From an uncultured bacterium (GTDB lineage Bacteria; Cyanobacteriota; Vampirovibrionia; Gastranaerophilales; Gastranaerophilaceae), in NCBI GenBank assembly GCA_946636615.1, contig CAMPBE010000009.1:1-37178 (forward strand): a stretch of DNA of 37,178 nucleotides. Direction: 5' to 3'. Positions 1 to 37,178 of the stretch are shown one piece after another. How positions within the stretch are numbered: the first letter of the stretch is position 1; the number at the start of each line of letters is the position of its first letter. A model generated the notes under the pieces. The model was not told the origin of the DNA. It did not search any database and saw only the letters and a list, made by a program, of their open reading frames with translations. The position numbers were made by a program, and so were the translations under genes.

Positions 1-2198
1 ATACGAACAATACCACGTTCATCCAAGTGCCTCAATGCATCTTCTGAAACATTTGGAATTTCACGTGTAATTTCTTCAGGTCCGAGTTTTGTTTGACGAG
101 CATCTATTTCTAATTTTTCAATATGAACTGAAGTGAAGATATCATCGTGTACACATCTTTCTGATAACAAAATCGCATCTTCGTAGTTATAACCTTCCCA
201 AGGCATATATGCAACGATTACGTTTTTACCTAATGAAAGTTCTCCGCAATTTGTAGATGCACCGTCTGCGATAACATCACCAACATGAACTTTATCACCT
301 TCATGAACTAAAGGCTTTTGGTTAATACATGTATCTTGGTTACTTCTTACATATTTCATTAAAGTATATACATGCGGTTTGTTTTGTTTGTCACGAATAA
401 TAATTTCTTCACCGACAACTCTTTCAACTGTACCGTCAACATCAGACACAATAACCATACCAGAGTCTTTTGCAACACGTTTTTCCATACCTGTTCCGAC
501 TACCGGTCTTTGAGTAATCAAAAGAGGTACACTCTGACGTTGCATGTTAGAACCCATCAATGCACGGTTAGCATCATCGTGTTCAATAAACGGAATCAAT
601 GATGTCGCAACAGAGATGATCTGAATTGGTGACACACCAACATAGTCAACTTTGCTTGATTCACTCATTGTAAATTCTGATCTGTAACGAATAGGAACAA
701 ATTCATCTTTGAAAGAACCGTCTTTGTTCAATTTTACATCAGCAGGAGCGCATCTGAATTCTTCGTCTTCGTCTGCTGTCATATATACAACTTCATCAGA
801 AACCTTACCGTCTTTAACAACGAAGAACGGAGCTTCAATAAAGCCGTAATCATTAACTTTTGCGTGAGTTGCCAAAGACCCGATCAAACCTGCGTTCGGA
901 CCTTCAGGTGTTTCAATAGGACAAATACGTCCATAGTGAGAAGGATGAATATCACGAACAGCAAAACCGGCACGTTCTCTCATCAAACCACCCGGTCCTA
1001 ATGCTGAAATACGTCTTTTGTGAGTCAATTCTGCTAACGGATTGATTTGGTCCATAAACTGTGATAACTGAGAAGAACCAAAGAATTCTTTTAAAGATGC
1101 AACCAATGGTTTTGTATTTAAAAGATTCAATGGAGTCAATGTTTCAGAATCTTGCAAAGTCATTCTTTCTTTAACGATTCTTTCAATTCTTGAAAGACCA
1201 ACTCTGAATTGATTCTGCAACAATTCACCAACTGATCTGATTCTTCTGTTACCCAAGTGGTCAATATCATCAACAGTACCTTCATCGTATGTCAGATTGA
1301 TTAAATATTCAATTGAAGCTACAATATCCTGAACTGTCAATGTTCTTTGATTCTTAGGAATATTCAAGTTTAATTTTTTATTTAATTTATAACGACCAAC
1401 ACGACCTATATCGTATTTCTTTTCATCAAAGAAACGAGCTTCCAAAATAGAACGTCCGCCTGCAGCTGAAGCAGGATCACCCGGTCTTAATTTTTTATAA
1501 ACTTCAATCAATGCATCATCAGTTGTTTCTGCTGTATCTTTATCCAAAGTCTTTTTCAAAAATTCAAAATGAGTGAATAAAGATTCCATTTCACCAACTG
1601 TAATACCCATAGCTTTTAACAATGTTGTAGCTAAGATTTTTCTGTTTTTATCAATTTTTACATAGATAACATCATTTGAATCTGTTTCTATTTTCAACCA
1701 AGCTCCACGGTTAGGAATCATGGTTGCATTGTATAAACGTTTACCTGCAGGAGAAATTTCACGTTTAAAATATACACCAGGAGAACGTACGATTTGAGAA
1801 ACGATTACACGTTCTGCACCATTTACAATGAATGTACCTTTGTCAGTCATTGTCGGAATATCACCGATGTAAACTTCTTGTTCTTTAATTTCACCCGAAT
1901 CACGGTTAACTAATCTTACCATTACACGCAATTGTTTTGCATAAGTTGCGTCATGGATTCTTGCTTCTTCAATAGTATACTTTGCATTGTCAAAAGTATA
2001 ATTTGGTAAGAAGTGAAGCTCTAATCTGCCTGTATAGTCTTTAATAGGAGAGAATGAAAGTAATTCTTCCTTCAAACCTTCTTTCAAAAACCATTCAAAC
2101 GATTTTTTCTGCACTTCAATAAGGTCCGGTAAATCATCCAAACGAGTATGAGGAATACCCATTGGTGTTACTCTTTCTGCGTATTTTGTGTTAGACAT
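1..2198 (-). CDS. rpoB: DNA-directed RNA polymerase subunit beta (partial, C-terminus outside window)
   Basis: This is the beta subunit of RNA polymerase, which forms part of the catalytic cleft and the rifampicin pocket. About 732 N-terminal residues are present and the frame runs off the left edge. It starts [20 protein letters not shown] at an ATG preceded by GAGGTG. The rifampicin region reads [20 protein letters not shown] then [12 protein letters not shown], so the residues equivalent to E. coli D516, H526 and S531 are wild type. At the usual NN pair, the first position (E. coli N518) is Ile. The following sequence [18 protein letters not shown] and then [11 protein letters not shown] closely resembles cyanobacterial RpoB. 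The gene is not preceded by rplL. It has its own upstream region of about 420 nt, divergent from the NFACT gene, as in cyanobacteria where rpoB-rpoC1-rpoC2 is separate from the ribosomal protein cluster. Identification is certain. Confidence 0.98.
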
Positions 2199-2620
2199 TA
2201 ATTCACCTCATTTATGTCGTGTAAGTACCAAAAATTGTTATTTCTTCTCAAAACCACCCTGAAAGCTTGATTATTATTCATTTTTAAGGGGTTTATATGA
2301 ATTATTTACAATTAAAAAATCTAACTTAAGGCTGTAAACCTTTCATTTTACTGAGTTTCAGTTAAATGAACATACATGCTATTTTAAATTTAGACATAGT
2401 ACACCTAACTTAATTTAACATGTTATTTAATCATAGTACATCAAATTTTTACGTCAAGAAAATCTCGAAATTTTTGTAAATATTTTTGTAACATTTTGTA
2501 AAATTTTAATTTAAAACTAATGAAAAGTTTTGCGACACTAGGCATTTAATGTCAAGCGTAACCAAAATTTTATTCTCTTATTTTAATATAATTTATACAT
2601 TTTTATTATAAAATTATTAT
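2199..2620. promoter_or_regulatory. Divergent rpoB / NFACT intergenic region with rpoB promoter
   Basis: This 422-nt stretch contains no gene. On the minus strand a good sigma-70-type promoter reads TTGACG (2457-2452), 16-bp spacer, TATGAT (2435-2430). Transcription would start near 2423 and give an rpoB leader of about 225 nt. The 9-mer CATAGTACA occurs twice (2395-2403 and 2432-2440). The second copy overlaps the -10 box just described, so the first may mark a weaker downstream promoter or a binding site. On the plus strand a TAAAAT box at 2609-2614 lies six bases before the NFACT start codon. I saw only a short hairpin (ACTGA/TCAGT) in the leader and no recognisable riboswitch. Confidence 0.55.
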
Positions 2621-4033
2621 ATGATTTCTTTCGATAGCTTAACTTTAAAAATATGGCTTGAACAAAATGAAAACTTTCTTATTGGTGCAAGAATACAAAA
2701 AATACAGCAACCAACAAGAAAAGATTTAATTCTTTATTTAAGAAAGAACAGCGAAACAAGAAAACTATATTTAAATATTAATCCACAGTATTATCACGTT
2801 TGTTTTATGAGCAAAACAAACGAAAATAAAAGGCTTATTGAAATTCCGCAAAAACCTCCAATGTTTTGCATGCTTCTCAGAAAATATATTGAAAACGCAG
2901 TTATATCAAAAGTTTCACAGCCAGCTTATGAAAGAATTTTAGAAATTTATATAGAAACATTTAATGAACTTGCCGAAAAAATTTATCTTTGCCTAGCTAT
3001 AGAATTAATGGGAAAACATTCTAATATTGTTTTATATAACTATGATACAAATATAATTTTGGGTTGTGCACACAATGTAGGTTCAGATAAAAGTCGAGAA
3101 AGAGAGTTAGCTGGGACATTACCTTATATCTATCCACCAAATCCTCCCAAAAATTGGTATACTACAGAGAATACTTTTTCCAATGACACTTCTGGTAATA
3201 TAAATAATGTTATTGATGAGTATTATGCCAAAATTATTAATGAAGATAAATTAAAAAATCTCAAATCAACATATATACAAAATCTGAACAAAAGACTTAA
3301 CAAGAACATAAATTCTTTAAACAAAATGTCATACAAACTTGAAAAAGAATATGATTTTGATAAATACCGTCTTAAAGGCGATTTAATAATGGCAAATTTG
3401 TACAACAAAATAGATTTTTCAAGCAACATCAAAGTATTTGATTACGAAAGTAATAAAGATATTATTATTGAATTGGATAAAACAAAGACTTTAAAAGAAA
3501 ACGCTAATATGTATTATAGGCAATACAACAAAGGCAAAAATTCCGTAAAAAAGCTTTCTGAATTGATTGAAAATTTAAAAAACGAAATCAGTTATGCAGA
3601 ACATATGATATATTTTGTAGAATCTGCAACAAACATAAATGAATTAAAAGATATAAGTTCTGAAATTGAACCGGAAAAGCACAAAAAAACAGAAAAGCCT
3701 TCAATATTTCCGGAAGAAATTATCCTTAATAATTGCAAAATATATGTGGGCAAAAACAACAGACAAAACGACTACATAGTATCAAAGCTTTCTGATGATG
3801 AAGATTTATGGTTTCACACAAAGGATTGTGCGGGTTCTCATGTACTTTTAAAATGCGATAACCCTTCAGATGAAATAATACTAAAATGTGCTGAACTTGC
3901 AAAGCAATATTCAAAAGCATCCGGCTCATCAAAGGTAGGAGTAATATATACAAAAAGAAAACATTTAAAGAAACCCCCAAAAGCTAATTTAGGATATGTA
4001 ACATACAAAAATGAAAAAGAAATAATTATATAG
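2621..4033 (+). CDS. rqcH: NFACT-family ribosome quality control protein (RqcH / Rqc2 / FbpA homologue)
   Basis: Family members bind the 50S subunit carrying a stalled peptidyl-tRNA and recruit tRNA-Ala to add C-terminal alanine tails, marking the nascent chain for degradation. The protein has 470 residues, against about 570 in Bacillus. Seen in order: NFACT-N domain (about 1-200) with ELMGKHSNIVLYN at 129-141; a Lys/Glu-rich coiled-coil middle (about 205-350); and a C-terminal NFACT-R domain with DLWFHTKDCAGSHV at 395-408. The functional Asp-Arg pair of Bacillus/Staphylococcus RqcH appears here as Glu104-Arg105. The C-terminal NFACT-C domain is absent. No Shine-Dalgarno precedes the ATG, and a -10-like box sits 6 nt upstream. 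The Y-family polymerase gene follows after 3 nt, so the two are very probably co-transcribed. ClpXP, the protease expected to act on tailed chains, is encoded later in this window. Confidence 0.9.
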   Translation: MISFDSLTLKIWLEQNENFLIGARIQKIQQPTRKDLILYLRKNSETRKLYLNINPQYYHVCFMSKTNENKRLIEIPQKPPMFCMLLRKYIENAVISKVSQPAYERILEIYIETFNELAEKIYLCLAIELMGKHSNIVLYNYDTNIILGCAHNVGSDKSRERELAGTLPYIYPPNPPKNWYTTENTFSNDTSGNINNVIDEYYAKIINEDKLKNLKSTYIQNLNKRLNKNINSLNKMSYKLEKEYDFDKYRLKGDLIMANLYNKIDFSSNIKVFDYESNKDIIIELDKTKTLKENANMYYRQYNKGKNSVKKLSELIENLKNEISYAEHMIYFVESATNINELKDISSEIEPEKHKKTEKPSIFPEEIILNNCKIYVGKNNRQNDYIVSKLSDDEDLWFHTKDCAGSHVLLKCDNPSDEIILKCAELAKQYSKASGSSKVGVIYTKRKHLKKPPKANLGYVTYKNEKEIII

Positions 4034-4036
4034 GTT

Positions 4037-5266
4037 ATGAAAGAAAATTTTGACGAAAATAAAAATTCGAACGACAATATTACTATGGCAAAAAAACATG
4101 TTATAGCACTTGTTGATTGTGATTCTTTTTTTGTGTCCTGTGAACAATCAGTGAATCCAGAATTAAAAGGAAAACCTGTTTGCGTAATGTCAGGCAGGGG
4201 ACAATGTGTAATATCCCGTTCAAGAGAAGCAAAAAAACTTGGCGTAAAAATGGGTATGCCATACTTTCAAATCGAGGGCGAACTAAAAAAAGCTATATAT
4301 ATCAATGCAAACCATGAATTATATTCCGAGATTTCTAAAAATGTAATGGGTGTTTTAAAAACCTTCAGTCCAAATGTTGAAATATATTCTGTAGATGAAG
4401 CTTTTATAGATTTAACAGGACTTGAAAGACTTTATAAAAGAAATTATTTGGAAATTGCACAAATGATACGCGAAAAAATCCTTCAAGAAACAGATATTCC
4501 GGTGTCAATAGGTGTAAGTTCCTCCAAATCATTAGCAAAATTAGCTTCTGATAAAGCCAAAACCTTGGGGGAGAAAGTATTTCTTGTAGGTGCCAGAAAA
4601 ATTGAACCTTTACTTAAAGAGACCAGCATTGACGAAATTTGGGGAATTGGCAGGAATCTTTCTCAATTACTTAGAAAAAACGGAATTTTAACAGCATATG
4701 AACTTGTAAGTCAAAACGATCTCTGGCTTGATAAACAAATAGGAATCAGGGGCTTGGAAATGAAACATGAATTATTGGGAGAAATGGTTTCGCCTGTTTC
4801 TAATGAAATAAAACTTCCAAAATCAATTCAAAAAACAAGCGCTCTTGCAAAATTTTCATCCGACAAAAATTATTTAAAAAATTCTCTTAATTACCATATC
4901 CACAGAGCCTGCATGCGATTAAGAAGAATTGACGCAAAATGCAAATCTGTAAGTATATTTTTAAGGACAAAAGATTTTAAAGTTTATTGTGAAAAAAAAT
5001 TATTAAATATTCCGACAGATTTTGAAATGGAAATCTCCGATATTATTTTTGAAATGCTCGACAAAATCTATAATCCTAATATTTTATATCGCAGCACAGG
5101 TGTGATACTTGAAAATTTTGAATTAAACAGTAATGCACAAATGTCACTATTTACAGACATATCAAAGGATACAAAAAAATCAAAATTAACTAAATGTTTT
5201 GACAAACTTGAAGAAAAGTTTGGCAAAGATATTATTCAAACAGGTTTTATTAAAAAGGACGTATAA
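4037..5266 (+). CDS. Y-family translesion DNA polymerase (UmuC/DinB-like)
   Basis: This is an error-prone polymerase that copies past DNA lesions. The palm carries the metal ligands in LVDCDSFF (Asp27) and YSVDEAFIDLTG (Asp120, Glu121). The sequence GIGRN near residue 210 fits the helix-hairpin-helix thumb. A beta-clamp-binding motif, QMSLF, lies at 368-372 and is followed by a UmuC/UvrX-like tail. The NANHELYSEIS segment and the tail are closer to UmuC-type than to E. coli DinB, but no umuD lies nearby, so I do not assign a symbol. The length of 409 residues is normal. The ATG at 4037 lies 3 nt after the NFACT stop. Met17 (4085) is a possible alternative start because the first 16 residues are Asn/Asp-rich and lie outside the catalytic fold. 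No LexA-type box was recognised upstream. Confidence 0.92.
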   Translation: MKENFDENKNSNDNITMAKKHVIALVDCDSFFVSCEQSVNPELKGKPVCVMSGRGQCVISRSREAKKLGVKMGMPYFQIEGELKKAIYINANHELYSEISKNVMGVLKTFSPNVEIYSVDEAFIDLTGLERLYKRNYLEIAQMIREKILQETDIPVSIGVSSSKSLAKLASDKAKTLGEKVFLVGARKIEPLLKETSIDEIWGIGRNLSQLLRKNGILTAYELVSQNDLWLDKQIGIRGLEMKHELLGEMVSPVSNEIKLPKSIQKTSALAKFSSDKNYLKNSLNYHIHRACMRLRRIDAKCKSVSIFLRTKDFKVYCEKKLLNIPTDFEMEISDIIFEMLDKIYNPNILYRSTGVILENFELNSNAQMSLFTDISKDTKKSKLTKCFDKLEEKFGKDIIQTGFIKKDV

Positions 5267-5303
5267 AAAAAGAGACCCAATAGTATCAATTGAGCCTCTT
5301 TTT
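5266..5303. terminator. Bidirectional terminator between Y-family polymerase and SLH gene
   Basis: An imperfect hairpin pairs AAAAAGAG with CTCTTTTT and, further in, CAAT with ATTG around a 7-nt loop. A-runs and T-runs flank it, so it can end transcription from both convergent genes. Confidence 0.75.
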
Positions 5304-5316
5304 CAATTTAACAATT

Positions 5317-6462
5317 TTAGTCTAAGACCCAGCCGTTTGTCAAATCAACTTTTACAGGTTTCAACAATTTTAAATAAATAGTATCTTCAGGTTTAACCTC
5401 TAATTTTTCACCCTTTAAAGTTGCTCTTACAAATTTCATAAACCAATTTCTGTGTTTTGTAATTTCAGAGATTCCACTAAAAGCTGTAGTTTGATCATTT
5501 GTAGTTGTAATAATTGAGTTGTCATATACAAGAACACCGTTACGAACGAACCATCTTCCCTTTCTCACATCGAGCAATTGACCTTTAAGAGTAGCTCCTT
5601 TTCTCACTAAAATATATTTTTCAGGAGTTACATAGTTTTCAGGTGCAACTGCAGTATATATTTCACCCGGAGCTGATGTTTGAGTGCTTGCGTATTTAGT
5701 AATTAAAACAGGGACTATTGTACCTGCAGGAATCGTACCTATACTACCTTGAACATAAGCTTCTTTAACAACAAAACCTTCGCCTGTTTTCTTTCGCATA
5801 GCTTCAGCAAGTTTTGCATTCGGATTTAGTTTTGCCTGTTCCATCATTTGAAACAATATAGCAGCAACTTCAGCTCTTGTTGCCGGTCTGTCAGCTTCCA
5901 CTCTCTTTGGAGATGCAGACGGAATAGTTACAAGCATATCCAAAATTGAAGCCTTACCTGCAGGAATTAAAAACCATTCCGGAATTTCATTTACATCAGC
6001 ATATTTAGCTGTCAAAACTTCTCTCGCTTTGAAAGCACTAATTTGTTCTGTTGTTAATGCATTTACTGCAACCGAAATTGATTCGCCACGAGATACGGAA
6101 TCCTCAGGTCTAAAAGGTTGACCTTCCGGAGGACAAGAGATCAAATCAAAAAACAATGCCTTTTGAATTGCATCATACGCCCAAAAAGACGGATCAATAT
6201 CAGTAAAATTAACAGGTTGGGCAACAGTTGTATGCTCCTGACCCAATGCTTTTATTGCCATAGAGGCAAATTCAGCTCTGGTAACATTTTCATCCGGCTT
6301 AAATGTACCGTCAGGATAACCTATAATAACACCTTGTTCTGTCAACAATTCAATTTCTTTTGCTGCCCAATGACTTTGGGAGACATCAGGATAAGCAAAA
6401 GCGGGAATTGAATAAAAAGTAACTAATAATAAAGTTACAAAAGCTTTAAATAAAAATTTCAT
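5317..6462 (-). CDS. S-layer homology (SLH) domain envelope protein
   Basis: This is a secreted 381-residue protein. The signal peptide is about 1-23, with cleavage after AFA. Three SLH repeats follow: about 24-75 (YPDVSQSHWAAKEIELL, GYPDGTFKPDENVTRAEFA), about 84-145 (FTDIDPSFWAYDAIQKA, FRPEDSVSRGESIS), and a weaker one at about 155-210 (YADVNEIPEWF, RPATRAEVAAIL). SLH domains in diderms usually hold proteins to pyruvylated peptidoglycan-linked polymer. The C-terminal 150 residues are beta-rich and include GTIPAGTIVPVLIT and LVRKGATLKGQLLDVRKG. That pattern resembles the VirB10/TrbI-like beta domain seen in many secreted proteins; this part is an inference. There is no OprB porin barrel, so it is not the major cyanobacterial SLH-porin. 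A Shine-Dalgarno AAGGAGAG precedes the ATG. Confidence 0.85.
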   Translation of the reverse strand: MKFLFKAFVTLLLVTFYSIPAFAYPDVSQSHWAAKEIELLTEQGVIIGYPDGTFKPDENVTRAEFASMAIKALGQEHTTVAQPVNFTDIDPSFWAYDAIQKALFFDLISCPPEGQPFRPEDSVSRGESISVAVNALTTEQISAFKAREVLTAKYADVNEIPEWFLIPAGKASILDMLVTIPSASPKRVEADRPATRAEVAAILFQMMEQAKLNPNAKLAEAMRKKTGEGFVVKEAYVQGSIGTIPAGTIVPVLITKYASTQTSAPGEIYTAVAPENYVTPEKYILVRKGATLKGQLLDVRKGRWFVRNGVLVYDNSIITTTNDQTTAFSGISEITKHRNWFMKFVRATLKGEKLEVKPEDTIYLKLLKPVKVDLTNGWVLD

Positions 6463-6497
6463 TAAATCTCTCCTTAAAAAACTCTACCCTCAACATC

Positions 6498-6526
6498 ATG
6501 CTACAGTTAAAAATCAATTACGGCAA
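6498..6526 (-). promoter_or_regulatory. Candidate promoter of the SLH gene
   Basis: On the minus strand TTGCCG (6526-6521) and TAGCAT (6503-6498) are separated by 17 bp, 36 nt upstream of the SLH start codon. The -10 box is a moderate match only. Confidence 0.4.
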
Positions 6527-6568
6527 GTTTTAATAAAGTTATGTAAATTAAGCAATTATACATATAAA

Positions 6569-7387
6569 TTATTCTATATCATCCTTTGATGCTTGTAAAA
6601 TTAGCTCCACTTTAGAAATTTGACGTCTTAATTTACTTAATTCACGTTCTAGCGTAGATCTATCTTTTATATTTTTTCTTTCACGCATTAACTTGCTTTT
6701 TTCTCCAATTTCACCAATAGCATTTACAATAACACCTACAATGACATTCATTACAATAAATGAAGAAATTAGAATAAAAGTTATAAAATAAATCCATCCG
6801 AAAGGATTTTTTGCGCATATAGGTCTTGCAATACCCGCCGCCCAATCATCCAATGTAACCATCTGGAACAATGTTGCCATTGTTTTTCCGATTGTTCCAA
6901 AATATTCGGGGTAGCTCTCCGCATATAAAGTAGTACCCATTATTGCAAAAATATAAAATATCAATAATAAAAGCAAACAAGCCCAAAAAACATTAGGAAT
7001 TGAATCTATTATTGCCTGCACAATAAGTCTTAGTTTTTGCATTCTCGTAACAAGCCTCAATGCTCTAAGAGCCCTCAAAACTCTAAAAGCTCGGAACGAA
7101 GAGAATACGCCTCCGGTTGGAACCCATGACATTGCAACCAAAATAAAATCAAAATTATTCCAACCGTCTTTAAAAAATTTTCCACCATATACATAAAGCT
7201 TTATAATCATCTCTATAGTAAATATGATTACACATGCAAAACAAGAATGAAGAAGAAATGTTCCAATATAATTACAAATTGAAGGATATGTTAAAAGACC
7301 AAGAGCAATTGCATTGTACACAATAACAGCCAAAATAAAATTATTTGTATACTTATGCTCAATAAAAAATTTCAACTTATCCTTCAA
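6569..7387 (-). CDS. Single-domain voltage-gated cation channel (NaChBac/Nav-like family)
   Basis: This is a six-transmembrane voltage-gated channel subunit that would assemble as a tetramer in the inner membrane. Counting from the start chosen here (272 residues), S1 lies near 17-40 and S4 carries five arginines at every third position (99, 102, 105, 108 and 111, within FRAFRVLRALRALRLV). The pore loop reads TLDDWA at 178-183. S6 follows (ITFILISSFIVMNVIVGVIV), then a charged neck and a heptad-like coiled coil (LERELSKLRRQI). NaChBac and NavAb have TLESW at the pore; Asp-Asp here matches the first two changes of the engineered calcium-selective CavAb. No ATG is available near the N-terminus. 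A TTG at 7387 has GGAGAG at good spacing. The longer frame from TTG 7414 begins 2 nt from the tRNA end and is less likely. It probably shares a transcript with the tRNA. Confidence 0.9.
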   Translation of the reverse strand: MKDKLKFFIEHKYTNNFILAVIVYNAIALGLLTYPSICNYIGTFLLHSCFACVIIFTIEMIIKLYVYGGKFFKDGWNNFDFILVAMSWVPTGGVFSSFRAFRVLRALRALRLVTRMQKLRLIVQAIIDSIPNVFWACLLLLLIFYIFAIMGTTLYAESYPEYFGTIGKTMATLFQMVTLDDWAAGIARPICAKNPFGWIYFITFILISSFIVMNVIVGVIVNAIGEIGEKSKLMRERKNIKDRSTLERELSKLRRQISKVELILQASKDDIE

Positions 7388-7415
7388 AATAAAACTCTCC
7401 AAATATAAAAACAAA

Positions 7416-7486
7416 TTCCCAGAGATGGATTCGAACCACCGTTGGATGATCCAGAGTCATCAGTCCTGCCGCTAGACGATCTGGGA
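7416..7486 (-). tRNA. tRNA-Gln (anticodon CTG)
   Basis: A 71-nt cloverleaf is visible on the minus strand. The acceptor stem is TCCCAGA/TCTGGGA. The D stem is GTC/GAC around TAGCGGCAG. The anticodon stem is GATGA/TCATC with loop CTCTGGA, giving anticodon CTG. The T arm is GGTGG-TTCGAAT-CCATC. The discriminator base is A and no CCA is encoded, so tRNA nucleotidyltransferase must add it. It lies between the M48 protease gene and the channel gene, on the same strand, and no terminator separates it from the channel gene. Confidence 0.95.
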
Positions 7487-7500
7487 ATATTTTCATAACA

Positions 7501-7530
7501 ATTATAATACTAAAAAAGATATTTTTGCAA
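7501..7530 (-). promoter_or_regulatory. Promoter of tRNA-Gln (and probably the channel gene)
   Basis: On the minus strand TTGCAA (7530-7525), an 18-bp spacer and a perfect TATAAT (7506-7501) lie directly upstream of the tRNA. The predicted start is about 8 nt before the mature 5' end. Confidence 0.65.
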
Positions 7531-7541
7531 CAATCAAATTA

Positions 7542-8855
7542 TTATAAATCAGAAATTTTATTAATTTGCTCCTTTACAAATGTATTTGAATTATCAAATG
7601 AACTTGCTTTTTTAATAGCTTCTTTAGATTTATTCAAATAAGATTTGTCATTTGTTAACTCAAACATATATTCGTTTGCATATGACAAATACAGATAAGG
7701 TACAAAATCATGAGCGATTTCTGTCAGCTTTTCAAAATATTTTATCGCATTTTTCATATCACCTTTTTTGTAGCTGACATATGCTAGTCTTGTTAACTTT
7801 TGCTCGATATTTTCAATCTGATAATGCTCATTTATTGAATTATCTCTGCTTATGACAATAGAAACATGATCAGACGATTTTTTACAAGGTAAAACATTGC
7901 TTTTATATATATTATATTTTCCTTCTTCCACCCACATAGGATTAGCATAATATATATTTTCCTGAGCACTTTTCATTCTGTCATTAGCCATAGGATGAGT
8001 ACGAGTAACCAGCGTATCCAAATCCTGCAGAGTTTTCATACAATCAATTGCATATAAAGCTTTTTCAGGATCGTAACCGGCTTTTATAATCAAACTCAGC
8101 CCTTCTGAATCTGCCATATATTCCATCATACGCATTTCTTTATAATATTTAACAGAATATGCGGCAGCAGCAGAAGTTACAGCTAACTTTGCAATAGCCT
8201 GAGCTGTGTCATTATTATTCATTCGGGTTTTTGCGCCTCTGTATAAACCGATCTTATTTCTGTCCAATTCTAACTGTCTTTGATGATGTCCCAAAAGGTT
8301 ATGCGCCATTTCATGCGCTATAACAAAAGCCAAAGCATCGTCACTTGTATAAAGAGAATCATACAAAGCTGTCTGAATAACTACCAAATTTGTATCCGTT
8401 GAATATGCGTTATAATCTTCAGCCGTTTTTCTTATAGCAAAACGCCAATTTGTATATTCTAAATTATTTGCTCTGATAATTCTTTCAGCTATTCTGTATA
8501 TTTTGTAAAAATCAACAATACGGGGTTCAATATTTACAACAATACCTTTGTCAACCTTTAATGCAGATTTAATGTCTTTTTCGTAAATCTTATTATCTGC
8601 AGCTAGCTTTTTTTCATAATTCTTTTCAGAAACTACATCAATATCGGATAATTTTATAAGTTCAGGATCTTTAATTCTGCTTATATTGATTTTTTGAGAA
8701 AATGATTGAGTATAATCACCTCGATTAAGACGTTTATCAACCGTATTGTATTTTGCATTTTTCTTTGCTTCTTTAAGCTGTCTGTCCACATAAGAAGAAG
8801 CATATGTGTTCATCGGGAGCAAAAACAAAAATAAAAGCACTAATATTTTTTTCAT
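7542..8855 (-). CDS. Secreted M48-family metalloprotease with C-terminal TPR-like region (BepA-like)
   Basis: This is a zinc endopeptidase of the M48 family, probably acting on envelope proteins in the periplasm. The signal peptide is about 1-19 (ending NTYA). The zinc site is HEMAHNLLGH at 181-190, with the third ligand in EYMADSEG (Glu245), followed by HPMANDRM, the conserved family sequence. After about residue 350 there are helical repeats resembling tetratricopeptide repeats (LAYVSYKKGDMKNAIKYFEK). This order, protease then TPR, is that of BepA/YfgC, which degrades misassembled outer-membrane proteins. The length of 437 is close to that family (about 490). A Shine-Dalgarno AGGAG precedes the ATG. 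There is no partner gene alongside; it is upstream of, and co-directional with, tRNA-Gln. Confidence 0.9.
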   Translation of the reverse strand: MKKILVLLFLFLLPMNTYASSYVDRQLKEAKKNAKYNTVDKRLNRGDYTQSFSQKINISRIKDPELIKLSDIDVVSEKNYEKKLAADNKIYEKDIKSALKVDKGIVVNIEPRIVDFYKIYRIAERIIRANNLEYTNWRFAIRKTAEDYNAYSTDTNLVVIQTALYDSLYTSDDALAFVIAHEMAHNLLGHHQRQLELDRNKIGLYRGAKTRMNNNDTAQAIAKLAVTSAAAAYSVKYYKEMRMMEYMADSEGLSLIIKAGYDPEKALYAIDCMKTLQDLDTLVTRTHPMANDRMKSAQENIYYANPMWVEEGKYNIYKSNVLPCKKSSDHVSIVISRDNSINEHYQIENIEQKLTRLAYVSYKKGDMKNAIKYFEKLTEIAHDFVPYLYLSYANEYMFELTNDKSYLNKSKEAIKKASSFDNSNTFVKEQINKISDL

Positions 8856-8992
8856 AATATCTCCTGTTTTTATAAATAATAAATTCTTTTTTTTATTTTA
8901 TCAAGCAAAGATTTCGAAAACTTAATAATTTATGTAATTTTTATTCTTTTGTTTTATAATTTTTATGATAAAAGGGATAGAGGTATAAATTT

Positions 8993-9886
8993 ATGTCTTA
9001 CAGATACGATGCAGGTGAAGTTATTACCGCAATGGTAACACCATTTAATGAAAAAAGAGAAATTGACTATAACAAAGTTGAAGAATTGTCTCAATATTTA
9101 ATGACACATGGTAGCGATGCAATTTTAGTTGCAGGAACTACGGGCGAAGGACCTACACTTACTCATGAAGAAGAATTTGAAATGCTAAGCACCGTAAAAA
9201 GAGCTGTTGCAAATAAATGTAAGGTTATAATGAATGCAGGTTCAAATTCAACAGAAACAGCAATAAATTCTGCCAAATGGGCTCAAAAAGAAGAAGTTGA
9301 TGCAATTCTTTCAGTTGTTCCATACTATAATAAACCATCTCAAGAAGGCATGATTGAACATTTTTCAGCAATAGCGGAAAGTACAGATTTACCAATCATT
9401 ATATATAATATCCCCGGAAGAACAGGAGTTAATATGCAACCGACAACTGTTGCAAAACTTGCTGAAAAATATACAAACATTGTAGGTATAAAACAAAGTT
9501 TTGGAGATATGGATGCAGTTACTGAGATGAAACTATGCTGTCCTGAAGACTTTACAATATATTCAGGTGATGACAGCTTAACTTTACCAATGATGGCTTT
9601 AGGTGCGAGAGGTGTTGTTTCAGTTGCGTCACACATATTCGGTTCAGAAATGAAATCTATGATAAGAAATTACAAATCAGGAGAATTCTTGGCTGCACTT
9701 AACATGCATAAAAAATTATATCCAGCATTTAGAAAACTTTTCATGGCTCCAAATCCTGTGCCGGTAAAAGCTGCACTAGCACATTTAAATATCATCGAAG
9801 ATTATGTTAGAAGACCTTTGGTAGAACTTACTTCCGAACAGAAAAAAGAATTATTCAAAGTTATCGATAAGGTTAAAAAGAATTAA
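8993..9886 (+). CDS. dapA: 4-hydroxy-tetrahydrodipicolinate synthase
   Basis: The enzyme condenses pyruvate with aspartate semialdehyde, the first committed step towards diaminopimelate (peptidoglycan) and lysine. The 297-residue TIM barrel carries AGTTGEGPTLT at 47-57 (Thr49, Thr50), YYNKPSQEGM (Tyr111), YNIPGRTGVNM (Tyr138, Arg143), and the Schiff-base lysine Lys167 in GIKQSFGDM. All catalytic residues are therefore present. A possible -10 TATAAT is at 8955-8960, and GAGG precedes the start by about 9 nt. secD follows after 68 nt on the same strand and may be co-transcribed, although the functions are unrelated. Confidence 0.96.
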   Translation: MSYRYDAGEVITAMVTPFNEKREIDYNKVEELSQYLMTHGSDAILVAGTTGEGPTLTHEEEFEMLSTVKRAVANKCKVIMNAGSNSTETAINSAKWAQKEEVDAILSVVPYYNKPSQEGMIEHFSAIAESTDLPIIIYNIPGRTGVNMQPTTVAKLAEKYTNIVGIKQSFGDMDAVTEMKLCCPEDFTIYSGDDSLTLPMMALGARGVVSVASHIFGSEMKSMIRNYKSGEFLAALNMHKKLYPAFRKLFMAPNPVPVKAALAHLNIIEDYVRRPLVELTSEQKKELFKVIDKVKKN

Positions 9887-9954
9887 CCTATATGGGTTAT
9901 AAAACAAAAAACAAATTAGAAATAATATTATAACAGTAGAAGAGGAATAAAAAA

Positions 9955-11262
9955 GTGAAAAACAAAATTTTAATGTTCTGGTTTATCGTATTAATAGTTA
10001 TTGTTTCAACTATTTTAATTTTTGTAAAACCGACAAAATTAGGTTTGGATCTCGTTGGAGGTTCAAGATTAATCCTTGAAGCTGAAACTACCGAAACAAT
10101 TGCAAAAATAACACCGGAAGTTATGAGCAGACTTCAATTTGCTATTGAACAGCGTGTAAATAAACTAGGTGTTGCAGAAACTGTAGTTCAACAAGTAGGG
10201 GATAAGAGATTATTAATCGAAATTCCAAACGTAACCGATTTAAAAGAAGCAAAAGCATTTATCGGAGAGACAGCTCAATTGGAATTTAAAAGAGAAGGGA
10301 AGGCTGCTGATGGTTCTCCTATTTGGTTATCAACAGGCTTGACAGGTAGAGATTTATCAAAATCAAATTTAAGTACAGATCCTTCAGGACAATGGGTTGT
10401 AGGATTAGAATTTAACGCAGAAGGTGCAAAGAAATTTGCAGATTTAACAAAAGAATTGGTAGGAAAACCAATGGCAATTTTCTTTGACGGAGATTTAATA
10501 TCGGCACCAAGAGTAAATGAAGCTATATATGGCGGCAAAGCCCAAATTTCCGGCGGAGAAAGCGGATTTGCTTATGACGAAGCAGAAAGAATGGTAAATT
10601 TATTAAATGCCGGAGCGTTACCTGTTCCAGCAAAGATTGTTGAAGAAAACACAGTTGGACCTACACTTGGGGCTGACAGTGTTGCGAAATCACAAAAAGC
10701 AGGTATCATCGGATTATCACTTGTTATGTTATTTATGTTGCTATATTACAGAGCTCCCGGTGTCATCGCAGATATTGCATTGATTATTTACGGTTTGATA
10801 TTGTTTGCATTATTCAAAACAATACCTGTAACATTAACTCTTGCTGGTATCGCAGGATTTATCCTTTCAGTAGGTATGGCTGTTGATGCCAATATTCTTA
10901 TTTTTGAAAGAACTAAAGAAGAATTAAGAGCCGGAAGAAATTTATTCACAGCTATTAATTCAGGCTTTGACAGAGCATTTACAAGTATTTTTGACTCCAA
11001 TATGACTACAATTATAACTTGTACTATATTGTACTTCTTAGGAACAAGCGTTGTTAAAGGATTTGCATTAACACTTGCAATAGGTGTTATTGTTTCAATG
11101 TTCTCAGCAATTACTGTTACTAAAAACTTTATGCACTTAATATTTGGAACAGGGGAATTGAAACATCCGGCAATGTTCGGTCTAAGACAAGACGAAATAG
11201 GTCAAAGTTATGAAGCTGTCGAAACAAAGAGAGAAAAAGCTCGCTTCGGAATACTTGATTAA
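9955..11262 (+). CDS. secD: Protein translocase subunit SecD
   Basis: SecD is an RND-fold inner-membrane protein that uses the proton gradient to help SecYEG pull proteins across the membrane. The 435-residue protein has a first transmembrane helix at about 5-24, a periplasmic P1 domain starting with GLDLVGGSRLILE (about 30-42), the conserved GPTLGADSVAKSQ before the second helix, and the SVGMAVDANILIFERTKEE motif in the TM4-TM5 region. It is shorter than E. coli SecD (615) because the large periplasmic head is reduced, as in cyanobacteria and Gram-positives. The start is GTG with AGAGGAA upstream. secF follows after a 97-nt gap that contains a palindromic repeat. Confidence 0.96.
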   Translation: MKNKILMFWFIVLIVIVSTILIFVKPTKLGLDLVGGSRLILEAETTETIAKITPEVMSRLQFAIEQRVNKLGVAETVVQQVGDKRLLIEIPNVTDLKEAKAFIGETAQLEFKREGKAADGSPIWLSTGLTGRDLSKSNLSTDPSGQWVVGLEFNAEGAKKFADLTKELVGKPMAIFFDGDLISAPRVNEAIYGGKAQISGGESGFAYDEAERMVNLLNAGALPVPAKIVEENTVGPTLGADSVAKSQKAGIIGLSLVMLFMLLYYRAPGVIADIALIIYGLILFALFKTIPVTLTLAGIAGFILSVGMAVDANILIFERTKEELRAGRNLFTAINSGFDRAFTSIFDSNMTTIITCTILYFLGTSVVKGFALTLAIGVIVSMFSAITVTKNFMHLIFGTGELKHPAMFGLRQDEIGQSYEAVETKREKARFGILD

Positions 11263-11271
11263 GTATTTATT

Positions 11272-11340
11272 CGTCATCCTGAGCGTTAGCGAAGGATCTC
11301 AATATTTATTAAGTTTCTTCGACTTATACCTCAGATGACA
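11272..11340. repeat. Dispersed palindromic repeat, copy 1 (secD-secF gap)
   Basis: Arms GTCATCCTGAG (11273-11283) and CTCAGATGAC (11330-11339) flank the core GCGTTAGCGAAGGATCTCA. A second inner inverted pair, CGAAG/CTTCG, is present. The element matches two others at 19151-19222 and 34472-34541. The right arm is one base shorter than expected, suggesting an older copy. Confidence 0.8.
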
Positions 11341-11359
11341 ATTTAGAAAGGTAAATAAA

Positions 11360-12340
11360 ATGATAGATACAGGAAGAAAAAATTTAATACACATAGTAAA
11401 ATTCAGATGGTTATGGATGGCATTTAGTGCGCTACTTTTAATACCCGGTATCATTGCAATGATTTATTCATCCGTAACATATTCAAACCATGCACCGCTC
11501 AAGGTTGGCATTGATTATACAGGTGGTACCATTTTACAATATGGATTGGTACAGAATTTAGAAAACAATGACGTTACTAAGGTTAGAAAAGCATTACAAG
11601 GAATCGGAGTTGAAAACCCATACATTCAAATATTAAATGTAAATAATGAACAACAAAAAAATACTGAATCAAACATTAATTCAATAATATCAATAAGAAC
11701 AAAGTTTATTGACAAAGATTCTGACATACAAGATAAGATTTCAGCAGAATTAACAAAAGACTACAACAATCCTGAGTTAATATCAGTAAGTTCTGTTGGT
11801 CCTACAATGGGTAAAGAATTGTTTAAAAATTCGCTTATTGCATTAACACTTGCCATTCTGGGCATCATCGCATACTTGTCATTCAGATTCAGATTTGATT
11901 ATGCATTAGCCGCAATTTTAGGTCTTGTACATGACGTAATCTTCGTATGCGGTGTATTTTCAATTTTAGGTTTAAAATATAACGTTCAAATTGATGGTAT
12001 GTTTGTAACTGCAATACTTACAGTTATAGGTTTTTCTGTTCATGACACAATCGTTGTATTTGACAGAATCAGAGAGAACTTAAGATACTATTCAAAGAAA
12101 ATGTCATTTGGTGAAATTGTAGATGCTTCTGTAAACCAAACTTTAGCAAGAAGTATCAACACATCCGTTACAACTTTGATAACATTGTTGGCATTGTATT
12201 TCTTTGGAGGAGTTACAACAAGGGATTTCGTTCTTTGTATGATATTAGGTATAATGATCGGAACTTATTCAAGTATATTCTTCTGCAGTATGCTTGTTGA
12301 CTTTTGGAACGATAAAAAAACAGCTCCGCAAAAGGCGTAA
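11360..12340 (+). CDS. secF: Protein translocase subunit SecF
   Basis: SecF is the partner of SecD in the translocation motor. The 326-residue protein has a first membrane helix at about 17-37, the family signature VGIDYTGGTILQY (about 49-61), SSVGPTMGKELFKNSLIA before the helix bundle, and the conserved TVIGFSVHDTIVVFDRIREN in the TM4-TM5 region, which carries the proton-relay Asp. AAAGG precedes the ATG by about 8 nt. It ends in a strong terminator shared with the convergent pdxA-like gene. Confidence 0.96.
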   Translation: MIDTGRKNLIHIVKFRWLWMAFSALLLIPGIIAMIYSSVTYSNHAPLKVGIDYTGGTILQYGLVQNLENNDVTKVRKALQGIGVENPYIQILNVNNEQQKNTESNINSIISIRTKFIDKDSDIQDKISAELTKDYNNPELISVSSVGPTMGKELFKNSLIALTLAILGIIAYLSFRFRFDYALAAILGLVHDVIFVCGVFSILGLKYNVQIDGMFVTAILTVIGFSVHDTIVVFDRIRENLRYYSKKMSFGEIVDASVNQTLARSINTSVTTLITLLALYFFGGVTTRDFVLCMILGIMIGTYSSIFFCSMLVDFWNDKKTAPQKA

Positions 12341-12371
12341 GACTTCAATAGGAGTATATAAGATTAGAAGA

Positions 12372-12412
12372 ATAGAGGATTAGCTATTTACGTAAAAAGA
12401 CTAATCCTCTAT
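12372..12412. terminator. Bidirectional terminator between secF and the pdxA-like gene
   Basis: A perfect 12-bp stem, ATAGAGGATTAG (12372-12383) with CTAATCCTCTAT (12401-12412), encloses a 17-nt loop. T-rich sequence lies on the secF side. The stem ends a few bases from the pdxA-like stop codon. Confidence 0.75.
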
Positions 12413-12416
12413 TTAT

Positions 12417-13304
12417 CTATAACACCGCCTTAATAGCTTCTATCATGCCTGTCTCGTCGGCAATATTTTTCCCTGCAATATCAAAAGCCGTCCCATGTCC
12501 GGGGGAAGTTCTTATTACATCAAGCCCAATTGTCATATTAACTGTCTTATTTCCTGCTACAGTTTTTATTGGTATTAGTCCCTGATCGTGGTAGTTTGCA
12601 ATAATACAGTCATAATCAGAATATTTAATAAATAAAGTATCAGCAGGCAGAGGATTTGTTATATTAACTTTCTTTGATCTTAATTCATCAACAGCAGGTT
12701 GTAAAATTTCAATTTCTTCTATGCCCAAAATGCCGTCTTCACCTGAATGAGGATTAAACCCACACAATGCAAATTTAGGATTTTGTATATTTAATTTTTC
12801 TTCAAAAAAATCTTTTAAGTTTAAAATCTTTTTAACAACTAATTCTTTTGTTAAATTAATTTCTTTTAATGCAACATGACGTGTTAAAAGCAAAACTCTG
12901 AAATCTCCTGCCACAAATAGCATTTCTGCAAGCTGTCCATCATGTGCAAGATATTTTTGCAAAATTTCCGTCTGACCGTTAAAATTATACCCTGCTAAAT
13001 GCATCGCATTTTTTGCAACAGGCGCTGTTACAATAGCTTTTCCTTTTAATTCACAGGCCAACCTTACAGATTTAAAAGAAAACTCTCCTGCTTCTTTTGA
13101 TATTTTACCACATTCAATATCACCTGAATAAGGAACTTCTATTATCTCATAATTTTTGTTTAATCTTCCATAAAAATTTATAATCTTACGATTAGAAATT
13201 ATTGCAATTTTATCTTCAGGCAAACTCAATTCATTCAATGCCTTAATCGTAATTTCGGCACCAATACCATTAGGATCACCTGTAGTAATTAATATTTTAT
13301 CCAT
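12417..13304 (-). CDS. pdxA: PdxA-family dehydrogenase (4-phosphohydroxythreonine or 4-phosphothreonate type)
   Basis: PdxA oxidises 4-phospho-L-hydroxythreonine in pyridoxal phosphate synthesis. The PdxA2 subgroup oxidises 4-phospho-D-threonate or -erythronate to dihydroxyacetone phosphate. Visible motifs are TTGDPNGIGAEIT at the N-terminus, FNPHSGEDG, the metal/active-site ANYHDQGLIPIK, and GLDVIRTSPGHGTAFDIAGK near the C-terminus. The length is 295 residues, slightly short (E. coli 329). The ATG at 13304 overlaps the upstream DUF1537 kinase gene by 8 nt, and a TTG 21 nt upstream is a less likely start. Overlap with a DUF1537 kinase is the arrangement of the characterised threonate/erythronate catabolic pairs (DtnK-PdxA2), so a catabolic role is at least as likely as B6 synthesis; sequence alone does not settle it. 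Confidence 0.85.
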   Translation of the reverse strand: MDKILITTGDPNGIGAEITIKALNELSLPEDKIAIISNRKIINFYGRLNKNYEIIEVPYSGDIECGKISKEAGEFSFKSVRLACELKGKAIVTAPVAKNAMHLAGYNFNGQTEILQKYLAHDGQLAEMLFVAGDFRVLLLTRHVALKEINLTKELVVKKILNLKDFFEEKLNIQNPKFALCGFNPHSGEDGILGIEEIEILQPAVDELRSKKVNITNPLPADTLFIKYSDYDCIIANYHDQGLIPIKTVAGNKTVNMTIGLDVIRTSPGHGTAFDIAGKNIADETGMIEAIKAVL

Positions 13305-14619
13305 TAAGACCGCCGTGTGACTCAAAATATTTTAATATATCAATCAAAGTATTAGCACCGCCAAGATTACCAGATTTTGTAACAATCCATTGACCATTAT
13401 GATCAATAGAAAGGGCAATAGCGGACGTAACCTCATCTACAAGTTGAAGCTGGTATGCGCCTATAGCTCTACAACATTTGTAAGATGTTTCTCCACCCAA
13501 CGTAATTAATAAAGCTTCTTTCTTCTCTAAAACCCTTTTTGCCAACTCTGCTAAAAATTCAGTTATAAAATCAGCTAAATTTGCTTTTGACAATTCTGCT
13601 TTTAATGAATCATCTGAAAAGCCATCAAAATCTTTTATTAAATTTGAGGTATGAACAAGCACCGTATTGTCAAAATTCAAGTTTGAAACAATCCTATCTA
13701 CAAGTTCATCTTTAACACCACCTAAAACAGTTTTCAAATCCAAACTCAATGTTAAAACATTATCAAACTCGTCACTTTTTTCCAACGTTTCAATTTGACT
13801 CGCAGTTATTTGAGTTGCACTGCCAGATACTATAAATTTTGGAAGAGTAGCAAACGTCTTTATAATATGTTCTTCATTGTCAACATCAGAAATCCAGAAT
13901 TCACTCAAAGCTTGTGCAAAAGCTGCTGTTCCGGTTGGAAGAATTTTATTATCAGATTTTTTTATAGCAAGAGCGATTTGTTCAATATCAACAGTAGACA
14001 CTGCATCAACTACAATTAACTTTTTTCCATCATCTATAAGTTCATTTATTTTTTGTAAAATAGGCCCTGCGCCTTTCATAACAGTTTTCAATTCAATTAA
14101 ACCAACCATGTTCTGAAACTTTTCTGACAACTGATTTTCCAAAAGAGTAGGAACATGCGATTCAATAATTGGAGAATGGGGGTCCACAGCCATTTCTGTT
14201 CTTTCAATAGGAATACCCTTTAACAAATGATATCCGCCTACAGTAGTTCTCATTTCAGTTGGAAACGCAGGAACTATAACTGAAGCTTCGTAATCAGACA
14301 CAGATAAAATTCCTAAAATTTCAACTGCAATATTCCCTCTAATAGTAGAATCTATTTTTTTATAAATAAAATCAGGATTAATTTTATCCATAAACATCTT
14401 TGCAGTTCTACAGACCTTATCATATGCCAAATCTGAATCAATGTTTCTTGTTTCGGTAGAAATAGCCCAAGTCTGTGTACCTTTTACATTTACAGGTTCA
14501 ATTTCCTCAGACAATAAAATCTGAGTATTTGCTCCTTTTAAATGGAATTGAAGAGCAGTATCATTGGCACCGGTTAAATCATCGGCAATAATCCCGACTA
14601 TATTTGAATTTATAATCAT
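13297..14619 (-). CDS. DUF1537 four-carbon acid sugar kinase family protein
   Basis: The family phosphorylates C4 sugar acids (D-threonate, L-threonate, erythronate; DtnK/LtnK/EtnK/OtnK). The N-terminal domain opens with GIIADDLTGANDTALQF (about 9-25). KKIDSTIRGN follows near 86-95 as the conserved substrate-binding block. The C-terminal nucleotide-binding domain includes SGSATQITASQIE, LITLGGETSY and TKSGNLGGANTL. The length of 440 is typical. The gene overlaps ssb upstream by 4 nt (ATGA) and the pdxA-like gene downstream by 8 nt, so translation is probably coupled. The exact substrate cannot be read from the sequence. No transporter or isomerase of a threonate pathway is nearby. Confidence 0.86.
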   Translation of the reverse strand: MIINSNIVGIIADDLTGANDTALQFHLKGANTQILLSEEIEPVNVKGTQTWAISTETRNIDSDLAYDKVCRTAKMFMDKINPDFIYKKIDSTIRGNIAVEILGILSVSDYEASVIVPAFPTEMRTTVGGYHLLKGIPIERTEMAVDPHSPIIESHVPTLLENQLSEKFQNMVGLIELKTVMKGAGPILQKINELIDDGKKLIVVDAVSTVDIEQIALAIKKSDNKILPTGTAAFAQALSEFWISDVDNEEHIIKTFATLPKFIVSGSATQITASQIETLEKSDEFDNVLTLSLDLKTVLGGVKDELVDRIVSNLNFDNTVLVHTSNLIKDFDGFSDDSLKAELSKANLADFITEFLAELAKRVLEKKEALLITLGGETSYKCCRAIGAYQLQLVDEVTSAIALSIDHNGQWIVTKSGNLGGANTLIDILKYFESHGGLNG

Positions 14620-14951
14620 AATTGTTCTGAATCTCTTTTTGAGCCCAATAATCTAATATTGTTAGCTACTACAAGGAAACTTTCTCTATCATTTCCGGTA
14701 GCCTTATCTGTCCACTTGTTTTGGGCAATTCTGCCATCCACAACTAGCTGAATACCTTTTTTAACATATTCACCGGCAAATTCAGCCAACTTATCCCAAA
14801 CATCAACATTAAACCAATCTGCAATTTCGGATTTTGTTTTTGCATCCCAACGATTGACTGCTACAGAAAAATTTGCTTTAACTTTACCAGATTCAAAATA
14901 TTTTATTTCAGCATCGCGACCGACTCTGCCTACCAAAACTACTGTATTCAT
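14616..14951 (-). CDS. ssb: Single-stranded DNA-binding protein (short, no acidic tail)
   Basis: This is an OB-fold protein that coats single-stranded DNA. The 111 residues include the family opening MNTVVLVGRVGRDAEIKY, FSVAVNRW, the DWFNVDVWDKLAEFAGEYVKKG block and VDGRIAQNKW. The protein ends at SKRDSEQL. It lacks both the flexible linker and the acidic DDIPF-like tip that other SSBs use to bind replication and repair partners. It is the first gene of an overlapping operon with the DUF1537 kinase and the pdxA-like gene. GAGG lies 8 nt before the ATG. It may be the only SSB, as in cyanobacteria with short SSBs, or an accessory paralogue. Confidence 0.92.
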   Translation of the reverse strand: MNTVVLVGRVGRDAEIKYFESGKVKANFSVAVNRWDAKTKSEIADWFNVDVWDKLAEFAGEYVKKGIQLVVDGRIAQNKWTDKATGNDRESFLVVANNIRLLGSKRDSEQL

Positions 14952-14983
14952 TACATAAACCTCTTTTATTTAAATACACCTAA

Positions 14984-15012
14984 ATTCTACAACAAAATAG
15001 TTGTTGGAGCAA
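14984..15012 (-). promoter_or_regulatory. Candidate ssb operon promoter with inverted repeat in the spacer
   Basis: On the minus strand TTGCTC (15012-15007), a 17-bp spacer and TAGAAT (14989-14984) form a plausible promoter. The spacer is itself CAACAA-N5-TTGTTG, an inverted repeat in the position of a repressor site. Confidence 0.5.
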
Positions 15013-15016
15013 AAAA

Positions 15017-15037
15017 TGTGTAAATTTTTGTTACACA
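15017..15037. promoter_or_regulatory. Inverted repeat in the ssb / 285-aa gene intergenic region
   Basis: TGTGTAA-N7-TTACACA has perfect 7-bp arms and lies between two divergent genes. It resembles an operator but matches no site I can name. The GTA to TAC spacing is 9, not the 8 of NtcA sites. Confidence 0.45.
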
Positions 15038-15096
15038 AAATAATATATTCTATCAATATAAAAATTTAGGATATTTAATAAAGGAAAGGAGTTAAC

Positions 15097-15954
15097 ATGA
15101 CAATTCAAGGTATTAATAACAACAAATCTCAACAAAATAATATATATGCAGCTTCTTCGGGAACAATTGCAGGCGTCGCAGGAGCGTTTGCAGGTTACAA
15201 TTTTGCACCAAAGGCAGCAAATTCAATTGATGAGCTGTTAGCTGCAAGCAATGATACCTTTGTAAAAACGATGGATAACATGCAGACTAAAGCTCCTGAA
15301 GAGTACGTAAAAAATTATCAGTTAGTTGGCGCAAAAATGGCAATGGACACTCCTGAATACAGAGCTAATGAATTATTTAAAGGTGATAAAATATCAATCA
15401 CAGATTTTAATAAAAAAGTAGAAGAAATGGAGCAAGGCCTTAAACAAGAATCCGAAAATATTGAAAATTTAATAAAGTCCCTTTCAGATAAAAAAGGTAA
15501 ATCAATATCACTAGCTGAATACTTTGAAGAAATCAAAGCCAATAAAGTTCTTTCCGAAGAAGCTGCAAATTATATAGCAGAAGATTTAAAAGCCGCATTA
15601 GGCGAAGAAAATTTTAAAACAAAACTCACAATTGATGACGAATTAATTGATTTTTTTAAAACTCAACAAAAACAATCTATCGCAATTGGAGAAGAAGAAG
15701 TTCAATTTTATAAAAACATAGGCGCATTAAATAAAGACGGCTTTATTCACAAAACAGATGTAATAAGCAAATTAAAGCATGATGCAAAACCTCATCTTGA
15801 AGCATATATTGCAGAAGTAAAAAAAGCAATATCTTTTGAATCAATAAAGAAATATATTCCTAGAGAAGGGCAAGGCAAATGGGCTGCTATAGCAGGAATT
15901 AGCGCTGCTGCTATAACAGCAATGATTGTTAAACTTTTTGGTAAAAACAATTAA
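15097..15954 (+). CDS. Hypothetical protein with Gly-zipper-like N-terminus and C-terminal membrane tail
   Basis: I do not recognise this 285-residue protein. The first 17 residues are Asn/Gln-rich. Residues about 20-40 form a small-residue stretch (SGTIAGVAGAFAGYNFAP) resembling a glycine zipper. The middle (about 45-255) is charged and mainly helical, with possible coiled coil around 105-130. The end (about 260-285) is a single hydrophobic helix, WAAIAGISAAAITAMIVKLF, followed by GKNN. There is no classical signal peptide, so a tail-anchored or membrane-inserting protein is possible. A very strong Shine-Dalgarno (AAAGGAG) suggests high expression. The 93-residue protein at 20071-20352 shares the Asn-rich start and hydrophobic, basic C-terminal tail. 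Confidence 0.8.
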   Translation: MTIQGINNNKSQQNNIYAASSGTIAGVAGAFAGYNFAPKAANSIDELLAASNDTFVKTMDNMQTKAPEEYVKNYQLVGAKMAMDTPEYRANELFKGDKISITDFNKKVEEMEQGLKQESENIENLIKSLSDKKGKSISLAEYFEEIKANKVLSEEAANYIAEDLKAALGEENFKTKLTIDDELIDFFKTQQKQSIAIGEEEVQFYKNIGALNKDGFIHKTDVISKLKHDAKPHLEAYIAEVKKAISFESIKKYIPREGQGKWAAIAGISAAAITAMIVKLFGKNN

Positions 15955-15956
15955 AC

Positions 15957-15985
15957 TTGTAATATTTTGAGATTAGTAGTATAAA
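15957..15985 (+). promoter_or_regulatory. Candidate thrS promoter
   Basis: TTGTAA (15957-15962) and TATAAA (15980-15985) are separated by exactly 17 bp, just after the stop of the preceding gene. Transcription would start near 15992 and produce a leader of about 97 nt. Confidence 0.55.
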
Positions 15986-16016
15986 TTATTATGTAGTAGT
16001 TAAGGGGATCCACCCT

Positions 16017-16064
16017 GAGGCAAAAATTGTATATAAGTGTTTTTATATACTGAAATTTTTGCTC
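16017..16064 (+). promoter_or_regulatory. Long hairpin in the thrS leader
   Basis: Left arm GAGGCAAAAATTGTATATAA and right arm TTATATACTGAAATTTTTGC plus TC pair over about 18 bp, with one bulged G and one 3-nt bulge, around a short GTGTT loop. It stands immediately before the Shine-Dalgarno region (AAAGGATAGAAAGAG). There is no U-run after it, so it is not a classical terminator. There is no T-box sequence (TGGNACCGCG). A translational or RNA-stability control of threonyl-tRNA synthetase is the natural guess. Confidence 0.5.
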
Positions 16065-16088
16065 GTAAAAGGATAGAAAGAGAAAATT

Positions 16089-17882
16089 ATGGAAAAGAAT
16101 GAAGAAACCTTGAGAGTTTTAAGGCACTCTACCTCACACATTATGGCACAAGCAGTCCAAAAGTTATTTCCGTCTGCTAAATTGGCTATCGGCCCTGCAG
16201 TAGATAACGGATTTTACTATGATTTTGACTTGACTGACGGCCACGCTTTTACTGAAGACGATTTGGTAAAAATTGAAGAAGAAATGAAAAATATTGTAAA
16301 AGAAAACCTTACATTTGAAAAATTTGTGATTCCTGATGTGGATGCTCAGATTGCCGAATTTAAGTCTCAAGGCGAAATTTACAAAGCCGAACTTTTGGAA
16401 GAACACAGAAATGACAACCCTACTCTTTATTTAACTAAAGATAAAGACGGAAACGTACTGTTTAATGATTTATGCGCAGGCCCTCATCTTCCAAGTACAT
16501 CTTACATAAAAGCTAATGCTTTCAAATTATTGAAAGTTGCAGGTGCATATTGGAGAGGTAACGCAAAAAACAAAATGCTTCAAAGAATTTATGCAACAGC
16601 ATTTTGGTCAAAAGAAGATTTGGCTGACTATCTTCATTTTATAGAAGAAGCAGAAAAACGCGACCACAGAAAACTCGGCACAAAGCTTGATTTATTCTCT
16701 GTAAGAGATGAAATTGGCGGAGGTCTTGTATTGTGGCACCCAAATTTATACACTGTTAGAGAAGAAATTGAAAATTATTGGAGATCAGAACACAGAAAAC
16801 GTGGTTATGTAATCGTTCAAACTCCTCAGCTTGCGAAATCAAAACTTTGGGAAATTTCAGGACATATTGATCACTATAAAGAAAATATGTTCTTTATCCA
16901 AAAAGATAACGAAGATGATGAACAGTACATTGTTAAACCGATGAACTGTCCATTCCATATTATGATTTATCAAGCTCAACGTCATTCATACCGCTCGTTA
17001 CCTTTAAGAATGGCAGAACTCGGAACAGTATACAGACGAGAAAAATCTGGAGCATTATCTGGACTTACTCGAGTTCAAGGCTTTACTCAAGATGATGCCC
17101 ATATCTTCTGTACACCTGAACAATTAGTTGACGAAATTAACGGTGTAATTGACTTTGTTGCAGATACTATGAAAATTTTCAATATGGAATTTGAAGTTGA
17201 ACTTTCAACTCGTCCTGAAAGCTATGTCGGTGAGATTGAAAATTGGAATAAGGCAGAAGCCGGTTTAAAAGAAGCAATGGATCGTCGTGGAATGAAATAC
17301 GAAATCAACGAAGGGGACGGAGCTTTTTACGGGCCAAAAATTGACTTCAAAATTAAAGATGCTATAGGAAGAACATGGCAATGTGCAACGATTCAGCTAG
17401 ATTTCAATTTACCTGCAAGATTTGACATCAAATATCAAGACAAAGACGGACAATTAAAAACTCCTCTTATGTTACACAGGGTAATTTTTGGTTCAATGGA
17501 AAGATTCCATGGTATTTTGATTGAACACTACGCAGGTGCATTTCCGACATGGCTTGCACCGACACAAGTTGCAATAGTACCTATTTCAAACGAAAAACAT
17601 ATTGATTTTGCAGAGCAAGTATACAAAAAAATGCGTGATGCAGGATTAAGAGTAAATCTTGATGATCGTTCAGAGTCTATGAACTACAAAATAAGAGAAT
17701 CCTTGCAAGATAAGAAAATTCCTTATGTCTGCGTAATCGGTGATAAGGAAATTGAAGCGAATTCTGTTGCCGTAAGAGCAAGAGGAATAGGACAAGTTGG
17801 CACATTAAGCGTTGATGAATTTATAGAAAAAATTCAGAAGGAAATTAAAACTCGTGCCAATGAATCATTTGCTAAGCAATAA
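16089..17882 (+). CDS. thrS: Threonyl-tRNA synthetase (no TGS domain)
   Basis: The enzyme charges tRNA-Thr with threonine and edits mis-acylated Ser-tRNA. The 597-residue protein starts directly in the editing domain. HSTSH (His13, His17) and LCAGPH (Cys129, His133) give the complete H-x3-H / C-x3-H editing site. The class II catalytic core has MNCPFHIMIY, the motif-2 loop YRREKSGALSGLTRVQGFTQ, DDAHIFC and LMLHRVIFGSMERF; the three zinc ligands (Cys, His, His) are present. The C-terminal anticodon-binding domain covers about 490-590. Compared with E. coli ThrRS (642), the N-terminal TGS domain of about 60 residues is missing. The upstream sequence contains the leader hairpin rather than a longer frame. 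A terminator follows. Confidence 0.97.
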   Translation: MEKNEETLRVLRHSTSHIMAQAVQKLFPSAKLAIGPAVDNGFYYDFDLTDGHAFTEDDLVKIEEEMKNIVKENLTFEKFVIPDVDAQIAEFKSQGEIYKAELLEEHRNDNPTLYLTKDKDGNVLFNDLCAGPHLPSTSYIKANAFKLLKVAGAYWRGNAKNKMLQRIYATAFWSKEDLADYLHFIEEAEKRDHRKLGTKLDLFSVRDEIGGGLVLWHPNLYTVREEIENYWRSEHRKRGYVIVQTPQLAKSKLWEISGHIDHYKENMFFIQKDNEDDEQYIVKPMNCPFHIMIYQAQRHSYRSLPLRMAELGTVYRREKSGALSGLTRVQGFTQDDAHIFCTPEQLVDEINGVIDFVADTMKIFNMEFEVELSTRPESYVGEIENWNKAEAGLKEAMDRRGMKYEINEGDGAFYGPKIDFKIKDAIGRTWQCATIQLDFNLPARFDIKYQDKDGQLKTPLMLHRVIFGSMERFHGILIEHYAGAFPTWLAPTQVAIVPISNEKHIDFAEQVYKKMRDAGLRVNLDDRSESMNYKIRESLQDKKIPYVCVIGDKEIEANSVAVRARGIGQVGTLSVDEFIEKIQKEIKTRANESFAKQ

Positions 17883-17895
17883 TATCAACAAATAA

Positions 17896-17926
17896 TAAAA
17901 AGCGCTCTCTGATGAGGGCGCTTTTT
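17896..17926. terminator. Bidirectional terminator between thrS and flavodiiron gene
   Basis: AAAAAGCGCTCTC pairs with GAGGGCGCTTTTT (one mismatch) around a TGAT loop, with A- and T-runs at either end. It serves both convergent genes. Confidence 0.88.
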
Positions 17927-17943
17927 ATATGTATTTACGATTT

Positions 17944-19131
17944 TTACATTATGCCAATTGATTTATGTTTTTCTATAATTAAATTTGCTATTTCATCTAA
18001 TTTTAGATAATCTTCAGTTTTTGGTTTTCCTTTTACTTGTAATGGTTCTGCAACAATATCTAATTTCAAAGGTGCAAGCAATTGTGCTATCAAATCAAAC
18101 AACTTACCACCCCAACCATATGAACCAACTAAAGCTGCAAATTTTGCCTTTGGCTTCAATACAGATGCAACATATGCAATATTTACAGATGCCGGATGAG
18201 GACCTGCAAGAACCATTGAAGTGCCCAATACTATTGTGGCAGCATCGACCAACCCCATTGCCAAATCACCTAAATCTCCATCTACAATATCATGTTTTAA
18301 AGTTTTTATACCAGCATTTTCTAATTTCTCTGCCAAATAATCAATCATTGATTCTGTGCTTTTGTACATAGAAACATAAGGCAACACTACAAAGTTTTTT
18401 GGCACATCAGAAGTCCAATCCTCATATAAATCAAGAATATAATCAGGATTTTTATGAACCGGTCCATGGCTTGGTAAAATCATATCAACTTTCATTTCTT
18501 TCAACTTTTGAGTGTATTTTTTGCACATTATTCTAAACGGCATCATAATCTCCGCATAATATCTTTTTGCACTATGTTCAAGTTCAACAGACGGAACCGC
18601 AAAAACATCTTCAAATGTATAATGCGCACCCAAAAAATCACATGTACAAATCACATTATCTTCTTTTAAATACGTAAACATCGTATCTGGCCAATGAACA
18701 CCGGGAGCAATAATAAACTGCAATGTTTTATCACCTAATGATAATTCTTCACCATTTTCAATCACTTTAATTTTATCTTCAGGAACATCTACCATATTTT
18801 TTATATTCTCTGCAACTTTTGCATTTGTCACAACTTTCGCTTCCGGATATCTTTTTAACAAAGCCGCAATAGACCCTGAATGGTCTTGTTCTCCATGGTT
18901 TTCAACTATATAATCAACTTTTTCAATTTTATTTTCTTCTAAATTTTTGATATATTCCTCTGTCATTGGAGGATACATTGTATCAATAATTGCAACTTTT
19001 TCAGAACCTTTTACAAGATATGAATTATAACTTGTACCATGTTCCAGCGGTATTAATTCGTCAAAAATCTTTCTGTCACAATCATTTAAACCGCAGTAGT
19101 AAATGTTATTCTTAATTTCTTGAAATTTCAT
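17944..19131 (-). CDS. Flavodiiron protein (FprA-type oxygen/NO reductase)
   Basis: The family reduces O2 to water, or NO to N2O, in anaerobes, using electrons from rubredoxin. The N-terminal metallo-beta-lactamase-like domain holds the di-iron site: NHGEQDHSG gives His79, Glu81 and Asp83, followed by His146 (GVHWPDTMF), Asp165 (CTCDFLGAH) and His222 (LPSHGPVH). The flavodoxin domain runs from about 250 to 395 (VVLPYVSMYKSTESM, VGSYGWGGKL) and binds FMN. The length of 395 is normal for the two-domain class A protein; there is no fused rubredoxin domain. It is downstream of, and on the same strand as, rubredoxin and rubrerythrin, with a 115-nt gap carrying a palindromic repeat. This context supports a role in oxygen defence. 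Confidence 0.95.
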   Translation of the reverse strand: MKFQEIKNNIYYCGLNDCDRKIFDELIPLEHGTSYNSYLVKGSEKVAIIDTMYPPMTEEYIKNLEENKIEKVDYIVENHGEQDHSGSIAALLKRYPEAKVVTNAKVAENIKNMVDVPEDKIKVIENGEELSLGDKTLQFIIAPGVHWPDTMFTYLKEDNVICTCDFLGAHYTFEDVFAVPSVELEHSAKRYYAEIMMPFRIMCKKYTQKLKEMKVDMILPSHGPVHKNPDYILDLYEDWTSDVPKNFVVLPYVSMYKSTESMIDYLAEKLENAGIKTLKHDIVDGDLGDLAMGLVDAATIVLGTSMVLAGPHPASVNIAYVASVLKPKAKFAALVGSYGWGGKLFDLIAQLLAPLKLDIVAEPLQVKGKPKTEDYLKLDEIANLIIEKHKSIGIM

Positions 19132-19150
19132 TTTTGCTCCTTTAATTCAT

Positions 19151-19222
19151 CGTCATTCTGAGGCTTACATGTAATGAGATTCTTCGCTTTGCTCAGAATG
19201 ACAGAGTGCCGAAGAATCTCAT
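19151..19222. repeat. Dispersed palindromic repeat, copy 2 (rubrerythrin - flavodiiron gap)
   Basis: Arms GTCATTCTGAG (19152-19162) and CTCAGAATGAC (19192-19202) are perfect complements. The core is in the opposite orientation to the other copies (GAGATTCTTCGCTTTGCTC). A further half-element, GCCGAAGAATCTCAT, follows to 19222, so this copy looks composite. Confidence 0.85.
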
Positions 19223-19246
19223 AAAAGATTTAAAAATTTCTTTATT

Positions 19247-19789
19247 TTAATAATTTTCTGCTTTAACAAAGAAGTAGCTTTTAGGATGATTACAAACAGG
19301 ACAAACCTCCGGAGCTTTAGCTCCAATATGAATATGTCCGCAGTTTGCGCATTCCCAAATAACAACATCGTCTTTGATAAATACTTTGTCTGTTTTTAAA
19401 TTTTCAAGAAGTTTTCTGTATCTTTTTTCATGGGCTTTTTCAATCTCAGCAACCTTTTCAAAAAGAACTGCAATTTTATCAAAGCCTTCTTCTTTAGCCT
19501 CTTTTGCAAAATTTGCATACATATCAGTCCATTCAAACTGCTCCCCGTCTGCAGCATCTTGCAAATTTGTTATTGTATCAGGAATTTTTTCTTCATGCAA
19601 AGCTTTAAACCACAATTTTGCATGTTCTTTCTCATTATTTGCAGTTTCTTCAAAAATTTTGCTAATTTGCACAAAACCTTCTTTTTTGGCCTGAGAAGCA
19701 TAATAAGTATATTTATTTCTTGCTTGAGATTCTCCTGCAAAAGCAGTTAATAAATTTTTTTCAGTCTTTGAACCTTTTAATTCAGGCAT
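19247..19789 (-). CDS. rbr: Rubrerythrin
   Basis: Rubrerythrin is a cytoplasmic peroxidase that reduces H2O2 with electrons from rubredoxin in anaerobes. The 180-residue protein has a ferritin-like four-helix di-iron domain ([47 protein letters not shown]), then a C-terminal rubredoxin-like Fe(Cys)4 domain ([20 protein letters not shown]). The chosen ATG at 19789 has AAGGAGAG at good spacing. A longer frame reading back to 19849 would run through the end of the rubredoxin gene and is rejected. The rubredoxin stop is 10 nt upstream, so the two are one operon. Confidence 0.95.
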
Positions 19790-19799
19790 AATTCTCTCC

Positions 19800-19937
19800 T
19801 TATTGTTCTTGGAATAGGTCTTTACCAACTCCGCATAGCGGGCAAACATAGTCGTCTGCTAAATCTTCAAAAGCGACTCCGCCATTTTCTTCAGGATCAT
19901 AAACATATCCGCATACTGTGCATACATATTTTTCCAT
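19800..19937 (-). CDS. Rubredoxin
   Basis: This small gene encodes 45 residues, [20 protein letters not shown] followed by [20 protein letters not shown] and LFQEQ. The two CxxCG pairs (VCTVCG and VCPLCG) bind a single iron. Tyr and Asp-Pro residues are at the usual places. It is a one-electron carrier expected to feed both rubrerythrin and the flavodiiron protein downstream. AAAGGAG precedes the ATG by about 6 nt. The length is slightly shorter than typical (52-54) because of a shortened middle loop. Confidence 0.95.
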
Positions 19938-19984
19938 TTCTTTCTCCTTTTAGTTAAAAAATGTACAATATCCCTGTTTTTATT

Positions 19985-20012
19985 ATTTTATGTATTAACA
20001 AACATTTGTCAA
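19985..20012 (-). promoter_or_regulatory. Promoter of the rubredoxin operon with overlapping palindrome
   Basis: On the minus strand a perfect TTGACA (20012-20007), a 16-bp spacer and TAAAAT (19990-19985) give a strong promoter. The 18-bp near-palindrome TTAACAAACATTTGTCAA (19995-20012) covers the whole -35 box, with 8-bp arms and one mismatch. This is the expected position for a repressor operator. It is not a PerR, Fur or standard Rex consensus. A perfect 12-bp palindrome, CTATATATATAG, lies further upstream at 20025-20036. Confidence 0.65.
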
Positions 20013-20070
20013 TACTTAATAAATCTATATATATAGGCAATTTTTAATCTTGTTCTGTTTTATAGGAATT

Positions 20071-20352
20071 ATGGTGAACAGTAGTGTAAATAGCAACATA
20101 AATGCGCATATGAATAACAAACCGTTGGTAGTCGGTGTAATCGTACCTCCTGACGACCACTACAGACCTGTTTTATATTCAGATATAAGTGCAACAGCAC
20201 AGTTCAACAACATAAATAAAGACATATACCAAGGTGTAAAAAATAGTAAAAATCTCAATGAAAAGAAAACCCCTTTGTCTGTAAAAATCATTTTAGGTAT
20301 TGGAGCAATTCTAGCCGGCATACCGTTGGCAAAAAAATTGCTTAGACGATAG
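20071..20352 (+). CDS. Small hypothetical protein with C-terminal membrane tail
   Basis: I do not recognise this 93-residue protein. It begins MVNSSVNSNINAHMNNKP (Asn-rich), has a Pro/Asp-rich middle (VIVPPDDHYRPVLY), and ends with a hydrophobic helix, VKIILGIGAILAGIPLA, plus a basic tail KKLLRR. There is no N-terminal signal peptide. The design (Asn-rich start, glycine-rich single helix and basic end) resembles the larger hypothetical at 15097-15954. AGGA lies only 3 nt from the ATG at 20071, so the start is not well fixed; a TTG at 20050 is a weaker option. The M16 peptidase gene follows after 57 nt. Confidence 0.65.
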   Translation: MVNSSVNSNINAHMNNKPLVVGVIVPPDDHYRPVLYSDISATAQFNNINKDIYQGVKNSKNLNEKKTPLSVKIILGIGAILAGIPLAKKLLRR

Positions 20353-20409
20353 ATTAGTTTTCAAATAACAAAATTTGTAGTATCATTATAACAAAGAGAG
20401 AGGGATATA

Positions 20410-22986
20410 ATGAAGAAATTTTTATTATTTTTGCTGTTGTTTTATGCAAACACAGTAATTGCTGCCGATTTAAATGTATATAAATTAAATAACGGTCAAA
20501 CCGTTGTAATAAAAGAAGTTAACACAAATCCTATAGTCACAATTGACACTTGGGTAAAAACAGGTTCAATAAACGAAACTGACGAAAACAACGGAGTTTC
20601 TCATTTTCTTGAACACTTATTCTTTAAAGGTTCAACAAACCATGCACCGGGAGAATTTGATAAAATTTTAGAAACTAAAGGTGCAATAACAAATGCAGCA
20701 ACAAGTAAAGATTTCACACATTATTACATCACAATTCCATCAAAAGATTTTGACTTAGCTATGGAAATGCACGCTGACATGCTCCTACATCCTCTCATAC
20801 CAAGGAAAGAATTGGAAAAAGAACGAAAAGTTGTAATTGAAGAAATTATGAAAGATGCCAATTCTCCAAATACAATTGTTTACGACAATCTTGTAAAAAT
20901 GTTATACACAACTCACCCATATCACAGAAAAGTTATCGGAACTGCTGACATTGTTAGTACAATACATAGAGATAAAATTCTTGAATACTACAACAAATAT
21001 TACACACCTTCAAACATGATAACTGTAGTTATAGGTGACATTGATTCTAAAACCGCATTAGAAAAGATATCAAAAGAATTTGGCGGAGAATATAAAAAAA
21101 CTATTCAAAATTCATATCCTAAGGAAAAACTTTTAACTTCTCAAGCCAAGACAGTAACAAACTTTGACACACAATCAGGATATATGCTAATCGGTTTCAG
21201 AGGGGTAAAAATAGATGCCAACGATTCTTATGCTCTTGACGTATTATCAACCATATTGGGAGAAGGGAAATCCTCTGTATTTTATAAAAATTTGAAAGAA
21301 AATAAACAACTTGCAAATTCTATAGGTTCTGCTAACACCGGTTTTAGAGATGATGGTATTTTCTATATCTCTGCAACATTCGATCCTGACAAATGCAAAA
21401 TGCTTCAAGATGCAATTTTTGAGGAAATAAAACACATTCAAAAACACGGAGTTACCCAAGAGCAACTTCAACTTGCAAAAAACATCATTGAACGTGACAC
21501 ATACTACGAAAGAGAATCTATTTCAAATATCGCAGGAGAAATAGGCTACACATTCGTAACAACTAATGGCATAAAATTCTATAACAATTACCTTACTAAC
21601 ATCAAAAAAGTTTCACTCTGCGATGTAAAAAGAGTAGCAAACAAATACCTAGGCGTAGAAAAAAGTGCAGTATCCATTGTTTTACCAATGAATGCAAAAG
21701 AAATTGAAGTATCACACATATCAAAAAGCAAATCAGAACCAGCCAAATTAATTTCAGAAAATACAAATACACAAAAATATGAATTATCAAACGGAGCAAC
21801 TCTTTTACTAACTCCAAATAAAGTTAATGACATTGTTGCTATCAGTATATTTGCAAAAGGCGGTGAATTTGTTGAGCCAATAGCCGGAACTGCAAAATTG
21901 ACTGCTTCAACAATGTTAAGAGGGACAAAAAAATACTCAACACAAGATTTTGCCAAAGAACTTGAGGACAACGGCATAAAAATTTCACCGTCAGTAAAAC
22001 CCGATGCCTTTACAATTACAGTACTCACTACTAAAAATGAATATGACAAAACTTTAGAATTACTTGATGAGATTATTAATAATGCAACCTTATCAGATTA
22101 TGAAACAGAAAAAAGTAAGAAAGACATTTTAAACTCTATAAAAAAAAGCAAGGATATACCTATAAATGTCGCATCTGATAATTTTAAAACTCTTATATTT
22201 GAGGGTACACCATACTCAATTTCATCCCAAATAATTGAAAAGAATTTACCTAAAATATCACAATCTGATATTTATAACTATTACAACAAAATATTCGAAC
22301 CAAAAAATATAGTAATATCAATAAACGGTAATGTTGATAAAGAAAAAACATTATCAGAATTTACAAAAATATTTCAATACAAAAAAGGTTCGACATTTGA
22401 TTATTCTAAATATTCAATACAGCCTTTAAAAACAAGAAAAATTTCTTCAAAGAACATAAAAGATTTAAAAACAGATTGGATAATAATGGGCTGGCAAACC
22501 CCAGGGGTACTCAACAAAAAAGATTATGCAACACTACAAGTTATAGATTCAATACTTGGTACAGGTATGAGTTCAAGGTTATTTAAAAATTTGAGGGATA
22601 AAGATGGGCTTGCATACCAATTAGGTTCTCAATACTCCGCAAATATATTGAAAGGCTCATTTATCGTATATATAGGTACAAATCCTGAAAATCTTGAATT
22701 TGCAAAAACAAGATTAAAAGAAGAAGTTTTTAGATTAAAAACAGAATTTGTAGGCTCAAAAGAATTGCAAGAAGCTAAGGACAAACTTCTAGGCAACTAC
22801 ATTATAGGGCAAGAAACAAACTTAGACAAAGCTACAACTATAGGCTGGTTTGAAACAACAGGGCGCGGATACGGATTTGATAAAGAATATATTAATCTTA
22901 TCAATTCTGTCACAGATTCGGATATTATAGAAACTGCCAATAAATATTTTACTGAAAATTACGTACTTTCTGTAGTGGTACCATAA
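20410..22986 (+). CDS. Secreted M16-family zinc peptidase, two-unit form
   Basis: This is a pitrilysin-type metallopeptidase of the envelope. The 858-residue protein has a signal peptide at about 1-18 (ending NTVIA). The first M16 unit carries the inverted zinc motif HFLEH (His65, Glu68, His69), with the distal Glu in VVIEEIMKD (about 144-145), so it should be active. A second M16-like unit begins near 450 (YELSNGATLLLTPNKV); at the motif position it reads TAKLTASTM, with no zinc ligands, so it is an inactive partner lobe. This order is that of PqqL-like and other two-unit peptidases. The Shine-Dalgarno GAGAGAGGG is strong. A second, divergent M16 peptidase lies at 26636-29455. Confidence 0.92.
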   Translation: MKKFLLFLLLFYANTVIAADLNVYKLNNGQTVVIKEVNTNPIVTIDTWVKTGSINETDENNGVSHFLEHLFFKGSTNHAPGEFDKILETKGAITNAATSKDFTHYYITIPSKDFDLAMEMHADMLLHPLIPRKELEKERKVVIEEIMKDANSPNTIVYDNLVKMLYTTHPYHRKVIGTADIVSTIHRDKILEYYNKYYTPSNMITVVIGDIDSKTALEKISKEFGGEYKKTIQNSYPKEKLLTSQAKTVTNFDTQSGYMLIGFRGVKIDANDSYALDVLSTILGEGKSSVFYKNLKENKQLANSIGSANTGFRDDGIFYISATFDPDKCKMLQDAIFEEIKHIQKHGVTQEQLQLAKNIIERDTYYERESISNIAGEIGYTFVTTNGIKFYNNYLTNIKKVSLCDVKRVANKYLGVEKSAVSIVLPMNAKEIEVSHISKSKSEPAKLISENTNTQKYELSNGATLLLTPNKVNDIVAISIFAKGGEFVEPIAGTAKLTASTMLRGTKKYSTQDFAKELEDNGIKISPSVKPDAFTITVLTTKNEYDKTLELLDEIINNATLSDYETEKSKKDILNSIKKSKDIPINVASDNFKTLIFEGTPYSISSQIIEKNLPKISQSDIYNYYNKIFEPKNIVISINGNVDKEKTLSEFTKIFQYKKGSTFDYSKYSIQPLKTRKISSKNIKDLKTDWIIMGWQTPGVLNKKDYATLQVIDSILGTGMSSRLFKNLRDKDGLAYQLGSQYSANILKGSFIVYIGTNPENLEFAKTRLKEEVFRLKTEFVGSKELQEAKDKLLGNYIIGQETNLDKATTIGWFETTGRGYGFDKEYINLINSVTDSDIIETANKYFTENYVLSVVVP

Positions 22987-22987
22987 T

Positions 22988-23620
22988 CTACCAATTACTT
23001 CTTGTTAGAACTTGTTTTGCACGCCTGTTATACATTTTATCTTTATACCATGCACCTTTAAAAGATTTATTGCTATCATACATATACTGCATATCATGAG
23101 AGATAAAATATATTGCACTGACTAAAGTTCCATTTGCCCTATACTGTTTTGACATATATGGAAAATTAGGGTAATTTTCAGAAAATTTATCTACATATCT
23201 CAAATTTCCTAAAGCGTCGTAATAATAGACTGTTTTTAAGTTATCTTTGTATTGAACCGCATAACTTATTAATGTTCGTCCCTTATAAAAACCACACAAA
23301 TTTTCATAATCAGTTTCTTTTACATTATTTTTCACCAACATATAATGCCTTTTATAGTCTGAATCTTTCAAAAAATCTTTGTATTCGAATCGAAAATCTT
23401 TCTTATTATATTTAAAAACCGTATCTTCACCAAACAATTCCGATCTGTATTTTTCAATAACTGCATCTCTATCTATTTGAGTAATATCAAGCCAATTAAA
23501 CTCAATATTTGCTGTTAAAACTTTATGCCCATTTTCATTTGCAACAGAATTAGAAAAACCAAAACCAAAAGAAAAATTACCAAACATTAAAAACAAAAAT
23601 ACTAAAACAATCTTTTTCAT
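22988..23620 (-). CDS. Secreted hypothetical protein
   Basis: I do not recognise this 210-residue protein. The start at 23620 has AAGGAG 7 nt upstream; a longer frame back to 23638 is less likely. A signal peptide is evident at about 1-22 (MKKIVLVFLFLMFGNFSFGF). The mature part is rich in Tyr, Lys and Asp. It includes repeated strand-turn units such as TVYYYDALGNLRYVDKF and KQYRANGTLVSAIYFI, similar in style to the YD/MORN-like repeats of surface proteins; this likeness is weak. The stop codon is 1 nt from the stop of the convergent M16 gene. radA is divergent. Confidence 0.75.
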   Translation of the reverse strand: MKKIVLVFLFLMFGNFSFGFGFSNSVANENGHKVLTANIEFNWLDITQIDRDAVIEKYRSELFGEDTVFKYNKKDFRFEYKDFLKDSDYKRHYMLVKNNVKETDYENLCGFYKGRTLISYAVQYKDNLKTVYYYDALGNLRYVDKFSENYPNFPYMSKQYRANGTLVSAIYFISHDMQYMYDSNKSFKGAWYKDKMYNRRAKQVLTRSNW

Positions 23621-23661
23621 AGAGTACTCCTTTGTCAAAATTATACAACAAATAAATTTTG

Positions 23662-23679
23662 TGTTACTATCTATTTATG
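23662..23679 (+). promoter_or_regulatory. Extended -10 promoter for leaderless radA
   Basis: TGTTACTAT (23662-23670) is an extended -10 box (TGn plus TACTAT). Six bases separate it from the ATG at 23677, which puts the predicted start of transcription at or next to the A of the start codon. There is no Shine-Dalgarno. Confidence 0.55.
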
Positions 23680-25041
23680 GCAAAGGTTAAATCAAAATGG
23701 GTATGCACAGAATGCGGATATGAAACTGCCGGATATTTGGGCAAATGTCCGGAATGTGGCAGTTGGGGCAGCTTAGTAGAAGAAACTCAAATTTCTCCAA
23801 AAGATATTAAAGCGCAAGATGAATTTATAAACAAAGAAAAGCCTGAGCTCCTGAAAGATATACAAATTGGAGAAGAAGTCCGAATTTCAACAAACATATC
23901 AGAATTTGACAGAATCTTAGGCGGAGGACTTGTTCAGGGTTCATTGACACTTATTGCAGGTGACCCCGGAATTGGCAAATCAACAATCCTTTTACAAACA
24001 AGCGGCGAACTTTGCAAAAGCGGGAAAAAGGTTTTGTATATATCTGCAGAAGAAAGCGCAAGCCAGCTAAAATTAAGAGCACAAAGATTAGAAATAAATT
24101 CAGATAACTTATATATTTACCCACAAACATCATTGGAAAGTATAAAAGCACAAATAGAGGAAGTTTTACCTGATGTTGTAGTCGTTGACAGTATTCAAGC
24201 TATATATTCACAAAATGTTGCAAGCTCTGCAGGAAGCGTTTCTCAAATAAGAGAATGCTGCAATATTTTAATGCAAATAGCAAAATCAAAAAATATTACA
24301 ACTCTTGTAATAGGCCATGTAACAAAGGACGGCAACATTGCAGGTCCAAAGGTTTTAGAACATATGGTAGATACCGTAATTTATTTTGAGGGAGATAAGT
24401 ATAAATCCTACAGAATGCTTCGTTCGATGAAAAACAGATTTGGCAACACATCTGAAGTTGGAATTTTTGAAATGCATTCAAACGGATTAAAAGAAGTAAA
24501 AAATCCCAATGAATTATTTTTAAATGAACGTTCACAGATTGCAGTTCCGGGGAGCGCAATAATCGTAACAAACGAAGGCACAAGACCTTTGTTAGTTGAA
24601 ATTCAAGCATTAGTTGGGACAACACCCTACCCGAGCCCAAGACGAGTAACAAACGGGGTTGATACAAGCAGAGTTTTACAGATTTTGGCAGTATTAGAAA
24701 AAAGGGTTGGTCTAAACCTTTCAAAGCAAGATGTTTATGTAAATGTTACAGGCGGAATTGATATTTCTGAGCCAGCTGCTGATTTAGGAATAGCTCTCGC
24801 TGTAGCAACTTGCGCCAGAGATGTTGTTGTAGATTCTCAGACGGTTATAATAGGAGAAATCGGTTTGTCAGGTGAAATTCATCCTGTTAATAATATCGAA
24901 AAAAGATTAAATGAAGCAGTCACATCAGGTTTTAAAAAAGCAATTATTCCATATGCAAATAAAATTGATTTTAATAAAATTGAAATTGTTCCCGTAAAAC
25001 GGCTTATAGATGCGATATCTGCCTGCGTTTCAAAAGGATAA
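23677..25041 (+). CDS. radA: DNA repair protein RadA
   Basis: RadA is a RecA-like ATPase and hexameric helicase that extends branch migration in recombination. From the chosen ATG (454 residues), the order is an N-terminal zinc finger (CTECGYETAGYLGKCPEC), Walker A GDPGIGKST, Walker B near VVVDSIQAIYS, the RadA-specific MKNRFGNTSEVGIFE (KNRFG motif), and a C-terminal Lon-protease-like domain (PSPRRVTNGVDTSR, VNVTGGIDISEPAADL) that lacks the protease catalytic Ser. The length matches E. coli (460). An upstream in-frame TTG at 23659 is rejected because a -10 box lies between it and this ATG. Confidence 0.96.
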   Translation: MAKVKSKWVCTECGYETAGYLGKCPECGSWGSLVEETQISPKDIKAQDEFINKEKPELLKDIQIGEEVRISTNISEFDRILGGGLVQGSLTLIAGDPGIGKSTILLQTSGELCKSGKKVLYISAEESASQLKLRAQRLEINSDNLYIYPQTSLESIKAQIEEVLPDVVVVDSIQAIYSQNVASSAGSVSQIRECCNILMQIAKSKNITTLVIGHVTKDGNIAGPKVLEHMVDTVIYFEGDKYKSYRMLRSMKNRFGNTSEVGIFEMHSNGLKEVKNPNELFLNERSQIAVPGSAIIVTNEGTRPLLVEIQALVGTTPYPSPRRVTNGVDTSRVLQILAVLEKRVGLNLSKQDVYVNVTGGIDISEPAADLGIALAVATCARDVVVDSQTVIIGEIGLSGEIHPVNNIEKRLNEAVTSGFKKAIIPYANKIDFNKIEIVPVKRLIDAISACVSKG

Positions 25042-25056
25042 TTATGTAAATATTAA

Positions 25057-26166
<1,110 letters not shown>

Positions 26167-26188
26167 TTTTATAATTTATACACAAGTT

Positions 26189-26219
26189 AAACAGCCTTAC
26201 TTAAAAGTAAGGCTGTTTT
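26189..26219 (+). terminator. Rho-independent terminator after gap
   Basis: ACAGCCTTACTT pairs perfectly with AAGTAAGGCTGT around a two-base AA loop, followed by a T-run. Confidence 0.93.
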
Positions 26220-26252
26220 GTGTTATAATAAATATTATAAGGAATTGGAATT

Positions 26253-26639
26253 ATGAAAAATTTTGTATTTGTTTTTTGTTTTTTATTGGGTATTATTTTA
26301 TCTGCAGGTATTGTTTTGGCTAAAACGACTTACAATGTAAAAGTTCCGCTACCTGGAGTTTCAAAAGCGAACGTTCAATTGCAGACAGATGCAATATTGT
26401 CCGTATACACTGCCGCTTCAATTAAAGTTCCAAATTGCAACAAATTCTCAATATACGACACTGCCATTCTAAAACAGCCACACGATTTAATAAAAAAAGA
26501 TGGTAAACTTGTTTCCGGTTTTTGGGAAGAACAATGGGCTGTAAAAGCATGCGGACAAAATGTGTACGTTCCTATTGAATTTATTATAGAACATGATGGA
26601 ACAACATTCGTTATAGAAAATTCAAAAGTGCATTTCTAA
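26253..26639 (+). CDS. Small secreted hypothetical protein
   Basis: I do not recognise this 128-residue protein. The signal peptide is about 1-23 (hydrophobic core FVFVFCFLLGIILSAGIVLA). The mature part of about 105 residues is predicted beta-rich and contains two cysteines (VPNCNK and KACGQN) that could form a disulfide, plus FIIEHDGTTFVIENSK at the end. AAGGAATTGG precedes the ATG. Its TAA shares two bases with the stop codon of the convergent M16 gene, so the two genes interlock tail to tail. Confidence 0.75.
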   Translation: MKNFVFVFCFLLGIILSAGIVLAKTTYNVKVPLPGVSKANVQLQTDAILSVYTAASIKVPNCNKFSIYDTAILKQPHDLIKKDGKLVSGFWEEQWAVKACGQNVYVPIEFIIEHDGTTFVIENSKVHF

Positions 26640-29455
26640 AATTTTAAACTATTCAAATAATTTTCGTTAGCTTTTAAGGTATCTTCCGTTGCTAAAATCG
26701 AATAGGTTGGTTTTGTTGAGAAAATATAATTTGCAGTATTATAAATATCATCAACTGTAATTTTATCAATCTCATCCAGCATCATATTTGTTCCATATAT
26801 ACCATATGGACTTTCTACAGTTTTGAGCAAATTTAAGATTTTATTTGATGCAGAGTGATTGTCATTTAAGATTGAGTTTTTTAAGGCTTTCTTTGCATTT
26901 TCCAATTCTTCTTCCGTAACCTTTTCAGTCATCATTAACTTTACATGTTTGTTAAAACCATCAATTGATTTTTTAACATTATCAAAATGCTGTTCACCCG
27001 TTTCCTTATTATCAGTTGTCGTTCCAATCTTCAATGTTAGTAAGCCAATATCATCCGTTTTAGAATAATTTGAACGAACATGGTACGCCAATTTTTCTTT
27101 TTCCCTCAAATCCATAAACAAACGAGACGATGGATTTCCGCCTAAAATTATATTCATCAAACGTATAGAAACAGTATCTTTTAAATTTCCATTAATTTTA
27201 AATTTATAAGCTTTAACTATTTCAGCCTGATTTTTATAATCAGTATCAGTCAAAACCTTTACCACTTCAACGTCTTTGTACTTATTCTGAGTTTCGCTTG
27301 TTCTAAATGGTTTTACCGAAGCAAAAGAAGACATCTCATTAAACAATACACTTTTCAATTCAGGTTTTCTTTCAAAAGGTGCAGCTACAGAAATAACACC
27401 TTTACCGTTTTTCATAATATCTGAATATAAATTTTTAACATCATCCAGAGTTAATTCTTTCAAGCCCTTCAAAAGTTCTTCTTTTGAATAGCCTCTAGGC
27501 AAATCTTTGAAAAGTTCGGAATCAAGTTTATCAAACGCTGATTTTTCAGAAGTTTCAATTGAATCCTTAATACGACTTTTAGCCTGTTCAAAATCTTCTT
27601 GAGTAAATCTAGGATTATTTATAATTTCCTTAATATTTTCCAGACCTTTTGCAAAAGATTCCACATCACAACCCATTGCACAAGAAACACTTCTTGATTT
27701 CGCCGACAAACCTTTTACAATACCGTCTTTTGCAAGTTCCGAATCCATTTCTTCTTGTTTTTTAAACAGAGAGCCCTCATTAAGTAATTCACTTAACACT
27801 AGACTTGTTGACGGTTTTGCAGATGTATATCCATCAATATCGACTCTATACAATATTTCAATATTATCTGTTTTAGACTCAGTTGTAATTATTCTATAAT
27901 TATTTGCAGCATTATACTCTTTTACCTTAGAAATATTTATTGCTTCTTTTAAAGCAGCACCTGTGAAAGAAACAGCTTTATAATTTTTATTAATAGAATC
28001 TGCTGTCGCAGAAGAAGGATGAACAACGGCCACAGAAGCTTTATTTGTATTGTAATATTTTTTAGCAGCTTCAACCAAATCATCAGGTGTCATTTCATTT
28101 ACTATTTTTTCATAATTGTTCAAATACGCCTGATTGTTTTCGAGTATGGAAGTTCCTATTGCATCATTTGTTGCATAAGAATCTTCCAACACATTTGCAA
28201 ACGATTTTAGCATTGTTTTCTTAATTATTTGCATTTCCTTTTCCGTCGGTGGATTATTAGCTACATTTCCGATTTCATTAAACATAGCTTTCAGAACTTT
28301 TTCAGAATTTTCTTCGGTAGATTCTGCCATAAATATTAAAGTTCTGCCGTCATCAGGATTAGAGCTAACTTTTTCTTCTTCAGCTATAGATGTTGCATTT
28401 AGAGGTTTTAGACTTGTTGTAATTCTAGCTGATGGTGCTAAAGATAATAAGGTTGAAATAGCTTCGGAATATATTCTGTCCTTTGTATCCGAAGATTTAG
28501 GGCCATTAAATCCTATAACAATTGTTGAAGCAGTTGCTTTATCCGAAATAATATCTTCTCTTACCTGCTTGTCAGTAGGTTTAAATGTTTCAAAATGCCT
28601 GTTTGTCGACGGCTGTTTTCTTGATGAAAAATATTTTGATATAAGTTTTATAGTTTCATCAGGTTTTACGTCACCTGTGACAACTGTCACCATATTTGAC
28701 GGATAATAGTTATTGTTGTAATAATTTACAACATCTTCTCTTGTCAAATTAGTTATATTGTCTGTCGTACCTCCAATCATATCAGCTGAAGTCGTTTTTA
28801 TATTGTACAAATTTTTCAACATTTTATTTATAGCAATATTTTGGGGATCAGCTGTAATCATATTAATTTCGGAATTTACAATTCCTTTTTCTTTTTCAAG
28901 CTTTTCTGCAGCAAACAAGGGCGACTCAATCATAGAGGAATGTAATTTTATTTTATTTTCCAGATCTGATTCATCTAAAAGATTAGAACTAATATAATAA
29001 TTTGTCTCCGCAAATCCTGTAGATGCATTGGTTGATGCCCCCATTTTATTGACCTGTTTAAAGAAATCTCCTTCTTCCAAGCCTTTTGAACCATTAAACA
29101 GATTATGTTCAATATAATGACTTATCCCTCTAATACAATCGGGCTCATTCATAGAACCTGTATTTACATAAGTTCTTAAAACTGTTTCACCATCTTGAGG
29201 CACTATTACGACTCTTTGTCCGTTTGCTAATTTATAACAATATGCCTTTGTGTCATAGGGAAAATCAATCTCACCTGTTTTTGAATAAGGCATAGGAGTT
29301 TTTACAGCAAAATCGGGTTTTGCATCATTTAATTGCTCAATTTGAGGATTTGTTTGATTAACAGAGCCTTTAAATGAGGTCTTTTTTGCTAATGGAACAT
29401 AATTATTTACACTATTAATAAAACCTACATTAAACACGTATATATAAAAACACAA
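26636..29455 (-). CDS. M16-family zinc peptidase without recognisable signal peptide
   Basis: This is a pitrilysin-type peptidase of 939 residues in the longest frame. The zinc motif HYIEH is at 113-117 with the distal Glu in IVNSEINMI, so the first unit should be active. At least one further M16 unit follows (ILGGNPSSRLFMDLREKEKL is typical of the C-terminal lobe), without zinc ligands. The first 55 residues are unusual: no signal peptide, then VPLAKKTSFKG and an Asn/Gln-rich stretch, a pattern I associate with Gastranaerophilales proteins. No ATG exists before Met54. The start must be TTG 29455, GTG 29437 or a rarer codon; none has a good Shine-Dalgarno. It is about 80 residues longer than the other M16 protein here, and the sequences clearly diverge. 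Confidence 0.85.
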   Translation of the reverse strand: MCFYIYVFNVGFINSVNNYVPLAKKTSFKGSVNQTNPQIEQLNDAKPDFAVKTPMPYSKTGEIDFPYDTKAYCYKLANGQRVVIVPQDGETVLRTYVNTGSMNEPDCIRGISHYIEHNLFNGSKGLEEGDFFKQVNKMGASTNASTGFAETNYYISSNLLDESDLENKIKLHSSMIESPLFAAEKLEKEKGIVNSEINMITADPQNIAINKMLKNLYNIKTTSADMIGGTTDNITNLTREDVVNYYNNNYYPSNMVTVVTGDVKPDETIKLISKYFSSRKQPSTNRHFETFKPTDKQVREDIISDKATASTIVIGFNGPKSSDTKDRIYSEAISTLLSLAPSARITTSLKPLNATSIAEEEKVSSNPDDGRTLIFMAESTEENSEKVLKAMFNEIGNVANNPPTEKEMQIIKKTMLKSFANVLEDSYATNDAIGTSILENNQAYLNNYEKIVNEMTPDDLVEAAKKYYNTNKASVAVVHPSSATADSINKNYKAVSFTGAALKEAINISKVKEYNAANNYRIITTESKTDNIEILYRVDIDGYTSAKPSTSLVLSELLNEGSLFKKQEEMDSELAKDGIVKGLSAKSRSVSCAMGCDVESFAKGLENIKEIINNPRFTQEDFEQAKSRIKDSIETSEKSAFDKLDSELFKDLPRGYSKEELLKGLKELTLDDVKNLYSDIMKNGKGVISVAAPFERKPELKSVLFNEMSSFASVKPFRTSETQNKYKDVEVVKVLTDTDYKNQAEIVKAYKFKINGNLKDTVSIRLMNIILGGNPSSRLFMDLREKEKLAYHVRSNYSKTDDIGLLTLKIGTTTDNKETGEQHFDNVKKSIDGFNKHVKLMMTEKVTEEELENAKKALKNSILNDNHSASNKILNLLKTVESPYGIYGTNMMLDEIDKITVDDIYNTANYIFSTKPTYSILATEDTLKANENYLNSLKF

Positions 29456-29497
29456 AAAGATTAAAAATTGCCTAATTTATAAATTTATGTTGCGATA

Positions 29498-29914
29498 CTA
29501 TATTTTCTTTAACGTAACTAAAGGTGTTGCTCCATTTAAGTCAATATATCTAAAGAAATTCAATACAATACCCGGTGCAAAAAAATAATTATTGTTTACC
29601 GGCGTTATTTTTAACTGAGTATGAGCAGAATCGACTTTCATAACACTTGCAAGATATTGTTTACCTGCAGCCGTAAAAAGAATATAGCCCGTTTTAGATT
29701 GTATTTCATTAACTTCAAACTTATTTGCTTTTGCAGATGCTATAGCCATATAAAACATTTTTTCAGCAGGCATTACATACGTTCTTGTACAAATCTTATA
29801 ATCAACATTTTGAGGAGTTACCAATACTGCATTAGACAATTCCTCAGCTCTTAAAGGCAAAAAATCCATAATAAAAATTATTAAAATAAATAAATTTTTT
29901 ATTGTTCTTTCCAT
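29498..29914 (-). CDS. Small secreted hypothetical protein
   Basis: I do not recognise this 138-residue protein. It has a signal peptide at about 1-23 (hydrophobic NLFILIIFIMDFLPL, ending RA). The mature part includes FYMAIASAKANKFEVNEIQS and KTGYILFTAAGKQYLASVMK, a helix-then-strands pattern like that of small envelope lipoprotein folds, though there is no lipobox. Its ATG lies inside the last codons of polA (16-nt overlap), so translation is likely coupled to polA. The M16 gene follows after 42 nt on the same strand. Confidence 0.7.
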   Translation of the reverse strand: MERTIKNLFILIIFIMDFLPLRAEELSNAVLVTPQNVDYKICTRTYVMPAEKMFYMAIASAKANKFEVNEIQSKTGYILFTAAGKQYLASVMKVDSAHTQLKITPVNNNYFFAPGIVLNFFRYIDLNGATPLVTLKKI

Positions 29915-32745
29915 GTTTCACCCGTATTTATATCAACAACAAGAGGAACAGACAACGGCTGATTTAATTCCATTGCCTCTTTAATTAAGCTCTTTACCAA
30001 ATCTAACTCAGGCTTATACACCTCAACTACGATTTCATCATGTACCTGAATTATCATTTTTGATTTTAAATTATTTTCTTTTAATTTCTGAGCAAATGAA
30101 ATCATAGCAATTTTAATTAAATCCGCAGCTGTACCCTGCATTGGTTGGTTAATTGCCGCTCTCTTTGCAAATTCTCTTATCATTCCGTTTGAGCTTGATA
30201 ATTCATTTTCAAGATATCTTTTGCGACCAAATATCGTTTCAACATATCCTGTTTTTTGAACTTCAGCTATAGTCCCTTCCATATACGCAAGGACCTTAGG
30301 ATAAGTCGCAAAATATTTTTCAATAAATTCCTCTGCCTCTGCGTTTGAAATACCCAAAGCCTTTGCTAAACCATACTTGCTTTGACCGTATACTATCCCA
30401 AAATTAACAGCTTTAGACTTATAACGCATTTCCTTTGTAACTTCCTCAACCGGAACATCAAAAACTTTAGAAGCTGTTAATGTATGAACATCAACTCCGG
30501 TATTAAATGCTTCTGATAAATGAGCATCACCGGATATATGTGCCAAAAGCCTTAATTCAATTTGAGAATAATCCGCAGACAAAATCAGCCAATTTTCTTT
30601 ATCTGAAGGTGCAAATGCATTCCTAATTTTATTGCCTTCTTCTGTCCTTATCGGAATATTCTGTAAATTAGGATTTGAAGAAGATAATCGGCCGGTTACC
30701 GTAACCGTCTGATTATAGGTAGTATGAATTCTTTCATCTTTAGGATCTATTAATGCAGGTAAAGCTTCAGTATATGTAGATTTCAATTTGGCATACTTTC
30801 TATAGTCTAAAATCAATCGAGCTATATCATATTCTTCAGCAAGTTCCTCTAAAACTTCAGCACTAGTAGAAAAAGCAGCTTTTCCACGTTTTTTCTTTGC
30901 TTTAAGTCCCATTTTTACAAACAATATTTCCCCAACTTGTTTTGGAGAATTAATGTTAAACGGACAACCTGCAATGTCAAAAATTTGCTTTTCTATTTCG
31001 GATAACTTTTTATTCATCAAAGATGTTAACTGTTCCATATATTCAGTGTCAATAGAAACACCATTATACTCCATGTCAGCAAGGACTATTGATAAAGGAG
31101 TTTCAATATCATATACGAGTTTTAATTCTTTTTCTGAAAGTTTTCCAATCCAATATTTTGAGAGTTCCAATACCGTAGCTGCCTCATCCGAAACATAATT
31201 TAATACTTTATCAATATCCGCATCACAAATTTTTACAGGATTCTTTTTGTCATATTCAGCATACGGCTGTATTGCGTGATTTAATTGTTCAAGACTTTGA
31301 ATACCTAAGTTATGATTTCTTGCTGGATCATTTACGTAACTTGCAAGCATTACATCAAAAATAGCACCATTCAGGTCAACTCCATAATTTCTTAAAATAT
31401 TGTGTTGAGATTTTAAATCATACGTTGTCTTTTTTATTTCGAAAGATTCTAAAATCGGTTTCAATAATTCAATAATTTCTTTAGAAGAAAGTTTTTGTTC
31501 TAGTCCTTTTTGTTTTAACGGAATATAAAATGCTTTGCTGGATAAACTTTCATCAATAGACTTTATCCTTGAATTTGCATCTAATGCATCATTATAGGCA
31601 ACAGAAATTCCGTAAATTTCAGAATTTATAGCATTTTTAACGTCAGCATACACAACCAGCGAAATCAAAGTTTTCTTACCCAAATCCATAACCAAATTTT
31701 TTATGTCATCTTCAGAAGTTAAAAGTTTTGAATCAAATAAAATTTCAGAATTTTTATTCAATTCAACATTCACAGCTTCAGAGAAAAAGCCTAATTGCAT
31801 TGGACTTGAACTCACTTGAGTCTGAACGTTATCATTTATAATTTCGCCACCTTTATTAAATGATGACAGAATAGAATTAATATTTTTTATAAAAGTATAA
31901 AACTGCAAACTTTTTAAAAACTCAGTCACATCTGCGACATTAGGAATTTCGACTTTTGCACTGTCAAAATCAAAATCTATATCCAAATCTCTAATTATTG
32001 TTGCAAGTTTATAACTTAAACGAGCCTGCTCAATACCTGAACAAACCTTTTCACGCACTGATTTTTCCTGTATATTTTCACAGTCAGCTAAAACAGCATC
32101 CAATGTTCCATATCTTGCCAAAAGCTTTTGAGCAGTCTTTTCACCAATTCCCTTTATCCCGGGTATACAATCAGATGTATCACCTCGCAGCCCCTTATAA
32201 TCAATGACCTGATTAGGGTAAACGCCTAATTTTTCAAAAATTTTGTTCCAATCAAATTCAACAAGCTCACCTTTATAAGGAAGAATTACCTTTACGCAAC
32301 CCTCCTTATCAACTAATTGAAAAGCATCCTGATCGCCGGTTAATATCAATACATTATGTCCAAGTTCACAAGCTCTTTTAGAAATCGTACCTATGACATC
32401 ATCAGCTTCATAACCCTCTTTTGTATAAATAGGAATATTAAATGCCCTTAAACCATCATAAATAAGCTCCATTTGAGTTCGCATAGGATCTGGCATTGCC
32501 TCTCTGTTTGATTTATAGTCATCATACATTTCTGTTCTAAAAGTTTTATGACTAACATCAAAAGCAACCGCAATTGCATCCGGCTTGAAAGTTTTGCTCT
32601 TTAAAAGATCAAAAATTGCCTTAAAAAAACCATACACAGCCCATGTAGGCACACCTTCCGATGTACTCATCTGAGTTCTTTCAAGAGCAAAATATTCTCT
32701 AAATGCTAATGCATGACCGTCAATTAAAATTAAAGTCTTTCCCAT
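29899..32745 (-). CDS. polA: DNA polymerase I
   Basis: This is the repair and primer-removal polymerase. The 948-residue protein has the N-terminal 5'-3' flap nuclease (LIDGHALAFR at 7-16, TGDQDAFQLV at 136-145, GDTSDCIPGIKGIGEKTAQK near 188). A 3'-5' exonuclease-like domain (about 340-530) has a degenerate active site: where Exo I should read DTET it has ISLVVYA (361-367), and the third motif is YVSDEA. The polymerase domain is complete (DYSQIELRLLAHISGD, KAVNFGIVYG, NQPMQGTAADLIK, QVHDEIVVEV). Flap nuclease and polymerase should work, but proofreading should not, as in Taq and Bacillus PolA. No Shine-Dalgarno precedes the ATG; a weak extended -10 lies 6 nt upstream. Confidence 0.97.
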   Translation of the reverse strand: MGKTLILIDGHALAFREYFALERTQMSTSEGVPTWAVYGFFKAIFDLLKSKTFKPDAIAVAFDVSHKTFRTEMYDDYKSNREAMPDPMRTQMELIYDGLRAFNIPIYTKEGYEADDVIGTISKRACELGHNVLILTGDQDAFQLVDKEGCVKVILPYKGELVEFDWNKIFEKLGVYPNQVIDYKGLRGDTSDCIPGIKGIGEKTAQKLLARYGTLDAVLADCENIQEKSVREKVCSGIEQARLSYKLATIIRDLDIDFDFDSAKVEIPNVADVTEFLKSLQFYTFIKNINSILSSFNKGGEIINDNVQTQVSSSPMQLGFFSEAVNVELNKNSEILFDSKLLTSEDDIKNLVMDLGKKTLISLVVYADVKNAINSEIYGISVAYNDALDANSRIKSIDESLSSKAFYIPLKQKGLEQKLSSKEIIELLKPILESFEIKKTTYDLKSQHNILRNYGVDLNGAIFDVMLASYVNDPARNHNLGIQSLEQLNHAIQPYAEYDKKNPVKICDADIDKVLNYVSDEAATVLELSKYWIGKLSEKELKLVYDIETPLSIVLADMEYNGVSIDTEYMEQLTSLMNKKLSEIEKQIFDIAGCPFNINSPKQVGEILFVKMGLKAKKKRGKAAFSTSAEVLEELAEEYDIARLILDYRKYAKLKSTYTEALPALIDPKDERIHTTYNQTVTVTGRLSSSNPNLQNIPIRTEEGNKIRNAFAPSDKENWLILSADYSQIELRLLAHISGDAHLSEAFNTGVDVHTLTASKVFDVPVEEVTKEMRYKSKAVNFGIVYGQSKYGLAKALGISNAEAEEFIEKYFATYPKVLAYMEGTIAEVQKTGYVETIFGRKRYLENELSSSNGMIREFAKRAAINQPMQGTAADLIKIAMISFAQKLKENNLKSKMIIQVHDEIVVEVYKPELDLVKSLIKEAMELNQPLSVPLVVDINTGETWKEQ

Positions 32746-32751
32746 ATTTTA

Positions 32752-32780
32752 ATTTTCGCATAAATTTTACTTTTTCTCAA
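32752..32780 (-). promoter_or_regulatory. Candidate leaderless-type polA promoter
   Basis: On the minus strand TTGAGA (32780-32775), a 17-bp spacer and GAAAAT (32757-32752) with TG at the extended position. Only six bases separate it from the polA ATG at 32745. The -10 lacks the first T, so the call is tentative. Confidence 0.4.
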
Positions 32781-32870
32781 ATTATTTACATATAAATAAT
32801 TTATACTTTCAAAAATTAATAGCAAAAAAATTTTTTACAATTTTTATACACAGCAAAAGGAGAATATTTA

Positions 32871-33149
32871 ATGAAATTATTACCAGTAAACTTTATGAAA
32901 AGCACAATAAATTTTGGCGAATCAGATGGCGATTATTACTATTCATCTCCGGAATTATCCAAATCAGTAACAGAAATAGATAAGTCAATAAAAAAAGAAA
33001 TTATTAAAGAAAAATACAGAAAATATCTTGCTGAACTTGCAAGTTGGGCTGATGATGATGAAATGTCAAACGCCGACTTTTGGAGAGAATACAGAAGAAT
33101 TGAAGCAGAAAAAGACAGAGAAATCAGAAATTTAGACCTTTATTGTTAA
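32871..33149 (+). CDS. Small hypothetical helical protein
   Basis: I do not recognise this 92-residue protein. It starts MKLLPVNFMKSTINFGES; the N-terminal INFG recalls the SFKG segment of the M16 protein at 26636-29455. Residues about 35-88 are highly charged and helical (Lys/Glu/Arg-rich, with SWADDDEMSNADFWREYRRI), probably a coiled coil. There is no signal peptide or membrane segment. AAAAGGAG precedes the ATG at good spacing, so expression is likely. It is divergent from polA, and its stop is 1 nt from the clpX stop. Confidence 0.7.
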   Translation: MKLLPVNFMKSTINFGESDGDYYYSSPELSKSVTEIDKSIKKEIIKEKYRKYLAELASWADDDEMSNADFWREYRRIEAEKDREIRNLDLYC

Positions 33150-33150
33150 T

Positions 33151-34452
33151 TTAAGCACTAATTTCTTTATCATTTGATGTTGGTAACTTCACAACTTCAG
33201 CGTTTTTTCTATTCTTTACCATATCAGCTGTAACAACATATTTAGTTATTTCAGGCTTATTTGGAACATCATACATTACATCAAGCATTATTTCTTCAAC
33301 AATAGATCTTAATGCTCTGGCACCTGTTTTACGTTTTATTGCTTCTTGAGCAATCAAATCTACAGCATCAGGTTCAAATTCCAAATCAACACCGTCCATT
33401 TCCAACAAACATTTGTATTGCTTAATAATAGCATTCTTTGGTTCTGTTAAAATCATTTTTAATGTTTTTTCATTTAATTGGTCAAGAACTGCATATACAG
33501 GAACACGACCAATAAATTCTGGAATCAATCCAAATTTAAGCAAATCTTCCGGTTGAAGTTTTTTAAGCATTCTCGCAGCTGCAGCCTCTTTTTCCACTTG
33601 AGTCATAGGAGCTTTTGCACCAAATCCTACAGAAGTACCTTCGCCAGCACGTCTTTCAACAATTTTATCCAAACCGACAAACGCTCCACCAACAATAAAT
33701 AAAATATTGCTTGTATCAATTTCTATAAATTCTTGATGCGGATGCTTTCTTCCACCCTGAGGCGGAACATGAGCAACAGTCCCTTCAATCATTTTTAATA
33801 AAGCTTGCTGAACACCTTCACCAGAAACATCACGAGTAATAGATGTATTTTCTGATTTTCTTGAAATCTTATCAATTTCATCTATATAAATAATACCTCT
33901 TTCGGCTTTTGCAGAATCAAATTCAGCATTTTGTAATAATCTTAACAAGATGTTTTCAACATCATCACCCACATAACCAGCTTCTGTTAATGTTGTTGCG
34001 TCTGCAACAGCAAAAGGTACATCGAGCATTTTGGCCAATGTTTGAGCTAATAATGTTTTACCTGAACCTGTCGGTCCAACTAACAAAATATTAGATTTTT
34101 GTATTTCTACATTATTTTTCAAATCCGCAGATTTGTTATGTTTTAATCTTTTATAGTGATTATACACAGCCACAGATAATACTTTTTTCGCATCATCTTG
34201 ACCAACAATATATTCATCTAAATATGCTTTAATTTCATGTGGTTTTGGGATTGCAGCCTCTTCTGCAACTTCAACTCCTTCTCCACTTTCCTTATCTTTG
34301 TTTTCAAAAAATTCTTCATCTAAAATTTGATTACAAAGATCTACACATTCATCACATATATAAACCTCTGGTCCTGCAATAAGCTTTTTAACCTGATCCT
34401 GAGATTTTCCACAGAATGAACATTTTAAGCGACTATCTTCATGTTTGGGCAT
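33151..34452 (-). CDS. clpX: ATP-dependent Clp protease ATP-binding subunit ClpX
   Basis: ClpX is an AAA+ unfoldase that feeds tagged proteins into ClpP. The 433-residue protein has an N-terminal zinc-binding domain (CSFC at 11-14, CDEC at 33-36) for adaptor and substrate docking. The AAA+ module has [16 protein letters not shown] (Walker A), YVGDD (pore loop GYVG), YIDEIDKIS (Walker B), the RKHPHQE pore-2 loop, and GARALRS (sensor 2). [11 protein letters not shown] occupies the place of the ClpP-contact IGF region. It is downstream of clpP on the same strand, after a 95-nt gap that contains a palindromic repeat. Confidence 0.98.
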
Positions 34453-34471
34453 ATTATTTCTTTCATATTTT

Positions 34472-34541
34472 TGAGATTCCTCGGCTTCCTATGTCATTCT
34501 GAGCGATAGCGAAGAATCTCATAACATCAGCCTCAGAATGA
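34472..34541. repeat. Dispersed palindromic repeat, copy 3 (clpP-clpX gap)
   Basis: The core GTCATTCTGAGCGATAGCGA then AGAATCTCATAA (34493-34524) is closed by CTCAGAATGA at 34532-34541. A further inverted half, GAGATTCCTCGG, lies at 34473-34484. It is the best match to the shared core GTCATTCTGAGCGnTAGCGA. Confidence 0.85.
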
Positions 34542-34547
34542 TTTAAT

Positions 34548-35138
34548 TTATTTTATAGCATCTCTAGAAACAACTTTGTCGATCATACCATATTCAAGAG
34601 CTTCTTGAGGGGTCATGATATAATCACGGTCAGTATCTTTTTCAATTTTCTTTATTGATTGACCGGTATTTGATGCTAAAATTTCATTCAACGATTTTTT
34701 AATTCTTATAATTTCTGCAGCTTGAATTTCAATATCTGTAGCCTGTCCTTGAGCACCACCTAGAGGTTGGTGAATCAAAACTCTTGAATGTGGTAAAGCC
34801 ATTCTTTTACCTTTTGTACCAGAAGACAGTAAGAACGCACCCATAGATGCAGCCTGACCTAAACAGATTGTAGATACATCAGCTCTAATATGCTGCATAG
34901 TATCATAAATAGCAAAACCTGCAGTAACAGAACCACCAGGACTGTTTATGTATAACATAATATCTTTTTCAGGATTTTCACTGTCCAACAATAACAACTG
35001 AGCTACAACTAAATTTGCAACCATATCATCAATAGGTGTTCCTAAAAAAATAATTCTTTCTCTCAACAATCTTGAAAAGATATCAAAAGATCTTTCGCCT
35101 CTGCTGGATTGTTCGATTACCACCGGTACAAAACTCAT
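34548..35138 (-). CDS. clpP: ATP-dependent Clp protease proteolytic subunit ClpP
   Basis: ClpP is a tetradecameric serine protease partnered with ClpX. The 196 residues carry Ser98 in [11 protein letters not shown], His123 in HSRVLIHQP and Asp172 in DTDRDYIM, a full catalytic triad. The N-terminal [20 protein letters not shown] is the axial-pore region, and NSPGGSV forms the oxyanion loop. It is one of possibly several ClpP paralogues, as cyanobacteria have. The order tig-clpP-clpX is the common bacterial one. AAGGAGAAATAAGT precedes the ATG. Confidence 0.98.
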
Positions 35139-35192
35139 ACTTATTTCTCCTTATTAATCATTATATCTTATTCTATTATTTTATTCAAATAC

Positions 35193-35217
35193 ATGTGCCG
35201 ATGTAAATACGGCACAT
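35193..35217 (-). terminator. Hairpin in tig-clpP gap (possible attenuator)
   Basis: ATGTGCCG pairs perfectly with CGGCACAT around a 9-nt loop. No T-run follows on the minus strand, so it is more likely a partial attenuator or mRNA-processing/stability structure than a full terminator. Confidence 0.45.
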
Positions 35218-35233
35218 ATATTAGATTTTTTAT

Positions 35234-36526
35234 TTATTTAATTTCAACAGTATTATTTTGCATCAAAAAGTCTCTGACTTTGTCATTCATAGCTTGTTGA
35301 GATATTGAAGCTATTATTTCAGGATTTTGCCCAAGTTGTTTAACTAAATCTTGAGGTTTTAATCCATATGCCATTCCGATTTCAGCAAATTTGCTTTCCA
35401 AATCTTTTTGTTCAAGCTTTATTTGTTCTTCTTTTGCAATTTTATCAATTACTAAAGAATTTTTAATTCTTGTTAACGCGTCTTCGTTAAGACCTGTCAA
35501 TAAATGATCTTCACCCTGAGCTTTTACCAAAGCTTCCCAATCTATTCCTTGAGCAGCTAATCTTTGCTTATATTCTTCTCTCAAAGAATGTGCTTCTCTA
35601 TCAATCATTGACTGAGGAATATCTACTTTTGCAGAATCAATTACAGCTTTAAAAACTTCATTTTCTGAATTTTGTTTATTAGTTCTTTCTCTTTGTGTTT
35701 CTAAATATTTTTGTATATCTGCTTTTAATTCATCTACAGTCTTAAAAGGTCCAACCTTTTGAGCAAACTCATCATTCAACTCAGGAAGCTTTTTTTCCTT
35801 TATTTCGTTGATTTTAATTTTGAAAGTTGCAGGTTGTCCCTTTAATTTTTCATCATGATATTCTTCGGGAAATGTAACTTTGATATCAAATTCATCATTT
35901 AGATTCTTTCCAACTAACTGTTCTGCAAACCCGGGAATAAAGTTTGAATGAGCCAAATCCAAAGGATAATTTTTAGCATCTCCACCTTTTATTTTTTCAC
36001 CGTTACAAGTACCTTCAAAATCGATTACAGCTATATCTGTATCTTTAGTTGGCCTATCTATAACAGTTTCTTGAGTACTATTTTGTTCCAACAATCTGTC
36101 AAGTTGTTTTTGCAAAGCATCTTCTTCTATTGCTGCATCTTTTACGTCAAATTTTAAACCTTTATATTGTCCTAAAGTCACCTCCGGTCTAAGCTCAGCT
36201 TTTGCAACAACTGTTAAATCCTCGCCTACGTTAAATGTGTAATTTGTTATGTATGGCTGAGTGATTATATCTAAATTATTTTCAGAAACAGCCTGATTAA
36301 TAGCTCTTGGCATTAAATTTTCAATAGCTTCTTGCTTTATTCTTTCAACACCTACATTTCTTTCAACAACAGCTCTTGGAGCTTTTCCCGGTCTAAAACC
36401 GTCAATTCTAACATGTTGAGCAATTGCTCTTACTGCACCGTTATATGCATCAACTGCATCTTTTGCAGGAATTGTAATATTTAAACTTACTACATTTTCT
36501 TTTTCTTTTTCTATTGTTACTTTCAT
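35234..36526 (-). CDS. tig: Trigger factor
   Basis: Trigger factor is the ribosome-bound chaperone at the polypeptide exit site. The 430-residue protein has an N-terminal ribosome-binding domain with the signature GFRPGKAPRAVVE (about 43-55). An FKBP-type peptidyl-prolyl isomerase domain follows at about 155-245 (DIAVIDFEGTCNGEKIKGG, FIPGFAEQLVGKN). The C-terminal helical chaperone arms extend from about 250. The ATG at 36526 has AGAAGGA at 7 nt; the in-frame ATG at 36532 would be only 1 nt from it. It is first in the tig-clpP-clpX series. A TATAAT at 36561-36556 on the minus strand is a likely -10 box. Confidence 0.97.
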   Translation of the reverse strand: MKVTIEKEKENVVSLNITIPAKDAVDAYNGAVRAIAQHVRIDGFRPGKAPRAVVERNVGVERIKQEAIENLMPRAINQAVSENNLDIITQPYITNYTFNVGEDLTVVAKAELRPEVTLGQYKGLKFDVKDAAIEEDALQKQLDRLLEQNSTQETVIDRPTKDTDIAVIDFEGTCNGEKIKGGDAKNYPLDLAHSNFIPGFAEQLVGKNLNDEFDIKVTFPEEYHDEKLKGQPATFKIKINEIKEKKLPELNDEFAQKVGPFKTVDELKADIQKYLETQRERTNKQNSENEVFKAVIDSAKVDIPQSMIDREAHSLREEYKQRLAAQGIDWEALVKAQGEDHLLTGLNEDALTRIKNSLVIDKIAKEEQIKLEQKDLESKFAEIGMAYGLKPQDLVKQLGQNPEIIASISQQAMNDKVRDFLMQNNTVEIK

Positions 36527-36614
36527 TATCATATCCTTCTCTTAATATTACCCATATTATAATCATATCTCAAACAAGAATTTGTGCAATATAAGAACAA
36601 CCAAGAGAAATTTA

Positions 36615-36632
36615 TGATATAATCGAAGCATG
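36615..36632 (+). promoter_or_regulatory. Extended -10 promoter for leaderless DUF374 gene
   Basis: TGATATAAT (36615-36623) is a perfect extended -10 box. Six bases separate it from the ATG at 36630, and no Shine-Dalgarno is present, so the transcript probably begins at or next to the start codon. Confidence 0.6.
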
Positions 36633-37178
36633 GTTAGAATAATAAATGACAAAAATGTAGGCTTACTTGCAAATATTACTTACTTTATACTCAGACAGCA
36701 AGAAAAACATACGCACATCATTGAAATTAACAATCCGAAAATTTCACCTTGTATTTATGCAATGTGGCATGCAAACCAACTAATGGTTCATGGCATATAT
36801 GAAAGAGAAAAACTTAACATACTAATTAGTAATTCCATTGATGGTGAAATAGTTGCAAGAACGTCAGAAAAATGGGGATTTAAAGTCGTAAGAGGATCTT
36901 CTGCCAAAAAAGGAGCTGTTGAATCTACAATGCATATGATCACCAGATTAAAAGAGGGTGATTCTATAGCCATAATGATAGACGGCCCACATGGGCCTTT
37001 GCACAAAGTTAAAAACGGAGCATTAAAACTTGCACAAAAGACAGGAGTTCCAATTATCCCGTCATATTGGTACTCTCCACAAAGATCTTTTGTCAGTTTA
37101 CCATCTTGGGATAAGATGAAAATTCCTTGTGGAGAATGCAATATAATTAACGTATATGGTACACCTATATACATAAGT
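36630..37178 (+). CDS. DUF374 lysophospholipid/LPS acyltransferase-like protein (partial, C-terminus outside window)
   Basis: 183 codons are visible and the frame is open at the right edge. The sequence carries the DUF374 blocks in order: AMWHANQLMVHG (with the His of an acyltransferase-like WH motif), ILISNSIDGEIVART, WGFKVVRGSSAKKGAVES, and IMIDGPHGPLHKVKNGALKL followed by AQKTGVPIIP. These correspond to motifs I-III of LpxL/PlsC-like acyltransferases. The family is found in diderm bacteria and is thought to acylate lipid A or a related envelope lipid at the inner membrane; the substrate here is unknown. It is divergent from tig. No Shine-Dalgarno precedes the ATG; see the promoter entry. 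Confidence 0.9.
   Translation, partial: MVRIINDKNVGLLANITYFILRQQEKHTHIIEINNPKISPCIYAMWHANQLMVHGIYEREKLNILISNSIDGEIVARTSEKWGFKVVRGSSAKKGAVESTMHMITRLKEGDSIAIMIDGPHGPLHKVKNGALKLAQKTGVPIIPSYWYSPQRSFVSLPSWDKMKIPCGECNIINVYGTPIYIS

Follow-up and report, generated by a model that had tools for sequence, protein, structure and literature searches.

A native LDDW selectivity filter in a canonical bacterial voltage-gated channel from an uncultured relative of gut Melainabacteria

How four-fold pores select between Na+ and Ca2+ is a classic problem, which has so far been answered mostly with designed mutants. NavAb and NavMs, the closest described channels, are single-domain six-helix proteins with arginines in S4, a P1-filter-P2 pore and the filter TLESWSM. 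Engineering of NavAb has yielded the calcium-selective CavAb, which has Asp at positions 3 and 4 of the filter, and the intermediates 4mw3, the solved NavAb mutant with exactly TLDDWSM, 4mvu (TLEDWSM), and 4ms2 (TLDDWSN). On canonical backbones, Asp at position 4 is the principal means of shifting the selectivity to calcium: the substitution S178D alone is reported to raise the permeability of NavAb to Ca over Na about 100-fold (PMC10120453). Met181 of NavAb helps to exclude divalents, and the M181A mutant has a PCa/PNa of about 0.36-0.47 (PMC12919392). In the case of NavMs, almost no change is tolerated at S181 or M182 (PMC4972137), and some natural-looking filters may therefore not conduct. 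Filters other than TLESW also occur in native bacterial channels, namely CavMr and NavPp of the AnclNav group, as well as NsvBa of Bacillus alcalophilus, a canonical BacNav with the filter TLDSWGS, in which the natural replacement of Glu by Asp at position 3 allows divalents to pass and the channel is non-selective (PMC4225499). The CatSper1 subunit of sperm carries Asp at both filter positions (PMC10120453).

The DNA analyzed here (the window) is a stretch of 37,178 nucleotides from an uncultured bacterium, in the genome of which the channel gene is present as a single copy. The features of the locus are listed in Table 1. The earlier note had read a native TLDDWA motif at 6839-6856 in the pore loop of a bacterial voltage-gated channel, and this reading was borne out: the codons 6856-6839 of the minus strand are ACA TTG GAT GAT TGG GCG, followed by GCG GGT (A, G), and they lie between the predicted helices P1 and P2 of an intact frame carrying an Ion_trans domain (Pfam, E = 6e-46), the top single-chain PDB matches of which are CavAb and NavAb. 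The longest frame begins at 7414, where it abuts the tRNA-Gln gene at 7415-7487. The TTG at 7387-7385 is the likely start, since GGAGAG occurs seven bases before it and it is in register with the Met-(Lys/Arg) starts of the orthologues; the residues are numbered from this codon.

Table 1. Features of the channel locus in the window, and filters of the channels in the same genus
Feature	Position	Strand	Basis
Voltage-gated channel gene, 272 aa	6569..7387	(-)	Pfam Ion_trans and best single-chain PDB matches
Channel start TTG (likely)	7387-7385	(-)	orthologue alignment and SD
Channel stop	6569-6571	(-)	
GGAGAG, putative ribosome-binding site (likely)	7395..7400	(-)	sequence
Voltage-sensor S1-S3, with F56, E59 (S2), D80 (S3)	7127..7354	(-)	model and alignment
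S4 arginines R99, R102, R105, R108, R111	7055..7093	(-)	alignment; fully or almost invariant
Pore helix P1, residues 166-177	6857..6892	(-)	AlphaFold model, pLDDT about 96
Selectivity filter T178-L-D180-D181-W-A183	6839..6856	(-)	translation; motif kept in L019
A184, next after filter	6836-6838	(-)	translation
Pore helix P2, residues 182-193	6809..6844	(-)	AlphaFold model
S6 pore-lining helix, residues ~197-225	6713..6799	(-)	model; S6 end placed by eye
C-terminal helix, possible neck and coiled coil	6575..6712	(-)	one continuous helix in single-chain model
tRNA-Gln (CTG)	7415..7487	(-)	ARAGORN; 27 bases before channel start
Promoter-like TTGCAA-18-TATAAT, before tRNA	7501..7530	(-)	consensus match only; not much above shuffle mean
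Genus filter TLDDWAAG (window and G193)			
Genus filter SLDDWATE (G194)			
Genus filter TLDGWATD (G212)			
Genus filter TLEAWPD or TLEAWAD, one residue shorter (G211, G208, G213)			

The AlphaFold2 model, obtained with 48 aligned sequences as the input (mean pLDDT 89.8), shows the helices S1-S6, P1 and P2, with the filter between the latter two, and S6 continues into a long C-terminal helix. In the structural comparisons performed with Foldseek and VIA-align, the top places are taken by NavAb and CavAb entries, with a Z of about 20, an rmsd of about 2.5 A for 219-221 residues and an identity of 41-43% (with NavAb, about 41% over the model); the chain 7eeb_C of the CatSper complex is also among the matches, with about 19% identity. 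Apart from the filter motif, the features expected of canonical BacNavs are present: a single Ion_trans domain with S1-S6 and P1-filter-P2, repeated RxxR motifs in S4, and the charge-transfer residues in S2/S3, where F56, E59 and D80 are invariant or nearly so in the alignment. The S4 helix was previously noted for its five arginines, which are indeed present at three-residue spacing, and five in register is a difference from NavAb and NavMs, but they are common to all the relatives in the family; since these relatives have the same residues, the voltage sensor is an ordinary one.

In the channel tree, which was built without the filter columns, the window channel groups with the TLESW channels, apart from the AnclNav-like channels at 100/100; the AnclNav side consists here of two cyanobacterial channels (L157 and L158) judged to be AnclNav-like by their filter and Cys loop, CavMr itself being outside the tree. 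By its sequence, this placement and the model, the window channel belongs to the canonical BacNav (NavAb/NaChBac) clade and not to the CavMr/AnclNav group, as far as the latter is represented by L157 and L158. It also differs from CavMr and NavPp in lacking the Gly4 and Asp7 of the CavMr/AnclNav type, in place of which it has Asp4 and Ala7, and the Cys-bearing extension that follows P2 in both cyanobacterial sequences. The filters of these two read TLEGWTD and TLEGWQD, which, with the Cys-bearing loop after the filter, makes them CavMr-like. The typical TLESW motif of the clade is replaced by TLDDW. As the name sodium channel would call for Na+ selectivity, which is a matter for electrophysiology, we file the window channel under the canonical BacNavs without naming it a sodium channel.

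The filter TLDDWAA shares Asp at positions 3 and 4 with CavAb and the engineered 4mw3 and 4ms2, and likewise with CatSper1, another one-domain channel, which differs in being part of a eukaryotic heteromer with accessory subunits. NsvBa has the same natural change at position 3, but unlike the window channel has no Asp at position 4. At position 7, where CavAb-type filters carry an acidic residue or Asn, the window channel has Ala; its filter thus holds two of the three Asp residues of CavAb, and Ala where NavAb has Met. The CavAb series was engineered, whereas the window filter is natural and has Ala7 as against their Asp, Asn or Met and Ala6 as against their Ser. The earlier note had pointed to Ala at the third of the positions changed in CavAb; this Ala is not neutral, since M181A alone raises PCa/PNa in NavAb.

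By analogy with the engineered channels, four identical subunits would assemble into a voltage-gated cation channel of the NavAb/NaChBac type, which depolarisation would open via the S4 arginines. The two Asp residues would form rings at the filter mouth, one at the high-field-strength site and the other directly above, with a charge of about -8, and along with the loss of the Met helping to exclude divalents, this arrangement would let Ca2+ enter, either in preference to Na+ or together with it. Since Asp4, Asp3 and Ala7 each shift known channels toward Ca2+, all three point to Ca2+ entry, and we consider it likely that the channel is Ca-permeable, whether mixed or Ca-preferring. At the mixed end, this reading overlaps with that of a non-selective voltage-gated channel for Na+, K+ and Ca2+, similar to NsvBa and used not for the entry of calcium but for depolarisation or ion balance, which we judge to be unlikely when defined as K+-permeable and not Ca-preferring. 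The fact that NaChBac with LEDWAS is non-selective (PMC4972137), that NsvBa with LDDWAD still passes monovalents (PMC4225499), that NavAb M181A loses monovalent selectivity (PMC12919392), and that the E to D change at position 3 of NaChBac also lowers Na+ selectivity would be consistent with a non-selective pore. NavAb with Asp at 3 and 4 nevertheless falls within the Ca-selective series, and Asp at position 4 is listed as always Ca-selective (PMC10120453).

A strictly sodium-selective channel, in which Ca2+ would act only as a blocker despite the Asp rings, is a still less probable explanation. Its model is NavPp, which has Asp at position 4 on another backbone, prefers Na+ and is inhibited by Ca2+ (PMC7041947). 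CaCA exchangers (PF01699) were found neither in the window's genome nor in the sampled relatives, except for one in G288, and the P-ATPase domain Cation_ATPase_C (PF00689) was detected in none of 18 genomes including the window's. The absence of these two exporter families fits a sodium-only channel and counts against classical Ca2+ signalling, other exporters being possible. The backbone of NavPp differs, however, and on canonical backbones, to which that of the window channel belongs, Asp4 and Asp3 move the selectivity toward Ca2+. The Ca-permeable reading keeps our preference. The channels of this family raise the question of the role of voltage-gated Ca2+ or mixed cation entry for a gut bacterium.

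The gene was identified in eight of the 33 genomes of the genus and in 19 of the 383 genomes sampled from the family, to which this channel type is restricted in the class and phylum samples. The close relatives for which names are available comprise uncultured Candidatus Melainabacteria and assemblies from rumen or gut, in agreement with the gut-living relative of cyanobacteria that had been proposed. Outside the genus but within the family, 10 of 11 orthologues have TLESWSM, the exception being TLEGWPD (L028, found again as L035), whereas within the genus TLESW is absent from all seven filters that could be read (Table 1); the channel of an eighth genome, G209, stops at the contig end ahead of the filter, and the search for its missing half yielded no second piece. 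TLESW in close relatives, which the earlier note had named as evidence for a local variant, is thus found only in other genera, and both Asp residues are kept in the nearest relatives, G193 and G194. The scan outside the family covered the best 80 matches, so that more distant LDDW channels are possible; from a collection of 84,980 species, the 70 channels of bacteria outside the family that matched best were retrieved, none of which had Asp at position 3 or 4, and four TLEGW filters were the only departures from Glu-Ser at these positions. TLEGW filters are found within the canonical tree in L040, L095, L097, and L098 (Coriobacteriales, alphaproteobacteria, and Bacteroidota). The filter of L028/L035 (G379, rumen assembly RUG11158), TLEGWPD-I, is one residue shorter, yet belongs to a canonical BacNav; it comes very near both to TLEGWVD of CavMr and to domain I of Cav3, and resembles the former more than the window filter does.

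The nearest relative, G193, has a protein 79% identical to that of the window (dN 0.16, dN/dS about 0.1, with a dS of about 1.55 that is near saturation). TLDDWAAG is common to both, five of its eight codons differing by synonymous substitutions, and since the motif is kept at this identity despite the synonymous differences, more than chance is involved: judging from these sequences, the window filter is a maintained feature and not a sequencing slip. It is very improbable that the gene is decaying, with its filter drifting while the genus loses the channel: the patchy presence in the genus and the differences between the filters of its species would agree with decay, but the frames are intact, the voltage-sensor and S6 residues are invariant, and the TLEAW clade likewise shows a dN of about 0.07 as against a dS of about 1.15. 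The source is a draft genome of 83 contigs, but an assembly or binning artefact is scarcely credible, given that the independent rumen assembly RUG11825 has the same filter and gene order, that the filter codons differ by at least six base changes from those of a TLESWSM orthologue (L002), and that the neighbouring polA groups within the genus.

The channels of the family form one group (92/90) within the canonical BacNavs, where TLESWSM predominates and the altered filters are scattered over several places. As the groups were named after the sequences had been seen, the AU p values are indicative only: a single origin of all the non-TLESW filters in the family was rejected (p = 0.009), that of the three LDDW channels was not (p = 0.22), and monophyly of the genus in the channel tree was rejected (p = 0.003). 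The tree of DNA polymerase I recovers the genus as a single clade (100/100), in which the LDDW genomes and G209 group together (89/91). Part of the channel tree is therefore likely to reflect transfer between genera. The rejection of a single origin indicates that gut Melainabacteria have repeatedly altered the sodium-type filter; LDDW probably had one origin in the window's subclade, where the common TLESWSM was changed to TLDDWAA, other species changing the filter differently. It is a tentative and somewhat doubtful proposal that natural evolution in this genus has repeatedly made the canonical BacNav calcium-selective, by the LDDW route of engineers and by the CavMr and eukaryotic Cav routes (Gly4, acid at 7 or 8); if true, no native calcium channel of the canonical BacNav family would have preceded these. 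No description of Melainabacteria channels or of a natural LDDW canonical BacNav was found in the literature searched, subscription papers being outside the search. Channels of this kind are already known; to the extent tested, the novelty lies in the natural LDDW filter and in the series of changes that the filter has undergone within a single genus. It has been stated that the combination of Gly4 and a polar or acidic residue at position 7 is not observed in canonical BacNavs (PMC7041947), and the filters of this family run counter to this statement. The close natural orthologues, which share 58-79% identity with the window channel, have retained the backbone and the voltage sensor but vary in the filter (TLESWSM, TLDDWAA, SLDDWAT, TLDGWAT, TLEAW[P/A]D, and TLEGWPD), so that the acid-ring and 'beacon' rules can be put to a direct test in natural backbones.

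The locus order secD-dapA-M48-tRNA-Gln-channel-SLH is identical in the window and G193. ARAGORN placed a tRNA-Gln gene beside the channel of G193 and that of G209 as well, and the tRNA promoter is possibly shared with the channel, judging from the promoter-like sequence. The same tRNA-Gln is located upstream of the channels L029 and L051. A conserved operon partner was rejected: the neighbours vary by genome (ThiF, M48, BrkB-like, epimerase, M16, SIMPL, and holin-like genes), and because of these differences no function can be drawn from the context. A viral carrier was also rejected, as no relative was found in the IMG/VR contigs. The M48 peptidase gene adjoining the channel in the window (7542-8855) is present in six of the eight genus genomes with the channel and in none of the nine without it (17 tested), although it is not always adjacent. 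Elsewhere in the window, two large M16 peptidase genes encoding 858 and 939 aa (20410-22986 and 26636-29455) lie within 4 kb of each other, and a PdxA-like gene stands beside an SBD_N/NBD_C (DUF1537-type) kinase gene (12417-14619), a pair familiar from the breakdown of four-carbon sugar acids.
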